DNA of 64,000 bases. Origin: Paraburkholderia sp. SOS3 (GTDB taxonomy: Bacteria; Pseudomonadota; Gammaproteobacteria; Burkholderiales; Burkholderiaceae). The notes under the pieces were generated by a model, which saw only the letters and a program-made list of their open reading frames with translations, searched no databases and had not been told where the DNA came from. Both the position numbers and the translations under genes were made by a program. Positions 1-64,000 of this stretch are shown one piece after another. The DNA lies in NCBI RefSeq assembly GCF_001922345.1, contig NZ_CP018812.1:2108001-2172000 (forward strand), read 5' to 3'. Numbering within the stretch: the first letter of the stretch is position 1; each line of letters starts with the position of its first letter.

Positions 1-810
1 GTCGTTGCCGACAACGGCTCCACGGACGACACCGTGCATAGGGTCGCCATGCTGTTCCCCGACGTCACGATCGTGCAATGCGGCGCCAATCTCGGCGCGG
101 GCGGACGCAACCTCGCGGTCGATTGCGTGCGCACCGATTACGTCGCGTTCTGCGACGACGACACGTGGTGGAAGCCCGGTTCGCTTGCGCACGCCGTACG
201 GTTGCTCGACGCGTATCCGCAGGTCGGCATACTGAACGCGCGTATCGAAGTCGGCGAAGCGCGCGAAACGGATCCGATCTCGACCCTGATGCAGCACAGT
301 CCCCTCGATGCGACAGGCCTGCCGGGCCCATCGCTGGTCGGCTACATGGCGGGTGCGTCGGTCATGCGCACAGCGATGTTCCTCCAGATCGGCGGCTACG
401 ACGCGCGCTACTTTATCGGCGGCGAAGAGGAGCGCGTGGCGCTCGACGTGCTCGCCGCGGGGCACGCCATCGTGTACTGCGCGGCATGCGCGATCGCGCA
501 TCATCCTTCGCCGTTGCGCGATAGCGCGCTACGTCGGCGGATGCTCGCGCGTAACGCCGCATGGACTGCATGGCAAAGGCTGGCCGTGAGCGACGCATGC
601 CGTGCCACGGCCCGCGCAATCGAATGCTTCCGCAAGGAAGGAACCCTGTGGCAGGACGGTTTCGCCCTGTTGCGCGGTCTGCGTTGGGCGCTGCGCGAAC
701 GCCGCCGCGTACCCGAACGCGTCGCGGCAATGCTCGCGGAAGTCAGGCTCGATGCGCGCGCGCCACATCGCGAATCGTTGCGATCAGAACTGCCGCAGCG
801 ACAGGTTTAG
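1..810 (+). CDS. Glycosyltransferase family 2 (5' end outside window)
   Basis: The reading frame is already open at base 1, so the start lies upstream. The visible 269 residues begin inside a GT-A nucleotide-sugar fold (VVADNGSTDDT) and carry the acidic metal-binding stretch FCDDDTWW near residue 50. GGYDARYFIGGEEE follows near residue 130, matching the acceptor/ED region of GT2 enzymes. No membrane segment is visible in this part. It probably transfers a sugar in the cytosol to a surface glycan. The last 68 bp overlap the 3' end of the convergent ABC fusion gene, so the two transcripts run into each other. Family is confident; donor and acceptor are unknown. Confidence 0.85.
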   Translation, partial: VVADNGSTDDTVHRVAMLFPDVTIVQCGANLGAGGRNLAVDCVRTDYVAFCDDDTWWKPGSLAHAVRLLDAYPQVGILNARIEVGEARETDPISTLMQHSPLDATGLPGPSLVGYMAGASVMRTAMFLQIGGYDARYFIGGEEERVALDVLAAGHAIVYCAACAIAHHPSPLRDSALRRRMLARNAAWTAWQRLAVSDACRATARAIECFRKEGTLWQDGFALLRGLRWALRERRRVPERVAAMLAEVRLDARAPHRESLRSELPQRQV

Positions 811-3580
811 TCAGATGCGCCGCAAACCCGTCGTGTAGCGCACGCGCAGCGTCACCGGCGGCCGGTTCCGTGTAACCGGTCAGCGCGATCGCCGGCAAGC
901 GCTCGCCGCCGGCGAGCGGATATTGCGCTTCGAGATCGCGTATGCGTTCGAGCACGCGGTAACCGTCCTCGTTACCGAGCACGATATCGCAGAGCAATAC
1001 TTGCGGCCATGCGTGTCTCGGGATGTCGGCCAGACGCTGCAACGCTTCGTCACCGGAAGAAGCAAGCAGCACATGCGCGCCGCTCGCGCCGAGCACTGCT
1101 TCGAGCGCGTCACGCGCTTCTTCCTGATCGTCGAGCGCGAGCACGGTCAGCCCGGCGAGCGGCTCGTCGAGCCGGGCTTGAACCGGCGCGGCAGCCGGCA
1201 TCGCAGCCGGCATTGACTGGCCGCTGCTGCCCGTTTGGCGGCCCGCAGCCGCGTCCGAGGCGTCATTCGAATGTGCCGCAACACCGCCGGCTTGCGCTTC
1301 GACATCGAGTGTCGCCGTCACGACGCGTGTATCCGCCGTCGCGGCGTCGACCACCGGCGCAAGCGGAATCACCGCGGCGTACGCGACGCGCGTGCCGACC
1401 TGCGTCGCGGTGAAGCGGCCCCCCAATGCGGAAAGCTTCGCCTCGATGCGCCGCGCGGCCTCTTCGGGCATCTCGCCGGATCGCTCGTGCGCGCCCGATA
1501 CGCAGAGCCACGCATGATTCGCGCGCCGCTCGACCCGCAGCTCGACGGTCTCTCCCGCGTGCGCGTGCCCGATCTCGTTGCGGCACAGCGACGCGGTAAT
1601 CTGCATGAGATCGAGCCGATTGCCCATCGCGCACAACTCGCCGTCGGGCATCGACACATGCCAGCGAATGCCGCGGCGCGCGATTTCGTCGCGCAGATCG
1701 TCGCCGACCGCGGCAACCAGCGGACCGAGCTCAACTGCCTGCGCAGACACCTTGCGCTGCATATGCTCGAGTTCGCCCTGCTGCCATTGCAGCGCCCACA
1801 TCTTCGCGTAGACGCCGTCGCGCGAGAGCAGATCGTCGTGCGCGCCCTGCTCGACGATGCGGCCATGTTCCATGACGAGAATCCAGTCGGCGTCCACGAC
1901 GGTCGACAGCCGGTGCGCGATCGCAATCGACGTGCGCCCTTGCGCGAGCCGGTTCAGCTCGGCCTGGATCGCGCGCTCCGAGCGCGTGTCGAGCGCCGAC
2001 GTCGCTTCGTCGAAAACGATGATGCGCGGATTCTTCAGAATCGCGCGCGCGATCGCAATACGCTGACGCTCGCCGCCCGAGATCCGCAAACCGCGTTCGC
2101 CGACGCGCGTATCGTAATGATCGGGCAGGCGCTCGATAAACTCGTCGAGCTGCGCCGCGCGCGCGGCGCGCACGATATCGGCGCGCGTCGCATCGGGCCG
2201 GCCGTACGCGATGTTGTAGGCGATCGTATCGTTGAACAACACGGTGTCCTGCGGGACGATGCCGATCGCTTCGCGCACGCTCTTTTGCGTGACCTCGCGC
2301 AGGTCCTGGCCGTCGATGCTCACGCGGCCCGCGGCGGGCTGATAAAGCCGGAACAGCAGCCGCACGAGCGTCGATTTGCCCGAGCCGCTGCCGCCGACCA
2401 CTGCAAGACGGTGTCCCGCATGCACGCGAAAATGCACGTCGTGCAGCACGGGCCGCGACGCGTCGTACGCGAAGCCGACATGCGCGAACTCGATGGCGCC
2501 GTCGGTGACGACGAGCGGTCGCGCTCGAGGCAAGTCGACATCTTCGCCTTGCACGCCCCGCGCCGTGAGAATTCTGAACATCCGCTCGACGTTCACCCTC
2601 GCGTCGTTTGTCTCGCGAAACACAAAGCCAAGCGTATTGAGCGGCATGCAGACCTGAATGATGTACGCGTTCACGAGCACGAGATCGCCGACCGTCATGC
2701 GTCCGAGCAGCACATACTGAACGGCGATCAGCAGCATCGCGGCGATGCCGGCCGCGATCACACCGCTTTGCCCGACGTGCAGTGTCGTGAGTGCGCGCTG
2801 GTTCGCGATGCGCGCGTCGACCCACTGGTCGAGCACGTCGGTCAGGCGCCGCGTTTCGACGTCTTCGGTCGCGAAGAATTTGACCGTGTCGTAATTGAGC
2901 AGGCTGTCGACGAGCCGCGCATCGGACTGCGCCTCGAGCGCATTGACACGCCGCTGCACGACCAGTCGCCGCCGCGTGAACACATAGGTATAGATCGCAT
3001 AGCAGACGAAGGTGGCTGCGATAACCGCCGTAAAACCCCACGAATAGCCGCGCGCGATGATGACGACGATCGTCGCGATCTCGACGAAGGTCGGCACGAT
3101 CGCGAAGATCGCGGTGCCAAGCAGGAAGCCGATGCCGTCGGCGCCCTTCTGAACGTCGCGCACGACTGTGCCCGTCTCCCGCTGTGCGTGGAAACGCGCG
3201 CCAAGCCGATGCAGGTGCGCAAAGGTCCGTTCGGTGAACGACGCGACCGTTCGCTGGGTGACGACGCTGAACACGACATCGCGCGCTTCATTGAGCGCAT
3301 CGGCAAGAAAGCGCATCAGCGCGTACGCGAGCACGAGAAAGACCGGCAGCAACGCGAGCGACACCGGATGCCCGAGTTCGTCGACGATCTGCCTGAGCAC
3401 GAGCGGCATGGCGACCGCGGCGAATTTGCCGACGATCATCAACGCAAACGACGCAAGCGTGATGCCGCGGTAAGCGAGCAGCGCGTGCCACAGATCGGCC
3501 GCGATGCGCCTACGCATCTGCCTGCTGCTTTTCCCGCCGATTTCCTGCGAGTGGTCTGGCCGAAAGTCGGTTGAGCTCAT
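743..3580 (-). CDS. ABC exporter fused to degenerate kinase ATPase and receiver domain
   Basis: This is a 945-residue protein if started at the ATG at 3580; a GTG two codons upstream is also open. Residues 25-330 form a six-helix ABC exporter membrane domain. Residues 355-590 are an ATM1/HMT1-like nucleotide-binding domain with Walker A GGSGSGKS (396-403), signature ISGGERQR (500-507), Walker B IIVFDEAT and the H-loop IAHRL. Residues 605-745 resemble a histidine-kinase HATPase, but the N-box and the G-boxes are degenerate (CRNEIGH, SGAHERSG), ending in GGRFTATQVGTRVAYAAVIPL-like strands. An Ala/Ser-rich linker leads to a receiver domain (810-940) with the acidic pair D817/D818, phosphoacceptor D865 in LLCDIVLG, and K925 in HLTKP. 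Exporters normally end near residue 600, so about 340 residues are extra. The substrate is unknown. Confidence 0.88.
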   Translation of the reverse strand: MSSTDFRPDHSQEIGGKSSRQMRRRIAADLWHALLAYRGITLASFALMIVGKFAAVAMPLVLRQIVDELGHPVSLALLPVFLVLAYALMRFLADALNEARDVVFSVVTQRTVASFTERTFAHLHRLGARFHAQRETGTVVRDVQKGADGIGFLLGTAIFAIVPTFVEIATIVVIIARGYSWGFTAVIAATFVCYAIYTYVFTRRRLVVQRRVNALEAQSDARLVDSLLNYDTVKFFATEDVETRRLTDVLDQWVDARIANQRALTTLHVGQSGVIAAGIAAMLLIAVQYVLLGRMTVGDLVLVNAYIIQVCMPLNTLGFVFRETNDARVNVERMFRILTARGVQGEDVDLPRARPLVVTDGAIEFAHVGFAYDASRPVLHDVHFRVHAGHRLAVVGGSGSGKSTLVRLLFRLYQPAAGRVSIDGQDLREVTQKSVREAIGIVPQDTVLFNDTIAYNIAYGRPDATRADIVRAARAAQLDEFIERLPDHYDTRVGERGLRISGGERQRIAIARAILKNPRIIVFDEATSALDTRSERAIQAELNRLAQGRTSIAIAHRLSTVVDADWILVMEHGRIVEQGAHDDLLSRDGVYAKMWALQWQQGELEHMQRKVSAQAVELGPLVAAVGDDLRDEIARRGIRWHVSMPDGELCAMGNRLDLMQITASLCRNEIGHAHAGETVELRVERRANHAWLCVSGAHERSGEMPEEAARRIEAKLSALGGRFTATQVGTRVAYAAVIPLAPVVDAATADTRVVTATLDVEAQAGGVAAHSNDASDAAAGRQTGSSGQSMPAAMPAAAPVQARLDEPLAGLTVLALDDQEEARDALEAVLGASGAHVLLASSGDEALQRLADIPRHAWPQVLLCDIVLGNEDGYRVLERIRDLEAQYPLAGGERLPAIALTGYTEPAAGDAARALHDGFAAHLTKPVAAAVLIATIRDVARAHRA

Positions 3581-3937
3581 CTGCACGGTCCGGTCGCGTG
3601 ATCACAAAACGTTTTCCGCACGCGAGCGAGATTCGGTCCCGGCGCGCCGCGAGGCCGCCACCAGGCGAGCTTTATCCGGGACGCGGCCCGAAGCGGCGTC
3701 GCAACACTGGCTCTTCGCCGCCCCGCCTTTTACACGTGCCGTGTAAATCAGGGAACGCCACAGCACTTCGAAAAAACGCTCACGGCGAAAAAACCATGCG
3801 TGCGTTGGCGTTCGTTGGAAATGCCGCACTCATCGTTGGGCACATCGGATGCTGAAACCACTGCATGCGCTGCTTGCCGCCATCATGCCCCGGCCGTCGC
3901 CGGACATCGCCTGAACATAAACCAAGAGGGAACCCCA
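3581..3937. promoter_or_regulatory. Intergenic region between ABC fusion and GT4 genes with inverted repeat 3729-3747
   Basis: These 357 bp separate two divergently read genes and hold no convincing ORF. The one clear element is a perfect inverted repeat with 8-bp arms, TTTACACG at 3729-3736 and CGTGTAAA at 3740-3747, around a 3-bp centre. Its form is that of a dimeric repressor operator. It lies about 190 bp upstream of the GT4 start and about 150 bp upstream of the ABC start, so it could serve either gene. No -10/-35 pair could be assigned with confidence. Confidence 0.45.
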
Positions 3938-5236
3938 ATGAAGATCGCCATGATCAGCGAACACGCGTCGCCGCTCGCTCTTGCCGGCGGCGTCGATAGC
4001 GGCGGACAGAACATCTACGTTGCCAACGTTGCGCGGCAACTGCACCGCGCAGGCCATGAGGTCGACGTGTTCACGCGGCGCGACCGGTCGCTGTTACCGC
4101 TGGTGTCCGAAATGGACGGTATTCGGATCATCAATGTGCCCGCGGGTCCGCCGCGGCAACTCGCGAAGGAACGCCTGCTGCCGTATATGGACGAGTTTGC
4201 CGATTTCCTCGTGTCGTTCTTCAGGAACGAGCGCCGCCCGTACGATTTGATCCACGCGAATTTCTTCATGTCGGGCAAGGTCGCGCTGCAGGTGAAACGC
4301 GCGCTGAACCTTCCGGTGGTCATGACGTTCCACGCGCTAGGCCGCGTGCGGCGTATTCACCAGGGTAATGACGATGGTTTTCCTGACGAACGGTTTGCGA
4401 TTGAAGACGACCTCGTGCGTCACTCCGATGTCGTCATTGCCGAGTGCCCTCAGGACGAAATCGATCTGATCGATCTGTATGATGCGGATCCCGAACGAAT
4501 CGAAATCGTACCGTGCGGCTTCGACGTCGACGAATTGCAGCCCGTCGCGAGGCGCGAGGCCCGCGCAACGCTCGGCTGGCCGCAGGACGAATTCATCGTG
4601 CTGCAACTGGGCCGGCTCGTGCAGCGCAAAGGCATCGACAACGTGATTCGCGGCATCGGCGCCTTGAAACGCGATCATGGCGTCGCTGCACGTCTTTATA
4701 TCGTGGGCGGCAATTCCGAGTCGCCCAACGAAATCGCAACGCCTGAAATCGCGCGACTGCGCGGCATCGCCGTTCAGGAGCAGGTTGCGGCCCAGACGAC
4801 TTTCGTCGGCCGGCGCGGCCGTTCCCATCTGAGCCTCTTCTACAGCGCGGCGGACGTGTTCGTGACGACGCCGTGGTACGAGCCGTTCGGCATTACGCCC
4901 GTCGAAGCGATGGCGTGCGGCACGCCGGTGATCGGCGCCGACGTCGGCGGCATCCGCTATTCGGTCCGCGACGGCGCGACGGGCTGGCTCGTACCGCCGC
5001 GCGACCCGGCCGCGCTCGCGGCGCGGCTCGCGCACCTGCATGCGAACCCGGCGCGCGCGCGGCAGATGGGCGAGGCCGGACTGGCCCGCGCGCAGAGCGA
5101 ATTTACATGGGAAGGCGTCGCGCGATCGCTGGAACACGTGTACCGCCGCGTCGCGCGGCTGCCGCAGCCGCGCGAGCGCGACGAGGCAATCGCTGCGCGC
5201 AGTGCGCGCTCCGCTGCAGGCGGGGCTTTCGGCTAG
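3938..5236 (+). CDS. Glycosyltransferase family 4 (GT-B fold)
   Basis: The 432-residue protein opens with MKIAMISEHASPLALAGGVDSGG, typical of the Gly-rich N-terminal loop of retaining GT4 enzymes. The acceptor domain spans about residues 1-185. The C-terminal donor domain has LGRLVQRKGID and the E-x7-E motif in EPFGITPVEAMACGTP. An in-frame ATG lies 138 bp upstream, but the start at 3938 has an AGAGGG ribosome site (3925-3930) and aligns with the family. Sucrose-synthase-like and MSMEG_0565-like GT4 proteins share the N-terminal sequence style. It is the first plus-strand gene after the ABC fusion and probably begins the glycan operon. The donor sugar is unknown. Confidence 0.88.
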   Translation: MKIAMISEHASPLALAGGVDSGGQNIYVANVARQLHRAGHEVDVFTRRDRSLLPLVSEMDGIRIINVPAGPPRQLAKERLLPYMDEFADFLVSFFRNERRPYDLIHANFFMSGKVALQVKRALNLPVVMTFHALGRVRRIHQGNDDGFPDERFAIEDDLVRHSDVVIAECPQDEIDLIDLYDADPERIEIVPCGFDVDELQPVARREARATLGWPQDEFIVLQLGRLVQRKGIDNVIRGIGALKRDHGVAARLYIVGGNSESPNEIATPEIARLRGIAVQEQVAAQTTFVGRRGRSHLSLFYSAADVFVTTPWYEPFGITPVEAMACGTPVIGADVGGIRYSVRDGATGWLVPPRDPAALAARLAHLHANPARARQMGEAGLARAQSEFTWEGVARSLEHVYRRVARLPQPRERDEAIAARSARSAAGGAFG

Positions 5237-5327
5237 CCCGTCCATACGGATCGGTAAGCGCGGCAGGCCGCGCACAGCAGACGTGCCGCGGCAGCCAACC
5301 CACTCTTTTTGCGGACTCCCATCGAAT

Positions 5328-6077
5328 ATGTCCTCCATTGAAAGTCCGCCTTCCGGGCCGGCCCTGGCCCGCGCGCATGACGGCGCGGTCGATCCCCCAC
5401 TGGCAGCCCTGCCTGAGCGTCAGGCTCCGCGCGCGGTCTTTCTCGACAAGGACGGTACGGTGCTCGACGACGTGCCGTATAACGTCGACCCGCGCAAGAT
5501 GCGCTTTGCGCCCGGTGCGCGCGCGGCGCTCGAGCTGCTCGCCGCGTATCCGTACAGGTTGATCGTCGTGAGCAACCAGGGGGGCGTGGCGCAAGGCCGT
5601 TTTGCGATCGGCGCGCTCGATGCGGTCGAGCATCAATTGCGCGTGATGTTCGCGTCGTGCGGCGCCTCGCTCGACGCGTTCTACTCGTGCCCACACGATC
5701 CGCGCGGACATGTCGTGCCCTACGCATCCGCGTGCGCGTGCCGCAAGCCCGCACCCGGCATGCTGCTGCAGGCCGCGCACGATCACGGCATCGACTTGCG
5801 CGCATCGTGGCTCGTCGGCGACATCCTCGACGACGTGGAAGCCGGCAATCGCGCCGGCTGCCGCACGATTCTGCTCGATAACGGCAACGAAACCGAATGG
5901 CGCGACGGGCCGCGGCGCAGACCGTTCGCGTATGCGAACGATCTGCATGGCGCCGCGCGGCTCATTGCTTGCGAGTACGAGCTTTCGTGTGCGAACGGCG
6001 CAGCCCCCGGCAAAGCCGGTTCAGGCACGCCCACCGTCTGCGCCGGTAACGCCGCTCATGAGGGGGCGACGTCATGA
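5328..6077 (+). CDS. gmhB: D-glycero-D-manno-heptose 1,7-bisphosphate 7-phosphatase-like HAD enzyme
   Basis: The 249-residue protein matches the GmhB branch of the HAD superfamily. It has FLDKDGTVLDD with nucleophile D40 and acid/base D42, SNQGG near 82-86, a zinc-site pattern C121-x-H123...C136-x-C138, catalytic K140 and VGDILDD near 163-169. GmhB removes the 7-phosphate from heptose bisphosphate on the route to nucleotide-activated heptose. A short N-terminal extension (about 35 residues) and a C-terminal tail of about 45 residues exceed the E. coli protein length. The stop overlaps the next start as ATGA, which implies translational coupling to a GT9 gene. Because the core LPS gmhB is usually elsewhere, this may be a dedicated copy. 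Confidence 0.82.
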   Translation: MSSIESPPSGPALARAHDGAVDPPLAALPERQAPRAVFLDKDGTVLDDVPYNVDPRKMRFAPGARAALELLAAYPYRLIVVSNQGGVAQGRFAIGALDAVEHQLRVMFASCGASLDAFYSCPHDPRGHVVPYASACACRKPAPGMLLQAAHDHGIDLRASWLVGDILDDVEAGNRAGCRTILLDNGNETEWRDGPRRRPFAYANDLHGAARLIACEYELSCANGAAPGKAGSGTPTVCAGNAAHEGATS

Positions 6078-7273
6078 AAAGCCTCTCCGCGCTCGCGAAG
6101 CCGCTCACGGCGCACGCGCGTCACGCCGCCGCAAAACCGCTCGAGGCCTGGGGCGCCGAAATCAAGCGCATTCTGTGCGTGCGTACCGACAATCTCGGCG
6201 ACGTCCTGATGACGACGCCGGCGCTTCACGCATTGCGCAGCGCATCACCGGGCCGGCACCTGACCTTGCTGACCTCGCCGGCGGGCTGCGCGCTTGCGCC
6301 GCTCCTGCCCGACGTGGACGACGCGATTTGCTACGACGCGCCATGGGCGGGCCACAACCGGTCGCGAACCGTCGACGCGGACCTCGCGATGCGCGCGCTG
6401 CTGGAAAAGCGCGGCTTCGACGCGGCGGCGATCTTCACCGTCTACAGTCAGAACCCGCTTGGCGCAGCCACGCTCTGCTATCTCTCCGGCATCGGGCGAA
6501 GGCTCGCCCGATGCCGCGAGAACCCATATGCGCTGCTGACCGACTGGGTGCCCGAACACGAACCCGAGCAGGGCACGCAACACGAGGTCCTGCGCCAGCT
6601 TTCGCTCGTCGATGCAATCGGCGCGCGCACGAGCGACACGCAAATGCGCATGAGTGTCACCGATGCCGGGCGGACCGCGCTCGATGTCGCACTCGACGCG
6701 CGCGGCATCGACGCGACGCAGCCGTTTATCGTCATGCATCCGGGCGCGACGGCCGCGTCGCGCCGCTACCCGGCCGAGCGCTTCGGCAGCGCCGCGGCGC
6801 AGCTGATCCGCAAGACCGGTATGAACGTGCTCGTCACCGGCAGCGCCGGCGAAGCCGCGTTGATGCACACCTTGCGCGCATCGGCGCCGCCCGAGGCGCG
6901 CCCGTTCATCCACGAACTGACCGACGCGCTCGATCTCGGCGCGTTCGCGGCATTGATCGAACGCGCGCGCGTGCTGGTTTCGAACAACAGCGGCCCCGTG
7001 CACATCGCTTCGGCACTGGGCACGCCGGTCGTCGACCTGTACGCACTGACAAATCCGCAGCACGCGCCATGGCAAACGCCGCATCGCGTGCTATTTCACG
7101 ACGTCGAATGCCGCTGGTGTTATCGCAGCGTGTGTCCCTACGGGCATCACGCTTGCCTGCGCGGCGTCGAAACCGGGGACGTCGTCGCCGCGACGCTCGA
7201 GCTGTTAGCCGAAACCCGCTCGCGCGCGGCACCGCAACCCGCAGACGACGAAGCGCGGCAAGTCGCGCAATAG
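6074..7273 (+). CDS. Glycosyltransferase family 9, heptosyltransferase-like
   Basis: The 399-residue protein has the GT9 N-terminal signature RTDNLGDVLMTTPAL (37-51) and the donor-domain motif MHPGATAASRRYP. SNNSGPVHIASALGTP follows, which binds the nucleotide-heptose diphosphate in family members. A Cys-rich C-terminal stretch (CRWCYRSVCPYGHHACL) is shared with the second GT9 in this cluster. It is expected to be a cytosolic or membrane-peripheral enzyme transferring heptose to a lipid or glycan acceptor. It is coupled to the GmhB-like gene by a 4-bp overlap, which supports a heptose donor. The exact acceptor cannot be read from sequence. Confidence 0.87.
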   Translation: MKSLSALAKPLTAHARHAAAKPLEAWGAEIKRILCVRTDNLGDVLMTTPALHALRSASPGRHLTLLTSPAGCALAPLLPDVDDAICYDAPWAGHNRSRTVDADLAMRALLEKRGFDAAAIFTVYSQNPLGAATLCYLSGIGRRLARCRENPYALLTDWVPEHEPEQGTQHEVLRQLSLVDAIGARTSDTQMRMSVTDAGRTALDVALDARGIDATQPFIVMHPGATAASRRYPAERFGSAAAQLIRKTGMNVLVTGSAGEAALMHTLRASAPPEARPFIHELTDALDLGAFAALIERARVLVSNNSGPVHIASALGTPVVDLYALTNPQHAPWQTPHRVLFHDVECRWCYRSVCPYGHHACLRGVETGDVVAATLELLAETRSRAAPQPADDEARQVAQ

Positions 7274-7320
7274 ACGCCGCCTGCGATCTTCAAGGACATC
7301 TTCGATACGGAGTGACGAAT

Positions 7321-9078
7321 ATGTACACACTCGGAATCAATGCGGTCTATCACGACAGCGCTGCCGCGCTGGTACGCGACGGCGTCGTGCTGGCGGCCGC
7401 CGAAGACGAACGATTTACGCACGTGAAGCACGCGAAGCGGCCCGTGCCGTTTTCAACGTGGCAATTGCCGTTCGATGCGATCGACTACTGCCTCTCGAGC
7501 GCAGGCATCACGCTGAAGGACGTCGACCACGTCGCGTACTCGTACGACCCGACGCTCTTTTCGGGCATGCCGAAAACGCCGGGCGCCACGATCGCGTTGC
7601 CGTTCGACCCGGCGCGGCAGCCGGCGGCGAATCCGTCCGAATCGCCGTGGGATCCTCTATTTCTCAGCTATATCGCCAACGCCAAAGCGCAATTGCTCGA
7701 CGGTGCGCCGCATCATCTGGCCAGACGCTTTCGCGGTGTCGACCGCGACGGCGGCTTCAAATGGCATTTCGTCGATCACCACCTTTCGCATGAAGCAAGC
7801 GCGTTTCTCGCGAGCCCGTTCGACGATTGCGCGGTGCTGACGATGGACGGGCGCGGCGAAGGCGTGACGACGAGTATGGGACGCTTCGTCGACGGCTCGT
7901 ACGAACGGCTGCGCCAGGTCGAACTGCCGCATTCGCTCGGATTGCTTTACGAAGCGGTAACGGGCTGGCTCGGCTTTCTGCACTCGTCGGACGAGTACAA
8001 GGTCATGGCGCTTGCATCGTTCGGCAAGCCGCGCTTCGCCGATCAGTTCCGCGAGATCGTCAGGGTGCATCAGGACGGCAGTTATACGGTCGATGCGCCG
8101 CGGCTCATCGAACGGTTCGGGCCCGCGCGCGAGCGAGGCGGTCCGCTCGAACAGCGTCATTACGACATCGCGAGTTCGCTGCAATGCGTGCTCGAAGAAA
8201 CCGTGCTGCAACTCGCTCACTGGCTGCACCGGCAAACGGGTCTGCCGCGGCTGTGCATGGCGGGCGGCGTGGCGCTGAACTGCGTGATGAATTCGAAGGT
8301 GCGCGACCAGGGTCCGTTCGAAGACGTATGGGTGCAGCCGGCCGCCGGCGATGCGGGCACCGCGCTCGGCGCCGCATTGTGGACCGACTACCGGCAACGC
8401 GGCGACCGGCAACGGCACTGGACGATGGATCACGCGTATCTCGGGCCTCGGTATGCCGACGACGAAGTCGAACAGTTCTTGAAATGGTCGAAAATTCCGT
8501 ACCGCCGCGCACGCGACATTGCCGACGAAGCAGCCGCGATGCTCGCCGCGGGCAAGGTGCTCGGCTGGTATCAGGGGCGCACCGAGTTCGGTCCGCGCGC
8601 ACTCGGCTCGCGCTCGATTCTCGCCTCGCCGATCGACCCCGGCATGCAGGCGCGCCTGAACGAAATCAAGGACCGCGAGGATTTCCGGCCGGTGGCGCCC
8701 GTCGTGATGGAGGAACATGCGGCCGACTGGTTCGTCGGCGCCACGCGTGCGCCGTTCATGTTGTTTATCTTCGACGTGCGCGAAGAGAAAGCGGACCGGA
8801 TTCCTGCCGTGCGGCACGTGGACGGCACTGCACGCGTGCAGACGATCAACCGCGATCAACACGCGCTCTACTACGATCTGCTCGACGCGTTTTATCGGCG
8901 AACCGGCGTGCCCGTGCTCGTCAATACCTCCTTTAATACGCGCGGCGAACCGATGGTCAACTCCCCGCGCGATGCGGTCGAATCGTTCTGGACGTCGCCG
9001 CTCGATGCGCTGGTGATCGGATCGTTCATCGTCGAGAAAGTCGGTTCGGCGTCGGTTTGCGCAGAGGCCGTGCGATGA
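7321..9078 (+). CDS. Carbamoyltransferase (NodU/CmcH/TobZ family)
   Basis: This is a 585-residue two-domain O-carbamoyltransferase. The N-terminal Kae1-like domain starts MYTLGINAVYHDSAAAL and carries the iron-binding pattern VDHHLSHEASAF. The C-terminal YrdC-like domain contains GRTEFGPRALGSRSIL, the family signature. Such enzymes form carbamoyl-adenylate from carbamoyl phosphate and ATP and pass the carbamoyl group to a sugar hydroxyl. A CGGAG ribosome site lies at 7308-7312; the long open frame upstream of 7321 is out-of-frame read-through of the GT9 gene. The stop overlaps the next start (ATGA). It suggests that the glycan or glycoside made here is carbamoylated. Confidence 0.92.
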   Translation: MYTLGINAVYHDSAAALVRDGVVLAAAEDERFTHVKHAKRPVPFSTWQLPFDAIDYCLSSAGITLKDVDHVAYSYDPTLFSGMPKTPGATIALPFDPARQPAANPSESPWDPLFLSYIANAKAQLLDGAPHHLARRFRGVDRDGGFKWHFVDHHLSHEASAFLASPFDDCAVLTMDGRGEGVTTSMGRFVDGSYERLRQVELPHSLGLLYEAVTGWLGFLHSSDEYKVMALASFGKPRFADQFREIVRVHQDGSYTVDAPRLIERFGPARERGGPLEQRHYDIASSLQCVLEETVLQLAHWLHRQTGLPRLCMAGGVALNCVMNSKVRDQGPFEDVWVQPAAGDAGTALGAALWTDYRQRGDRQRHWTMDHAYLGPRYADDEVEQFLKWSKIPYRRARDIADEAAAMLAAGKVLGWYQGRTEFGPRALGSRSILASPIDPGMQARLNEIKDREDFRPVAPVVMEEHAADWFVGATRAPFMLFIFDVREEKADRIPAVRHVDGTARVQTINRDQHALYYDLLDAFYRRTGVPVLVNTSFNTRGEPMVNSPRDAVESFWTSPLDALVIGSFIVEKVGSASVCAEAVR

Positions 9079-10106
9079 GCACGAGCAGCCGCGTGGGTTC
9101 TGTCGACGCGTCGGCGCCGGCGCCAGCGCCGGACATATCGGTCGTCGTGCCGACGTACCGGCGCCCCGCGATGCTCGAGACCTGCCTCGATGCCGTCGCC
9201 GCGCAACAGCTCGATTGCACGCGCTATGAAATCGTCGTCTGCGACGACGGACCCGAAGACGTCGCCACCCGCGCGTTCGTCGACCGCTTCGCGGCACGCC
9301 AGGCCGCACGCGGCCTCGCGGTTCGCTATGTGCCGGTCACCGCCACGCAAGGTCCCGCGGCTGCGCGCAATGCGGGCTGGCGCGCGGCGCGCGCGCCGCT
9401 CGTTGCCTTCACCGACGACGACACGATCCCTGACCCGCGATGGCTCGCGGCGGGCCTCGCGGCGACAGCGCGCGCGAACGCCGACGCCGTTTCGGGTCGC
9501 ATCGTGATGCCGTTGCCCGATCACCCGAGCGACTACGAACTCGACGCGAGCGGCCTCTCGTGCGCCGAATTCGCCACCGCGAACGTCTTTGTGCGCCGCG
9601 CGGCGCTCGAAGCGACGGGCGGCTTCGACGAGCGCTTCACCGCCGCATGGCGCGAGGATTCCGACCTGCAATTCATGCTGCTGAACGCCGGTTGCCGGAT
9701 CGTGCGCGCCGACGACGCGATCGTCGTTCATCCGGTACGACCCGCGCGTTGGGGCGTGAGCCTGCATCAGCAAAAAAAGAGCTTTTTCGAAGCGCTGCTG
9801 TTCCGCAAGCATCCGGCGATGTACCGGCAACGCATCGACGCCCGCCCGCCGCTGCGCTACTACGCGATCGTCTGCAGCGCGGTGTGTGGGCTACTGGCCG
9901 GGCTGGCAGGCTTCGGTGCGCTCGCGTGGTGCGCGCTGCTCATATGGGCGTGTCTCACCGCCGGCTTCTGCATGCAACGCCTGCGCCACACGCGGCGCGA
10001 CTGGCCGCATCTGGCCGAAATGGTGTGGACGTCGCTGCTGATTCCGTTTCTATCGGTGTACTGGCGTCTGTACGGCGCGTTTCGTTTCAAGGTGATGTTC
10101 CTATGA
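9075..10106 (+). CDS. Glycosyltransferase family 2 with C-terminal membrane anchor
   Basis: The 343-residue protein has a GT-A domain beginning ISVVVPTYRRPAML. FTDDDTIPDP provides the metal-binding DxD-like motif, and FDERFTAAWREDSDLQF provides the ED catalytic region. After the catalytic domain come one or two hydrophobic segments (about 265-310: YYAIVCSAVCGLLAGLAGF and LAWCALLIWACLTAGF), anchoring it to the inner membrane. Its start overlaps the carbamoyltransferase stop and its stop overlaps the following GT9 start. Three consecutive genes are therefore likely translated in concert. Donor and acceptor are unknown. Confidence 0.88.
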   Translation: MSTSSRVGSVDASAPAPAPDISVVVPTYRRPAMLETCLDAVAAQQLDCTRYEIVVCDDGPEDVATRAFVDRFAARQAARGLAVRYVPVTATQGPAAARNAGWRAARAPLVAFTDDDTIPDPRWLAAGLAATARANADAVSGRIVMPLPDHPSDYELDASGLSCAEFATANVFVRRAALEATGGFDERFTAAWREDSDLQFMLLNAGCRIVRADDAIVVHPVRPARWGVSLHQQKKSFFEALLFRKHPAMYRQRIDARPPLRYYAIVCSAVCGLLAGLAGFGALAWCALLIWACLTAGFCMQRLRHTRRDWPHLAEMVWTSLLIPFLSVYWRLYGAFRFKVMFL

Positions 10107-11272
10107 GCACATCGATCGAATCATTGGAGTGTGTCACAGCGCGTCCCGCGGGGCCTGCGCGGATTGTGATTTTCCGTGCGCTTCAACTGGGCGACATGCT
10201 GTGCAGCGTGCCCGCGTTGCGCGCGCTGCGCCGCGCGGTGCCGCATGCGCATATCGCCCTGATCGGCCTGCCGTGGGCGAAAAGCTTCGTCGAACGCTAT
10301 CGCGGTCTGGTCGACGAACTGATCGTGTTTCCGGGCGCACGAGGCTTTCCGGAACAGCAAGAAGACGACGCCGCCCTGCCCGGCTTCATCGCCGCGATGC
10401 GCGCGCGCCGCTTCGATCTGGCGATCCAGATGCACGGCAGCGGCGGCATCGCGAACGACATCGTCGGCCAGTTCGGCGCGCGCGCGTATGCAGGCTTCGT
10501 CCAGCCCGGCGAAGCGCGCGACGGTTGCTTCATTGCGTGGCCCGAGTCCTTGCCCGAACCGCACCGTTACCTCGCGCTGACCGATGCACTCGGCGCACCC
10601 GCCGATGGCGATGCACTCGCGTTCGAACTGACACCGCAAGACCTCGCCGAACACGCGGCTCTCGTCGCCTTGCACCGCATAGCGTGCGAACGCCTCGTGC
10701 TCGTCCATCCGGGCGCGCAATTGCCGTCGCGGCGCTGGCCTGTCGAACGGTTTGCCGAAGTCGCCAACGCACTCGCCTCGGACGGCTGGCGCGTCGCGAT
10801 CACGGGCACCGCATCGGAAATCGAACTGTCGGCCCGTCTGCTCGGCACGATGGTTGCACCGGCGCTGCATCTCGTGGGCGCGACCTCGCTCGGCGCACTC
10901 GCCGCGCTCGTGCGCGACGCGCGGCTCGTCGTCTGTAACGACACCGGCATTTCGCACATTGCGGCCGCGATGCAAACGCCAAGCGTCGTCATCGCATCGG
11001 GCAGCGACACGCGCCGCTGGGCCCCGCTCGACCGGCAACGGCATCGTGTGCTTGCCGACTATCCGGCGTGCCGGCCGTGCGCGTTCCGCGAGTGCCCATA
11101 TGGACACGAGTGTGCGTTGAACGTGAGCGTCGAAAGCGTGATCGAGGCCGCGCACGCGCAGCTTGCACTCGATTCCGCAACGGTCCACGCGGCTGCCGGC
11201 CGCGCGGCGAGGCCGCGCATCGCCGATGCGGCTTACTCTATCGCACGCTGGGAGGCGTCCCATGTCCGCTAA
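10103..11272 (+). CDS. Glycosyltransferase family 9, second heptosyltransferase-like copy
   Basis: The 389-residue GT9 protein has FRALQLGDMLCSVPALRAL near residues 24-42, VHPGAQLPSRRWP in the donor domain and CNDTGISHIAAAMQTP near 280. It also shares the Cys-rich C-terminal CRPCAFRECPYGHECAL with the GT9 at 6074. Each of the two GT9 genes sits directly behind a different partner (GmhB-like, then GT2), so they may add successive heptose residues. The first codons overlap the upstream GT2 stop. The last 11 bp overlap the next GT gene. Heptose as the donor is inferred from family and neighbours. Confidence 0.86.
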   Translation: MSTSIESLECVTARPAGPARIVIFRALQLGDMLCSVPALRALRRAVPHAHIALIGLPWAKSFVERYRGLVDELIVFPGARGFPEQQEDDAALPGFIAAMRARRFDLAIQMHGSGGIANDIVGQFGARAYAGFVQPGEARDGCFIAWPESLPEPHRYLALTDALGAPADGDALAFELTPQDLAEHAALVALHRIACERLVLVHPGAQLPSRRWPVERFAEVANALASDGWRVAITGTASEIELSARLLGTMVAPALHLVGATSLGALAALVRDARLVVCNDTGISHIAAAMQTPSVVIASGSDTRRWAPLDRQRHRVLADYPACRPCAFRECPYGHECALNVSVESVIEAAHAQLALDSATVHAAAGRAARPRIADAAYSIARWEASHVR

Positions 11273-12215
11273 TCGACGCCTGCGCATTCTCACCTGGCAT
11301 GTGCACGGCAACTACCTGTATTACCTGACGCAGGTTCCGCACGACTTTTATCTCGTCACGAAGCCTGGCCACCCGCCCGGGTACGCGGGCCGCAACGGCT
11401 CGTTGCCGTGGGGCGACAACGTGCATGAAGTGCCGATCGACGCAGTCGCGTCGCAGCATTTCGACGTCGTGCTCTATCAGCATCGCGTGCATTGGGAACA
11501 CGATCGCGAGCATGTGCTGTCGGCGCAGCAGCGGCGCCTGCCGCGCATCTATATCGAGCACGACCCGCCGCTCGACAATCCGTACGCGCAGAAACATTGG
11601 GTCGACGACCCGCAGACGCTCGTCGTGCACGTCACGCATTTCAACGAGCTCGCGTGGGACTGCGGCGCGACGCCGACGTGCGTGATCGAACACGGCGTCG
11701 TGGTGCCGAAAAACGTGCAGTACAGCGGCGAACTCGAGCGCGGCATCGTCGTCGTCAACCACCTCGCGCAGCGCGGCCGACGCCTCGGCGCGGACCTGTT
11801 CGATACGATGCGCGAGCGCGTGCCGCTCGACCTCGTCGGCATGGATGCGGCGAAAAGCGGCGGCATCGGCGAAATACCGAACCTCGAACTGGCTGCGTTT
11901 ACCGCGCGCTACCGCTTCTTTTTCAATCCGATCCGCTGGACGAGCCTTGGCCTCGCCATCGTCGAAGCAATGACGATCGGCATGCCGATCGTCGGCTTCG
12001 CGACGACCGAACTCGCCACCGTCATTCGCAACGGCGAAAACGGCTACGTGCATACGAACCGCGAGTTGCTCGTCGAGGCGATGCACAGCCTGCTCGGCGA
12101 TCCGGCGCACGCGCGTTCGCTCGGTCATGCGGCGCGGCGCACCGCACGCGAACGTTTTCATATCGACCGTTTCGTGCGCGACTGGCTCGCGGCGCTATCG
12201 CGCGTGAGCGGTTGA
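11262..12215 (+). CDS. Glycosyltransferase, GT4/GT1-like GT-B fold
   Basis: The 317-residue protein begins [21 protein letters not shown]. Its C-terminal half contains [19 protein letters not shown], a recognisable E-x7-E type nucleotide-sugar site of GT4-like enzymes, then a nucleotide-contact region [10 protein letters not shown]. The N-terminal half is shorter than in typical GT4 proteins of 370-400 residues. A GGGAGG-like ribosome site lies inside the end of the preceding GT9 gene, and the genes overlap by 11 bp. It probably completes assembly of the same oligosaccharide. Substrates are unknown. Confidence 0.8.
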
Positions 12216-12240
12216 GCACGATGATCAAGGGAGCAGCATC

Positions 12241-13224
12241 ATGAGAGAACTGACACGCAAACGGATTCTCGTCACGGGCGGCGCCGGCTTTCTCGGCTCG
12301 CATCTATGCGAACGCCTCGTGACGCAGGGCCACGACGTGCTGTGCGTGGACAACTTCTATACGGGAACCCGGGACAACGTCGCACACCTGCTCGACTGCG
12401 CGAACTTCGAGATGATGCGCCATGACGTGACGTTCCCGCTCTATGTCGAAGTGGACGAGATCTATAACCTCGCATGCCCCGCCTCTCCGGTCCACTATCA
12501 GCACGACCCCGTGCAGACGACCAAAACGAGCGTGCACGGCGCGATCAATATGCTGGGGCTCGCCAAGCGCGTGAAGGCGAAAATCTTCCAGGCGTCGACG
12601 AGCGAAGTGTACGGCGACGCGCGCGTGCACCCGCAAACGGAGAACTATTGGGGCAACGTGAATCCGATCGGCCCGCGCTCGTGCTACGACGAAGGCAAGC
12701 GCTGTGCGGAGACGCTCTTCATGGATTACCGGCGGCAGCACGGTCTCGACATTCGCATCGCGCGAATCTTCAATACGTATGGGCCGCGCATGCATCCGGC
12801 CGACGGCCGCGTCGTATCGAACTTCATGGTGCAGGCGCTCGGCGGCAAACCGCTGACCGTTTACGGAGACGGCTCGCAAACGCGCTCGTTCTGCTACGTG
12901 GACGACATGATCGATGCATTCGTGCGTCTGATGAACCTGCGCTCCGATCCCGGCTGCCCCGTCAATCTCGGTAACCCATACGAAGTGTCGATGCTCGAGA
13001 TCGCGCAGCGCACCAAAGCGATCACCGGATCGACCTCGCGAATCGAGTTCCTGCCGCTGCCCGTGGACGACCCGTGTCGACGCCAGCCCGATATTTCGCT
13101 CGCTACGCGCCTTTTCGGCTGGACGCCGCACACGCCGCTCGAGCAGGGCCTGGGCAAAACGGCCGCTTATTTCGCATCGGTCATCGGCAGCGCGCGCACA
13201 GCCACAGCCGAGACGCCCATGTAG
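12241..13224 (+). CDS. NAD-dependent epimerase/dehydratase, UDP-glucuronate decarboxylase-like
   Basis: The 327-residue extended SDR has the NAD-binding GGAGFLGS (13-20), STSEVYG (119-125) and the catalytic pair Y149-x3-K153 in [21 protein letters not shown] (75-87) and [11 protein letters not shown] are characteristic of UDP-glucuronate decarboxylases (UXS), which convert UDP-glucuronate to UDP-xylose. TDP-glucose dehydratases are close relatives and cannot be fully excluded. It ends the glycan operon, 25 bp after the last glycosyltransferase, so a pentose may be one component of the product. It is convergent with the TPM gene, with 6 bp between the stops. Confidence 0.85.
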
Positions 13225-13230
13225 TACGAG

Positions 13231-13728
13231 TTACATCACGACGGGAAAACTTGGCAGATCTTCTCGCGGCGGCGTGCGCGTCGGAAAATGCGTATTGAGA
13301 AGTGCCGAGACCTGTTCGATGCCTCGCAATGCTCCCCGTTCATACTGTGCGCGCCGGAAATCGGCTTCCATCATTCGACAGATTGCTTCCCACTCCTCGC
13401 CGGACACGCGCGCATCGATTCCGCGGTCCGCGACGATTTCCACATCGCGGTCAGCCAGCATCAAATAGATAAGGATTCCGTTGTTATGTTCGGTGTCCCA
13501 AACCCTGAGCTGCGAGAAAACGTCTATCGACCGCTCGCGAGCGGTCAATCCATCGAAGAGATCGGCACTGTCCAACGCACCTTCGACGACGAAGCGGACC
13601 TGACCCGCATGGGTCCGGTGGCTTTCCCGGATCGCGCTTTCGATAGCGGACAGCACGCGCGCCGAGAACGCTCTTCTGACCCGCCAGCGCGTCATCAACA
13701 GATGTCGAAAGATACGCTTGAGATCCAC
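13231..13728 (-). CDS. TPM-domain protein (YgcG/Psb32-like, cytosolic form)
   Basis: The 165-residue protein starts at a GTG at 13728, directly after the stop of the upstream TPM gene, with AGGTGG as ribosome site inside that gene's last codons. The open frame continues upstream but only as antisense-like Arg-rich sequence. The body (VDLKRIFRHLL...SAIESAIRESHRTHAGQVRFVVE...DVFSQLRVWDTEHNNGILIYLMLADRDVEIVADRGI) matches the TPM fold, without signal peptide or Gly-rich tail. In the same operon LemA and a secreted TPM protein precede it. Its biochemical role is unsettled; family members have been linked to phosphatase-like or membrane-stress functions. Confidence 0.85.
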   Translation of the reverse strand: MDLKRIFRHLLMTRWRVRRAFSARVLSAIESAIRESHRTHAGQVRFVVEGALDSADLFDGLTARERSIDVFSQLRVWDTEHNNGILIYLMLADRDVEIVADRGIDARVSGEEWEAICRMMEADFRRAQYERGALRGIEQVSALLNTHFPTRTPPREDLPSFPVVM

Positions 13729-13730
13729 GG

Positions 13731-14588
13731 TTACCACCTGCCCGAGGCGCCGCCGCCGCCGAACCCGCCTCCACCGCCGCGAAAGATATCGCGATTCGAA
13801 CGGCCGCCGAGGCCCCCTGGACCGCCGCCGAGGTATCGGCCGCCGGCGAACGCGCCGATGCCGCTGCCTGCCAGCGTAAACACCAGCGCTATCGCGCCCG
13901 CAATGACGGCAAGGACGAGCGCGCCGGAGAACAGCCATGCAATCGCACCGACCACGCCACCGGTCACTATCGCGCCAGGCAGGCGCCCGAACAGCGCGCG
14001 TAGCACCCCGCCCGCAACGATCGCTATCACGAGCAATGCCGGCAGCAGGCCCGTAACGCCATCGGCTCCGCCGGGTCGGCGAGACGGCGGCGGCAGCGCT
14101 TCGCCGCTTATGACGCTCATCATGCTATCGAGCCCGGCCTTTACGCCGCCATAGAAGTCGCCTTGCTTGAACCGGGGCACGATCGTCTCCTCGATGATGC
14201 GGTTGCTGGTCGCGTCATTGAGCGCCCCTTCGAGGCCATATCCGACTTCGATTCGAAGGGTACGGTCATTTTTCGCCACGATCAGCATGGCGCCGTCGTC
14301 GACTTTTTTACGCCCGAGCTTCCATTGCTCGACCACGCGTATCGAATACTGCTCGATCGTTTCCGGTTGCGTGGTAGGCACGATCAACACCGCGATCTGG
14401 GCGCCCTTGCGTGACTCGAAGTCTTTCAGGGTGGCGTCGATCGACGACCGCTGTTCGGGCGAAAGCGTGCCCGTCTCATCGACGACCCGCGCCGTCAGGG
14501 GCGGTATCGATGCGTCGGCGTAGGCGTCAATGGCAATAAACGCCAGGACCAGACAAACGAGCGCGAACAGTATGCGAAAAACCTTCAA
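13731..14588 (-). CDS. TPM-domain membrane protein, YgcG family, TTG start
   Basis: This 285-residue protein starts with TTG at 14588, supported by a GGAGGG ribosome site five bases upstream and a TTGA overlap with the LemA stop. A signal peptide (KVFRILFALVCLVLAFIAI, cut after about residue 26) leads to a periplasmic TPM domain (about 30-165; LRIEVGYGLEGALND). Two or three hydrophobic helices (about 180-240) and a Gly-rich tail (GGGGGFGGGGASGRW) follow. The gene is translationally coupled to lemA, and the downstream TPM gene starts within 3 bp of its stop. Such LemA-TPM pairs are common in proteobacteria; their function is poorly defined. Confidence 0.9.
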   Translation of the reverse strand: MKVFRILFALVCLVLAFIAIDAYADASIPPLTARVVDETGTLSPEQRSSIDATLKDFESRKGAQIAVLIVPTTQPETIEQYSIRVVEQWKLGRKKVDDGAMLIVAKNDRTLRIEVGYGLEGALNDATSNRIIEETIVPRFKQGDFYGGVKAGLDSMMSVISGEALPPPSRRPGGADGVTGLLPALLVIAIVAGGVLRALFGRLPGAIVTGGVVGAIAWLFSGALVLAVIAGAIALVFTLAGSGIGAFAGGRYLGGGPGGLGGRSNRDIFRGGGGGFGGGGASGRW

Positions 14589-15241
14589 TTATTCCCTCCA
14601 ACCGAGGAGGCTGGCGTCCCGCCAAAATCGACGCGCGGCGGTCTTGCGATCTCCGTTTCGTTGGCAACCGAAAAATTCGGCTTCTCCGTGTAGCCGAACA
14701 TCTTTGCTGTCAGGTTATTCGGAAATGACCGTACCGTTGAGTTGTATTGCTGGACGGCCTGGATGTAACGCGTGCGGGCCACCGTAATCCGGTTTTCTGT
14801 GCCTTCGAGCTGCGCCTGCAAATCCCTGAAATTCGCATCCGATTTCAGTTGCGGGTAGTTCTCCGACACGATCAGCAGACGGGAGAGAGACGAGGTGAGC
14901 TGGCCTTGCGCAGCCTCGAATCGCGAGAATGCCTGCGGATCGGACGGCGTGTCCGGGCTCACACGAAGGGAGCCGACCTGCGCTCTGGCCTCGGTCACAC
15001 GAGTCAGGACTTCTTTCTCTTGATTGGCATAACCCTTGACCGTATTCACGAGATTGGGCACGAGGTCCGCACGGCGCTGATATTGGTTAAGCACTTCAGA
15101 CCAACTTGCCTTGACCTGTTCGTCCTCGCGCTGGATCGTGTTGTAGCCGCACCCGGCGACGGCCAGCGCAGCGATCAGCATGGCAAACCTTCCCGCTGCT
15201 CGCATGGGGGCTTCGACAGCGATGATCGACAAGCCGCGCAT
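14585..15241 (-). CDS. LemA family lipoprotein
   Basis: The 218-residue protein starts at the ATG at 15241, which has a perfect AAGGAG ribosome site seven bases upstream; a longer open frame to 15325 lacks one. The N-terminus ends in a lipobox (AALAVAGC), so the mature protein is probably lipid-anchored in the periplasm. The rest is helical (QREDEQVKASWSEVLNQYQ, LVPNLVNTVKGYANQEKEVL, ENYPQLKSDANFRDLQAQL), which is the classic LemA four-helix pattern. It heads a LemA-TPM-TPM operon with overlapping stops and starts. Confidence 0.92.
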   Translation of the reverse strand: MRGLSIIAVEAPMRAAGRFAMLIAALAVAGCGYNTIQREDEQVKASWSEVLNQYQRRADLVPNLVNTVKGYANQEKEVLTRVTEARAQVGSLRVSPDTPSDPQAFSRFEAAQGQLTSSLSRLLIVSENYPQLKSDANFRDLQAQLEGTENRITVARTRYIQAVQQYNSTVRSFPNNLTAKMFGYTEKPNFSVANETEIARPPRVDFGGTPASSVGGNN

Positions 15242-15390
15242 CGGTTTGCTCCTTCGCATGGGCTGCATCGAGGCAATGGGCGGTGCAAGTTGCCAATATG
15301 AACGGGCAGCGTCCAGTAATGGCATTGACCAGATAATGTAATCAAGGTTCTATCCAACGCCACCTGGCGGACTCCGGCATGTCCGCGCAA

Positions 15391-16188
15391 TCAGGCCGGT
15401 CGATCGAGCAGGAAGGCGATCACCTCGCGCCACCACGATTCGTCGACGTAGCCGATCCAGTCGTTGTGCCCGGCGTCTTTCACGACAATCAGCCGCTTCG
15501 GGCCGGACAGCGCCTCGTAGAGCGCTTCGCCGAAGCGCACGGGGACGATGCTGTCGCGCTGCGCAGTGACGACGACAACGGGACGGTCGAACGAACCCAG
15601 TTGCCTCGCGCTGTCGTATCGGTCGCGCAGCAGCCACTTCACAGGCAGCCATGGATAGTGATATGCGGCGACGTGCTCGAGGCAATCCCATGGCGTGACG
15701 AGAAGCAGACCCGCGATCCTCTCACGCTCGCGGGATGCAACCGAAGCCGCGACGGCGGCCCCGAGCGACTCGCCGACAATCAGCAGCGGCGCACCGTACA
15801 GATCATGCGCAAGCGCGATCGTCTGTTCGGCATCGGCAGCGAGGCGTCGTTCGCCGGGGTCGCCGTCGCGTGGCCCGTAGCCCGGGTATTCGGCAAGAAT
15901 CACGCGCAGCCCCAGCCGCGTGAGCGCCGCGGCGTACTGCGCACGGTGGCCTGCGTGTCCCGCGTTACCGTGAAAGACGATGGCCGTGCCGCGCGCCGCG
16001 CCTCGCGGCTCGGCCACGAGCCCGCGGAACGCCGCGGGTGTCGGCCACGCCCGAAATTCCCCCGAAACGACATCGGGAACGGCAGCTTTCTCGGGAAAGT
16101 ACAGCAGACGATCCTGCAGCATGGCGCCCCCTGCAAGCGGGGCGAGACACGCGACGATAACGAGCAGTATCCACCCGGAGAATTTCAT
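15391..16188 (-). CDS. Alpha/beta hydrolase (YfhR/ABHD13-like serine hydrolase)
   Basis: The 265-residue protein has a hydrophobic N-terminal segment (GWILLVIVACLAPLAGG), likely a signal anchor. Next come the oxyanion-hole motif FHGNAG (72-77) and the nucleophile elbow GESLG with S141. An acid in TAQRDSIVP near 210 and a histidine in KDAGHNDW near 240 complete a serine hydrolase triad. This arrangement matches membrane-tethered hydrolases of the BEM46/ABHD13 type. Substrate is unknown. It stands alone on the minus strand between lemA and a small secreted protein gene. Confidence 0.85.
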   Translation of the reverse strand: MKFSGWILLVIVACLAPLAGGAMLQDRLLYFPEKAAVPDVVSGEFRAWPTPAAFRGLVAEPRGAARGTAIVFHGNAGHAGHRAQYAAALTRLGLRVILAEYPGYGPRDGDPGERRLAADAEQTIALAHDLYGAPLLIVGESLGAAVAASVASRERERIAGLLLVTPWDCLEHVAAYHYPWLPVKWLLRDRYDSARQLGSFDRPVVVVTAQRDSIVPVRFGEALYEALSGPKRLIVVKDAGHNDWIGYVDESWWREVIAFLLDRPA

Positions 16189-16319
16189 TGCTGCGAACCC
16201 AGGCCATCGAGCCTCTGGCCCGCCCGGCCGGCATACGATCGACGACGCCGCGCATCGGATTCGTTGTGTCGCGCGACAGGTTTTTTGCGAAGCCGCGGCG
16301 CCATTTCAATGGGCTCTTC

Positions 16320-16649
16320 TCAACGGCGATACCTGTAATGATGCCAGCCACGATAGCCGCCGTAGCCATACCCGTAGCCTCGCCAGTACGGTCGCCCCCA
16401 CCAGGGTCGATAGCCGTACGGGTAACCATAGTAATAACCGGGAGCGCGCCAGTAAACGGCAGGCGGCGAGCGGTACAGGACCGGCGGCGGCCCGTAAATC
16501 GCAGGCGGATACGGTCGATAGATAACCGGTGGCGGCCCGACATACACAGGACCACCGACGTAAACGCCGACGCTCCCATGCGCGAACGCGGCATCGCATA
16601 GACACGCCAGCGCGACTGCCGCGGCCAGCGAAATGAATGCGCGCTTCAT
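16320..16649 (-). CDS. Small secreted Tyr/Pro/Gly-rich protein
   Basis: The 109-residue product starts MKRAFISLAAAVALACLCDAAFA, a clear signal peptide ending at an AFA site, with a GGAAGG ribosome site. The mature part is low in complexity: VYVGPPPVIYRPYPPAIYGPP repeats pass into Tyr/Trp/Arg/Gly-rich sequence (GYYYGYPYGYRPWWGRPYW) ending HHYRYRR. Proteins of this style are frequent in Burkholderiaceae as predicted outer-surface or periplasmic proteins with no known function. A longer open frame upstream lacks a signal peptide and was not chosen. Confidence 0.75.
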   Translation of the reverse strand: MKRAFISLAAAVALACLCDAAFAHGSVGVYVGGPVYVGPPPVIYRPYPPAIYGPPPVLYRSPPAVYWRAPGYYYGYPYGYRPWWGRPYWRGYGYGYGGYRGWHHYRYRR

Positions 16650-16862
16650 GATGCCTTCCGTTGCCGTTGCAATACGGCGCGATATGCCATTTAAAGCATA
16701 GAGCTCGGATTCACGGACTGCCAGCATCGCGGCGGTTCGTTCGGGCACGCATCGTGTTACTCCCCGTCAAGGCCCGCGTGCGCCTCCAAACCGCACGACC
16801 GCGCCCGGGCCGAACGGAGTGTTCCGCTACCAGCCAGGCTGGATTTTCCTGAGGAATTCTGA

Positions 16863-17414
16863 ATGAAGCCGACAGATCAAACTAGCGGGCGTGCCCCCGG
16901 CATTGGCGAACGCACGCTGGAACAGGGTATTTTCGCAGGCCGCTGGATTCTCGCGCCGATCTATGCAGGTCTCACGCTCAGTCTGCTGATGCTGCTCGTA
17001 AAGTTCGGACAAGAGTTCTGGCATATGGCATCGAGCCTCATTTCAAGCGATTCCGACGATGTGATCCTCGGCGTTCTTTCGCTTATCGATCTTTCGCTCA
17101 TGGCGAATCTGTTGTTGATGATTATCTTCGGCGGTTACCAGAACTTCGTTTCGAAGCTCGATCTGGACGGGCATAAGGACACGCCCGACTGGATCGGCAA
17201 TGTCGGATTTAGCGACATCAAGCTGAAGCTGATGGCGTCCATCGTGGCGATTTCGGCAATCGAGGTGTTGCAGGGATTCCTGACAATCGAACAGGTCGGC
17301 ACGCGAACTGTCGCGTGGGGAATGGCGGTGCATATCACGTTTGTCGTTTCGGCATTGTTGCTCGCTGCCATGGATTGGCTCATCGCAAAGTCACGTCGAA
17401 GCCGGTCGGTGTGA
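16863..17414 (+). CDS. YqhA family inner-membrane protein (UPF0114)
   Basis: The 183-residue protein contains three to four hydrophobic segments: about 28-48 ILAPIYAGLTLSLLMLLVKF, 68-92 VLSLIDLSLMANLLLMIIFGG, 125-150 and 155-175. It carries the conserved UPF0114 sequence NLLLMIIFGGYQNFVSKLD and DTPDWIGNVGFSDIKLKL. E. coli YqhA is the reference member; the function is unknown. It stands alone and is convergent with the DUF1697 gene, with an 87-bp gap. Confidence 0.9.
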   Translation: MKPTDQTSGRAPGIGERTLEQGIFAGRWILAPIYAGLTLSLLMLLVKFGQEFWHMASSLISSDSDDVILGVLSLIDLSLMANLLLMIIFGGYQNFVSKLDLDGHKDTPDWIGNVGFSDIKLKLMASIVAISAIEVLQGFLTIEQVGTRTVAWGMAVHITFVVSALLLAAMDWLIAKSRRSRSV

Positions 17415-17501
17415 ACCGCGTCATACATCAGGTCATCGGTCCGGCCGAACGAACATTGCCGGACATCTTTGTTGTAGGCGCTAAGCAGTCGGGAATCAAA
17501 G

Positions 17502-18011
17502 CTATCCGGCCGCCCACTCCGCGAGTTTTTCCACTGTGTTCATATTGCGTGAGGTTCCCGTGATCGCAGCCGGAATCTTCAATCGGGAGTGCGCCATTCC
17601 GCTGCCGTAGTGCACGAAAATCTCGCGCAACCCGAGCGCGATCTCTTCGTCCTGCTGGCCCCGCACATCAGACAGCGCGTCCGCGGCCGGCGGCGCGTCG
17701 AGAAATATGGCAACCGTCCGGTTCGACGGAGCGGTTCTAAAGGGATTTCCGGCAAGAACCGCGGCCATTTCCGCGCCCGTTCGGACCACAACGCCGACCG
17801 GCTTGCCGGCATAAATCTCCAGACAATGTTCGAGCCGCGCCTTCACCGCAGTCTCGCCGAGCCTGCTTTCGAACACCACGTTGCCGCTCGCGATATAGGT
17901 GCGTACACCGGCAAAGCCAAGCGACTCGCACATGGCCCGCAGTTCGGACATCGGGAGTTTGCCGGTGCCGCCTACATTCACGGCGCGCAGGAGCGCCACG
18001 TATCGGGTCAT
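17502..18011 (-). CDS. DUF1697 domain protein
   Basis: The 169-residue protein shows the DUF1697 pattern throughout: MTRYVALLRAVNVGGTGKLPM at the N-terminus, LGFAGVRTYIASGNVVFES, and PGVVVRT-like strands followed by EIFVHYGSGMAHSRLK. The family is cytosolic with an alpha/beta fold and no established activity. It is a single gene lying between yqhA (convergent) and polB (same strand, 110 bp upstream of polB's stop). Confidence 0.9.
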   Translation of the reverse strand: MTRYVALLRAVNVGGTGKLPMSELRAMCESLGFAGVRTYIASGNVVFESRLGETAVKARLEHCLEIYAGKPVGVVVRTGAEMAAVLAGNPFRTAPSNRTVAIFLDAPPAADALSDVRGQQDEEIALGLREIFVHYGSGMAHSRLKIPAAITGTSRNMNTVEKLAEWAAG

Positions 18012-18121
18012 CAGTCCTCCTGTTGCGAGTTGATCTGCATGGCTTCATATTATGAAACCATCCGCGCCGTTTCGCGTGACCCCCTACGAGGCGTGTGCGG
18101 CAGCCAGCATCGATTCCCGAG

Positions 18122-20515
18122 CTAGAAAAGCGTCTGTTGCCCACTGGTCAGCGTCTCGAAGTCATCGCCCAGCAATGGCAATATTGCATCGGCCACCGGC
18201 TGCAACTGATTGCTCAGATAGTGTCCGTAATCGAGCCCCGATCGCCACGTTTCGAGCGGCTCCGGGCCGCTGCCCGTCATCACATAGCTGATCCATCCGC
18301 CGCTCTGATATTGCAGCGGCCGTCCTTGCCGCATATTGAACTCGTCCGCCATCCGTGCTGCGCGGACGTGCGGCGGCACATTGCGCTCATACGCAGCGAG
18401 CGGACGACGCAGCCGCTTGCGGTACACGAGCAGTTCATCGAACTCCCCGCTCAACGTCCGGCGCACGTAATCCCGTACATAATCGCGATACGGCTCCTGC
18501 CTGAACACGCGTAGATAAAGCTCCTGCTGGAACCGCTGCGCAAGCGGCGTCCAGTCTGTGCGAACCGTCTCGAGCCCCTTGTAGACCACTTCCTCGCTGC
18601 CATCCTCCCGCAGCGTAAGACCCGCATAGCGCTTTTTGCTGCCCTCTTCCGTGCCCCGGATAGTCGGCATGAAAAAGCGCCGGTAGTGGCGCTCGAACTG
18701 CAGCTCCAGTGCGCTCTGCAGCCCGAAGCGCTCGCGCAGGTCGCGCTGCCACCAGGCGTTGATATGCGCGACGAGCGTGCGCCCAATGTGCGCCGCTTCC
18801 TCTTCCGTGCGCGCGCGATTGAGCCAGACGAAGGTCGAATCCGTATCTCCGTAAATCACCTCGTAGCCCTGCTCCTCGATCAGCTCGCGTGTCTTGCGCA
18901 TGATCTCGTGACCGCGCATCGTGATCGACGACGCAAGCCGCGGATCGAAAAACCGGCATCCCGTCGAACCGAGCACGCCGTAAAACGAATTCATGATGAT
19001 CTTCAACGCCTGCGACAACGGCTTGTCGTGATCGCGTTTGGCTGCCTCGCGCGCTTCCCAGATCTGCGCGACGACAGACGGCAGCCCATGCCGCGTACGC
19101 GAAAAGCGCGCGCCCAGAAAACCGGCAACCGAGTTCGCATCGTCGGGATTGCGCATGCCTTCCACGAGCCCGACCGGATCGATCAGGAAACTGCGGATAA
19201 TCGACGGATACAGGCTTTTGTAGTCGAGCACGAGCACCGAGTCGTACAGACCCGGCCGCGAGTTCATCACGAAGCCGCCCGGGCTCGGCGCACCCACGAC
19301 ATCGCCGAGATTCGGTGCGACATAGCCGAGCCGGTGCATGAGCGGCATATAACGATGCGTGAACGCCGCGACCGAGCCTCCGCTGCGGTCCGCCGGCAGG
19401 CCCGTCACGGTTGCGCGCTCGAGCAGAAACGCGAGCAGCTCGGTTTTCGCAAAGATGCGCGTCACGAGCTCGCAGTCCTTGAGGTTGTAGCGCGCGAGCG
19501 CAGGCTTGTCTTCGTCGAAGCGGCGCTGGATTTCGTCCATGCGCTGGTAGGCGTTATCGATCGCCTTGCCCTCGCCCAGCACCGTCTGCGAAACGGACTC
19601 GAGGCTGAACGACGGAAAGCTCCAGGTCGCCGAGCGCAGCGCTTCGATGCCGTCGATGATCAGCCGTCCGGCGGCGCCTGCGAAGAAATGCCCTTGTGTC
19701 AGCCCGTGTTCCCGCCATTCCATCGCGCTGCCGTCACGGCCCAGCCGCAACGCAACGCCGTACTGCTGCGCGTGCTGATGAAGAATGCGCAGATCGAACT
19801 GCACCACATTCCAGCCGATGATCGCATCGGGGTCGTGCCGGGCCATCCATTGGTTCAGCCGTTCGAGCAGCATCGGCCTGCTCTCGCAGTATTCGAGCGC
19901 GAAATCGACTGAACTGCCGTCGCCGATCGCCGGGCCGAGCATATAAACCTGACGCTGCCCGCAGCCTTCGAGTGCGATCGAATACAGCTCTCCTTGGGCA
20001 CTGGTCTCGATGTCGAGCGATACCACGCGCAGCCGCGGCCGATAGCCGGGTGCGGGCTTCATGTCGCCGTCCAGCAACGCAGGCGTCGCACCGCTTGCAT
20101 CATTGCCGTCTGACCGCCCGCTGAACCAGACGGGCGCCGTGACGAAGCGCTCCATCATGTACCGGTCGGGCGGAAAGACGTCTGCCTCGTAGACGTCGAC
20201 GCCGCCCTGCTTCAGACGCTTCTCGAGCCGGGTCAGTTGCCGGTACTGCTCGCTGTACAGCCCCAGCACCGGGCGATGATGGAAGTCGCACAGTTCGAGC
20301 GGACGCAATTCGATGCCCGCGAATGACGCTTCGCGATGCAGGATCGATTCGACGCGCTCGCGCTGCGCGGCGGGAACAAACGCAACCGATTCCTGCGGAC
20401 GCAGGCGAAGCTGGCGCGGCCCGTCGTCCGTCGCCAGCCAGAACACCACCTCCGTGCCAGCCGGCGAGTCTCGCCAGTGACGGGTCAAAATGAAGCCCTG
20501 CTTCAGCTCTGTCAA
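18122..20515 (-). CDS. polB: DNA polymerase II (family B)
   Basis: This is an approximately 797-residue family B polymerase, close in length and sequence to E. coli Pol II (783). The N-terminus [21 protein letters not shown] is nearly that of E. coli. The 3'-5' exonuclease shows Exo[10 protein letters not shown] and [12 protein letters not shown]. The polymerase domain shows motif [20 protein letters not shown], motif [13 protein letters not shown] and motif [11 protein letters not shown], and the C-terminus ends TSGQQTLF. The enzyme takes part in translesion synthesis and replication restart. The start is uncertain: TTG at 20515 has GGAG six bases upstream, while another in-frame TTG at 20533 has no clear site. 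No LexA box (CTGT-N8-ACAG) was found upstream. Confidence 0.95.
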
Positions 20516-20634
20516 ACATCGACTCCAATGCAACGGTATGTTCCGTGAATTTTACCGTCCGCACCGCGTACGCGGCGCTTGCCGATCGCCACGAACGGCG
20601 CGGCTTTGCACCCGATCGAGCCGCGCCCGGGCGC

Positions 20635-20690
20635 ACTGGTAAACCACTATCGCGCGCGCATTGGTATGCCAGTGACAATCCGTTTTGTCA
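20635..20690. promoter_or_regulatory. Cluster of operator-like inverted repeats upstream of sugar ABC operon
   Basis: The region 20516-20892 between polB and the ABC importer contains no gene. Two similar half-palindromes, TGGTAAACCA (20637-20646) and TGGTATGCCA (20662-20671), lie 25 bp apart. Together they form an imperfect inverted pair (ACTGGTAAACCA at 20635-20646 against TGGTATGCCAGT at 20662-20673, 10 of 12 matching). A third repeat, TGACAA-N6-TTGTCA, occupies 20673-20690. TGGT-nn-ACCA cores are typical of GntR-family operators. The cluster lies about 200 bp before the binding-protein start. Confidence 0.5.
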
Positions 20691-20892
20691 GAGGGGAGGT
20701 GTTCGCGCATGCGCTCCGTTTCGCTTCGAGGGGCGCCTTTGAAAAGACCGTTTCATTGATCCGGCGAGCCCGATCCCAATCCGCTGCAACCTGTCCGCAA
20801 GAATCCCTGCATTACGCACACCGCGTCGGCTATTCGCGACAAGCTGTGTGCGCCGCCAGTCAGTAAGTTCAATCCAACAAAACGGAGACAAC

Positions 20893-22020
20893 ATGCTTTC
20901 AGGAATCCAGGTGCTTCGAGCGGCGGCGACCGCGGCATTGGCGCTAGGCGCGAGCGCAGCTTTCGCTCAGGCATCGATCGTTCCGGGCCCGGCCAGCGAT
21001 CCCGCGTGCATGGTGCCGTGGAAGAGCGACACGAAGTTCGTCAAGTATCCGAAGAAGAACGGACCGTACCGGATCGCGCTCGTGAACGGCTATATCGCGA
21101 ACACCTGGCGTATCCAGATGATCAAGACGGCGAAGGCCTATACGGCGCAGCCCGCCGTTGCTGCGAAGCTCAAGGAATTCAAGGTCGTCTCGACCGGCGA
21201 GGACGTGCCGGCGCAAATCTCGGCCGTCAACAATTTCATCGATGCCGGCTACGACGCGATCATCGTCGACGCACAGAATCCCTCCTCGTTCGGACCGGCG
21301 ATCCGTCGCGCGAAAAAAGCCGGCGTCGTGCTGGTCGCGTTCGACAATACGCTCGACAGCGAAGACGCGATCAACGTGGACGTCGACCAGTACGGGCTCG
21401 GCGTGCTGTGGGCCAAGTGGCTCGCAACACACGTGCCGAACGGCGGCAAGGTGCTCGAGGTTCGCGGGGTGGCCGGCACGTCGGTCGACACCGACCGTCA
21501 CAACGGCTTCCAGAAAACCCTCGACGAGACCGGCAAGAAGTGGAACATCGTCCAGGTTTACGGCAAGTGGGACGACGGCGTCGCACAGAAGGCCGCCGCC
21601 GACGCGTTTGCGGTGCAGGGCCATTTCGACGGCATCTCGGCACAAGGCGGCGACACCGGCGTGGTGCGCGCGATGATCGATGCCAGGCATCCATTCGTGC
21701 CGTTCGGCGGCGAAACGGAGAACGGCTTTCGCAAGTTCTGCGCACAGTATGGGAGCAAGGGCCTGAAATGCACGTCGGCCGGCAGCGGTCCCGCGCAGGT
21801 GGCCGTAGCGATCAAGACGGCGCTCGCCGCGCTCGACGGCCAGACGATTCCCGTGGCCATCAAGCTGCCGCTCGATATCACCGACGATTCGAAGCTGAAA
21901 GCGGGCGTCAACTACTTCCCCAACGAATCGGACAACTTCTTCGTCGGCAACTCGTTTCCGACTTGCGGCATCAATTTCTCCGCGCAGGAAATCATGAAGC
22001 AGAACCAGGGTAACCAGTAA
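20893..22020 (+). CDS. Sugar ABC transporter periplasmic binding protein
   Basis: The 375-residue protein begins with a signal peptide (MLSGIQVLRAAATAALALGA, cut near AFAQA at 25) and has a GGAG ribosome site. The mature part is a type I periplasmic binding protein: YRIALVNGYIANTWRIQMIK, VNNFIDAGYDAIIVDAQNP, GVVLVAFDNTLD, VAGTSVDTDRHNGFQ and ISAQGGDTGVVRAM. These are characteristic of the RbsB/LacI-like Peripla_BP_4 group. The ligand is probably a monosaccharide or polyol but cannot be named. It heads an operon with one ATPase and two permeases. Confidence 0.9.
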   Translation: MLSGIQVLRAAATAALALGASAAFAQASIVPGPASDPACMVPWKSDTKFVKYPKKNGPYRIALVNGYIANTWRIQMIKTAKAYTAQPAVAAKLKEFKVVSTGEDVPAQISAVNNFIDAGYDAIIVDAQNPSSFGPAIRRAKKAGVVLVAFDNTLDSEDAINVDVDQYGLGVLWAKWLATHVPNGGKVLEVRGVAGTSVDTDRHNGFQKTLDETGKKWNIVQVYGKWDDGVAQKAAADAFAVQGHFDGISAQGGDTGVVRAMIDARHPFVPFGGETENGFRKFCAQYGSKGLKCTSAGSGPAQVAVAIKTALAALDGQTIPVAIKLPLDITDDSKLKAGVNYFPNESDNFFVGNSFPTCGINFSAQEIMKQNQGNQ

Positions 22021-22058
22021 CCGCGCGAGTGGCCCGCGCCGCGACCGGAGACGAAAAC

Positions 22059-23633
22059 ATGCCGCAGGACGTGGAACAGCCGATCTTTCAGATGTCGGGC
22101 GTGTCGAAAAGCTACGGCGGCGCGGTGGCGCTCGATCACGCGAACCTCGAGGTGCGCGAGGGGCGCATCCACGCGATCCTCGGCGAAAACGGCGCGGGCA
22201 AGTCCACGCTGCTGAAGGTGATGTCCGGCGTCGTGCAGCCGGACGAGGGAACCATGCACCTCGACGGCCGCCCGGTTTCGTTCGCGTCGCCTGCCGAAGC
22301 GAACGCGTCCGGCATCGTCTGCGTCTATCAGGAGCTGTCGCTGATCCCCGACCTCTGCGTGGCCGACAACATCTTCGCCGCGAACCCGCCGCGCCGCTTC
22401 GGCATGATCGACCGCCGCGCGCAGCGCCGCCAGGCCGAGGCGGCGCTGGCCCGCGCCGGTGCGGCCGACATCAATCCGCTCGCGAAAGTCCGCGACCTGC
22501 CGTTGTCGCGCCAGCAGATGGTCGAACTCGCGAAGGGACTCGCGCACGAGCCGCGCATCCTGATTCTCGACGAGGCGACCTCGGCCCTGACCGCGGCCGA
22601 CGTGGCGCGCGTCATCGACGTGCTCAAGCGCCTGCGCGACGAAGGGCTCGCGCTGCTGTTCATCTCGCACCGGATGCACGAGGTCAAGGCGCTCGCCGAC
22701 GAATGCACGGTTTATCGGAACGGTCGACATGTGATGAGCTTCGAGGCCGGCACGCGCACCGACAACGAGGTTGTCGAAATGATGATCGGCCGGAAATACC
22801 AGCATGTATTCCCCGATAAACCGGCCCGCCAACCCGCCGGCGAAGCCGGGCAACCCAGCGCCGCCGCGCCGGTTCTCGCGTGCCGCGATCTCGCGTGGGG
22901 CGACACGCTGCAGGGCATCGGCTTTTCGTTGAAGCGCGGCGAAATCCTCGGCCTCGGCGGCCTCGACGGGCAAGGCCAGCGCGAACTGCTGCTCGCGCTG
23001 TTCGGCGTGTTGCGCGGTTGCTCCGGCAAGATCGAAATCGACGGCAAGGCCGTGTCGATATCGAGCCCCGTGGCGGCGCGCGCCAACGGCGTCGGCATGG
23101 CGCTGATTCCGGAGGACCGCAAGACCGAAGGTCTGATGCTGCCGATGTCGGTGCGCGAAAACCTGTCGTTTGCGGCGCTCGACCGCATGTCCCGCGCGGG
23201 CGTGATCGATCGCGACCGCCAGCAGTCGCTGGTCGCCCGCATGATGGAGCTGCTCGCGATCAAGTCGTTCGGCGTCGACGCGGCCGTCGGTTCGCTCTCG
23301 GGCGGCAATCAGCAGAAGGTGGTCATCGCGAAATGGCTGATCCGGCAGCCTCGCATCCTGTTGCTCAGCGACCCGACGCGCGGCATCGACGTCGGCACCA
23401 AGCAGGAGCTTTACCAGCTGCTCAGGCGTCTGGCCGACGAAGGCGCCGCGATCCTTTTCTACTCGACCGACTACGACGAGCTGATCGGCTGCTGCGACCG
23501 CGTGCTCGTGCTGTACGAAGGCAGGATCAAGAAGGAACTGGCCGGGCCGGGGATCACCGAGCAGAACCTGATCGCGAGCGCACTGGACCTGCCCGTCGGT
23601 CAGGTTTCGCCTTCCACGGGAGTCGCGCGATGA
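22059..23633 (+). CDS. Sugar ABC transporter ATP-binding protein (RbsA/MglA type)
   Basis: The 524-residue protein is a tandem duplication of two ABC domains. The first has Walker A GENGAGKST (42-50) and Walker B ILILDEATS. The second has a degenerate Walker A (GLGGLDGQGQREL) but an intact signature LSGGNQQKVVIAKWL and LLLSDPTRGIDVG, as in RbsA and MglA. The start at 22059 has a CGGAG ribosome site; the frame extends slightly upstream without one. It couples ATP hydrolysis at the inner membrane to sugar import. Its stop overlaps the first permease start (ATGA). Confidence 0.94.
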   Translation: MPQDVEQPIFQMSGVSKSYGGAVALDHANLEVREGRIHAILGENGAGKSTLLKVMSGVVQPDEGTMHLDGRPVSFASPAEANASGIVCVYQELSLIPDLCVADNIFAANPPRRFGMIDRRAQRRQAEAALARAGAADINPLAKVRDLPLSRQQMVELAKGLAHEPRILILDEATSALTAADVARVIDVLKRLRDEGLALLFISHRMHEVKALADECTVYRNGRHVMSFEAGTRTDNEVVEMMIGRKYQHVFPDKPARQPAGEAGQPSAAAPVLACRDLAWGDTLQGIGFSLKRGEILGLGGLDGQGQRELLLALFGVLRGCSGKIEIDGKAVSISSPVAARANGVGMALIPEDRKTEGLMLPMSVRENLSFAALDRMSRAGVIDRDRQQSLVARMMELLAIKSFGVDAAVGSLSGGNQQKVVIAKWLIRQPRILLLSDPTRGIDVGTKQELYQLLRRLADEGAAILFYSTDYDELIGCCDRVLVLYEGRIKKELAGPGITEQNLIASALDLPVGQVSPSTGVAR

Positions 23634-24610
23634 GCGGGCTGCGTTACTGGTATGCGGAAAATCGCGGAACGATGTTCGCGTTCGCCCTGTTCGTGCTGAT
23701 GTTCGCGATTTATCTGTTCAACTATCCGTCGACGTTGTCGGCAAACGTGTTTCAGACGGCCGCGAACAAGGCGGTGCTGCTCGCGCTGGTGTCGATGGGC
23801 CAGGCGCTCGTCGTGCTGACCTCCGGCATCGACCTGTCGATCGGCATGATGCTCGTGCTGACGAATTGCATCGGATCGTGGATCGTCACGGGCGATGCGC
23901 TGCACAGCGCGCTCGGCATCGTCGGCGTGCTCGCGGCCGGTGCGCTATGCGGCGCGCTCAACGGCGTCATCATCATCTACGGCCGCCTGCAGCCGATCGT
24001 AACGACGATCGCGACCGGCGCCGTCTATTACGGGCTGGCGCTGCTGCTGCGTCCGGTGCCCGGCGGGTCGATCAACGAAGACCTTGCCGACGCGCTGACC
24101 GGCAAGGTCGCCGGCCTCGTGCCGGCGAGTCTGCTGATTCTGCTCGCGGCGGTCGTGTTCGTCTGGGTGCCTTTCAAACGGTCGACGGTCGGGCGTGCGG
24201 CGTATGCGACCGGCTCGTCCGAGTCCGCGGCCTTTCTATCGGGCATGCCGATCCGGCGCGCGAAGTTCGCGAGCTATACGTTAGCCGGCCTGCTCGCCGC
24301 GATCGGCGGCCTCTTTCTGACATTTTTCACCGACACCGGAGAAGCAAGCCTCGGCAGCGCCAACTCCTATACGCTGTTTTCGATCGCCGCCGTGGTGATC
24401 GGCGGCGTCTCGCTGCTCGGTGGCCGGGGCAGCGCGATCGGGGCGATCTTCGGCGCCTTCGCGTTCCGCTCGATCGGCGACCTGCTGTTCGTGTTCAACG
24501 TCGATGCACTATGGCAGCCGCTGTTCCAGGGCGTGATTCTCCTGCTCGCTGTCGCGATCGGCGCATGCGGGCTGTTCAGGGTGCGTAACCGGCTGGAGTG
24601 GTTCCAATGA
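23630..24610 (+). CDS. Sugar ABC transporter permease 1 (BPD_transp_2)
   Basis: The 326-residue inner-membrane protein has eight to ten hydrophobic helices. It carries the family signatures VLTSGIDLSIGMMLVLTNCIG and AGALCGALNGVIIIYGRLQPIVTTIATGA, and the late loop AAVVIGGVSLLGGRGSAIGAIFGA. It is translationally coupled to the ATPase upstream and the second permease downstream, both by ATGA overlaps. A heterodimer of two different permeases, rather than a homodimer, recalls the YtfT/YjfF galactofuranose importer and several polyol or pentose importers. Confidence 0.93.
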   Translation: MSGLRYWYAENRGTMFAFALFVLMFAIYLFNYPSTLSANVFQTAANKAVLLALVSMGQALVVLTSGIDLSIGMMLVLTNCIGSWIVTGDALHSALGIVGVLAAGALCGALNGVIIIYGRLQPIVTTIATGAVYYGLALLLRPVPGGSINEDLADALTGKVAGLVPASLLILLAAVVFVWVPFKRSTVGRAAYATGSSESAAFLSGMPIRRAKFASYTLAGLLAAIGGLFLTFFTDTGEASLGSANSYTLFSIAAVVIGGVSLLGGRGSAIGAIFGAFAFRSIGDLLFVFNVDALWQPLFQGVILLLAVAIGACGLFRVRNRLEWFQ

Positions 24611-25593
24611 GCGGCGTTTCCGCGGGCAGGCCCAACACGTTCGTATCCCGGCTCTCGCGCAGGATCGACCGGCCGATCGTCATTTCGTTCGCGTGCATCG
24701 TCGCGCTGCTGCTCGTCGGCGGCATGTTCTCGCGAAACTTCACGTCGCCCGAATACATCCTGCTGCAGCTGAAGGTCGGCGCATTCCTCGGCATTATCGC
24801 GACCGGCCTCATGATGGTGATTCTGCTCGGCCATATCGACCTGTCGCTGCCATGGACGATCACGGTCGGCGCGATGATGGCGTGCGCCGTCGCCGGGCAC
24901 GGCGAAACCGGGCGCATTCTCGCGATTCCGGCCGGCATCGCTTGCGGCATGCTGATCGGCATCGTCAATGGCGTGCTCGTCGCGCTGCTGCGCATTCCGT
25001 CGATGATCGCGACGCTCGCGACCAATGCGGTCGCGCAGGGCATCATGATCGTCTACACGGGCGGGTCGTCGCCGCAGGATTCCGCGCCGCACGCGATGCG
25101 ATGGCTCGCGGCCGGCTGGCTCGTGCCCGGCGTGCCCAATGCGGTCGCGCTGTGGGTGCTGATCGGCGCCGCCACGATGTTCCTGCTGTCGCGCACGACC
25201 TTCGGCCGCACGCTGTACGCGATCGGCAACACCGAGCGCGCGGCTTACCTTTCCGGCATCAATACGCGGCTCGTCACCGTGGCCGCGTTTGCCGTGTGCA
25301 GCGCGTTCGCGGCGTTCGGCGGCGTGCTGCTCGCGGGTTATGCCTCGAAGGCCGCGCAGTCGATGGGCGATGCCTACCTGTTGCCGGCGATCGCGGCGGT
25401 CGTGCTCGGCGGAACGTCGATTCTCGGCGGCCGCGGTTCGTACCTCGGCACCGTGGCCGGCGCGATCCTCATCACGCTGCTGCAATCGATTCTCTCGGTG
25501 ACCCAGATGCCGGAAGCGGGACGCCAGATCATCTACGGCGTCGTGATCGCGGCAATGCTGCTGCTGTACGGCCGCAGCAAACGGGAAACGTAG
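24607..25593 (+). CDS. Sugar ABC transporter permease 2 (BPD_transp_2)
   Basis: The 328-residue permease has a short cytosolic N-terminus (MSGVSAGRPNTFVSRLSRRIDR) followed by repeated hydrophobic helices. It has the signature ILLGHIDLSLPWTITVGAMMA, ACGMLIGIVNGVLVALLRIPSMIATLATNA and AAVVLGGTSILGGRGSYLGTVAGA. It overlaps permease 1 by 4 bp and is the last gene of the importer operon. No catabolic enzyme for the imported sugar lies directly beside the operon. Downstream is a 12-bp tandem repeat tract at the end of the convergent Nudix gene. Confidence 0.93.
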   Translation: MSGVSAGRPNTFVSRLSRRIDRPIVISFACIVALLLVGGMFSRNFTSPEYILLQLKVGAFLGIIATGLMMVILLGHIDLSLPWTITVGAMMACAVAGHGETGRILAIPAGIACGMLIGIVNGVLVALLRIPSMIATLATNAVAQGIMIVYTGGSSPQDSAPHAMRWLAAGWLVPGVPNAVALWVLIGAATMFLLSRTTFGRTLYAIGNTERAAYLSGINTRLVTVAAFAVCSAFAAFGGVLLAGYASKAAQSMGDAYLLPAIAAVVLGGTSILGGRGSYLGTVAGAILITLLQSILSVTQMPEAGRQIIYGVVIAAMLLLYGRSKRET

Positions 25594-25624
25594 CGCCCGC
25601 AGACGACGCGGGAATCGACGCTGA

Positions 25625-25708
25625 ATTCAGCCTGGAAGTCAGCCTGGAAGTCAGCCCCGAAGTCAGCCGAGGAGTCAGCCGACGAGTCAGCGCGGCAGTC
25701 CGCCGAGA
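25625..25708. repeat. Seven-copy 12-bp tandem repeat at the Nudix 3' end
   Basis: Seven degenerate copies of a 12-bp unit (core AGTCAGCC plus four variable bases) run from 25625 to 25708. Read on the minus strand, each of the six distal units carries TGA in the same frame. The unit nearest the Nudix coding sequence has GGA instead and lies inside the gene. The Nudix stop codon (25687-25689) is in the sixth unit. The unit length is four codons, so copy-number change would not shift frame and would only lengthen the 3' untranslated part. Confidence 0.8.
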
Positions 25709-26175
25709 TAAGCCGCCACCGCCTCGGTCAACGCCATACCGGGCAACTCGTCCGGCGGCACGAGACGCGCGGCGACAATCTCGCGATTATCGAGCCGCAG
25801 TTCGGGCATGCGCTCGAGGTGCAGTTCGAAGAAATGCACCCGGTCCCTGCGCCCGTCCCACACGCCGCTCGCGGTGCCCGCAGGAAGCAGCGCGGTGCCC
25901 GAAGACAGTCCGATCTCCTCCTCCATTTCGCGCCGCGCCGCCGCCTCGGGCGTTTCGTCGCGGTGCAGACTGCCGCCGGGAAAATTCCACTCGGCCCGAT
26001 ACGAGGACTTCACGAGCAACACGTCGCGCCCGACGTAGATCGCGACCAGCGCGCCTTCATGGCGAGGCCGCCGGATGTGCCACCAGACGCGAGCGCAACG
26101 GAATCCGACGCGCAACACGAGGCGCCAGGCCCAGTCGATAAACGTGGACGACGGCACGCGCTCAAGGCTCGGCAT
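25687..26175 (-). CDS. Nudix hydrolase
   Basis: The 162-residue protein has a canonical Nudix box: GGSLHRDETPEAAARREMEE followed by EIGL, matching G-x5-E-x7-RE-x2-EE-x-G. The N-terminal 40 residues are amphipathic (FIDWAWRLVLRVGFRCARVWW) and may touch the membrane. VAIYVGRDVLLVKSSYRAEW is the first strand pair of the fold. Nudix enzymes hydrolyse nucleoside diphosphates linked to another group; the substrate is not identifiable. It is 12 bp downstream of the H-NS-like gene, so the two are probably co-transcribed. Confidence 0.9.
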   Translation of the reverse strand: MPSLERVPSSTFIDWAWRLVLRVGFRCARVWWHIRRPRHEGALVAIYVGRDVLLVKSSYRAEWNFPGGSLHRDETPEAAARREMEEEIGLSSGTALLPAGTASGVWDGRRDRVHFFELHLERMPELRLDNREIVAARLVPPDELPGMALTEAVAAYLGGLPR

Positions 26176-26187
26176 GCGCTCTCCGTG

Positions 26188-26514
26188 TCACGCGAACAGA
26201 TCGAGCTGGCGCGCATCGTCGGCGCCCGGTTTCGGCTCGGCGCCGATGACCGGTGCCGGCGCGGCCGGCTTCGCTTCGATGCGGAAGAACGCCGGATCGA
26301 CGCCCGCGTTTTGCGCTGCGCGCAACCAGCTCGGCATCTCCCCCTGGCCGTTCCATTCGTTGCCGCGTGCATCGCGGTAAAGCGGCGGATAACGGCGATC
26401 TTCAGCGATCGAAGCCGCCAGTGCCTCCGTGGTGATGCCGAATTCTTCCATCCGGCGACGCAGCCAGCGGATCAGGCGATCGCGAGCCTCGTCGTCAACA
26501 ATCCTTGTTTTCAT
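26188..26514 (-). CDS. Small H-NS-like DNA-binding protein
   Basis: The 108-residue protein starts at the ATG at 26514 with GAGAG as ribosome site; the frame runs upstream to 26589 without one. A helical N-terminal half (ARDRLIRWLRRRMEEFGITTEALAASIAED) precedes YRDARGNEWNGQGEMPSWL. That stretch fits the H-NS-family C-terminal pattern Y-x-D-x2-G-x2-W-x-G-x-G-x2-P-x-W. An Ala/Pro-rich tail ends in DDARQLDLFA. Canonical H-NS has a long coiled-coil dimerisation region that is short here. Many Burkholderia genomes carry several such small paralogues, usually as nucleoid proteins or silencers. Confidence 0.72.
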   Translation of the reverse strand: MKTRIVDDEARDRLIRWLRRRMEEFGITTEALAASIAEDRRYPPLYRDARGNEWNGQGEMPSWLRAAQNAGVDPAFFRIEAKPAAPAPVIGAEPKPGADDARQLDLFA

Positions 26515-26539
26515 ATCTCTCTTGTCTGTATCGATCGCC

Positions 26540-27277
26540 CTAGTCCTGCAACCCGCGCACATTGCGATACGAAATTTCACTCGAGACAACCCGCACGCGA
26601 TACTCCACCGGCTTGTCCTTGAACGTAAAGGCGGTGCGCTCGATGCGCAGCACCGGTGCCCCCACGTCGATATTCAATACATCGGCGATTCTCTCGTCAG
26701 CGACCGCGCCGCGCAAATCCTCGACCACGCGCACGACCGAGATGCCAAAGTGATCCTGATAGAAGCCATAAATCGACCCACGCCGTGCCACGAACGTCTG
26801 TGCATCGAGATTCGGAAAGACATCGAGCGGAAACCACAAATGATCGAGCATCAGCGGCGTATCGTCGCGCAGCCGCAGATTTTCGACGCTCGCGAGCCGT
26901 GAGCCGCGTTCGACCTTCAGCCGCTCGGCAAGTTCGGCCGTCGCGCGCTCCTTGCCGAAGCGCAACAGGCGCGCCGACACCGTCACCGCGTTGCCGTTTT
27001 CGTCAACAAAGTTGAAGTAGTGGTCGAACTGATGGTTCTCGCCGAAACGCGCGACGATCGTGCCGCGCCCCGCGCGCCGGATCAATAGCCGCTCGGCGAC
27101 CAGTTCCTCGACCGCGCGCCGGATCGTGCCGATGCCGACGCCGAAGGACTCGGCTAGTTGCGGCTCGGTCGGGATTTTATCGCCCGCTGCCCATTCGCCC
27201 GTGCGCAGCCGCTCGAGAATTCCCGCCCGAACGATTTCATAAAGTGGCTGTTCGCCCGCGTTGCGTATGACTGGCAT
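26540..27277 (-). CDS. GntR family transcriptional regulator with UTRA domain
   Basis: The 245-residue protein has an N-terminal winged helix (MPVIRNAGEQPLYEIVRAGI, then IPTEPQLAESFGVGIGTIRRAVEELVAERLLIRRAGRGTIVA). A C-terminal UTRA/chorismate-lyase-like ligand domain follows (LRLRDDTPLMLDHLWFPLDVFPNLDA, GAPVLRIERTAFTFKDKPVEYRVRVV). UTRA regulators of the HutC subgroup are mostly repressors released by a small carboxylate or sugar-derived ligand. It is divergent from the VOC-MFS-PrpD operon and may control it. The start at 27277 is the best conserved; a longer open frame to 27499 looks like non-coding sequence. Confidence 0.9.
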   Translation of the reverse strand: MPVIRNAGEQPLYEIVRAGILERLRTGEWAAGDKIPTEPQLAESFGVGIGTIRRAVEELVAERLLIRRAGRGTIVARFGENHQFDHYFNFVDENGNAVTVSARLLRFGKERATAELAERLKVERGSRLASVENLRLRDDTPLMLDHLWFPLDVFPNLDAQTFVARRGSIYGFYQDHFGISVVRVVEDLRGAVADERIADVLNIDVGAPVLRIERTAFTFKDKPVEYRVRVVSSEISYRNVRGLQD

Positions 27278-27486
27278 CGGTTGAGAATGAAAGCGGCTGA
27301 AAATGGCTGAATGCGACGTTGGGGTCCAGTTTATCGACGCGCTCGGCGCAAAGGCCGGTTGGATCCGTCCGCCGGCGACTTCGGCGCCTTGCCTGCGAAT
27401 CTGCGAATCTGCGAAGGATACAGGAACGCGCCCTTTTACCACGCAGCCGGCATCCCGTCCAGGTGTTTTCCCGCAAAACGCCGTTA

Positions 27487-27541
27487 TCAATCGAATCATT
27501 CGAATGATTCGATTGACGCATCATGACGTGCGTCCTAGACT
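27487..27541 (+). promoter_or_regulatory. Predicted promoter of the VOC-MFS-PrpD operon with 30-bp perfect palindrome
   Basis: Bases 27487-27516 form a perfect 30-bp palindrome centred between 27501 and 27502; its right half reads CGAATGATTCGATTGA from 27501. Its end overlaps a -35 element TTGACG (27513-27518), which is followed after exactly 17 bp by TAGACT (27536-27541), a plausible -10. The VOC start codon lies 48 bp further on. The remaining intergenic sequence (27278-27486) shows no gene. A regulator bound to the palindrome would cover the -35 region. Confidence 0.65.
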
Positions 27542-27588
27542 GCCTCACATCGCGCGCTTCCTGCGCGCCAATTACGAGGAGCGGACCC

Positions 27589-28020
27589 ATGCCCAACTTC
27601 ATCAAACACATTGCTTTCAAAGTCGAGGACGTCGAGAAGGAACGCGCGTTCTATGAGAACGTATTCGGATACCGGCATGTGAACACGGTGTTGCGCAAGG
27701 GCAAAAACGGCGACCACGTCTCGCACCACCTGACCGACGGCTATATGGACCTCACGCTGATCCATTACGAATCGTCGAATGCGGACGAAGCAGACTTCGC
27801 GGGTCCCGCACCATGCATCCATCACATCGGCATGGAAGTGGAAGACCTCGACGCCTTTATCGAACAGATCAAGGCGAACGGCGGCGAGATCCTTACCGCG
27901 CCCGGTCATTTGCCGGTCAAGTTCCGCTCGCCGAATGGCCCGGTGGCCGAAGTCGTGCCGATGAAGCGCTGGGAAAAAGAAACGCTCGCGGCGGGCGTGC
28001 ACGGCGCCGTGCTCGAATAA
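27589..28020 (+). CDS. VOC family protein (glyoxalase/dioxygenase fold)
   Basis: The 143-residue protein has two babbb modules: IKHIAFKVEDVEKERAFYENVFGYRHV and CIHHIGMEVEDLDAFIEQIKANGGEIL. His6 (KHIAF), a Glu near 122 and HHIGME provide likely metal ligands, as in lactoylglutathione lyase-type VOC proteins. It has a strong GAGGAG ribosome site and a predicted promoter with a perfect palindrome. It heads an operon with an MFS permease and an MmgE/PrpD protein, so it probably acts on the same carboxylic-acid substrate, as an isomerase, epimerase or lyase. The reaction is not known. Confidence 0.88.
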   Translation: MPNFIKHIAFKVEDVEKERAFYENVFGYRHVNTVLRKGKNGDHVSHHLTDGYMDLTLIHYESSNADEADFAGPAPCIHHIGMEVEDLDAFIEQIKANGGEILTAPGHLPVKFRSPNGPVAEVVPMKRWEKETLAAGVHGAVLE

Positions 28021-28251
28021 GCGAGGCGCGCCGGCCCGCGCATTTACAACGCGCTCACAGCGCACACACAAGAACGATACGACACAGCCGGCGCCCCTTC
28101 GGCCCGCAAAAAATGCGCGGGCACCCAGCGTTGCAGCAACCGATGTCGCGCCGCGGCGTACGCTGCCATGTCAATGGCGCACGCCCGCGAGCGACGGCAC
28201 AGGCAGTCGCAACCGCGCCGGCTTCGCACGGCGCGCGCATGGAGAGAGACA

Positions 28252-29568
28252 ATGGCATCGGCTCAGCCGCGCAGACGGTTTTCCGCCACCACTGGCGTCC
28301 TGATCGTGTTGTGCATCATGTCGTATCTGATGTACGTCGATCGCACGAATATATCCACGGCGGCGCTCGCGATCCGCCACGATCTTCGCCTCAACAATTC
28401 GCAGCTCGGCATCGTGTTCGCCGCCTTCGCGCTGACTTACGCAGTCGCGATGATTCCGGGCGGCGTGATCGCCGACCGCCTCGGCTCGCGCAAGATGCTC
28501 GCGATCTGCGGCCTGCTGTGGGGCTTCGGCACCTTGCTGACCGGTCTCGCGAGCAGTTTCGCGATGGTGCTGCTCGCGCGCTTTATCGTCGGGCTCGGCG
28601 AAAGCCCGATCGTTCCCACGTCCGCGCGCGCCATGACCGCATGGATGAAACCCGAGCAGCGCGGCTTCGCGCAAGGCATCACGCACGCGTGCGCGCGCCT
28701 TGGCAATGCATCGACGCCGATCGTGGTCGCCGCGCTGATCACCGCCTTCTCATGGCATATCGCGTTCGTCGTTCTCGGCGTCGCGAGCCTCGCGTGGGTC
28801 GTGCTGTGGGTCGGGTACTACCGCGACAATCCGGTCGACCATCCGGACATCACACCGGAAGAACTCGCGCGTCTTCCCGTCAGGACGAGCAAGGTACGCG
28901 TGCCGATGCGCTGGGGCCCGCTGTTGCGCGCGCTGTGGCCGGCCACACTCGTGAGCTTCTGCCATGGGTGGATTCTGTGGTTCTTCCTGAACTGGATGCC
29001 GTCGTTTTTCGCACAGAACTATCACCTGAACATCAAGCACTCGGCGATGTTCAGCTCGGGCATCTTTCTGAGCGGCGTGGTCGGCACGACGCTCGGCGGC
29101 TCGCTCAGCGATCTGCTGCTCAAGCGCACCGGCAATATCCGCCGCGCACGCCAGACGATGATCACGATCGGCTTTCTCGGCCCGATCGTGTTCTTCATTC
29201 CGATGTTTCTGCATCCGTCGCCGAATATCGCGGCGCTGTCTCTCGCGGCCGCGCTGTTCCTCTCCGAACTCGTGACAGCGCCGCTCTGGGCCGTGGCGAT
29301 GGACCTTGCGCCGAATCATGCGGCCACCTCGAGCAGCATCATGAATACGGGCCTCGGCATCGCGGCGTCGGTTTCGCCGCCGATCGTCGGCTGGCTCGTC
29401 GATGCGACGCATTCATGGCAACCAGTGTTCGCGCTATCGATCGCGTGTCTGCTGCTCGGCCCGATCGCCGCGAACTGGATAAGGCCGGACCGGCCCTACC
29501 TCGGAGAACCGCTCGACGAACGACAGGGTTCGCCTGCCGGGTCGTTCGCCGCGCAAAGGAGCGCATAG
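28252..29568 (+). CDS. MFS transporter, anion:cation symporter type
   Basis: The 438-residue permease has twelve predicted helices. Helix 1 runs into YVDRTNISTAALAIRHDL, typical of the ACS family, and loop 2-3 holds GGVIADRLGSRKML. The start at 28252 has a GGAGAG ribosome site; the longer open frame to 28168 lacks one. ACS members import organic anions such as galactonate, glucarate, phthalate or tartrate with protons. The downstream MmgE/PrpD gene starts 3 bp after this stop, so the two are coupled. The likely substrate is a hydroxy- or tricarboxylate. Confidence 0.9.
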   Translation: MASAQPRRRFSATTGVLIVLCIMSYLMYVDRTNISTAALAIRHDLRLNNSQLGIVFAAFALTYAVAMIPGGVIADRLGSRKMLAICGLLWGFGTLLTGLASSFAMVLLARFIVGLGESPIVPTSARAMTAWMKPEQRGFAQGITHACARLGNASTPIVVAALITAFSWHIAFVVLGVASLAWVVLWVGYYRDNPVDHPDITPEELARLPVRTSKVRVPMRWGPLLRALWPATLVSFCHGWILWFFLNWMPSFFAQNYHLNIKHSAMFSSGIFLSGVVGTTLGGSLSDLLLKRTGNIRRARQTMITIGFLGPIVFFIPMFLHPSPNIAALSLAAALFLSELVTAPLWAVAMDLAPNHAATSSSIMNTGLGIAASVSPPIVGWLVDATHSWQPVFALSIACLLLGPIAANWIRPDRPYLGEPLDERQGSPAGSFAAQRSA

Positions 29569-29571
29569 CCC

Positions 29572-31008
29572 ATGTCGGAAAGCACTGCACATTCAGACGC
29601 CGCTGCACCCGCGGCAGCGACGTATGACGTCACGGCCGAGGCCGCCAGCTTCGTCGCAAGCGTCGCATACGAAGACCTGCCGCCTGAACTGGTGGAACTC
29701 GGCAAGATGCACATTCTCGATGCGCTCGGTCTCGCGGTCGCCGGGCAGCGCGCCGAAACCGGCCCCGTGGTTCGGCAGTATCTGGACGAGCTCGGCGTAC
29801 TGAAGGGAGCGTCGAGCGTGCTCGGCACTCACCTCAAAGCGCCGCCGCGCTTTGCCGCATTCGCGAACGGCGTCGCGATCCACGCCGACGATTTCGACGA
29901 CACGCAGCTGGCCGTGGCAAAAGACCGCGTCTACGGACTGCTCACGCATCCCACGGTATCAGCCGTGCCGTCGGCGCTCGCGATGGCCGAAGCGCTAGGC
30001 CGGTCCGGCCGCGACTTCATGCTCGCGTATCACGTCGGTCTCGAAGTCGAGACCAAGATTTGCGAAGCGATTGCGCCCCGTTCGTACGAGAGCGGCTTTC
30101 ACTCGACTGGCTTCTGCGGCGTCTTCGCCTCGGCGGCCGCAGCCGGCAAGATGCGCGGGTTCGACGCGCGCACGCTGCGCCATGTGTTCGGCATTGCCGG
30201 CGCTCAGGCTTGCGGCCTGCGCGAGAACTTCGGCACGATGACGAAGCCTTTCCAGGCCGGCCACGCGGCCGAATGCGGCGTGACGGCGGCCGACCTCGCC
30301 GCATTGGGATGGACAGCCGCGGAGAACATTCTGGAAGCGAAACGCGGCTTTTTTAGCGCATACGGCGGCGGCTGGAATCCTCAGGCAACCGAAGGAAAGT
30401 TCGGCAAGCCGTGGTCCCTGCTGACGCCTGGCATATCGATCAAGCCATTTCCGACGGGATCGCTGACGCATCCGGCAATGGATGCGATGCTCACGCTCAT
30501 CGAAACGCATCGGATCGAGGCCACCGACGTCGCCCAGGTTCGCGTCGGCACGAACCGGCAGATGCTCAACACGCTGATTCATCACCGTCCGAAGACCGGA
30601 TTACAGGGCAAATTCAGCATGGAGTACTGCATGGCGGTGCTTCTTGTCAGGCGCCGCGCGGGACTCGGCGAATTCACGGACGACGTCGTCAACCACCCCG
30701 ATCTGCAGCAGATGCTTGGCCGCGTGGACTTCTATAACAACCCGCAAGCCGACGCGGCCGGCGCCGACAGGATGCGCTCATACGTCGAGGTCAAGCTGAA
30801 GGATGGACGCCTCTTCTCGGCGCAAAACGATTTTGCCAGGGGCAGCCCGCAAAAGCCGATGTCGTTCGACGATGCCGTGCGAAAGTTTCGCGGCTGCACG
30901 GACTTTGCGGGTCTATCCGAAAGCAAGGCCGACCGCATTATTTCTGCCGTTCAGGGCCTCGCGAAAGTGGACAGCATGAGCACGGTTTTCAAAGGGCTAT
31001 TCGACTGA
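29572..31008 (+). CDS. MmgE/PrpD family protein
   Basis: The 478-residue protein is a full-length member of the 2-methylcitrate dehydratase/cis-aconitate decarboxylase family. Visible signatures are DALGLAVAGQRAE, FANGVAIHADDFDDTQ (the DD metal or substrate motif), LAYHVGLEVETKICEA, FHSTGFCGVFASAAAAGK, GTMTKPFQAGHAAECGV and FPTGSLTHPAMDAML. Reported activities range from dehydration of methylcitrate to decarboxylation of aconitate. With an organic-anion symporter and a VOC protein in one operon, catabolism of an unsaturated or hydroxylated tricarboxylate is plausible but unproven. Confidence 0.9.
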   Translation: MSESTAHSDAAAPAAATYDVTAEAASFVASVAYEDLPPELVELGKMHILDALGLAVAGQRAETGPVVRQYLDELGVLKGASSVLGTHLKAPPRFAAFANGVAIHADDFDDTQLAVAKDRVYGLLTHPTVSAVPSALAMAEALGRSGRDFMLAYHVGLEVETKICEAIAPRSYESGFHSTGFCGVFASAAAAGKMRGFDARTLRHVFGIAGAQACGLRENFGTMTKPFQAGHAAECGVTAADLAALGWTAAENILEAKRGFFSAYGGGWNPQATEGKFGKPWSLLTPGISIKPFPTGSLTHPAMDAMLTLIETHRIEATDVAQVRVGTNRQMLNTLIHHRPKTGLQGKFSMEYCMAVLLVRRRAGLGEFTDDVVNHPDLQQMLGRVDFYNNPQADAAGADRMRSYVEVKLKDGRLFSAQNDFARGSPQKPMSFDDAVRKFRGCTDFAGLSESKADRIISAVQGLAKVDSMSTVFKGLFD

Positions 31009-31056
31009 TCCGCGAGCGGGTTGCCGCCCAACGCGCCGTTGGCGGGCGTCGTGGAC

Positions 31057-31086
31057 GCATACCCGTGCATACCCGCAGATACCCGC
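31057..31086. repeat. Three-copy 10-bp tandem repeat (ATACCCG core)
   Basis: GCATACCCGT, GCATACCCGC and AGATACCCGC follow one another in the 85-bp gap between the MmgE/PrpD stop and the convergent flavin oxidoreductase stop at 31094. The tract is short and imperfect. It resembles the other small tandem duplications near gene ends in this window. Confidence 0.6.
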
Positions 31087-31093
31087 GCCGCGT

Positions 31094-32476
31094 TCACGCC
31101 TGCGGCTCGATGTTCGGATTGAGCCTGAAGAAGTTCGCCGGATCGTATTTCGCTTTTATCCGGGCCAGCCGCGTATGATTGCTGCCGAATGCCGCTCGAA
31201 CCTCGGCCGCGCTTTCATCGCTTAGAAAATTCACAAGAAACGTGTTCGCCGAGTGCGGCCGCAGCGCGTTCGCAAAGTCGCGTGCCCAGCCGATATTGCG
31301 CTCCGTGTCTCGCTGTTCGATCCATTTCGCTTCGATCGCAACGTTGAAGCCCGCGTCGCGCTGCGAGTATGCGGTGTCCGCGACGCCGATATTGCGCACC
31401 GCACCGTCGAATATCTGCAGCAGAACCATACTCAACGGCGACGCGGCCAGATTGCTTTGCTCGACGATCAGCTCGATCGCTGCGTCGCTCAGTTCCTTGA
31501 TGAACGTCGAACGCCAGTAGTTGTGGATGCCGTCGGGGTTGCCTTGATCGGCAAGTCTCTGCATGTCGGGAAACGGCATCGACTGCACCGCTGCAAAGAG
31601 CGGCGTGCCCATTTCGAGCAGCGGCCGCGTGACGCGCTCGCCGTCGCTTTCGGTTCCGCAGTAGCACATCATCAACGCGACCGCGGGTGTCCCGTCCGGC
31701 GTCGACATCAGGCCCGCGTAGACGGTCAGTTCGTCGGGCGCGTGCGCCATGAAGTCGCGGTACGAGCGCAGCACTTTCACGGCTTCGTTGCGCGGATACG
31801 CGACGAAGCCGCCGTACACCTTTGAAACCGGATGTGCGCGAAAAGTCAGCGACGAGACGATCCCGAAGTTACCGGCGCCGCCCCGAATCGCCCAGAACAG
31901 ATCCGCATGCTCCGACTGATGTGCGGTCAGCGTCTCCCCTTGCGCCGTAACGATTTCGCACGACAACAAGCTGTCGCACGTCAAACCGTAGCGGCGCGAC
32001 AGCCAGCCGCATCCGCCGCCGAGCATGAGTCCCGCGACGCCAACCTTCGATACGACGCCCGTCGGCACCGCGAGCCCGAACCGATGCGTGGCGCGATCGA
32101 GATCTTCGAGCAAGGCGCCCCCCTGTACCGTCACGGTCGGCGTGTCTTCATCGACGATGACCTGCTTCATCGGCGACAGGTCGATCACGAGTCCGTCGTC
32201 GCACAGCGCATGGCCGGCCACATTGTGTCCTCCACCCTTCACCGCCACGACCAGATCGTTTTCTCGCGCGAAATTCACCGCTTGAGCAATCTCGTGAGTC
32301 GATGAACACTGCACGATCAGGCCCGGCGATCTGGATATTCTCCTGTTCCAGATGGCGCGTGCCGCTTCATAAGCAGGCGTATCGGGATAAAAGGCCTTTC
32401 CACTGAAGCTCTCAATAAATCGACTCAGAATTTCGGAAGTAACGCTCGATCCATCGCGCTTTTTAAGACTTGCCAT
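31094..32476 (-). CDS. FAD-binding oxidoreductase (berberine-bridge-enzyme-like)
   Basis: The 460-residue protein starts at 32476 with a GAGAGGA ribosome site. It has a PCMH-type FAD-binding domain: VAVKGGGHNVAGHA with H84 as the probable site of covalent FAD attachment, VTVQGGALLEDLDRATHRFG, and VGVAGLMLGGGCGWLSRRYG. The C-terminal BBE domain ends YDPANFFRLNPNIEP, the usual closing motif. C156 is not spaced like the second FAD-linking cysteine of GOOX or BBE, so single covalent attachment is more likely. Family members oxidise sugars, alcohols or alkaloids with O2. No signal peptide is evident. Confidence 0.9.
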   Translation of the reverse strand: MASLKKRDGSSVTSEILSRFIESFSGKAFYPDTPAYEAARAIWNRRISRSPGLIVQCSSTHEIAQAVNFARENDLVVAVKGGGHNVAGHALCDDGLVIDLSPMKQVIVDEDTPTVTVQGGALLEDLDRATHRFGLAVPTGVVSKVGVAGLMLGGGCGWLSRRYGLTCDSLLSCEIVTAQGETLTAHQSEHADLFWAIRGGAGNFGIVSSLTFRAHPVSKVYGGFVAYPRNEAVKVLRSYRDFMAHAPDELTVYAGLMSTPDGTPAVALMMCYCGTESDGERVTRPLLEMGTPLFAAVQSMPFPDMQRLADQGNPDGIHNYWRSTFIKELSDAAIELIVEQSNLAASPLSMVLLQIFDGAVRNIGVADTAYSQRDAGFNVAIEAKWIEQRDTERNIGWARDFANALRPHSANTFLVNFLSDESAAEVRAAFGSNHTRLARIKAKYDPANFFRLNPNIEPQA

Positions 32477-32759
32477 ATGCGTCCTCTCTTTTGCTGAAAG
32501 TTGAATGGAAAAAGCATCGCCCGGCAATGCGATAGCCTTGAAAACCTTCGACGATCGTAATTCACGGATTGCATCGGCCCGACACGCAGGGCGAATGCAG
32601 CATCGACCAGGCGAAACCGATAAGCCATTCGACTTCCTGTTTCGAACGCGCGAAAAAAGCGTTATTTATATATATGGCAATGCAAATTGGCGACACCTAG
32701 TTCTTAGGAACTAGAGAAGCAAAACGTTAAATCTATATTTATTGTCTCTTTAAAGCGGT

Positions 32760-33674
32760 TTAGCGAACCTGGCCGCCGACAATACGCGGAATTTCCGCAA
32801 CCAGATAGTCGAGCAGCGCTCGCACCGAAGGTAACTGGTTCTGTCCGTACGGCACCAGCGCCGTCAGGCTCGCGTCGCCCGCCGTCCAGTCGGGCAGCAC
32901 CCGCACAAGCTGACCTTGCTCGAGTTCGGCGCGGCAGACATATCCGGGCAACGCAACGATGCCGAGGCCGCCGACCGCCGCGTCCTTCAGCGTCAACATG
33001 CAGTCGGTCATCAGGACGGGCTCGATGCGCAGCGTCTGAATGTCGCCGTCGCGATGCCGAAGCGACCATTGGAACGGCACGCCCTCGCGAATCATGAACA
33101 GGGCCGGCCGGTGCAGCAGATCGTCGGGCCGCTGGATCGGTTCCGCGCTCTCGATGTATTGCGGGCTGCAAAACAGCATCCACGGTGTTGGCGCAAGCGG
33201 CCGTTGAATCAGGTTCGAGTCCTGCAACGGCACCGAGTGCGCGCGGACCGCGACGTCGAAGCCCTCGGCCACGATATCGACTTCCGCATCGCATGTACGC
33301 TGAAGCAGCCGGATTTGCGGAAACTGCCGGCCGAATTCCGGCAACAGCTTGCTCATGACAAATTGGGACGTGGCAACCGCCACCGAAATGCGCACGAGCC
33401 CGCTCGGCACGGTCATGCGCTGGCGCACCGCGCATTCGGCCGCCTGCGCCTGCTGCAGCATCAGGCGCGCGCGGCGGTAAAACTCGGCGCCGATATCCGT
33501 CACCGCGAACTGCCGCGAGGTGCGGTTGATCAACCGGGCGCCGAGTTGACCTTCGAGCTGGTTGATCCGATAGCTGATGGTCGATTTGGGCAGCGCGAGC
33601 GCGCGAGCGGCCGCGGTAATGCTCTTATGGTCGACAACCTGCACGAAGTAGTACACGTCGTTCAGATCCAACAT
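32760..33674 (-). CDS. LysR family transcriptional regulator
   Basis: The 304-residue protein has an N-terminal winged helix (MLDLNDVYYFVQVVDHKSIT, AAARALALPKSTISYRINQL, GARLINRTSRQFAVTDIGAEF). A periplasmic-binding-like effector domain with EGFDVAVRAHSVPLQDSNL follows. It is divergent from the isochorismatase-like hydrolase gene, separated by 283 bp containing a short inverted repeat, so it may regulate that gene and itself. The effector is unknown. Confidence 0.93.
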   Translation of the reverse strand: MLDLNDVYYFVQVVDHKSITAAARALALPKSTISYRINQLEGQLGARLINRTSRQFAVTDIGAEFYRRARLMLQQAQAAECAVRQRMTVPSGLVRISVAVATSQFVMSKLLPEFGRQFPQIRLLQRTCDAEVDIVAEGFDVAVRAHSVPLQDSNLIQRPLAPTPWMLFCSPQYIESAEPIQRPDDLLHRPALFMIREGVPFQWSLRHRDGDIQTLRIEPVLMTDCMLTLKDAAVGGLGIVALPGYVCRAELEQGQLVRVLPDWTAGDASLTALVPYGQNQLPSVRALLDYLVAEIPRIVGGQVR

Positions 33675-33771
33675 TGATCGCTTTCCTTAGTGGGCGTCGA
33701 GGGAAGCGTCCATCGGGCTGGATGGCGCGTATTTACGATGCATATCTTACATTCCCTTCGATGCTAAATCG

Positions 33772-33783
33772 TTGTACATACAA
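33772..33783. promoter_or_regulatory. Short inverted repeat TTGTA-CA-TACAA in a divergent LysR promoter region
   Basis: TTGTACATACAA is a 12-bp palindrome-like element with 5-bp arms, about 100 bp upstream of the LysR start and 175 bp upstream of the hydrolase start. LysR regulators bind such interrupted dyads in the gap between themselves and a divergent target. The rest of the 283-bp gap shows AT-rich patches but no assignable promoter. Confidence 0.35.
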
Positions 33784-33957
33784 TTGGACGCTGCGTGCGA
33801 CAGCTATGCCACAAACGGCCTGCCTCGTTGAAACCGCGCGAAACCGGCGCGATGCCGATCGTCCAGAATCTTGCACGCACCTTCCGGCGCCACAGCCTTG
33901 CTTAATGCAGACGGCGCGCCAACCATCCGTGGTTCCACGCAAACAAAGGTGACGACG

Positions 33958-34572
33958 ATGGCTCAATCCCGTACCCGCATGACCCGCGACAATACTGCCG
34001 TTCTGCTGATCGACCATCAGGTCGGACTTTTCACGGGCGTGCGCGACATCGGCGTGGGCGAGCTCAAGCACAACGTCGTCGGCCTGGCCAAGGCCGCACG
34101 GGCGCTCGATCTACCCGTGATCGCGGTCACGACCGCACGCGACAGCATGTGGGGACCCACCATCCCGGAGCTGCGCGCGGTGCTCGGCGACGATCCGATT
34201 CTCGACCGCTCGACCGTCAATGCATGGGACGAGCCGCGTTTCGTCGAAAAGGTAAAGGCCACGGGCCGCGACCATCTGATCATCGCAGGCCTCAGTTTCG
34301 AGGTCTGCGCGTCGCTTCCTGCGATTTCGGCGCGCGACGAAGGCTTCCAGCCCGTGGTGGCGCTCGATGCCTGCGGCACCTTCAGCAGCTACAAGCACGA
34401 GGCCGGGTTGGCGCGCCTCGTCGCACTGGGCATCGAAGTGTCCGACTACGCGACGACCATGGTCGAGATCATGGGCGACAACGCCGATCCGCAGGCCGCC
34501 GCGGTCTACGAGGCGCTCGACATGCCGTTCGCCACGCTCATGGGCCAGGTCGCGCACGGATACGCAAGATAG
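33958..34572 (+). CDS. Isochorismatase-family cysteine hydrolase (YcaC-like)
   Basis: The 204-residue protein has the cysteine-hydrolase triad elements. D19 lies in VLLIDHQVGLF, an internal lysine in the VEKVKATGRDHLIIAG segment, and C117 in GLSFEVCASLPA. NAWDEPRFV and the long C-terminal helix are characteristic of the YcaC subgroup, which forms octamers. The start at 33958 has an AAAGGTGA ribosome site; the frame runs further upstream without one. The substrate is unknown. It is followed by an alpha/beta hydrolase 104 bp downstream. Confidence 0.88.
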   Translation: MAQSRTRMTRDNTAVLLIDHQVGLFTGVRDIGVGELKHNVVGLAKAARALDLPVIAVTTARDSMWGPTIPELRAVLGDDPILDRSTVNAWDEPRFVEKVKATGRDHLIIAGLSFEVCASLPAISARDEGFQPVVALDACGTFSSYKHEAGLARLVALGIEVSDYATTMVEIMGDNADPQAAAVYEALDMPFATLMGQVAHGYAR

Positions 34573-34676
34573 GCGCTGCATTCGGCATGGTCGGCGCGCC
34601 GGTTCGCCGAACCCATCGCCCGTCGAGTATCCGCCGTACCCGCTGTTCCGAGCATCTGCTGCACCGCGAGGCTTCC

Positions 34677-35597
34677 ATGCTACAGACCGACACGGTTCTT
34701 CCGATCGAAGTTTTTCCGCTGTCGCAACCGGACAGCGAGGCCAGGCCCGAACTCCATCGCGCGTTCAAGCGAGCGTGGTCTCGTGTGCTGACCGGCATTT
34801 CGCCGCGCGTGGTCTACGATGCCTTCTTCGCGATGACGCCGCCGGCACCCGGCGTATCGCTGCATCCGTCCACCGACGCAGCCGTGCCCGGCTGGGTTTG
34901 CGTGCCCGAGGACCGCGTCGAGGATCAGGCCCTGCTGTATCTGCACGGCGGCGCGTACACGATGGGCACGGCGCCCGCGTATCGCGGGCTCGTCAGCCAG
35001 ATCGCCGCCCGTGCGCGACGGACCGCCTTTATCCTCGAATATCCGCTGGCGCCCGAGACCGCCTTGCCCGCGGCCCTCGACCTCGCGAGCGCCGCCGTCG
35101 AGCGCCTGTCGTTCTTTTATCGCAAAGTCGGCCTGGTGGGCGACTCGGCCGGCGGCGGGCTCACGCTCGCTACGCTCGCGCAAACCACGAAGCCGTCAGC
35201 CGCGGTGGTGTTCTCTCCATGGACGGACCTCAGCCTGAGCGGTCCCAGCATCCGCGACCGCGCGGCCAGGGATCTGCTTCTCGAAGAAAACGCCCTGCGT
35301 GCAGCGGCAACCGGATATCTACGGTTCGCCGCCGCAGACGATCCGCGTGCTTCACCGTTGTTCGGCATTCCAGATCGCCTCCCGCCGCTGCTGATTCAGG
35401 TCGGTTCCGACGAAATTCTGTACGACGATGCCCTGCGCTACGCGAGACAAGCGCGCGACCGGGGCCATGACGTGACGCTCGAGGAATGGTCGGGCATGCA
35501 ACATGTCTTTCAGCAAAGCGTCGAGGAACTCGAAGCGGCCCGGCACGCGCTCGATCACGCGGCCGCGTTTCTCGGCAAGCACATGGACAATCGTTGA
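34677..35597 (+). CDS. Alpha/beta hydrolase, hormone-sensitive-lipase-like (GDXG family)
   Basis: The 306-residue protein has the HGG oxyanion motif YLHGGAYTMG (89-98), the nucleophile elbow GDSAGGG with S157, an acid in VGSDEILYDDA near 247 and the histidine in GMQHVFQ near 278. EYPLAPETALPAAL between them is typical for family IV esterases and lipases. It acts on short-chain esters or lactones in the cytosol; the true substrate is unknown. A LysR gene starts 8 bp after its stop on the same strand, which suggests co-transcription. Confidence 0.9.
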   Translation: MLQTDTVLPIEVFPLSQPDSEARPELHRAFKRAWSRVLTGISPRVVYDAFFAMTPPAPGVSLHPSTDAAVPGWVCVPEDRVEDQALLYLHGGAYTMGTAPAYRGLVSQIAARARRTAFILEYPLAPETALPAALDLASAAVERLSFFYRKVGLVGDSAGGGLTLATLAQTTKPSAAVVFSPWTDLSLSGPSIRDRAARDLLLEENALRAAATGYLRFAAADDPRASPLFGIPDRLPPLLIQVGSDEILYDDALRYARQARDRGHDVTLEEWSGMQHVFQQSVEELEAARHALDHAAAFLGKHMDNR

Positions 35598-35604
35598 TCG
35601 AGCC

Positions 35605-36513
35605 ATGTCCTCCTTGCGCAATCTGACTTTCGAACATCTGCTCGTCTACATTGCCGTGATCGAAACCGGTTCGCTCACGCGAGCGGCAAGGCGTATGTCC
35701 GTGTGCAAGTCGGTGGTCAGCAAAAGCATTCAACGACTCGAACTCGAGCTCGGCGTAAGTCTGATCGTCAGAACCACGCGGCGCATCAGTGTCACGGAAG
35801 CTGGTGCGTCGTTCTTCGAAGCCTGTCGCGAGATGGCGCGCCTCGCGGACGAAGCCGTGTCCCTCGTCAGTCCTTCGGCTCACGCACTGCACGGCACATT
35901 GCGCGTGGCGTCTTCTGTCGAATACAGCGCAGCCGTGCTCGCCCCGGTGCTTGCCCGCCTGCGCAGCGAGCATCCGGACCTGTGCATCGAAATGATGTCG
36001 GGCGACCGCTATATCGATCTCGTTGTCGAAGGGGTCGACGTGGCGGTCCGCGTAGGCGAATTGACCGACTCGAGCCATCGCGCGCTGCGTATCGGCGAGG
36101 TGTCGAAATGGCTCGTCGCAAGCCCCGATTTCCTGCTGCGCAACACGCTGCCGGTCGAGATTGCCGATGCGGGGAAGGTGCCGTTCGTGGCCCTGTCGGT
36201 GCTTGCGCATCAGTCGCGTTGCCACCTCGTTCGCACTGCCGGGCGGGATTCGCTCGAGATCAACTTCGACGCCTGCCTCGTCGCGGACACCATGTACGCA
36301 TGCCGGGCGGCGGCTGCAAACGGCGCCGGCCTCACGCTGCTGTCCGATTTCACCGTGCATGCGGATATCGACGCAGGGCGGCTCGTGCGCGTCTACGACG
36401 ACTGGTCGAGCCCCGCCCTGCCCATTCATGTGCTGTTTCCGCCCGGCAAGCACACACCGCTGAAAGTGCGGACCTTCGTGGATACGCTCAAAGCCCACAT
36501 CGGCGCCTGTTGA
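35605..36513 (+). CDS. LysR family transcriptional regulator
   Basis: The 302-residue regulator has the usual N-terminal helix-turn-helix (FEHLLVYIAVIETGSLTRAA, CKSVVSKSIQRLELELGVSL, RTTRRISVTEAGASFF). The substrate-binding domain has VVEGVDVAVRVGELTDSSHR and the C-terminal LLSDFTVHADIDAGRL. The ATG at 35605 is preceded by the stop of the esterase gene 8 bp upstream. Its end overlaps the tail of a cupin pseudogene on the other strand by 26 bp. Confidence 0.92.
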   Translation: MSSLRNLTFEHLLVYIAVIETGSLTRAARRMSVCKSVVSKSIQRLELELGVSLIVRTTRRISVTEAGASFFEACREMARLADEAVSLVSPSAHALHGTLRVASSVEYSAAVLAPVLARLRSEHPDLCIEMMSGDRYIDLVVEGVDVAVRVGELTDSSHRALRIGEVSKWLVASPDFLLRNTLPVEIADAGKVPFVALSVLAHQSRCHLVRTAGRDSLEINFDACLVADTMYACRAAAANGAGLTLLSDFTVHADIDAGRLVRVYDDWSSPALPIHVLFPPGKHTPLKVRTFVDTLKAHIGAC

Positions 36514-36909
36514 GGTCGCTCGCCGGCGTGCAATCGAGGTGTCTTCCGTCGTCGCGCAAAACACCTTCTCCTCTGCTGGGTCTCGACGCCGCAAGCAAAT
36601 GGCCGTTGCGCAACAGAATGACCGTGGGCATGTGGGCGAACGGCTCGTGCCGCGCACCCGGATGCAAACGCAACCAGCTGCCGGCACAATATCGTTCAAC
36701 CGCGCTGCGCGTCGACTTCGAGATTGCCACGCAGCACATACAGGTCGTGACGCCAGCCCGCTTCGAGCGTGCAGATTTGCGCTGGCCCGATCTCGACGAT
36801 GCCGGCCCAACGCGCGTCGGTCGGGCTCGTAAGATGGGGGAATCGCGCCGGCCTTCGGCAGCAATGCGTTCATGTCGGTCCAGCCGCGTTCAATCAGATC
36901 GTCTTGCAC
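36488..36909 (-). pseudogene. ChrR-like cupin gene broken by two single-base insertions
   Basis: A GTG at 36909 with a perfect AAGGAGG ribosome site opens MQDDLIERGWTDMNALLPKA and reaches SYEPD. An extra C in GACCGACGCG (near 36817) then shifts the frame. The next frame reads DARWAGIVEIGPAQICTLEA, then GWRHDLYVLRGNLEVDAQR, after which an extra G near 36710 shifts to VERYCAGSWLRLHPGARHEP and VILLRNG. Joined, this is one continuous cupin of the ChrR/anti-sigma type (about 135 residues), with GWRHDLYVLRGNLE and AGSWLRLHPGARH as its two cupin strands. No single frame encodes it. The intact start suggests recent decay, or a sequencing error in two G/C runs. Confidence 0.7.
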
Positions 36910-37201
36910 GATGCCTCCTTCAATCGGGAGCGATTATGCACAAGACAACCCTTCACCGTAAGCGCATGCGGCGGCTATTCACAATCCGCGATTCGCGGAC
37001 AATCGTTTCGATATGCAGGATTTACACGCTCTCCTCGACGTAAGGAACGCTGAGCGAGTGCCGCCCCGTCTTCCAGATTCGTGTACGCAGCTTCCCGATT
37101 CATAGCCTTGCTTTGTCCAATGCCCGGACTAACCATGCGGTCGTCACGGAAGTGACTTCGAAACATCGCTTTGAAACGCGTGGATGCAAGGAGTAGCAAA
37201 G
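36910..37201. other. Non-coding gap between cupin pseudogene and FixJ-type regulator
   Basis: About 290 bp upstream of two divergent units, with lower GC than the flanks around 36940-37030. No recognisable gene, long repeat or clear promoter hexamer pair was seen. The last bases contain the AAGGAG ribosome site of the response regulator gene. Confidence 0.5.
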
Positions 37202-37969
37202 ATGGACACATGGCTGACAAACGGAAAAGACGAGGGTGCCGACGGCGGATCGCCGACGGTCTTTATCGTGGACGACGACTGCTCGGTGCGCACCGCGCTC
37301 GATTGCCTGCTTCGCTCGGTCGGCGTTCAGGTGCGGTCGTTTGGTTCGCCTGATGAATTCCTCAAGTCGAAGATACCGGATGAAGTACCGGGCTGCATCG
37401 TTCTCGACGTGCGCTTTCCGGGACAAAGCGGCTTTCACCTGCAAAACGAAATCAACCGGATGGAATTCCCGATTCCTATCGTCTTCCTGACCGGCTACGC
37501 CGATACCAGGATGACGGTCAAGGCGATGAAGGCAGGTGCAATCGACTTCCTGAACAAGCCGTTTCGCGAAGAAGACATGCTCGACGCAATCGCGCAAGCG
37601 ATCAATTGTCATCGCGCACGCCTGAGCACCGCGAAGAACGTCAAACGGGTACGCGCGCGCTACGATCTGTTGACGCCGCGCGAGCGCGAAGTCTTCGCGT
37701 ATGTGGCGACGGGCATGTTGAACAAGCAGATCGCGGGAGAACTCGACATCAGCGAATACACGGTGAAGATTCACCGCAAGAACGCGATGGAAAAGATGGA
37801 GGCCGCGAACATCGTCGATCTGATCCGTCAAGCGACGACGCTTGGACTTGCGGTCCGTGCCGCGCAGCCTGAAGGAACGGCTAAGGGAACCGCTAATGGA
37901 GCGTCAAACCGCGACAAGCCGTCGTCCGCGGTCAGCAACGGAACCGAATACGACTGCGCTTTCGAATAG
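37202..37969 (+). CDS. Response regulator, FixJ/NarL type with LuxR helix-turn-helix
   Basis: The 255-residue protein has a receiver domain (residues 18-135) with acidic residues D24-D26, phosphoacceptor D69 in CIVLDVRFPG, T97 in FLTGYAD and K119 in FLNKPF, all intact. A LuxR-type HTH follows near 155-215 (LTPREREVFAYVATGMLNKQ, ISEYTVKIHRKNAMEKM). A low-complexity tail of about 35 residues rich in Ala, Gly, Asn and Ser (EGTAKGTANGASNRDKPSS) is unusual for FixJ proteins. The start at 37202 has AAGGAG upstream. No sensor kinase gene is found within the window, so it is an orphan regulator here. Confidence 0.92.
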   Translation: MDTWLTNGKDEGADGGSPTVFIVDDDCSVRTALDCLLRSVGVQVRSFGSPDEFLKSKIPDEVPGCIVLDVRFPGQSGFHLQNEINRMEFPIPIVFLTGYADTRMTVKAMKAGAIDFLNKPFREEDMLDAIAQAINCHRARLSTAKNVKRVRARYDLLTPREREVFAYVATGMLNKQIAGELDISEYTVKIHRKNAMEKMEAANIVDLIRQATTLGLAVRAAQPEGTAKGTANGASNRDKPSSAVSNGTEYDCAFE

Positions 37970-38074
37970 CCACATGCGCCGCCGGCAGCGGGCCGGGCGC
38001 CGATCCCCGTCGCACTACGATGAGATTCGATGGGCCGCACGCAACGAGGCGGCGCACCGCTCCCCTTCTCGCGA

Positions 38075-38830
38075 TCACATCCGGTCGGCCTGACGACACC
38101 AGTAGTCGAACGTGCCCTTCACGATCGACGGCTTGAGCAGATAGTCGTGCGCCTGCGCCGCGAGGTCATCCGGCACGGACGCGATCGGACCGAACGCGCG
38201 CGCGCGCACCTGCATGCGGGCCGCGCGCTCGAGATACACGGCCAGATAAGCGGCTTCCTCGATATAGGCACCCGTCGTCAACTGTCCATGATGCGCGAGC
38301 AGAATCGTCCGCTTGTCGCCGAGCGCCTCCGAGATGACCACGCCTTCCTGGTCCGCGATCGGCACGCCGGGCCAATCGGCAAGAAACGCGCAGTCGTTGT
38401 GAAGCGGCGTCATATCCATGTGCGCGATCACGAGCGGTTGGCGCGCCGCAACGAGTGCCGATACATACGGCGAATGCGTATGGATGATCGCGTTGGTCCG
38501 CGCACGCGCGTCGTACACCCACAGATGAAAACGCGTGGCCGGGTTCGCCATGCCGTTGCCGCCGATCGTATTCAGATCGGCGTCGACTTCGATAAAGTCG
38601 TCGGGCGTCGCTTCGTCGAAGCCGACACCGAATCGCAACGTCCAGTAACAGCGCGGATTGTCCGAGCGCGCCGTGATCTGTCCCGCGAGGCCGGCTTCCT
38701 GTCCTGTCATCGCGAGAATGCGGCATGCGCACGCCAGCGTTTCCTGGAGCGTGCGCGCCTTCGGCTTCAGGTGGTCGTTCATCTCCTGCGTCGCGCGTTC
38801 ATCGAAATACTTCTTTTCTCTCAATTGCAT
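38075..38830 (-). CDS. Class II aldolase/adducin family protein
   Basis: The 251-residue protein has the zinc-ligand set expected of class II aldolases: H117 and H119 in IIHTHSPYVSAL and H180 in LLAHHGQLT. GLAGQITARSDNP and FEVDADLN-like strands come before it. The start at 38830 has a GGAGGGG ribosome site; the open frame reaches 38878 without one. Family members cleave or epimerise phosphorylated or free sugars, or decarboxylate aldonates. This one resembles members annotated in hydroxy-acid catabolism, but the substrate is unknown. It is divergent from the AtzH-like gene across a 459-bp gap. Confidence 0.88.
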   Translation of the reverse strand: MQLREKKYFDERATQEMNDHLKPKARTLQETLACACRILAMTGQEAGLAGQITARSDNPRCYWTLRFGVGFDEATPDDFIEVDADLNTIGGNGMANPATRFHLWVYDARARTNAIIHTHSPYVSALVAARQPLVIAHMDMTPLHNDCAFLADWPGVPIADQEGVVISEALGDKRTILLAHHGQLTTGAYIEEAAYLAVYLERAARMQVRARAFGPIASVPDDLAAQAHDYLLKPSIVKGTFDYWCRQADRM

Positions 38831-39289
38831 CGAACCCCTCCATCTGCGAAAAACAGCAAACCACGCATCGGGCCGCACGCACCGGTAGCCGACGCGACGC
38901 CGGCACGCGGCGCCTCACGCGGGAATCGTTGCAGTATTCGCAAAACGGCGCGAGGAAGCCAGCACGCGCCGTTCATACCAGCTATGCATGCGCATCGCAC
39001 AGTGCTTCCGAGCGCAAACGGATGTGCATGCGGGGAGCGTTGGCGCGAATGCAGATCGCTTCGACACGAAAGACGGGCTTCGGAAATCGGCAAGCAGCTT
39101 CGCGTCGCACTGCGGCGTCGGACTGTTCACGCGGCCCGCGATCTGGCCGGCACGATGCCGCGCTGCGCCGCCGATCGGAATAAAGCGTCATCGCCAACTG
39201 TCTTCACGAACATCAGCCTGCGCATTGCGCCGGATATGCGGGGCGCAGCCCTACGCGCCCTTTTACACCCGTCTACAGGGACTTTCGTG
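38831..39289. other. 459-bp gap between divergent aldolase and AtzH-like genes
   Basis: Short open frames exist on both strands, but all are Arg/Ala/Ser-rich, lack ribosome sites and match no family, so I read the stretch as non-coding. It probably holds promoters for both neighbours; none could be assigned. No strong inverted or direct repeat was found. Confidence 0.5.
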
Positions 39290-39700
39290 ATGCAACTCAA
39301 TCTTCCTCATATCGTAGCTGAAGTGTCCGCCGCTTTCGCGGCCTACGAGCGCGCGCTTGCCGACCACGACAACATGACGATCAACATGCTTTTCTGGCAG
39401 AGCCCGCACACCGTGCGCTATGGAATCGCCGAGATCCAGCACGGCAGCGACCAGATCCGCGCGTACCGCAAGATCAGCACGCCGGTTCCGAAATCACGGC
39501 GGCTGCATCGCACGGTCGTCACGACATTCGGCACCGATTACGCGACGGTCAGCACGGAATTCATCAGCACGGAGACCGATCAGATCGGCCGTCAGATGCA
39601 AACATGGGCAAAGGTCGGCCCCGACTCGCAGCCGGAGGCCGGCCTGTATGGCGGATGGCGCATCGTTGCCGCTCATGTGAGCCTGATCGATAAGCCTTGA
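39290..39700 (+). CDS. AtzH/HpxZ-like protein (DUF3225, SnoaL-like fold)
   Basis: The 136-residue protein matches the AtzH/HpxZ group: MQLNLPHIVAEVSAAFAAYE, MLFWQSPHTVRYGIAEIQHG, RKISTPVPKSRRLHRTVVTT and GGWRIVAAHVSLI. These are NTF2-like barrels found beside amidases in oxalurate, biuret or cyanuric-acid catabolism. An AGGGA ribosome site precedes the ATG. No amidase gene is adjacent here, so the usual partnership is absent from this locus. The function is unknown. Confidence 0.85.
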   Translation: MQLNLPHIVAEVSAAFAAYERALADHDNMTINMLFWQSPHTVRYGIAEIQHGSDQIRAYRKISTPVPKSRRLHRTVVTTFGTDYATVSTEFISTETDQIGRQMQTWAKVGPDSQPEAGLYGGWRIVAAHVSLIDKP

Positions 39701-39725
39701 GGCCGACACCCGCGCGACCTGACGG

Positions 39726-40508
39726 CTACCCTTGCGTTGCGCGAAGTGCATCGCCGCGCTGCAACGATTCGCGATACAGCCGTGCCATTTCCGCGCGCAC
39801 ACTCGCCGCATCGCGATTGAGCGTTTCGCGCAGGGCGCGGCTGATGTCGTCGCCAAACACCTCGTCGCAGCCCGCCTCGATGCCTGCAAGCGTGCGCGAC
39901 GCGACTTCCTGCGGCGTCACCTTCGTGTCGCTCACGTGCGCGGCCATATCCGTGTCGATAAATCCGGCGAACACGCCGACAACCTGCGTGCCGCGCGGCG
40001 CAAGCTCGGTGCGCAGTCCGTCGGTAACCGCGAGCGCAGCCGCCTTCGACGCGCAATACGCCGGATTGAACGCATAGGTGTACCAGCTCGCCACCGAAAG
40101 CATATTGACGATGCATCCGCCTCCGTGCTTCACGAGCACCGGTGCGAATGCACGCGACATCGCCAGCGTGCCGAAGTAATTCACCTCCATCTCCGCTCGC
40201 GCGAGCTCGAACGTATCGGGATCGAGCAATGGTTGCATGCGCATCCTTCCCGCATTGTTGACGAGTATGTCGATATCGGCGCATTGCGCGAGCGCCGCAT
40301 CGATATCGACGGCCGACGTCACGTCGAGCTGCACCGGCGCGACGCGCGGGTCGGTCATGGCACCGCCCGTTGCGCGGCTCATGGCAGCGATATCGCGCGC
40401 GCCGGCATAGACCTTCGCTGCTCCCGCCTGCAGAAACGCCTCGACAAACGCCCTTCCTAACCCCCGATTCGCCCCGGTCACCAGCACGCGGCTTCCCTGA
40501 ATTTTCAT
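39726..40508 (-). CDS. Short-chain dehydrogenase/reductase
   Basis: The 260-residue classical SDR has TGANRGLGRAF (11-21), NNAG (84-87), S138 in NMLSVASWY and the catalytic Y151-x3-K155 in AYCASKAAALA. It starts at 40508 with an AAGGAG ribosome site. The cofactor is probably NADPH, judging from the Arg residues after the first strand (YAGARD). It is divergent from a LysR gene with a 103-bp shared promoter region, so it is likely that regulator's target. The substrate is unknown. Confidence 0.9.
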   Translation of the reverse strand: MKIQGSRVLVTGANRGLGRAFVEAFLQAGAAKVYAGARDIAAMSRATGGAMTDPRVAPVQLDVTSAVDIDAALAQCADIDILVNNAGRMRMQPLLDPDTFELARAEMEVNYFGTLAMSRAFAPVLVKHGGGCIVNMLSVASWYTYAFNPAYCASKAAALAVTDGLRTELAPRGTQVVGVFAGFIDTDMAAHVSDTKVTPQEVASRTLAGIEAGCDEVFGDDISRALRETLNRDAASVRAEMARLYRESLQRGDALRATQG

Positions 40509-40611
40509 CGCACACTCCTTTCGAAAACACGTTGACGGGGTCCATTCTGGCCATCGGCGAGCCATTGCGCGATATCATCGTTGTCATTGCATTCATGACG
40601 GAGTGGCATAG

Positions 40612-41532
40612 ATGCCCGGATTCGACGAACGCATGCTGAACGGCATGAGCGTGTTTACGGCCATTGTCGACGCGGGCAGCTTCGCCGCGGCGGGCGAACA
40701 GCTCGATATGTCGCAATCGGGCGTGAGCCGCGCAGTCGCGCGGCTCGAGGCGCGGCTCGGCATTCGCCTGCTCGATCGCACGACACGCGTCGTATCGTTG
40801 ACCGACGAAGGCCGCCGGTTCTACGAACAGGTCACGCCGTTGATCGCCGGCCTCGAAGAAGCGGCCGCCACCGCCTCGGGCGGCGCGACGGTCGTGCGCG
40901 GCCGGCTGCGCGTCAATATCGACCCGTTCTTTTCGCGGCTCATCCTCGGCCCGCGCCTCGAATCGTTCATGAACGGCCATCCGGACCTGCTGCTCGAACT
41001 GATCACGCGCGACCAGCTGGGCGATATGGTCACCGAAGGTTTCGACCTCGCGGTGCGCTTCGGCGAGCCGCGCGCATCGAGTCTCGTCGCGCGCAAGCTG
41101 TTCGATACGCGCATCGTGACCGTCGCCGCGCCGTCATACCTGAAGCGCAATGGCCGCCCGCTCACGCCGCAGGAATTGGGCAAGGGCTTGCATCCATGCA
41201 TCGAGTTCCGCGATCCGGAAACCGGGCGCCCGTTCGGCTGGGAATTTCATCGCAAACGCAAGAAACTCGAGGTCGAGACCCACGGGCAGCTTGTCGTCAA
41301 CGACGTCGCAACGATGCTGAGCGTCTGCCTGTCCGGCTATGGCATTGCGCAGGTCATGCAGATCAGCGCGGAACAGCTGCTTGCCGACGGCCGGCTCGTC
41401 GATCTGTTTCCCGATTGGCCCGACGAGCGTTTTCCGCTCTACGCGCTCTATCCGTCGCGGCATCACCCGCCGGCGAAAACGCGAGCCTTCCTCGAATTCG
41501 TGATGTCGTTGACACCGCATCCATCGGCATAG
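40612..41532 (+). CDS. LysR family transcriptional regulator
   Basis: The 306-residue protein has the N-terminal HTH (MSVFTAIVDAGSFAAAGEQL, MSQSGVSRAVARLEARLGIR, LLDRTTRVVSLTDEGRRFYE). An effector domain with MVTEGFDLAVRFGEPRASSL follows, close to the AaeR/DmlR-like subgroup. GGAG precedes the ATG by nine bases. It is divergent from the SDR gene, 103 bp apart, a typical LysR-target layout. Confidence 0.93.
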   Translation: MPGFDERMLNGMSVFTAIVDAGSFAAAGEQLDMSQSGVSRAVARLEARLGIRLLDRTTRVVSLTDEGRRFYEQVTPLIAGLEEAAATASGGATVVRGRLRVNIDPFFSRLILGPRLESFMNGHPDLLLELITRDQLGDMVTEGFDLAVRFGEPRASSLVARKLFDTRIVTVAAPSYLKRNGRPLTPQELGKGLHPCIEFRDPETGRPFGWEFHRKRKKLEVETHGQLVVNDVATMLSVCLSGYGIAQVMQISAEQLLADGRLVDLFPDWPDERFPLYALYPSRHHPPAKTRAFLEFVMSLTPHPSA

Positions 41533-41719
41533 AGCCGATATAACGCGCGCGCCAATTATTGCGAAATTCAGAAAACAGCCTGATCGGAATACGTAGCAAT
41601 CTCCAGGTGTTCTGCTAGTCGAACGGACTGTGGAGCCGCATTTCGAGACATGCATTCGCGGCATCAATGCGATGACATCCACGCTATCGATCGACGGGCG
41701 GGCGGCCGTTAGTCTGTTC

Positions 41720-41770
41720 CCCGTACTGTCGCCCGGTACTGCCGCTCGGTACTGCCGCCCGGTACTGCCG
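41720..41770. repeat. Four-copy 13-bp tandem repeat upstream of DUF4148 gene
   Basis: Copies of CCCGGTACTGCCG (one with CT at the start, the first shortened and diverged) run from 41720 to 41770, ending 30 bp before the DUF4148 start codon. The tract therefore lies in the probable 5' untranslated leader. A change in copy number could alter leader structure or promoter spacing. Confidence 0.75.
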
Positions 41771-41800
41771 CTCAGGCAATTCAACCAGGAGAACATCACG

Positions 41801-42124
41801 ATGAAACACGCTCGCGCAACTACCCTCATTGCCGCTCTGTTTGCACTGGGCGCACCGCTTGCATCGCAAGCTCAAACCGCGAATTCCGCGGTGACACGCG
41901 CCGAGGTCAATGCCGATCTCGTGCGTGTCGAGCAGGCGGGCTACGATCCGCATGCGAACACGCAGAACTATCCGGCCGACATCCAGGCCGCTGAACGCCG
42001 CGTGAATCCGGTCAATGCCAATGCCGTCAGCGATTACGGCCCGGGCACCGGCGGCACGACCGCAAGCGGCAACCGCGCCATGCCGATTTCCGTGCAAGGC
42101 GACGGCATCTATCAGCATCATTGA
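41801..42124 (+). CDS. DUF4148 domain secreted protein
   Basis: The 107-residue protein starts with a signal peptide (MKHARATTLIAALFALGAPL, cut after ASQAQ). The DUF4148 body follows: TRAEVNADLVRVEQAGYDPH and NYPADIQAAERRVNPVNANA. These short secreted proteins are abundant and multi-copy in Burkholderiaceae; their function is unknown. A ribosome site AGGAG lies ten bases upstream. A strong hairpin follows the stop. Confidence 0.92.
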   Translation: MKHARATTLIAALFALGAPLASQAQTANSAVTRAEVNADLVRVEQAGYDPHANTQNYPADIQAAERRVNPVNANAVSDYGPGTGGTTASGNRAMPISVQGDGIYQHH

Positions 42125-42147
42125 GCGCGGCTCTTCCGCGCCCGCGC

Positions 42148-42180
42148 GCGCAAACCGGCCAGCAAGCAGCCGGTTTGCGC
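42148..42180 (+). terminator. Hairpin terminator after DUF4148 gene
   Basis: A perfect 12-bp stem (GCGCAAACCGGC at 42148-42159, GCCGGTTTGCGC at 42169-42180) with a 9-base loop lies 24 bp after the stop. It is followed by CGTTTCCT, only a weak T tract. It is probably an intrinsic or partly Rho-assisted terminator. Confidence 0.7.
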
Positions 42181-42187
42181 CGTTTCC

Positions 42188-42657
42188 TATTGCGTGGTTG
42201 GCATCCCGAAGCAGCCCGTCAGACAAACGGCCCCAATCTGACGAACTCAAACCGCCAGTCTCCTCTTTCTCGCACTTGACTATTCGCGTCAAGGCGTTGT
42301 CCCTGAGCATCCTTCTCCTGCCCCTTATCCGACGCATGCATCGCTGTGAGCCTTGCTGAAACGGGTTGCGCGTCGATCGTCGCCAAGGCGCTTCGCCTGG
42401 GCGGAAACGCCTTCGTCCACGAGGTCCGCGCCTGTGCACGCGCACCGAGAATGCGTCACGGAAAGCGGATATGCATCGATCCGGCCGCTGAACGTCATTC
42501 GACGCATCGGCCGATTTTCATTGCGGCTTTCGCAGAATAGATCGCACGCATCAAGTGTTCTGAATACCAGCAGACTCTCGCTCGAGTCCATCGCACCGCC
42601 GATCTCCAATGACATCGAGCGGAACCATCGGTTAAACGTTTCGTATCGGAGGCGCAA
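42188..42657. other. 470-bp gap between DUF4148 terminator and pirin gene
   Basis: No recognisable gene. A 110-codon minus-strand frame (42325-42657) has unremarkable composition but lacks a ribosome site, has weaker third-position G/C than real genes here, and resembles nothing known. A small dyad CTTGAC-N7-GTCAAG spans 42275-42293. Base composition is less GC-rich than in the flanks. The pirin ribosome site GGAGG is at the right end. Confidence 0.45.
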
Positions 42658-43596
42658 ATGGGGGCAGCATCGAAAAAAGCCATACCGGATCCACGTTCAG
42701 CACCGGCATCGCAGGCACAAACTGAAACGCACGCAGTTCGCCCGATCTTCCTGCGCACGAAAGGCCGCACTGACGGTCCGCTGACGCGCTTTGTCAGTCC
42801 GTCGGATATCGGTCAGGCGATCAAGCCGTTCGTCCTGCTCGACCGCTTCGTGCTCGAGTCGCAGGCGGCATTCAATTTTCCGCTTCATCCGCATTCAGGC
42901 ATTGCCACGCTGACTGCGCTGCTCGACGGCAGCCTGCACATCGTCAACAGCAAAGGCATGCCGCAGACGCTGACGCCCGGCGCCACGGAATGGATGCAGG
43001 CGGGCCGCGGCGCATGGCACGGCGGACCGCTCAGCACGTCCGGCGTAGTGCGCGGCTATCAGCTGTGGGTTGCGCTGCCGCCGGAACTCGAGCTCGCCGA
43101 ACCATTTGAGGCGTATCTGCCTGCCGACCAGATACCGCTCGAAGGTCCCGCTCGCGTCCTGCTCGGGCAGTTCAACGGCGTCGAAAGCCCCTTGCCCGTT
43201 TCGATGCCGATGACGTATCTGCACGTCGAGCTCAATGCCGGCGAACACTGGCGCTACGACCCTGCGCCGGGACACGACGTATTGTGGATCGCCGTCTATT
43301 CGGGCTCGCTCGATGCGGGCGAACACATCGAAGCCGGCGAACTCGTGGTGTTCAGCGAATCGGAAAGCGGCGTCGACTTCGTCGCGCACGATAACTGCGG
43401 CTTTATGCTGGGCTCCGCGCAGCGCAGCCCGTTCGAGGTGGTCGAGGGCTATTACTCGGTCCACACGAACGCTGCCGCGCTGCAATTCGGCGAGCTCGAA
43501 ATCGCACGCGTGGCGTCGCAACTGCGCACCGAGGGCCGGCTCGATGCCGAACAGGCCGCGAACGTTGCGCGCAAGATGCGTTCGGGCGCATCGTAA
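42658..43596 (+). CDS. Pirin family protein
   Basis: The 312-residue bicupin has the pirin metal-site signature FPLHPHSGIATLT with H77 and H79. DGSLHIVNSKG, QAGRGAWHGG and LWVALPPELE are in the N-terminal cupin, and ARVLLGQFNGVESPLPV opens the C-terminal half. Pirins bind iron and some act as quercetin dioxygenases or redox-sensing cofactors; this one's role is unknown. A GGAGG ribosome site sits six bases before the ATG. The HAD gene follows 75 bp downstream on the same strand. Confidence 0.92.
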   Translation: MGAASKKAIPDPRSAPASQAQTETHAVRPIFLRTKGRTDGPLTRFVSPSDIGQAIKPFVLLDRFVLESQAAFNFPLHPHSGIATLTALLDGSLHIVNSKGMPQTLTPGATEWMQAGRGAWHGGPLSTSGVVRGYQLWVALPPELELAEPFEAYLPADQIPLEGPARVLLGQFNGVESPLPVSMPMTYLHVELNAGEHWRYDPAPGHDVLWIAVYSGSLDAGEHIEAGELVVFSESESGVDFVAHDNCGFMLGSAQRSPFEVVEGYYSVHTNAAALQFGELEIARVASQLRTEGRLDAEQAANVARKMRSGAS

Positions 43597-43671
43597 AACG
43601 GAAAACTCGCGGTGACCGGTCATAATGCGAGGCCTTGCCCTAACGGTTCGATGCGCGGCCCACGCCAAACC

Positions 43672-44373
43672 ATGACGATCCAACTTGCGATTTTCGATTT
43701 CGACGGCACGCTGGCCAACACGTTCGCGGTATTCGGCGAGTCGCTCAATACGCTCGCGCTCAAGCACCGGTTCAGGCCCGTCACGCCCGAAGACGAACCG
43801 CGCATGCGCTCGATGAGCGCGGCTGAGATTCTGCGCGAATTGCGCCTGCCGATATGGCGCGCGCCCGCGGTGCTGTCCGATTACCGGAAAATGCTGCACA
43901 AACGCATCGGCGAAGTGCAACCGTTTCCCGGCATCGCGCCCTCGCTCGAGGCGCTGCTCGATCAGGGCGTGGCGCTCGCGGTGGCCACGTCGAATACAGT
44001 CGATAACGTGAAGAGTGTGTTGGGCGACAAGCTCGTCGAGCGTTTCACCGCGCTCGAATGCGGATCGGCGCTGTTCGGCAAATCTCACCGCTTACGCCAT
44101 ATTCTCACGCAGACGTCGATCGACCCCGCGCACGCCATATACATCGGCGACGAATTGCGCGATGCCGAGGCAGCGCGAAGCGTCGGCGTGAAGTTCGGCG
44201 CGGTCGCGTGGGGCTATACGCGCTTCGATGCGCTGCTGCTGCAAGATCCGCACATCGCGTTTCGCGTGCCCGCCGACCTCGCGCAGCTCAACGTGGCCGC
44301 GTCGGAATGGCCGCCGGTCGAGTCGCCATCCGTCGAACCGGTCGCGCTGCTGCGCCGGAACGACGCGCGTTGA
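43672..44373 (+). CDS. HAD hydrolase, phosphoglycolate-phosphatase-like
   Basis: The 233-residue protein has HAD motif I IFDFDGTLANTF with D9 and D11, a helical cap of about 60 residues, motif II ATSNTVDNV, a lysine in LFGKSHRLRH and motif III YIGDELRDAEAARSVG. This matches Gph-type phosphatases. An upstream frame to 43612 is open but lacks family similarity. The substrate is a small phosphate ester, not identified. Confidence 0.88.
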   Translation: MTIQLAIFDFDGTLANTFAVFGESLNTLALKHRFRPVTPEDEPRMRSMSAAEILRELRLPIWRAPAVLSDYRKMLHKRIGEVQPFPGIAPSLEALLDQGVALAVATSNTVDNVKSVLGDKLVERFTALECGSALFGKSHRLRHILTQTSIDPAHAIYIGDELRDAEAARSVGVKFGAVAWGYTRFDALLLQDPHIAFRVPADLAQLNVAASEWPPVESPSVEPVALLRRNDAR

Positions 44374-44587
44374 GCAGGCCGATCCGATCCGGGTAGCCGC
44401 GCCGGCGATTCGAACCGCCTCCTGCAGCGCCCACGCCGTCAACCCTCCGTCAACCCTACGTCGGCCACGCGTGGCCAGCTGCGCGCCCAGCCGGCAAACA
44501 TATGTCCGGGTATGATCCGTGCTGGGCAGCACGCGCGCCGGATCCACGCCGCGAAGCCTGCCGCGTAAGGTCTGGAGGAATCACCGT

Positions 44588-45523
44588 TTGCGTCAGGATC
44601 AACTCGACGGCATCGTCACGTTCATCATCGTCGCGGAAGAGCAAGGCTTCTCCGCAGCCGCCGTACGTCTGGGCGTCTCGCCGTCGGCGGTCAGCCAGAC
44701 GATCCGCAATCTCGAGGCGCGCATCGGGCTCGCCCTGTTCAACCGCAATACGCGCGGCGTGAGCCTCACCGAAGCCGGCGCGACCTACTTCGACCGTGTG
44801 CTGCCGGCCGTGCGCGAATTGACCTCGGCGTCCGAGGAACTCGGCGCGGCACTCGACAGACCGGCCGGCGTGCTGCGCATCAGCGTGGCGCGCGCCGGCT
44901 ATCTGACGACGCTGCAGCCAATCATGCGCCGCTTTCTCGACCGTTTTCCGGACATCCGGCTCGATATCTCGATCGAGCCGGGCCTCATCGATATTGTCGG
45001 GCAGCGCTACGACGCGGGCATCCGCTTCGGCGACATGGTCGAACGCGACATGGTCGCCGTCAACGTCGGGCCGCCGGTGTTCGCGCATATCGTCGCCTCG
45101 CCCGACTATCTCGCCATGCATGGCGTGCCGCGCCACCCGCGCGATCTGCTGTCGCATGCATGCGTGTGTTTCCGGCGCACGACGAGCGGACAGATCGAGC
45201 GCTGGCTGCTGTCCAAAGGCGGCGAAACGCTCGAACTCGCCGTGAATGGCCGGCTCATCGTCAACGACTCGGCCGCTGCCGTGCAGGCGGCGCTCGACGG
45301 CATCGGCATCGTTTATATGATCAATGGCTTTATCGATCCGCTGCTCGAGTCCGGCCGCCTCGTGCGTGTGCTGACCGACTGGAGCCCGCCCTTGCCCGGC
45401 TTCGCGCTCTACTACACCGACCGCCGCCGCGTGCCGCCGAAGCTGCGCGCGCTGATCGACTTCCTGAAGGAAGAGCAGTCGGCCGGCATGCCCGCGCCGC
45501 GCATCGAGGCGATCTTCCGGTAA
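44588..45523 (+). CDS. LysR family transcriptional regulator, TTG start
   Basis: The 311-residue LysR protein best starts at the TTG at 44588, which has a GGAGGA ribosome site eight bases upstream. The ATG-like extension to 44519 has no site and adds 23 residues foreign to the family. The HTH reads LDGIVTFIIVAEEQGFSAAA, VSPSAVSQTIRNLEARIGLA, FNRNTRGVSLTEAGATYFDR. The effector domain carries IVGQRYDAGIRFGDMVERDM. It is convergent with the PaoABC operon (108 bp between stops), so its target is not obvious. Confidence 0.9.
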   Translation: MRQDQLDGIVTFIIVAEEQGFSAAAVRLGVSPSAVSQTIRNLEARIGLALFNRNTRGVSLTEAGATYFDRVLPAVRELTSASEELGAALDRPAGVLRISVARAGYLTTLQPIMRRFLDRFPDIRLDISIEPGLIDIVGQRYDAGIRFGDMVERDMVAVNVGPPVFAHIVASPDYLAMHGVPRHPRDLLSHACVCFRRTTSGQIERWLLSKGGETLELAVNGRLIVNDSAAAVQAALDGIGIVYMINGFIDPLLESGRLVRVLTDWSPPLPGFALYYTDRRRVPPKLRALIDFLKEEQSAGMPAPRIEAIFR

Positions 45524-45631
45524 GACACCTCGCGCGCGAGACGCCACGAAAACGCGCAGAAAAACGCGCCGGGAACGGCGGCCGCAGCCGCCCTTCGCGC
45601 GTCCCGGCACCTTGCTGCACGTCGCCGCACA

Positions 45632-47863
45632 TCACGCATTGAACGGCGATGACTGATTCATCAACTTGTCCATCGTGATCGGCAATTCGCGCACGCGTTT
45701 GCCGGTCGCGTGATACGTTGCGTTCGCAACGGCCGCCGCGAGCCCCGTGATACCGATTTCGCCGATTCCCCGCGCGCCGAACTCGTTCAATTCATAGTCC
45801 GGATAGTCGAGCAGAATCACGTCGATCTGCGGCTGATCCGCATGCACCGGCACCACATATTCGGCGTAATTGTTGTTCGACGGCAGGCCCGTGCGCGCGT
45901 CGTATTCCGTGCCTTCGAACAGCGCCATGCCGACGCCCATCACGATCGCGCCTTCCACCTGGTTGCGCGCCGTCAGCGGATTCACCACGCGGCCCACGTC
46001 GATTGCGCTGACCACACGCGCAACGCGCAGATGCGAGATGCCCGGGTCCCAGCGCACTTCGACGTAATGCACGCCGAACGAGCGGAACGAATACTTGCCC
46101 GACGGTGCGCCGCCCGTTTGCGCCGCGCCTTCGGCGCTCGCGAGGCGCTGCGATTTCAGCACCGTCGCAAAGTCGACGGACCGGTCGCCGTTCGCGAGCC
46201 TGCCGTTCTCGAACTTCAGCGCCTCGGGCTTCGCGCCGTCGAAAAACGCGCCGTTCTGCGTCGCGAACGTCTTCAACTGCGCGATCGCGCCGCGCGTGGC
46301 CTCGGCAATGGCCGGCATCACGCTCGCGGTCGCCCACGAGCCGCCCGACACCGGCGCAGACGGAAACGACGAATCGCCGAGCTTCACGTCGATGCGCTCG
46401 ACCGGCACGCCGGTCAGGCTGCTGACCGTCTGTGCGGCGATCGTGTAGGTGCCGGTGCCGATATCCTGCACCGCGCAGATCACACAGGCGGTACCGTCGC
46501 TGCGCAGTTCGACGCGCGCCTGCGCGGGCGTGCGGTACGCGTCCCAGTTGCACGCGGCCATGCCGTAACCGACGATCTCATGACCGTCGCGCATCGAGCC
46601 GACGCCCGGCGTGCGCTTCTGCCAGCCGAAGCGGTCGCCGGCCTGCACGATCGCCTCGCGCAGATGATTGCTCGACCACGGCAGGTTCACGCTTTCGTCC
46701 TGCGCCGAAATATTGAGCAGACGGAATTCGCGCGGATCCTGGTTCGCCTGCAGCGCGAGTTCGTCGATCGCCGATTCGAGCGCGAAGAGGCCCGGTGCGG
46801 CGCCCGGTGCACGCATCGATGTCGGCGACCCCTGGTTTACGCGCGTGACCGCATGGCTCACGAGCACGTTCGGGCACGAGTAAAGACTCTTCGATACGCC
46901 GCCGCAGTTTTCGACGTACTGGTCCGTCAACGACGTCGTATTGACCGATTCGTGCCGCAGCGACAGCAGCTTGCCGTTCGCATCGGCCGCCAGCCGCAGA
47001 TGTTGCTGCGTCTCGGGCCGGTGGCCGGTGGTCGTGAACATCTGGGCGCGCGGCACGACGAGCTTGACGGGCCGGCTGACCGCGCGCGAAGCAGCGCTTG
47101 CCGCAACCGAATGCGGCCACATCCACAGCTTGCTGCCGAAGCCCGAGCCGATAAACGGCGCTTCGACCGTCACCTGATCGGGCGACAGCCCGAACACGCG
47201 CGCGATCGTATTACGGTGCACGGTCACGCCTTGCGATGCTTCGAACAGATGCAGTTCGTCGCCTTCCCAGTGCGCGACCGTGGCGTGCATTTCCATCGGG
47301 TTATGCGTTTCGACCGGCGTGCGGTAAACGGCATCGACGCGGTGCGGCGCGCTATCGAATGCCGACGCCGCGTCGCCGCGCGCATGTCCGCGCCCGCCGT
47401 CGCGCGTGCCGCCCGCTGCGACGCCCTGTGCGAGGCTCGTCACCGGTTTGTTCGTCGCATAGGTCACGTTGACCTTGTACGCGGCCTCGCGCGCATGCTC
47501 GAACGTGTCGGCCACGACGAGCGCGACGAACTGGCCCGCGTAGTTGACGGTCGCGTCTTCGAACGGCAAACGGCGCTCGTCGGTGACCGACGCCGTCAGA
47601 ACGTCGTTGAACGAACTGAATGTGCGCGGCGCGCGATACAGGCGTGGAAACTGCTCGTGGCTGAAAATTTCGATCACGCCGGGTGTGCGGCGCGCGTCGG
47701 CCGTATCGATGCGCAACACGCGGCCGCTCGAAATCGTGCTGAATACGCCGTACGCGTAGACCATGCCGGGCAGGTTCTGGTCCGCCGCGTAGTGCGCGGC
47801 GCCCGTCACCTTGAGGCGCCCGTCCACCCGGCGCATCGAGTCGCCGATGATGTCGTTGTTCAT
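45632..47863 (-). CDS. paoC: Aldehyde oxidoreductase molybdenum-binding subunit PaoC
   Basis: The 743-residue protein is the large subunit of a xanthine-oxidase-family enzyme. The N-terminal a/b hammerhead region reads RRVDGRLKVTGAAHYAAD, and molybdopterin-binding stretches include EAPFIGSGFGSKLWMWPHSV and SMRAPGAAPGLFALE. The invariant catalytic glutamate is E702 in ARGIGEIGITGLAAAVANA. With PaoA and PaoB it oxidises aromatic and other aldehydes in the periplasm. It is the last gene of a three-gene operon. A paoD-like cofactor-insertion chaperone, usually next to paoC in E. coli, is missing from this locus. Confidence 0.93.
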   Translation of the reverse strand: MNNDIIGDSMRRVDGRLKVTGAAHYAADQNLPGMVYAYGVFSTISSGRVLRIDTADARRTPGVIEIFSHEQFPRLYRAPRTFSSFNDVLTASVTDERRLPFEDATVNYAGQFVALVVADTFEHAREAAYKVNVTYATNKPVTSLAQGVAAGGTRDGGRGHARGDAASAFDSAPHRVDAVYRTPVETHNPMEMHATVAHWEGDELHLFEASQGVTVHRNTIARVFGLSPDQVTVEAPFIGSGFGSKLWMWPHSVAASAASRAVSRPVKLVVPRAQMFTTTGHRPETQQHLRLAADANGKLLSLRHESVNTTSLTDQYVENCGGVSKSLYSCPNVLVSHAVTRVNQGSPTSMRAPGAAPGLFALESAIDELALQANQDPREFRLLNISAQDESVNLPWSSNHLREAIVQAGDRFGWQKRTPGVGSMRDGHEIVGYGMAACNWDAYRTPAQARVELRSDGTACVICAVQDIGTGTYTIAAQTVSSLTGVPVERIDVKLGDSSFPSAPVSGGSWATASVMPAIAEATRGAIAQLKTFATQNGAFFDGAKPEALKFENGRLANGDRSVDFATVLKSQRLASAEGAAQTGGAPSGKYSFRSFGVHYVEVRWDPGISHLRVARVVSAIDVGRVVNPLTARNQVEGAIVMGVGMALFEGTEYDARTGLPSNNNYAEYVVPVHADQPQIDVILLDYPDYELNEFGARGIGEIGITGLAAAVANATYHATGKRVRELPITMDKLMNQSSPFNA

Positions 47864-47896
47864 GTATTCCCCATAATCACGTAGACGAGCCGCGCT

Positions 47897-48883
47897 TTAT
47901 GCGACGACGCTGCTCAGATTGCGGACGATGGCCTGCTGGCCGAGCGCGATCTTGAAGCCGTTCTGCCCATACGAGCGCGCGCCTTGCATGGCGACGGCAG
48001 CCGCATGCTGGAATGTCGCCTGCGTCGCGGGCTGGCCTTGCAATGCGGCTTCGGCATTCTTCGCCCGCCACGGCCTCGTGCCGACGCCGCCCAGCGCAAC
48101 GCGCGCATCGCGAATCGTCTGGCCGTCGAGCACGACGATCACCGCGCTCGATGCGAGCGCGAACTGATACGACGCGCGGTCGCGCAGCTTCAGGTAGGCA
48201 GAACGGCTGTGCGGCAGCGGTGCATCGAGCGTGACGTGCGTGATCATTTCGCCGTCGTTCAAGGCGTGCTCCTTCCACGGCGTATCGCCGGGCAGCAGAT
48301 GAAAGTCGAGGAAGTCGATATCGCGCGCGCCGTTCGGCCCTTGCACGTGCACCGTCGCGCCGATCGCGGCCATCGCCACGCACATGTCCGACGGATGCGC
48401 GGCGATGCACTTCTCGCTGCCGCCGAGCACCGCGTGCACGTTGCGGTTCTGGCCGTCGATCGCCGCGCAGCCCGAGCCCGGCTCGCGCTTGTTGCAGGCC
48501 GAGACGCCGTCGCGGAAGTAGCCGCAGCGCACGCGCTGCATGACGTTGCCGGCGGTCGTCGCCTTGTTGCGCAGTTGCGTGCTCGCGCCGGACAGCAGCG
48601 CCTGCGACAGCACCGGATAGCGCGTGCGAATCGCCTCATGGCGCGCAAGGTCGGTGTTGCTGACCATGGCGCCGACGCGCACGCGGCCGTCGTCGAGCAC
48701 GTCGACTTGCGTGAGCGCGAGCTTGTGGATATCGACGACGCGTGCCGGGCGCATCACATCGAGCTTCATCAGATCGAGCAGCGTAGTGCCGCCGGCCAGG
48801 AACACCGTGCCGGACCCTTGCGCGTGCGCGGCGATCGCTGCGTCGACGCTCGACGCGCGGTTGTAGTCGAATGAGCGCATCAT
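47897..48883 (-). CDS. paoB: Aldehyde oxidoreductase FAD-binding subunit PaoB
   Basis: The 328-residue subunit has the FAD motifs FLAGGTTLLDLM (29-40), TTAGNVMQR and a CO-dehydrogenase-flavoprotein C-terminal domain (RDARVALGGVGTRPWRAKNA). Cysteines C120, C130, C139 and C159 occur in RVRCGYFRDGVSACNKREPG and nearby. They match the extra loop of E. coli PaoB that binds a [4Fe-4S] cluster not found in most family members. Its ATG at 48883 overlaps the PaoA stop (ATGA). Confidence 0.92.
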   Translation of the reverse strand: MMRSFDYNRASSVDAAIAAHAQGSGTVFLAGGTTLLDLMKLDVMRPARVVDIHKLALTQVDVLDDGRVRVGAMVSNTDLARHEAIRTRYPVLSQALLSGASTQLRNKATTAGNVMQRVRCGYFRDGVSACNKREPGSGCAAIDGQNRNVHAVLGGSEKCIAAHPSDMCVAMAAIGATVHVQGPNGARDIDFLDFHLLPGDTPWKEHALNDGEMITHVTLDAPLPHSRSAYLKLRDRASYQFALASSAVIVVLDGQTIRDARVALGGVGTRPWRAKNAEAALQGQPATQATFQHAAAVAMQGARSYGQNGFKIALGQQAIVRNLSSVVA

Positions 48884-49593
48884 GCCCTCCGCAGCTTGCC
48901 GCGCGCGTCCTGAATCGCGGCGACGATATTCTTGTAGGCGCCGCAGCGGCAGATATTGCCGCTCATCGCTTCGCGCAGCGAGTGGTCGTCGGCGGGAATG
49001 CGCGCGTCGTGCAGAACGGCGACCGCGCTCATCAGCTGGCCCGAGGTGCAGTAGCCGCACTGATAAGCGTCGTGCTCCCAGAACGCCTGCTGCACCGGAT
49101 GCAGCTTGCCGTTTTTCGCGAGGCCCTCGACGGTCGTGATCTGGTCGCCATCGTGCATGAGCGCAAGCGACAGGCACGAATTGACCGATACGCCGTTCAC
49201 GTGCACCGTGCATGCGCCGCATTGGCCGTGGTCGCAGCCCTTCTTCGTGCCGGTCAATTGCAGGCGGTCGCGCAGCACGTCGAGCAACACCGCGTTCGGT
49301 TCGACATCGAGCTTGTGCGCGACACCGTTCACGCTGAACTGCACGGTGTACGGGCCGCTCCCGCCCGCCGCGGCCGGCGCCTTCGCGGCCTCGGGCGCTT
49401 CGTCGGCGAGCGCCGCGGCCGACATCATCGTCGTGCCCGCGGCAGCGATGCCCGATGCGCCGACCGATTTGAGAAAACCGCGGCGCGTGACGCCGGATCG
49501 GGCGCACTCGCCCGCGCAGCTCGCCGCATCGTCGGCGGGCGTGCCGCCGGGCGTGCTGCACGGAGGGTCGGTGAAATCCTTAAACGCTGTCAT
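48880..49593 (-). CDS. paoA: Aldehyde oxidoreductase iron-sulfur subunit PaoA with Tat signal
   Basis: The 237-residue protein has a long N-terminal region with a Tat motif TRRGFLKS (36-43) and a hydrophobic stretch to about 63, so the complex is probably exported folded. Two [2Fe-2S] sites are visible: a plant-ferredoxin type (C120, C125, C128, C140) and a second with C179, C182, C215, C217 (CGYCTSGQ and ICRCGAY). It passes electrons from the molybdenum site to the flavin subunit or an external acceptor. It is the first gene of the operon, divergent from a GST gene (182-bp gap). Confidence 0.93.
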   Translation of the reverse strand: MTAFKDFTDPPCSTPGGTPADDAASCAGECARSGVTRRGFLKSVGASGIAAAGTTMMSAAALADEAPEAAKAPAAAGGSGPYTVQFSVNGVAHKLDVEPNAVLLDVLRDRLQLTGTKKGCDHGQCGACTVHVNGVSVNSCLSLALMHDGDQITTVEGLAKNGKLHPVQQAFWEHDAYQCGYCTSGQLMSAVAVLHDARIPADDHSLREAMSGNICRCGAYKNIVAAIQDARGKLRRA

Positions 49594-49775
49594 TTTGCAT
49601 GCCCCGGTTGCTGGTGGATCAGAGATTCAGGTTCGGTAAGGACTCGACAAGCGAATCGATAGCGTATCGAATCGCATCATGAACCGGGACATTGCCATGG
49701 CATATTGGACGTGACCATCGGTTCGCGCTTCATACTGCTTGAACGAAAACTGAATAATCCTCACGGAGAAGACCG

Positions 49776-50483
49776 ATGATCACGCTGTATTCGTATCCCG
49801 AGCTATACGGCCTCGAAGACAACAATCCGTATGGTCTGAAGGTGTTTGCGTTCCTGCGGCTGTGCGGCCTGTCGTTCGAACATCGGCACGTGCTCGATAC
49901 GAAGGCGGCGCCGCGCGGGCAATTGCCGTATTTAGTCGATGACGAACAAACAATCGGCGATAGCGACGCGATTCTGTCTTATCTGAAACGCCAATACGCG
50001 CTGACGATCGATGCAGCGCTGACCGATGCGCAGCGCGACCTCGACCTCATGCTACGTCGGACGCTCGACGATCTTTACTGGGTGATGTCGTATTCGCGCT
50101 GGCGCGACGATCGCTTCTGGCCCACGTTTCGCGCGGCGCTGCTGGCGCAGCACGCGGACCTCGCGGCCGACTCGCTCGAAGCGGCGCGCGAGTACAACTT
50201 CAACCGCTATCACTATCAGGGCATCGGACGCTACGAGCCCGAGCAGGTCTATGCGCGCGGCATCGCCGACCTGCAGGTGATCGCGAACCTGATCCACGAC
50301 GAGGGCTGTCTGTTCGGCGACGAGCCGGTCAGTATCGATGCGGCCGTCTATGGATTCGTCGCGAATATCTATTTCTACGACATCGATACGCCGCTCAAGC
50401 AGTTCGTCGTGTCGCAGCCGCAGCTCGTGCGCTATTGCGTGGCAATGCGGCAGGCGGTGGCACGAGGCGGTGCGCTGCGCTGA
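49776..50483 (+). CDS. Glutathione S-transferase family protein
   Basis: The 235-residue protein has a thioredoxin-like N-terminal domain (MITLYSYPELYGLEDNNPYG, GQLPYLVDDEQTIGDSDAIL with the conserved cis-Pro and the SDAI glutathione contact). A helical C-terminal domain with VSIDAAVYGFVANIYF follows. The pattern is closest to the failed-axon-connections/metaxin-like GST group. It is convergent with the EIIA gene, 3 bp apart. Substrate is unknown. Confidence 0.88.
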   Translation: MITLYSYPELYGLEDNNPYGLKVFAFLRLCGLSFEHRHVLDTKAAPRGQLPYLVDDEQTIGDSDAILSYLKRQYALTIDAALTDAQRDLDLMLRRTLDDLYWVMSYSRWRDDRFWPTFRAALLAQHADLAADSLEAAREYNFNRYHYQGIGRYEPEQVYARGIADLQVIANLIHDEGCLFGDEPVSIDAAVYGFVANIYFYDIDTPLKQFVVSQPQLVRYCVAMRQAVARGGALR

Positions 50484-50486
50484 AAC

Positions 50487-51557
50487 TCAGAGCAGCGGCC
50501 GGCCGCCGCGCGCGGCATGTTCCAACGTCTCGCGGCCGTCGAAGAGCCGGCACACGGCGGCGGCATCCTCGCACTCGTGCAGCCGCTCGCGGAAATGATG
50601 GTCGCAGAAGCATTGCGCGACCTCGGCCAGCAGATGCAGATGCGCACTGTCGGCCCACTGCGGAACGAGCAGCGCCACGATATCGCCGACCGGTTGCGCA
50701 TCGGGTGCATCGAACGCGATCGGTTCGGCCAGACGCGCATAGATCGCGACGGGCTGGGCGAGGTTCTCGATATGCCCGTGCGGCACCGCGACGCCGCGCC
50801 CGAGTCCGGTCGACCCGAGCGCCTCGCGCGCCGTCAGACCGGCCGTGACGACCTCGGCCGGCACATGGCACAGCGTTTCGAACGACCGGCTCAACTGCGC
50901 GAACAGTTGCTCTCGGTCCGCGACGGGCAAGCCGAGCAGTACATGGCTCGCGGGCAGCAGTTGCGCGAGGCTCGGCTGGGTGGGCATGATGTTTTCGACG
51001 GCCGCGTCGGCGGCTTCTTCGGCGATTTTCCGGGCCGCGCTGTCGGCTGCATGGTCGGCCGCACGGCCGGCTGCGCTGCGCGCGATCTGCTCGCCTGCAC
51101 GATGTGTGCCGTTTCCGCGATGCGAGCGCGCGCCGGCGTGGCGCAGGTTCGCGGGTCGCGGCACATCGCCTTGCGCGTTCGCGTGAATCAGGCTGCGCCA
51201 CGCATCGCTTGGCGTGTCGGGAATCTCGACGACCTGTCCGACTTCGGCGTCCGGCGTCAGTTGCGAAAGCCGCCGGATTGCGTCGCCGACATCGGCTTTC
51301 GGCAGATACAACGACAGCCGCACGCGCCCGCTGTCCCGCAGAGGCGCGACGCGCAACGTCCATTGCTGGTTGCCGCAATCGCGAATCAGTGCTTCCCGAA
51401 ACGGCGTCGTATGCTGCGCGTCGACCGTCACGTGCAGCATGACGTTGCGCCCCGGCTCGCGATGCGTTCGCGCGCCGTGTTCCGCGCCGTCTTCGGCACT
51501 GTGCGCCGCTCTGGTTCGCCTCAGCAGCGCTCGCAAACCCGCCAATGGGTGCGCCAT
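50487..51557 (-). CDS. PTS EIIA (PtsN-like) domain protein with extra N-terminal domain
   Basis: The 356-residue protein starts at 51557 with a GAGGG ribosome site. The C-terminal 165 residues are a type-2 EIIA domain: LTAREALGSTGLGRGVAVPH with phosphorylatable H260, then GDIVALLVPQWADSAHLHLL. Residues 40-115 (LHVTVDAQHTTPFREALIRD, VRLSLYLPKADVGDAIRRLS) look like a baabab domain reminiscent of the ACT-like tail of MgtC proteins. An Ala/Arg/His-rich linker lies between. EIIA-Ntr proteins are normally about 150 residues, so this is a regulatory fusion. The ATP, potassium or carbon signal it senses is unknown. Confidence 0.85.
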   Translation of the reverse strand: MAHPLAGLRALLRRTRAAHSAEDGAEHGARTHREPGRNVMLHVTVDAQHTTPFREALIRDCGNQQWTLRVAPLRDSGRVRLSLYLPKADVGDAIRRLSQLTPDAEVGQVVEIPDTPSDAWRSLIHANAQGDVPRPANLRHAGARSHRGNGTHRAGEQIARSAAGRAADHAADSAARKIAEEAADAAVENIMPTQPSLAQLLPASHVLLGLPVADREQLFAQLSRSFETLCHVPAEVVTAGLTAREALGSTGLGRGVAVPHGHIENLAQPVAIYARLAEPIAFDAPDAQPVGDIVALLVPQWADSAHLHLLAEVAQCFCDHHFRERLHECEDAAAVCRLFDGRETLEHAARGGRPLL

Positions 51558-51674
51558 GTCGCCCTCACGATTTATTGCGTATTGAAAGCATATCCGACAG
51601 CGCGCAAAAGCCGCGTAAAAGCCGCTTTCGTCGATATAAAAACGACCTCGCGGCGTACCCTGCTCGGGCAACTT

Positions 51675-51700
51675 CCGCGGGTAACTCCCGCGGGTAACTC
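51675..51700. repeat. Two-copy 13-bp perfect tandem repeat
   Basis: CCGCGGGTAACTC is perfectly duplicated at 51675-51687 and 51688-51700, ending 12 bp before the Usp stop codon. A second 11-bp imperfect duplication (GCGCAAAAGCC / GCGTAAAAGCC) lies at 51601-51622 in the same 155-bp gap. Confidence 0.75.
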
Positions 51701-51712
51701 CATCGAATCGCG

Positions 51713-52129
51713 CTAGTGCAGCATCGTGACCGGAGCCTTCGTGAGCCGCCAGAGTCTTGCGATGATCCACCAGCGCGTCAGAAAACCGAGTTGACTTGCG
51801 TCGACGATGACCGCGTCGGACTGCTGCAATGCCGCATGCGCGGCGATTGTTTCGGCGACGGGGCCGCAGGCGCGGCTCCAGCGGTAAGGCACGCCGGCGT
51901 CGTCGAGAATCGCCCGCGTACTCATCATCGGGCTGAACAGCGCGCGCCTTTCGAAAAGCTGCAGCGCGCCGTGCGAATGGAAAGCCGCGGCGCGGCCCCA
52001 TTCGAGCGGCTCGACCACTTCGACGATTTCGACTTCGGACACGCAGCGCTCCGCGTGCAGAAATGCGGCATGGCGCGCCGCTTGCAGCGCGCCTTCGTGA
52101 TGGATCACGGGAATCAGCAGCCGTAGCAT
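51713..52129 (-). CDS. Universal stress protein (UspA family)
   Basis: The 138-residue single-domain Usp starts MLRLLIPVIHHEGALQAARH. It has an internal strand VEIVEVVEPLEWGRAAAF and ends SDAVIVDASQLGFLTRWWII then TKAPVTMLH. The ATP-binding G-2x-G-9x-G(S/T) motif of UspFG-type proteins is not evident, so it may not bind nucleotide. Several such Usp genes are common beside low-oxygen and stress operons in this family. It precedes the EIIA gene on the same strand by 155 bp. Confidence 0.88.
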   Translation of the reverse strand: MLRLLIPVIHHEGALQAARHAAFLHAERCVSEVEIVEVVEPLEWGRAAAFHSHGALQLFERRALFSPMMSTRAILDDAGVPYRWSRACGPVAETIAAHAALQQSDAVIVDASQLGFLTRWWIIARLWRLTKAPVTMLH

Positions 52130-52235
52130 CGGAACGTTCGTTCAACGGTGAGAAGCACGACTGTATTGAAGCAAGCGGCGCATCAATGCACGGCAAAATA
52201 TCGGCCGCGCGGCATAAAAAAGTTGTCTACGCGCC

Positions 52236-52265
52236 CTTATGTGCTCTTACGTGCCCTTACGTGCC
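52236..52265. repeat. Three-copy 10-bp tandem repeat spanning an SDR stop codon
   Basis: CTTATGTGCT, CTTACGTGCC and CTTACGTGCC follow one another at 52236-52265. The minus-strand SDR stop (TAA, 52257-52259) lies inside the third unit, so duplication has occurred at the end of the coding sequence. Confidence 0.75.
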
Positions 52266-53108
52266 CGCCGGAAAATCCGCCGCGAGACTCGTGTCGCGCC
52301 ATTTTTCGATATCGTCGAGCAAGGCGCGCAGCCGTTTCGTGCCGCCATCGAGCGCGGCCGCTCCGAGCATCAGATTGCGCGGCGGATCGCTGACTTCGGT
52401 GATGTTCAGCATCGTCTGCGCAGCGCGGATCGGGTCGCCCTGCTGCGTGCCGCTGCTTTGCGCGGTGTTCTGCATGCGCTTGCCCGCGGTGTCCGCATAA
52501 TCGGCGATGCGGTTCGGCGTCTGCTTCAGCGACCGCCCTGCCCAGTCGGTGCGGAACGGACCCGGCTCGACGCAGATCACCTTGATGCCAAGCGGCTCGA
52601 CTTCGATCGCAAGCGAATCGGACCAGCCCTCGACCGCGTGCTTGCTGGCGGCGTAGTAGCCCGAGCCCGCGTAGCCGGCCAGCCCCGCCAGCGACGTAAT
52701 GTTCAGCACATGGCCCCTGCGGCGTGCGCGCATGGACGGCAAGACCGCACGCGTCATGGCAAAGAGACCGAATACATTGACGTCGAACTGCGCGCGGATC
52801 TCGGCTTCGACGCCTTCTTCGATCGCCGTCTGATAGCCGTAGCCCGCATTGTTGACGAGTACGTCAATCGAGCCGAAGCGTTTCAAGGTTGCTTCGACGG
52901 TCGAAGCAATCTGCTTCTGATCGGTCACGTCGAGATCGAGCGTGAGCAGCCGGTCGCTCGCACCGTCGGCGAGATCGGCCAGCGAAGCCTTGTTGCGCGC
53001 CGTCGCGACGCAGCGCCAGCCGCGCGCGAGTACCGCGCGCGCCAGCTCGCGGCCCAAGCCTGTCGAACAGCCGGTGATGAACCAGACGGGCGTCGTGGAT
53101 GAACTCAT
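52257..53108 (-). CDS. Short-chain dehydrogenase/reductase
   Basis: The 283-residue SDR has FITGCSTGLGRELA (10-23), VNNAGYGYQTAI with NNAG at 86-89, S139 in LNITSLAG and the catalytic Y152-x3-K156 in YYAASKHAVEGW. The C-terminal half (LGIKVICVEPGPFRTDWAGR, SLKQTPNRIADYADT) is characteristic of a large group of bacterial SDRs annotated only as oxidoreductases. A GGAGGAG ribosome site precedes the ATG. The 266-bp gap upstream separates it from the DUF3141 operon, so it is likely transcribed on its own. Substrate is unknown. Confidence 0.9.
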   Translation of the reverse strand: MSSSTTPVWFITGCSTGLGRELARAVLARGWRCVATARNKASLADLADGASDRLLTLDLDVTDQKQIASTVEATLKRFGSIDVLVNNAGYGYQTAIEEGVEAEIRAQFDVNVFGLFAMTRAVLPSMRARRRGHVLNITSLAGLAGYAGSGYYAASKHAVEGWSDSLAIEVEPLGIKVICVEPGPFRTDWAGRSLKQTPNRIADYADTAGKRMQNTAQSSGTQQGDPIRAAQTMLNITEVSDPPRNLMLGAAALDGGTKRLRALLDDIEKWRDTSLAADFPAGT

Positions 53109-53374
53109 GGTGGTCTCCTCCGGGGAATAAACGGTCAGTTCGTACGATAAGCATGCGATATTACATAAGAGACCGCGAAGACCTCAAATCGTAAGCTTAT
53201 GCGCAACGTATAGCGAAAGACGTTTGCGGACACGCGTGACGCGTATCGTATTCGAACGACTGATATTCCACGAATCGACGCGGCTCCGCTTGCGGCGAGG
53301 GCGTCGCGACGATGGCGATCGGCATCACACCGGGTGCGGCCGTCGTCGCGTCGGGCGTAGCGCACGCCAGGGCG

Positions 53375-54421
53375 CTAGACGATGATGCGGCTCATATCGC
53401 CGAACAGGCTGCCGGCCGGCGGCAGATCGGCGCGCCTGAATCGCACGATCGCGAATGCACGCATTTCGGACGGGTTCGCGGGAATGCGCGCAATACGCAA
53501 TTCGATATCGGCCGCGGGCTGCGTCGCCGTTCCATCGACAACCACATTCATTCTGTCGAGCCGCAGCGGTCTGACCGTCACATAGGTTTGCGCAGCCGGG
53601 TCCGCATAGATGCGCTGCACGATGTCGAACTGGCGTTCGATCGCTTCGGTCTTGAAGCCAAGTTCGCCGAGGTGGCGTTCGTTCTCTTCGATCTGCCGCT
53701 GCAGCCGGGCCACTTCGGCGAGATCGGCAGGGGCGGCGCCGGACACCATCGCATGCATACCGGCTCCCTGCCGTTCCAGCAATTGCAGCCGCGCCTTCAG
53801 CAACGCGCGCTCCTGTTCGAGCGCATCGCGGCGCGATTTGTCACCGGCGATCTGCTCGAGCGCTTCGAGCGCAAGCTGATCGACGATGCGCCGCACGATC
53901 TCGTCATGCAGATCGGCTTCGGTACGGCCGAAAATGCGCACGCGATGGTCGCTAAAGCTCACTGTGGTCTGCCGCACGTCGGTGCGCGTTCTGCCCTCCT
54001 GCTGCGCGACGCCGAGCACGCTGCGTTCGGCCATATCCATGCCGAGCACTGCGTAGACCTCGCCGCAGTCGATATGCTCGTCGAACCACTCGCGTAATTC
54101 GTGCGAGCGTCCGAACGCATGTTCGACGTCGTCGCATGTCGCAAAAAACGCGTGAATATACGGGTCGCTCGACCACGCGTTTGCATCGGCATCGCGCGGC
54201 GCAGGCAGCGCGGCGACGATTTCGCGTGCATAGTCGAGCGTCGCGCGGATCGCCGGCGCGAGACGCGTGTCGTATTGCCGCGCAAGTTTCAGCTGCGGAA
54301 TCGTGCTTGCGATACGCGCGATGGTCTGCCCGATTTCTTCTGCGCTATGCGCCGAATCGCGCCCGTCCGATGCGCCGGCGCGATGCGCGTCGCGGCCGAA
54401 TAGCCGGCTCAGCAAGCCCAT
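53375..54421 (-). CDS. Coiled-coil protein of unknown function
   Basis: The 348-residue protein starts at the ATG at 54421 with GGAG upstream. I do not recognise the family. A short amphipathic N-terminus (MGLLSRLFGRDAHRAG) is followed by an alpha-helical region (EEIGQTIARIASTIPQLKLA) and an acidic segment (DDVEHAFGRSHELREWFDEH). A long coiled coil (about 205-290: ALEQERALLKARLQLLERQG, VARLQRQIEENERHLGELGF) precedes a C-terminal beta-rich part (YVTVRPLRLDRMNVVV, MRAFAIVRFRRADLP). It has no signal peptide or membrane helix. It is the last gene of the six-gene operon, 28 bp after the RRM-like gene. Confidence 0.78.
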   Translation of the reverse strand: MGLLSRLFGRDAHRAGASDGRDSAHSAEEIGQTIARIASTIPQLKLARQYDTRLAPAIRATLDYAREIVAALPAPRDADANAWSSDPYIHAFFATCDDVEHAFGRSHELREWFDEHIDCGEVYAVLGMDMAERSVLGVAQQEGRTRTDVRQTTVSFSDHRVRIFGRTEADLHDEIVRRIVDQLALEALEQIAGDKSRRDALEQERALLKARLQLLERQGAGMHAMVSGAAPADLAEVARLQRQIEENERHLGELGFKTEAIERQFDIVQRIYADPAAQTYVTVRPLRLDRMNVVVDGTATQPAADIELRIARIPANPSEMRAFAIVRFRRADLPPAGSLFGDMSRIIV

Positions 54422-54449
54422 GGCCGCAGCTCCGTGCATGCATCCACTG

Positions 54450-54707
54450 TCACTCCTCGCTGCGTTCCTGCAGGACCACGACATTGAGCCTGCGATTTTT
54501 CCAGAACAGGTTATGAATGCGCGGCTGCAGCATCCGCAGCGCGGCAGCTTCCGTGCCATTGAAGCTCAACAGCACGGCAGGCCGCGAACCGACGCCGGGC
54601 ACGTGCTGGATCGCGTCGTAAACGGGAAAACCATATTTGGAGAGCAGCGCCTGAATCTCTTCCTCCGACGTGCCGTCTTCGATATTGCCAATCATCATGT
54701 CAGCCAT
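54450..54707 (-). CDS. Small RRM-like RNA-binding protein
   Basis: The 85-residue protein has the order of an RRM fold: RNP2-like strand MMIGNI (4-9), helix SEEEIQALLSKYG, then the RNP1-like strand RPAVLLSF (42-49), helix GTEAAALRMLQ and the last strand RRLNVVVLQE. Key aromatic residues of classic RNP motifs are reduced, so RNA binding is likely but not certain. The start at 54707 has a GAGGAG ribosome site. It lies between fabI (64 bp) and the coiled-coil gene (28 bp) on the same strand. Confidence 0.75.
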   Translation of the reverse strand: MADMMIGNIEDGTSEEEIQALLSKYGFPVYDAIQHVPGVGSRPAVLLSFNGTEAAALRMLQPRIHNLFWKNRRLNVVVLQERSEE

Positions 54708-54771
54708 TGCCGTTCTCCTCAACCCAACTTCTGCCGCACACCCACCCACGCACCTGGAACCGCGATCCGTA

Positions 54772-55560
54772 CTAGCCCATGATGTGCACACCGCCATCGA
54801 CATACAGCGTCTCGCCCGACAAACGCCGTGCATAGGGCGTCGCGAGAAACGCGCAGGTGAAGCCGACGTCCATGATGTCGACGAGTTCGCCGAGCGGCGC
54901 ACGCTCTGCCGCCTCGGTCAGCAGCAGATCGAAATCCTTGAGCCCCGAGGCCGCGCGCGTTTTCAGCGGCCCGGGCGAAATTGCATGCACGCGAATCCGC
55001 CGTGGCCCGAGTTCGTACGCGAGATAGCGCGCGCTCGCTTCGAGCGCGGCTTTTACCGGGCCCATCACGTTGTAGTTCGGCACGACCTTGTTCGCGCCGT
55101 AATAGCTCATCGTGAACATCGCGCCGCCGTCCTTCATCAGCGGCGCTGCGAGGCGCGCCATTTTGATGAACGAATGGCACGAGATATCCATGGCGGCCGC
55201 AAAGCCCTGTGCCGAGCAATTGAGCAAGCCGCCTTGCAAGTCGTCCTTCGGCGCCCACGCAATCGAATGGACGAGGATGTCGAGCTTGCCCCATGTGCTG
55301 CCGATACGCGCAAACACTGCTTCGAAATCGTCGGGATTCGATGCGTTGAGCGGCATGAAAACCGCTGCTTCCAGTTCGCGCGCGAGCGGCTCGACATAGG
55401 GCTTCGCCTTGTCGTCCGCGTAGGTGATCGCGACTTCGGCGCCGAGTTCGCGAAACGCCTTCGCGCAGCCATAGGCAATCGAATGTTCGTTGGCAATGCC
55501 GGTCACGAGCGCGTTCATGCCGTGCAGAACCCTGCGGGCTTCTTCGTGCGTCTGCGTCAT
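54772..55560 (-). CDS. fabI: Enoyl-ACP reductase, FabI type
   Basis: The 262-residue protein has the FabI hallmarks: VTGIANEHSIAYGCAKAF (NADH-binding loop), IAWAPKDDLQGG, SYYGANKVVPNYNVMG with Y153 and the catalytic Y163-x6-K170, and ISPGPLKTRAASGL. FabI reduces the trans-2-enoyl-ACP double bond in fatty-acid elongation. The main fabI of this family usually stands alone elsewhere, so this is probably a second copy devoted to the operon. AAGGAG precedes the ATG. It lies 69 bp after ackA and 64 bp before the RRM-like gene. Confidence 0.92.
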   Translation of the reverse strand: MTQTHEEARRVLHGMNALVTGIANEHSIAYGCAKAFRELGAEVAITYADDKAKPYVEPLARELEAAVFMPLNASNPDDFEAVFARIGSTWGKLDILVHSIAWAPKDDLQGGLLNCSAQGFAAAMDISCHSFIKMARLAAPLMKDGGAMFTMSYYGANKVVPNYNVMGPVKAALEASARYLAYELGPRRIRVHAISPGPLKTRAASGLKDFDLLLTEAAERAPLGELVDIMDVGFTCAFLATPYARRLSGETLYVDGGVHIMG

Positions 55561-55611
55561 GGTCGAACTCCTTGCGTTGTCGCGCGCGAATTCGTTGCAT
55601 CGACGCGCGTC

Positions 55612-55641
55612 ACTGCGTGTTGCTACGTGTTACTGCGCATC
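55612..55641. repeat. Degenerate 10-bp tandem repeat over the ackA stop codon
   Basis: ACTGCGTGTT, GCTACGTGTT and ACTGCGCATC follow one another (8 of 10 and 7 of 10 identity). The minus-strand ackA stop TAA (55630-55632) lies across the second and third units. Confidence 0.5.
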
Positions 55642-56814
55642 GACGACTTCACGCGTGTGGCGCGCGATCATCAGTTCTTCGTCGGTTGGAATCGTCCACA
55701 CTTCGACCTTGCTCGACGGCGTGCTGATGCGCGGTCCGCCGGACGCGTTCGCAGCGTCGTCGAGTTCGATGCCGAGCCACGCCGCGTGCCGCGCTGCGCG
55801 CTTGCGGATTTCCGCGGAGTTCTCGCCGATGCCGGCCGTAAACACGAGCGCGTCGAGCCCCTGCAATGCGGCCGCGAGCGAACCGGTTTCGCGGCTGATC
55901 CGGTACGCGTACAGGTCGACCGCAAAGCGCGCGCGCGGCGCATCGCTCTCGAGCAGCTTGCGCATATCGCCGGAAATGCCGGACACGCCGAGCAGACCCG
56001 ATTGCTTGTAAATCAGGTCTTCGATCGCATGCGTATCCATCTTGAGCTCCTCCAGCAGATACAGCAGCACGCCCGGGTCGAGGCTGCCGCAGCGCGTGCC
56101 CATCGGCAAACCGTCGACGGCGGTAAAGCCCATCGTGCTCGCCACGCTGCGTCCTTTTTCGAGCGCGCACATGCTCGCGCCGTTGCCGAGGTGCGCGACG
56201 ATCGTGCGTCCGTTCGCCGCGCGCTGCGAAAACCGGGGCAGCGCCTGCGCGATGTACTCGTACGAGAGCCCGTGAAATCCGTAGCGCCGCACGCCGCGCG
56301 AAGTAATCGATTCCGGCAGTGCGAACGCCTGCGCAAGCTCCGTCTGCGAGCGATGAAAGGCGGTATCGAAGCACGCGACCTGCGGCAGATGCGGACGCGT
56401 TGCCGCGATTATCCGGATCGGCTTCAGGTTGTGCGGCTGATGCAGCGGCGCGAGCGGCGTGAGCCGGTCGAGTTCGTCAACCACGTCCGGTGTGGCAAGC
56501 ACCGACTTCGCAAATTTCTCGCCGCCGTGCACGACGCGATGGCCGACCGCCACGAGGCGATTGTCGCCGCGGTGGCTCGTCAGAAATTCGGAGATGTACT
56601 GGATGCCGTCTTCGTGCGAAAGACTTGCGCCGTCGCCCCAACGCTTTTCGCCGACCTGTTCGTCGTTCCGGTCATGCGCGATGAAATGCGGCGAACCGAA
56701 AAGGCCTTCTATCTGGCCATGCAACCCGAGTCCCAGTTCGCTGCCCTCAATGTAATAAGCGCGAAACTTGATGCTCGACGAGCCTGCGTTCAGCACGAGA
56801 ATCACATCGGTCAT
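55630..56814 (-). CDS. ackA: Acetate kinase
   Basis: The 394-residue ASKHA kinase has LVLNAGSSSIKF (phosphate 1), GHRVVHGGEKF, CFDTAFHRS, YGFHGLSYEY, HLGNGASMCAL, GTRCGSLDPGVLLYLLEE and FTAGIGENSAEI. It converts acyl phosphate plus ADP to acid plus ATP, completing substrate-level phosphorylation with the phosphate acyltransferase gene 4 bp upstream. The start at 56814 has a GGAGGGG ribosome site. The operon setting points to energy conservation when respiration is limited. Confidence 0.95.
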   Translation of the reverse strand: MTDVILVLNAGSSSIKFRAYYIEGSELGLGLHGQIEGLFGSPHFIAHDRNDEQVGEKRWGDGASLSHEDGIQYISEFLTSHRGDNRLVAVGHRVVHGGEKFAKSVLATPDVVDELDRLTPLAPLHQPHNLKPIRIIAATRPHLPQVACFDTAFHRSQTELAQAFALPESITSRGVRRYGFHGLSYEYIAQALPRFSQRAANGRTIVAHLGNGASMCALEKGRSVASTMGFTAVDGLPMGTRCGSLDPGVLLYLLEELKMDTHAIEDLIYKQSGLLGVSGISGDMRKLLESDAPRARFAVDLYAYRISRETGSLAAALQGLDALVFTAGIGENSAEIRKRAARHAAWLGIELDDAANASGGPRISTPSSKVEVWTIPTDEELMIARHTREVVDAQ

Positions 56815-56818
56815 TGCA

Positions 56819-57757
56819 TTACCCCTCCACTTTCGTCGTTCGGGTGCGCGCCTGCGCGACGAGCGCCGCCACCGCACACGACGCAAGCCGCGTCATCACC
56901 GAATCGGCGCGGCTCGTCAGAATGATCGGCACGCGCGCGCCGAGCACGACGCCGGCGGCATCGGCGCCCGCCAGAAACGACAGGCTCTTCGCCAGCATAT
57001 TGCCCGCTTCGAGATCGGGCACCATCAACACATTCGCGCGGCCCGCCACAGGCGAATCGATCTTCTTGATGCGCGCGGCTTCCGGGTCGATTGCGTTATC
57101 GAGCGCGAGCGGCCCGTCGACGAGCGCGCCCGTGATCTGATGACGGTCGACCATCTTGCACAGCGCGGCGGCTTCGATGGTCGACGGCACTTTCGGGTTG
57201 ACCGTTTCCATCGCCGACAGAATCGCGACGCGCACTTCTTCCATTTTCAGCGCGTGCCCGAGATCGATCGCGTTTTGCAGAATATCGACCTTTTCATCGA
57301 GCGTCGGTGCGATATTGACCGCCGCATCGGTGATGATCAGCGCATTCGCGTGACCGGGCACGTCCATCACGAAGCAATGACTGACGCGCCGCGCCGTGCG
57401 CAGGCCCGATTCGCGGTTCACCACGGCGCTCATCAGTTCGTCGGTATGCAGGCTGCCTTTCATCAGCGCCTGCGCGCGGCCTTCGCGCACCAGTTGCACG
57501 GCCGCCTCGGCCGACGCGTGGCTAAACGGCGCATCGACAATGGGATACGGCGAGATGTCGATTCCATACTGCTTCGCGATCGCGGCGATGCGCTCGGCCG
57601 GGCCGACCAGGATAGGCGCGATCAGTCCCATTCGCGCCGCCTCGATCGCGCCTTGCAGCGAACTCTGGTCGCACGGATGCACGACGGCTGTCGGCGTGGG
57701 CGGCATCGAGCGGCAAATTTCGATCAGACGCCGGTATTTCTCATGCTGATGTTCCAT
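56819..57757 (-). CDS. Short phosphate acetyl/butyryltransferase
   Basis: The 312-residue protein matches the phosphate acetyl/butaryl transferase domain without the N-terminal regulatory domains of E. coli Pta. Recognised stretches are APILVGPAERIAAIAKQYGI, ALMKGSLHTDELMSAVVNRE, FVMDVPGHANALIITDAAVN, VDGPLALDNAID, VAGRANVLMVPDLEAGNMLA and GVVLGARVPIILTSRADS. Related proteins are annotated as the phosphate acetyltransferase half of an enoyl-CoA hydratase fusion; the hydratase part is absent here. It forms an acyl phosphate for the downstream acetate kinase. Chain-length preference cannot be told from sequence. Confidence 0.92.
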   Translation of the reverse strand: MEHQHEKYRRLIEICRSMPPTPTAVVHPCDQSSLQGAIEAARMGLIAPILVGPAERIAAIAKQYGIDISPYPIVDAPFSHASAEAAVQLVREGRAQALMKGSLHTDELMSAVVNRESGLRTARRVSHCFVMDVPGHANALIITDAAVNIAPTLDEKVDILQNAIDLGHALKMEEVRVAILSAMETVNPKVPSTIEAAALCKMVDRHQITGALVDGPLALDNAIDPEAARIKKIDSPVAGRANVLMVPDLEAGNMLAKSLSFLAGADAAGVVLGARVPIILTSRADSVMTRLASCAVAALVAQARTRTTKVEG

Positions 57758-57810
57758 GAACCTGTCCTTGAAATCGGCCCGCGCGATGCCGGCCGTCTGG
57801 AGAGTGGGCG

Positions 57811-60285
57811 TCAGTGAACGGACGGCGTGGACGATTGCGTCGCGCGCGGCGTGCGACCCGGCTTGAGCGGCAGCAGCGCACGGATCCGCTCGACCATCTG
57901 CAGCTGTGCTGCGGTCGGCGCCATCCCCTGGATGCGTTCGTCTCCGGCGAGTTTATCGAGCAGCGTCAAAAAACGCTTGCGGTCGCCCGAATCGGCGAGC
58001 AGCGCAGGCAGCGACGCAAGCGCGCGTTCCGGCTCGTAGCGGACCACGATCTCCTGCTCGCCGCGCATGCGCCGCCATACGTCGTATTCGAGTTCGGGCA
58101 GATACTCCGCGTATTCGGCGACGAGTTCGTTGCGCATCGTGAGCAGCGAGAGCGGCAGCGGTTCGCCGTGGCGCGCCAGCAGACACGCGACGCGCGCAAT
58201 GGCCGCCGTGTAGCCGCCGTCGCCGATCGACGCCAGCGCTTCCCTGACGAACGGCATATCGCGAGGGTCCGCGACGGGCGTCGCGACCGGTCCGTCGAGA
58301 TCGAACTTATCGGATGAACGCGCGGCAAAAAGGTTGCCGTAGATGCTGAAAAACAGGCCTTCGGTCGCCGCGTCGCGCAGCGCACGGTAATAGTCGAGCG
58401 ACGCGCTGATCAGTTCGGCACCGCGCCGTTCCGCCTGGCGCAGCGGGTTCGGCCCCTCCGCATCGCTCTTCAGGCGGTTCGCCTTGACTGCCTGCGCCGC
58501 CGGGGCAAGCCATGCGAGCCACGGATTCAGATCGGAAAACATCCATCGTTGCGCGCGCAACGGATGGAACTGACGCAGCAGGCCCGCCGTCGCCTCATTC
58601 GACACCGCCTGCACGAACGGTTGCGCGAACAGCTCGTACGCTCGCTGGTTGAACTCGGACACCTTCTCGACGGCCTTGAACGGCAATTCGTCGATACGTT
58701 TGAAACGGTTGAGTTTCGCCGCAACGTCTTCGAGCCGGTGCTCGTGCAGACTGACCTCGTATGCGAGCTTGCCGTCCGCATCCTTCTGCCCGGAAATCTC
58801 CATGCCGTATAGCCCGGGCGGACACGCTTCGATCGCTTCGAGTACGGAAACGATCTGCGTATGTTCCTTCTTCGCGACCTTGCCCGACACGAAAATCCCG
58901 AGATGCCCGATGTTCTGATGCATGAGTCCGATGATCACCTGGCCGCGCGCCTTGATCTCGTCGGTGCTGCCGTAGATATCCGCCACCCAGTTGAACGCCT
59001 GCTGCGGCGGCGTGATGTTGTCGCCGAGCGACGCGAACAGTACGATCGGCGACCTGATGTCGCGCAGATCGAACGCGGCGCCACCCGTACCGCGCACCTC
59101 GCCGGCCCACAGCTTGTTGCCGACGAACAGGTTACGCGTGATCCACTCGATCTCCTCGCGGTTCATCAGGTAGTAGCCGCCCCACCAACGCTCGAAATCG
59201 AGGAAGCGCGGCGGTTCGGTATCGGCGTTGTCGAACACGTGGTAATACTTGTCCCAGAGGCTGTTCGCGGGGTTCAGGTTCTCGAAATTCTGCACGAGAT
59301 GCGCGCCGTCGAACTTGCCGTTGCCAAGATCCGCGGTTAGCGACGCAAGCCACGTGCCGCCGAGCATGCCGCCCGCGTAGCGCATCGGATTGTCGCCCTC
59401 GCCTTCGCTCCACGCGCCGCTCCAGTAAGACATCGGCGCGCCGTTGATCACGATCGGGCCCGTATCGTCGGGGTTGGACGTGGCGAGCATCATCGCGGCC
59501 CAGCCGCCCTGGCAATTGCCCACAATGGCAGGCTTCGGGCTGTGCGGATGCAGTTCACGCACCTTCTTTACGAAGCGCTGCTCGGCCGCGCAGACGTCGA
59601 GCATCGTCTGGCCCGGTTCGGGATCGCGGAAAAACACCACGAAATACACGGGGCTGCCCGCACGCAACGCGACGCCGACCTGCGAATCGTCCTTGAATCC
59701 GCCGATACCGGGACCGTGCCCCGCGCGCGGATCGATGATCACATAGGGGCGCTTGTCCGCATCGATCGTCACGCCTTCGGGTGGACGGATGCGCAACAGT
59801 GCATAGTTGACCGGACGTTCGAACCTGCGGCCGTCGAGCACCGTTTCATAATCGAAGTGCAGCACCGGCTTCAAACCTTGCGCGGTCTGGTCGACGAACT
59901 GATTGCCGCGCTGGCGCAAGGTGTCCCAGAACAGCACGGCGCGCTGCGTCGCGTCGATCGCGTAGCGCCAGGCGGAGAACGGATCGAATGCCGCATTGAA
60001 AGCGCTCGTGAAAGGCGCGGTCAATGCAGCGACACCCGACGTGGCAGAAGCAAACGGTGCGGCGAATCCGGGAGCCGCGAATGGAGCCGCGAATGAGGCC
60101 GGAAGCGGCGCGGACAATGGCGTATTCGACGCGTCCGCTGCGGCTGCGTTGCCCGCCTGCGTATCGAGTGCGTCATGCATGCGCTCGTTGAACTGCTGCT
60201 GCGCGATCTGCGCGCGCTTCTGAAATACCCGGGCGACCCTTGCGCCAATCTGCTGACTGTGCGCGAACTGCGTACCTGCGTTCAT
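57811..60285 (-). CDS. DUF3141 protein with PHA-synthase-like catalytic triad
   Basis: The 824-residue protein has an Ala/Pro-rich N-terminal region with APFAAPGFAAPFA repeats (about 55-100). An alpha/beta-hydrolase core follows: YVIIDPRAGHGPGIGGFK, a G-x-C-x-G-G elbow GNCQGGW with C258, D422 in FASLGDNITPPQQAF and H461 in NIGHLGIFVSG. The spacing resembles polyhydroxyalkanoate synthases, whose nucleophile is also Cys. A C-terminal half of about 300 residues (AQRWMFSDLNPWLAWLAPAA, IARVACLLARHGEPLPLSLL) is unique to the family. The start at 60285 has a GAGG site. It heads the Pta-AckA-FabI operon. Confidence 0.88.
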   Translation of the reverse strand: MNAGTQFAHSQQIGARVARVFQKRAQIAQQQFNERMHDALDTQAGNAAAADASNTPLSAPLPASFAAPFAAPGFAAPFASATSGVAALTAPFTSAFNAAFDPFSAWRYAIDATQRAVLFWDTLRQRGNQFVDQTAQGLKPVLHFDYETVLDGRRFERPVNYALLRIRPPEGVTIDADKRPYVIIDPRAGHGPGIGGFKDDSQVGVALRAGSPVYFVVFFRDPEPGQTMLDVCAAEQRFVKKVRELHPHSPKPAIVGNCQGGWAAMMLATSNPDDTGPIVINGAPMSYWSGAWSEGEGDNPMRYAGGMLGGTWLASLTADLGNGKFDGAHLVQNFENLNPANSLWDKYYHVFDNADTEPPRFLDFERWWGGYYLMNREEIEWITRNLFVGNKLWAGEVRGTGGAAFDLRDIRSPIVLFASLGDNITPPQQAFNWVADIYGSTDEIKARGQVIIGLMHQNIGHLGIFVSGKVAKKEHTQIVSVLEAIEACPPGLYGMEISGQKDADGKLAYEVSLHEHRLEDVAAKLNRFKRIDELPFKAVEKVSEFNQRAYELFAQPFVQAVSNEATAGLLRQFHPLRAQRWMFSDLNPWLAWLAPAAQAVKANRLKSDAEGPNPLRQAERRGAELISASLDYYRALRDAATEGLFFSIYGNLFAARSSDKFDLDGPVATPVADPRDMPFVREALASIGDGGYTAAIARVACLLARHGEPLPLSLLTMRNELVAEYAEYLPELEYDVWRRMRGEQEIVVRYEPERALASLPALLADSGDRKRFLTLLDKLAGDERIQGMAPTAAQLQMVERIRALLPLKPGRTPRATQSSTPSVH

Positions 60286-60641
60286 CACGTGTACCTCGTG
60301 GTCGAAGGACGGCGTAGCCGTGGGCGACAGGCACCGGGCTCGTGACCCGGGGCATCGTGCTCGAAACACAATGAACCGCGCATATCAACGTATAAGACGC
60401 GGGTGTCGTTGCGATGTCAACCGGGAAACGATCGGGAAACAGCGTGAACCCGGCCGCGCAAGCGCTCGCGCAACAATCGGCAACGCTTTCGACGCCCGCG
60501 CGCAGCCGGTGCAAGGCGCCTGTCGGGTGTCCGGTCATTCTCGGTACCGCTCGTCGCGCGGGTCAATTGGACCAAGGTCTCATGCCTGCGTGCACGATGT
60601 AAGCGGTACAGGAAGCAGACACCGAAATATCGACGCACGCT
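60286..60641. other. Non-coding part of the gap between DUF3141 operon and AspT gene
   Basis: About 355 bp upstream of the DUF3141 operon hold its promoter, which I could not assign. Small dyads such as GGTC-AATTG-GACC near 60557 are present. Short open frames here are Arg/Ser-rich and unsupported. Confidence 0.45.
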
Positions 60642-60710
60642 TTGACGTACATCAGTCGAACTAAACGTCGTACTTTGACAATGGAATAATCGATTTCCAT
60701 TGCCTATACT
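60642..60710 (+). promoter_or_regulatory. Predicted AspT-gadB promoter region with FNR-like box and inverted repeat
   Basis: TTGACGTACATCAG (60642-60655) matches the FNR/Anr consensus TTGAY-N4-RTCAA at nine of ten fixed positions. A -10-like GACAAT (60677-60682) lies where a class II FNR promoter needs it, putting the box centre near -41. Downstream is a perfect inverted repeat CAATGGAA-N8-TTCCATTG (60679-60702). A TTGACA (60675-60680) and a TATACT (60705-60710) also flank that repeat but are 24 bp apart, too far for an ordinary promoter. The AspT start is 200 bp on. Confidence 0.45.
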
Positions 60711-60910
60711 GCCCTTCGATTATCGAATCCGCCAAGAAACCGGGGACTTCCCCGCTCGTCGAGGCTTTATCGACACCTGTCCGATACGTCATGCGCCGAC
60801 AGCCGGCCCTTTGCATGACGTCGCTGCACCCATCGCGCACGCCGCGCGTCGCCCACGGCATCGCCATTTCAGTTACATGTCTGTCCAACGCCCGATCACA
60901 AGGAGCGAGC

Positions 60911-62602
60911 ATGACCTGGCTAGCGCAAACACTTCGGCAATACCCGGAGATCGCCGTATTTCTTTCGCTCGGCATCGGTTACTGGGTCGGCGGCAAAAGC
61001 TATAAGGGGTTCAGCCTCGGCGCGGTGACCGCGACGCTGCTTGCCGCAATCGCGATCGGTCAACTCGGCATCACGATTTCCGCGAATGTGAAATCGGTGT
61101 TCTTCCTGCTGTTTCTGTTCGCGGTCGGTTACGGCGTCGGCCCGCAGTTCGTGCGCGGCATCGCGAAAGACGGCATTGCGCAAGCGATCTTCTCCGTCGT
61201 GCAATGCGCGCTGTGTCTTGCCGCGCCTGTGATCGCCGCGAAAATCGCTGGCTATGACGTCGCCTCGGCCGCAGGGCTGTTCGCGGGCTCGCAGACCATT
61301 TCCGCTTCGATGGGGCTCGCGACCGATGCGATCAACCGCCTCGGCTTACCTGCAGACGAAACGAAAGCGCTGCTCGATGCGATGCCGACCGCATATGCGG
61401 TGACGTATATCTTCGGCACGATCGGCTCGGCGCTGATACTCGCCACGCTCGGACCGAAGCTGCTCGGCATCGATCTGGTTTCGGCGTGCAAGGAATATGA
61501 GGCGAGCCTTGGCGGCGCGAAGGACCTGGGCGGCGCGGGTCAGGCGTGGCACCGCTACGAACTGCGTGCGTATCGCATCCCGCAGGACGGGCGCGCGGTG
61601 GGCCTCACGGTGAGCCAGGCCGAAGCGCTGGCACCCGACGGCGCGCGCCTTTACATCGAGCGTGTCCGCCATGACGGCAAGATCGAGGAAGCGCGCATCG
61701 ACACGCTGCTGCAACCGGGCGACGTCGTCGCGATCGTGGGTCCGCGCGAGCAGCTCGTCTCGGTGCTCGGTCCATTGCATACGGAAGTCGACGACCCGGA
61801 ACTGCTGGCCGTGCCCGCCGAAGGCGTCGACGTCTACGTGACGAACAAGGCCGTCGAAAACAAGACCCTCGACGAACTCGGCAAGCTGCCGAACGCACGC
61901 GGCGTCTATATTCGCCGCATCAGACGCGGCGCAACCGAAACGCCGGTTCCGGTGCTGCCGAATACGAAGCTGCACCGCGGCGATACGGTGATGCTGGTCG
62001 GCCGCACGCAGGACACGACCGCGGCCGCGAAGGTGCTCGGCACGAGCGACCGCCCGTCCGCCGCGGCCGACGTCGCCTTTATCGGCTTTGCGATCACGCT
62101 CGGCGCGCTGATCGGCGCGATCGTCGTCAAGGCCGGTGCCGTGCCGCTGACGCTCTCGACAGCCGGCGGCGCGCTGATTGCCGGCATCGTGTTCGGCTGG
62201 CTGCGCGCGATCCACCCGACCTTCGGTCGCATTCCCGAATCGACGCTGTGGTTCATGAATTCGGTAGGCCTGAACGTATTTATCGCGGTGGTCGGCATCA
62301 CCGCGGGTCCGGGTTTCGTCGCGGGGCTCGCGCAACTCGGCATCAGCCTCTTTCTTTGGGGCATCTTCGCGACTGCCGCGCCGCTGATTCTCGGCATGTT
62401 TATCGCGAAGTACGTGTTTCGCTTCCACCCGGCGATCCTGCTCGGCGTCTGCGCCGGCGCGCGCACCACGACGGCCGCGCTCGGCATGATCTGCGACGCC
62501 GCGAAAAGTCAGGTGCCGGGCCTCGGCTATACGGTGACGTACGCGGTCGGCAATACGCTGCTGACCATCTGGGGAATGGTCGTCGTGATGCTGCTCACCT
62601 AG
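60911..62602 (+). CDS. AspT-type aspartate:alanine exchanger family antiporter
   Basis: The 563-residue protein has about ten membrane helices in two halves (residues 10-190 and 390-563), with ETISAS-like loops such as [20 protein letters not shown] and [20 protein letters not shown]. Between them lies a cytosolic domain of two TrkA-C-like modules ([40 protein letters not shown]). This is the AspT/YidE architecture. AspT exchanges aspartate for alanine to generate proton-motive force. Because the next gene is glutamate decarboxylase, a glutamate:GABA exchange role is likely here. A GGAG ribosome site precedes the ATG at 60911; an open frame further upstream has none. Confidence 0.88.
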
Positions 62603-62733
62603 CCGCGCCGGCCGGCGACGCTCGCCGGATGGCCCGGATTAGCCGGATTTGCCCGCGTCTGCTTTTCGTTGCGCCGGGCAGGCCTCGCCGCCCGGCGGCC
62701 CCTGCTGGTTCTTGATATGGGAAGGAGCGACAC

Positions 62734-64000
62734 ATGCAGACCTCGACTGAAAAACGCACGCCGTACGACGAGTTCAATTGCGAAGTGCCCGGGCACGAAT
62801 TTCCGAAAAGCGGCATGTCGGCGCGGGCCGCCGCGGCGATCGTGATCAGCGACGAGTGGACCGATACGAACCCGATGCTCAATATGTCATCGTTCGTCAC
62901 GACCTTCGCTGAACCGGAAGCGGCCGAAACCGCGCGCCGCAACATCTTCAAGAACTACATCGACCACGACATGTATCCGCAACTGTTCGCGATGGAGACG
63001 CGGATGGTCCAGTGGCTGCATCAGCTGTGGAACGGTCCGCAAGGCGTCGACGTCTACGGCACCGCGACGGTCGGCTCTTCGGAAGCGTGCATGCTCGCGG
63101 GGCTCGCGCATAAGTGGAACTGGCGGCAAAAGCGCGAGCGCGAAGGCAAGGACGCGAGCCGGCCGAACATGGTGACGGGCGGCAACGTGCAGATCGTCTG
63201 GAAGAAGTTTCTGCGCTATTTCGACGTCGAGCCGCGCATCGTGCCGCTCAAGCCCGGCAACTACCGCCTCACCGCGGAACAGCTCGACCGGTACGTCGAT
63301 GAAAACACCATCGCGGTCGTGGCGATCGCCGGACAGACTTTCACCGGCGAAGACGACGACATCGAGCAGATCCACGACTGGCTCGACGACTACGAGAAGC
63401 GCACCGGCATTTCGATTCCGATGCATATCGACGGCGCATCCGGCGGTTTCGTGAACCCGTTCCTGTACCCCGACTACAAGTGGGATTTCCGCCTGCCGCG
63501 CGTGCAGTCGATCAACGCGTCGGGCCACAAATACGGACTCACGCCGCCGGGGCTTGGCTGGGTGATCTTCCGTGAGCGCAAGGTGTTCAACGAAGACCTC
63601 GTGTTCTATGTGAACTATCTGGGCGGCGAAATGCCGACCGCGACGCTGAATTTCAGCCGCAACGGCTTTCAGATCGCCGCGCAGTACTACCAGTTTCTGC
63701 GCCTCGGTTTCGACGGCTATCAGCGCGTCATGCAGCACACGCTGAATAACGCGATCACATTGCGCAAGCTGCTGGTGGACAGTGGCTATTTCACGATCAT
63801 GAACGAGACGCAGCGCATTCCCGTCGTGGCCGTCACGCTCGACAGCAAGGTGAAGAATTTCAACGAGTTCGACGTATCGAACAAGGTGCGCGAAAAAGGC
63901 TGGGTGCTGTCTGCCTACTCGATGCCGCCCAATGCGCAGACAGTGATGAGCCTGCGCGTGGTGGTGCGGCCGCATATCAACCACAACGTCGCGTGCCTGC
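62734..64000 (+). CDS. gadB: Glutamate decarboxylase (3' end outside window)
   Basis: The visible 422 residues are a PLP-dependent group II decarboxylase close to E. coli GadB. They show MHIDGASGGFVNPFLYPDYK, the PLP lysine K266 in SINASGHKYGLTPPGLGW, NYLGGEMPTATLNFSRNGFQ and MSLRVVVRPH. The reaction turns glutamate into GABA and CO2 while consuming a proton. GAAGGAG precedes the ATG, 131 bp after the antiporter stop. The N-terminal segment differs from E. coli. The C-terminal tail that controls pH activation in GadB lies beyond the window and cannot be judged. Confidence 0.94.
   Translation, partial: MQTSTEKRTPYDEFNCEVPGHEFPKSGMSARAAAAIVISDEWTDTNPMLNMSSFVTTFAEPEAAETARRNIFKNYIDHDMYPQLFAMETRMVQWLHQLWNGPQGVDVYGTATVGSSEACMLAGLAHKWNWRQKREREGKDASRPNMVTGGNVQIVWKKFLRYFDVEPRIVPLKPGNYRLTAEQLDRYVDENTIAVVAIAGQTFTGEDDDIEQIHDWLDDYEKRTGISIPMHIDGASGGFVNPFLYPDYKWDFRLPRVQSINASGHKYGLTPPGLGWVIFRERKVFNEDLVFYVNYLGGEMPTATLNFSRNGFQIAAQYYQFLRLGFDGYQRVMQHTLNNAITLRKLLVDSGYFTIMNETQRIPVVAVTLDSKVKNFNEFDVSNKVREKGWVLSAYSMPPNAQTVMSLRVVVRPHINHNVACL

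What the first reader, a model, noticed from the sequence alone, without database searches (positions are those of the whole stretch)
743..3580. ABC exporter fused to a degenerate sensor ATPase and an intact receiver domain
One open frame joins an ATM1/HMT1-like exporter, a kinase-type ATPase remnant lacking its ATP-binding boxes, and a receiver domain with all phosphorylation residues (D817, D818, D865, K925). This implies transport gated by a two-component phosphorelay, with an unknown partner kinase. I know of no described exporter with this layout. The convergent glycan genes may provide the substrate context.
Basis: partly seen in the sequence, partly recalled or inferred. Interest (0 to 1): 0.78.

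Follow-up and report, generated by a model that had tools for sequence, protein, structure and literature searches.

The report
Export pump with built-in phospho-switch
A Paraburkholderia membrane export pump carries on the same protein chain a kinase-type domain that has lost its ATP-binding motifs and an intact phosphate-receiving switch domain, which would likely turn the pump up or down, and relatives of this gene lie beside the same sugar-assembly genes whose product it is predicted to export.

The parts
743..3580 (-). CDS of the fused protein, 945 aa: Atm1-like ABC exporter, pseudo-HATPase, receiver
   Evidence: Open frame; Pfam domains; ABC and REC on one chain in 188 homologues
2639..3454 (-). 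ABC_membrane (transmembrane region), residues 43-314; remodelled glutathione-pocket positions Q209 and H268 lie in it, T316 just after it
   Evidence: Pfam; nearest solved relative NaAtm1 4mrn, E 1.7e-146, residues 23-600; pocket comparison
1997..2446 (-). ABC_tran (nucleotide-binding domain), residues 379-528; Walker A K402, signature, Walker B E525; switch H556 just downstream
   Evidence: Pfam; K402, E525, H556 identical in 188 of 188 family members
1346..1771 (-). pseudo-HATPase (kinase CA domain), residues 604-745, joined to the NBD by one helix (590-612 in the model)
   Evidence: AF2 pLDDT 88; PDB matches to kinase CA domains; boxes lost; helix in full-length model
1157..1345 (-). variable, low-confidence linker, residues 746-808
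   Evidence: 748-803 pLDDT <50; mean identity 19% to the homologues compared
773..1144 (-). receiver (REC) domain, residues 813-936
   Evidence: Pfam Response_reg E 1.5e-13; genome search match at the same bases
986..988 (-). codon of phospho-acceptor D865
   Evidence: D in 188 of 188 family members
1..810 (+). GT2 glycosyltransferase of the cluster (starts about 100 bases before the window), convergent, 68 nt overlap
   Evidence: Pfam Glycos_transf_2
3935..5236 (+). GT4 glycosyltransferase, divergent from the exporter gene
   Evidence: Pfam
5328..6077 (+). GmhB-like HAD phosphatase (heptose bisphosphate phosphatase-like)
   Evidence: Pfam Hydrolase_like; NCBIfam GmhB-type hits below their cut-offs, HAD-IIIA domain model above
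6074..7273 (+). GT9 (heptosyltransferase family)
   Evidence: Pfam PF01075
7321..9078 (+). NodU-type carbamoyltransferase, used as cluster marker CARB
   Evidence: Pfam Carbam_trans_N and _C; co-occurrence
9075..10106 (+). GT2 glycosyltransferase
   Evidence: Pfam
10103..11272 (+). second GT9 (heptosyltransferase family)
   Evidence: Pfam
11262..12215 (+). GT4 glycosyltransferase
   Evidence: Pfam
12241..13224 (+). NAD-dependent sugar epimerase/dehydratase (SDR)
   Evidence: Pfam Epimerase, GDP_Man_Dehyd

Best explanation
The 945-residue protein is an Atm1-like ABC half-transporter whose chain continues into a histidine-kinase-type CA domain without its ATP-binding boxes and a receiver domain with all phosphorylation residues, and phosphorylation of that receiver at D865 by a separate histidine kinase would likely switch its predicted ATP-driven export of a product that probably comes from the linked heptosyl/carbamoyl glycan cluster. 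Shown: the layout, intact ABC ATPase motifs, the loss of the kinase boxes, the conserved receiver residues, the glycan linkage and the altered pocket. Inferred: the protein works as a homodimer; the pseudo-CA domain, attached by a helix to the NBD, is a non-catalytic coupling element; REC~P docks on it or on the NBD and changes NBD closure; the substrate is the cluster's heptose-containing, carbamoylated product or its lipid-linked precursor. Likely steps: a kinase in trans phosphorylates D865, REC changes shape, REC and pseudo-CA release (or clamp) the NBD dimer, and export is matched to a signal after translation.
For: Phospho-Asp 188/188, Lys 180/188, first acidic Asp 185/188, second 180/188, switch Thr/Ser 185/188. 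Catalytic NBD residues 188/188. Pseudo-HATPase: 0 of 186 with N plus DxGxG, fold kept. Tail under purifying selection: median dN/dS 0.24 (pseudo-HATPase) and 0.28 (REC) over 293 non-independent pairs. In one search no exporter of this clade without its tail appeared among 34 same-genus genomes (11 with a whole fusion, 1 broken). The 42 genus genomes with the fusion (1 of them broken) all hold the carbamoyltransferase on the same contig within 5.7-9.1 kb; 0 of 97 genomes without it show the fusion; order sample 7 of 7 within 10 of 399. Pocket: R-to-Q in 180 of 181 and N-to-H in 177 of 181 scorable fused forms, R and N in 15 of 15 unfused paralogues. Precedents: kinase BceS lowers the ATPase of its partner ABC transporter (PMC10314905, abstract and section 10 read); a phosphorylated single-domain receiver activates a polysaccharide enzyme post-translationally (PMC12802240, abstract read).
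Against: No phosphorylation, transport or substrate data. No dedicated partner kinase found: the kinase near this gene (800 aa, 5.6 kb away) and the 1,371-aa kinase near others have close relatives in genomes without the exporter. The cluster marker exists without a whole exporter in 6 of 47 genus genomes: one broken (G008), one truncated (G128), two remnants (G132, G157), and nothing in the stretch fetched in G148 and G159. Three other genomes show most of the cluster but no ABC exporter of this clade in the 30-40 kb fetched (G849, G369, G201). So the exporter is dispensable or replaceable. A second Caballeronia temeraria copy has no cluster gene within 9 kb. The tail is less conserved than the ABC part: mean identity to the window protein 47% (pseudo-HATPase) and 61% (REC) against 74-83%. 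A few members lack K or the second acidic residue.
Confidence: 0.5

Rival explanations
1. Reverse direction: the exporter is the sensor. Substrate flux through the pump moves the pseudo-CA/REC tail, which docks on a histidine kinase (as an inactive partner or as phosphate sink) and so reports transport load, in the manner of Bce modules or of RetS-GacS.
For: A CA-like domain next to an NBD could be a kinase pairing surface; Foldseek matches include BceS in BceAB-S (8g3a) and VIA-align matches include RetS-GacS (7n0e). REC with no DNA-binding output fits a sink.
Against: No DHp helix pair, the part by which RetS and GacS pair (recalled), is recognised: no HisKA hit with the limit at E 10. No dedicated neighbouring kinase. 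Fold matches show ancestry only.
Confidence: 0.2
2. The tail is a structural or assembly module (dimer stabilisation or scaffolding for the glycosyltransferases) and phosphorylation is no longer used.
For: The kinase boxes are lost in every member examined; the tail is the least conserved folded part (47% and 61% mean identity).
Against: Phospho-Asp 188/188 and Lys 180/188 would be unlikely without use of the phosphorylation site.
Confidence: 0.13
3. It is an ordinary Atm1/HMT1-like glutathione-conjugate or metal exporter with an extra regulatory tail, and the glycan genes are neighbours without shared function.
For: Nearest solved structure is NaAtm1; pocket R206, Q272, G319 and R323 are kept; one public name says ATM1-type heavy metal exporter (P0124).
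Against: R210 and N269, conserved glutathione-site residues in the literature (PMC9000953, PMC6424863, passages read), are replaced in nearly all fused forms but in 0 of 15 unfused paralogues. The host keeps a separate unfused paralogue. Linkage to the glycan cluster holds in several families of the order.
Confidence: 0.15
4. Artefact: a missed frameshift or assembly join produced the fusion.
For: None found.
Against: 41 genus genomes (own included) with open frames of 896-1101 aa, 188 homologues with ABC and REC on one chain, one clade in the sampled tree.
Confidence: 0.01

Closest known systems
Atm1/ABCB7/HMT1-type exporters (NaAtm1, 4mrn)
   Same: Half-transporter matched over residues 23-600, catalytic NBD residues, part of the glutathione pocket
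   Different: R210Q, N269H, M317T in the pocket (NaAtm1 numbers); a tail of about 340 residues with pseudo-HATPase and REC; glycan gene context
Hybrid histidine kinases (HisKA-HATPase-REC)
   Same: CA fold followed by linker and REC in the same order; the listed non-family hits of the tail are kinases, most of them with HisKA, HATPase_c and REC
   Different: No HisKA/DHp, no phospho-His, N and G1 boxes altered, G2 lost and the ATP lid missing or cut back; the NBD-linked helix stands where DHp would be
Bce modules (BceAB-BceS)
   Same: An ABC transporter physically coupled to a kinase-type protein; BceS lowers BceAB ATPase (PMC10314905)
   Different: Bce uses a separate kinase and another transporter class (class recalled); here one chain, pseudo-CA and REC
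Response regulators with non-DNA outputs (EpsW acting on EpsZ as a glycan example, PMC12802240)
   Same: A REC domain controlling polysaccharide machinery after translation
   Different: EpsW is a free single-domain regulator acting on a phosphoglycosyl transferase; here REC is covalently part of an exporter

Membership tests
Atm1/ABCB7-type exporter | TMD plus NBD half-transporter with catalytic ABC motifs | tested here: met
   K402, E525, H556 in 188 of 188
Atm1/ABCB7-type exporter | Conserved glutathione-site residues R206, R210, N269, Q272, G319, R323 (NaAtm1 numbers recalled; placed by me on the alignment; their spacing agrees with the residue lists in PMC9000953 and PMC6424863) | tested here: not met
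   R210 is Q and N269 is H here and in nearly all fused forms; the other four are kept. So not filed as a glutathione exporter
Atm1/ABCB7-type exporter | Transports glutathione derivatives | not testable with these tools
   Needs transport assay
Histidine kinase / hybrid kinase | CA (HATPase) fold | tested here: met
   Pfam HATPase_c over cut-off in two distant members
Histidine kinase / hybrid kinase | N, G1 and G2 ATP-binding boxes | tested here: not met
   0 of 186 with N plus DxGxG; G2 GGG triplet in none of the 16 commonest patterns listed; G2 box absent in the 15 rows aligned
Histidine kinase / hybrid kinase | HisKA/DHp with phospho-accepting His | tested here: not met
   No PF00512 match with the limit at E 10; PF00512 not in the precomputed Pfam lists of the 188
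Response regulator | REC with acidic pair, phospho-Asp, Thr/Ser, Lys | tested here: met
Response regulator | Is phosphorylated and changes an output | not testable with these tools
   Biochemistry needed
Bce module | Complete partner kinase beside a Bce-type transporter (class recalled) | tested here: not met
   Transporter matches PF00664; no kinase frame in the stretch fetched in 28 of 42 loci

The most novel reading that the evidence does not exclude
An ABC exporter is itself the output of a response regulator: the CA-REC end of a hybrid histidine kinase was joined to a transporter's NBD, the CA domain died and became the coupling piece, and the receiver now gates export of a glycan cluster's product, so that export is controlled by a phosphorelay directly on the pump, without transcription.
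Probability: 0.42. Interest if true: 0.82.

Novelty: new variant of a known kind. Interest (0 to 1): 0.64.

Why it matters
Two-component signalling is mostly known to act through transcription or second messengers. A receiver welded to an ABC exporter, kept through several families of Burkholderiales together with one glycan cluster, would be a direct phospho-gate on a transporter and a case where a dead kinase domain was kept as a mechanical part. It makes 'can a phosphorelay control an ABC pump directly?' a question for one purified protein, and it marks an uncharacterised, heptose-related glycan locus in Paraburkholderia.

Tried and rejected
Artefact or frameshift: rejected by 41 open frames of 896-1101 aa in the genus. 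HATPase relation: could have failed (Pfam gave none for the window protein) but was supported by fold and by distant members. Members with intact boxes: sought among 186, none found. Partner kinase: 16 kinase frames in 14 of 42 loci against 6.9 expected from this genome's HisKA density (Poisson P 0.002), but 8 belong to one kinase family (about 50-95% identity), so the loci are not independent, and the stretches fetched reach further on one side than on the other. That 1,371-aa kinase also has 84-86% relatives in genomes without the exporter (G020, G076). The 800-aa kinase near the window gene (PAS domains, a sub-cut-off HisKA, HATPase_c and two REC) has a match of 58% identity or more over most of its length in 18 of 21 genomes with the exporter against 6 of 21 without (my reading; Fisher P 0.0004), confounded by phylogeny; left as a lead. 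Alternative exporter in exporter-less clusters: of ten neighbouring proteins scanned (8 from G849, G201 and G369, 2 from G241) none is a transporter; many neighbours were not scanned; one is an HldE-like kinase/nucleotidyltransferase in G849. Literature: nine searches, six of them pairing receiver or REC terms with ABC transporter terms, listed no paper that describes this layout, judged by titles and abstract starts; subscription papers are mostly not in that library. Rows dropped before counts: P0043 and P0058 (no NBD signature) from the box count; P0073-P0088 and P0205-P0208 (kinases) from the family; 141 of the 261 hits were not listed and not examined; in both protein searches only about 8,000 candidates were scored.

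Full report
What is there. The interval holds one minus-strand gene, 743-3580, 945 aa. Pfam finds the ABC transmembrane region (43-314), the ABC ATPase (379-528) and a receiver (813-936), and no domain match in the stretch between ATPase and receiver that bears on the tail. The nearest solved structure is NaAtm1, matched over residues 23-600.

The receiver. In 188 family members phospho-Asp is present in 188, Lys in 180 (R in 6, E in 2), the first acidic Asp in 185, the second in 180, Thr/Ser in 185, and the following Pro in 188. One fetched orthologue, L013 (G005), has Thr for Lys. Median dN/dS over 293 pairs is 0.17 (TMD), 0.11 (NBD), 0.24 (pseudo-HATPase) and 0.28 (REC); the linker could be measured in only 4 pairs (0.97). 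The pairs share sequences and are not independent; in the 14 closest pairs REC ranges from 0.01 to 0.44. Mean identity to the window protein is 74% (TMD), 83% (NBD), 47% (pseudo-HATPase), 19% (linker) and 61% (REC).

Distribution. A search with the tail gave 88 hits: 72 fused exporters, the named ones from Paraburkholderia, Caballeronia, Burkholderia glumae and Chitinasiproducens, and 16 kinases. A search from a distant member gave 261 hits, 120 listed: 116 fused exporters, with names from Bordetella, Achromobacter, Pollutimonas, Pigmentiphaga, Piscinibacter, Rhizobacter, Roseateles, Rhodocyclaceae and others and one MAG labelled Actinomycetota, and 4 kinases. In a tree of 47 ABC parts (10 + 22 fused, 15 unfused paralogues) the 32 fused form one side of a branch (SH-aLRT 100; quick method, and the program warned of long branches at P0174 and P0194).

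Glycan linkage. In the window the gene sits inside GT2 / [exporter, opposite strand] / GT4 / GmhB-like HAD / GT9 / carbamoyltransferase / GT2 / GT9 / GT4 / SDR. The tail was found in 42 of 144 genus genomes, own included, 41 whole and one broken (G008), by my reading of the strong matches (E 1.8e-36 or better). The carbamoyltransferase was found in 47 of 144 at E 1e-150 or better; all 42 are among the 47, on the same contig, 5.7-9.1 kb apart. In the other five, G128 holds a truncated N-terminal part, G132 and G157 hold remnants, and G148 and G159 hold nothing in the stretch fetched. In a sample of 399 genomes of the order, own included, 7 have the fusion (my reading: matches from model position 1, 279 bits or more) and 10 the carbamoyltransferase at E 1e-190 or better; all 7 are among the 10, and the neighbourhoods of the six outside the genus contain cluster genes (in G494 only the carbamoyltransferase and a GT2 in the stretch fetched). 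The third order genome without the fusion, G284, shows only the carbamoyltransferase, a GT2 and the SDR. Related genomes share history, so the Fisher P values (4e-31 and 4e-13) overstate independence. Against a strict link: most of the cluster occurs without this exporter in G849, G369 and G201, and Caballeronia temeraria has a second fused gene without cluster genes within 9 kb (L097).

Pocket. PMC9000953 and PMC6424863 (passages read) list glutathione-site residues conserved in Atm1 relatives. Placed on NaAtm1 (numbers recalled) through the alignment, R206, Q272, G319 and R323 are kept here but R210 is Q and N269 is H. In the fused family Q occurs in 180 of 181 and H in 177 of 181 scorable members; the 15 unfused Burkholderiales paralogues have R and N in all. 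This points to a changed substrate, not to which one.

Mechanism. The tail cannot be an autonomous kinase (no DHp, no ATP boxes), so REC must be served in trans, or by a small phosphodonor. With the ABC ATPase motifs intact and the pseudo-CA domain attached to the NBD by a helix, the simplest working model is REC~P acting through the pseudo-CA domain on NBD closure. A kinase that lowers the ATPase of its ABC partner is known from BceS-BceAB (PMC10314905, abstract and section 10 read), and a phosphorylated receiver that activates polysaccharide synthesis after translation is known from EpsW-EpsZ (PMC12802240, abstract read). The sign of the switch (on or off), the partner kinase and the substrate are open.

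Novelty. Each domain is known; the combination as a conserved family tied to a glycan locus I did not find described in nine searches of the open-access library (listed under Tried and rejected). Hence a new variant of a known kind. It works like a response regulator with a transporter as output; it is not filed as an Atm1 glutathione exporter or as a histidine kinase, since defining features were tested and not met.

Noticed in passing
L033 (G008:C8) 9844-12307; contig length as in L106: The exporter gene is broken into four frames in a symbiont Paraburkholderia MAG (isolate Vsou) while the glycan genes beside it stay open; described only.
   Followed up: partly
L097 6334-9894: Caballeronia temeraria holds a second, whole fused exporter (frame 1187 aa) with no cluster gene within 9 kb.
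   Followed up: partly
L011 3241-4491 (G024): This member carries a long Asn/Gly/Ser-rich insert inside the receiver, between the switch Thr and the Lys.
   Followed up: no
L066 11869-13413 (G849): An exporter-less copy of the cluster outside the order has an HldE-like PfkB + nucleotidyltransferase gene next to the GT4, which fits heptose chemistry for the cluster.
   Followed up: partly
L021 10730-13129 (about 4.9-7.3 kb before the window start): Hybrid kinase with PAS, HisKA (sub-cut-off), HATPase_c and two REC, 5.6 kb from the exporter gene; relatives lie about 14-48 kb from the exporter in 11 of the 21 exporter genomes searched (coordinates compared by eye). Candidate partner.
   Followed up: partly
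P0091, P0092, P0096-P0099: Six members, four of them named Bordetella, have Arg for the conserved receiver Lys, so their receiver may switch differently.
   Followed up: no
L109: P. fynbosensis has, besides its other copy (L110), a second remnant of the pseudo-HATPase/receiver tail elsewhere.
   Followed up: no
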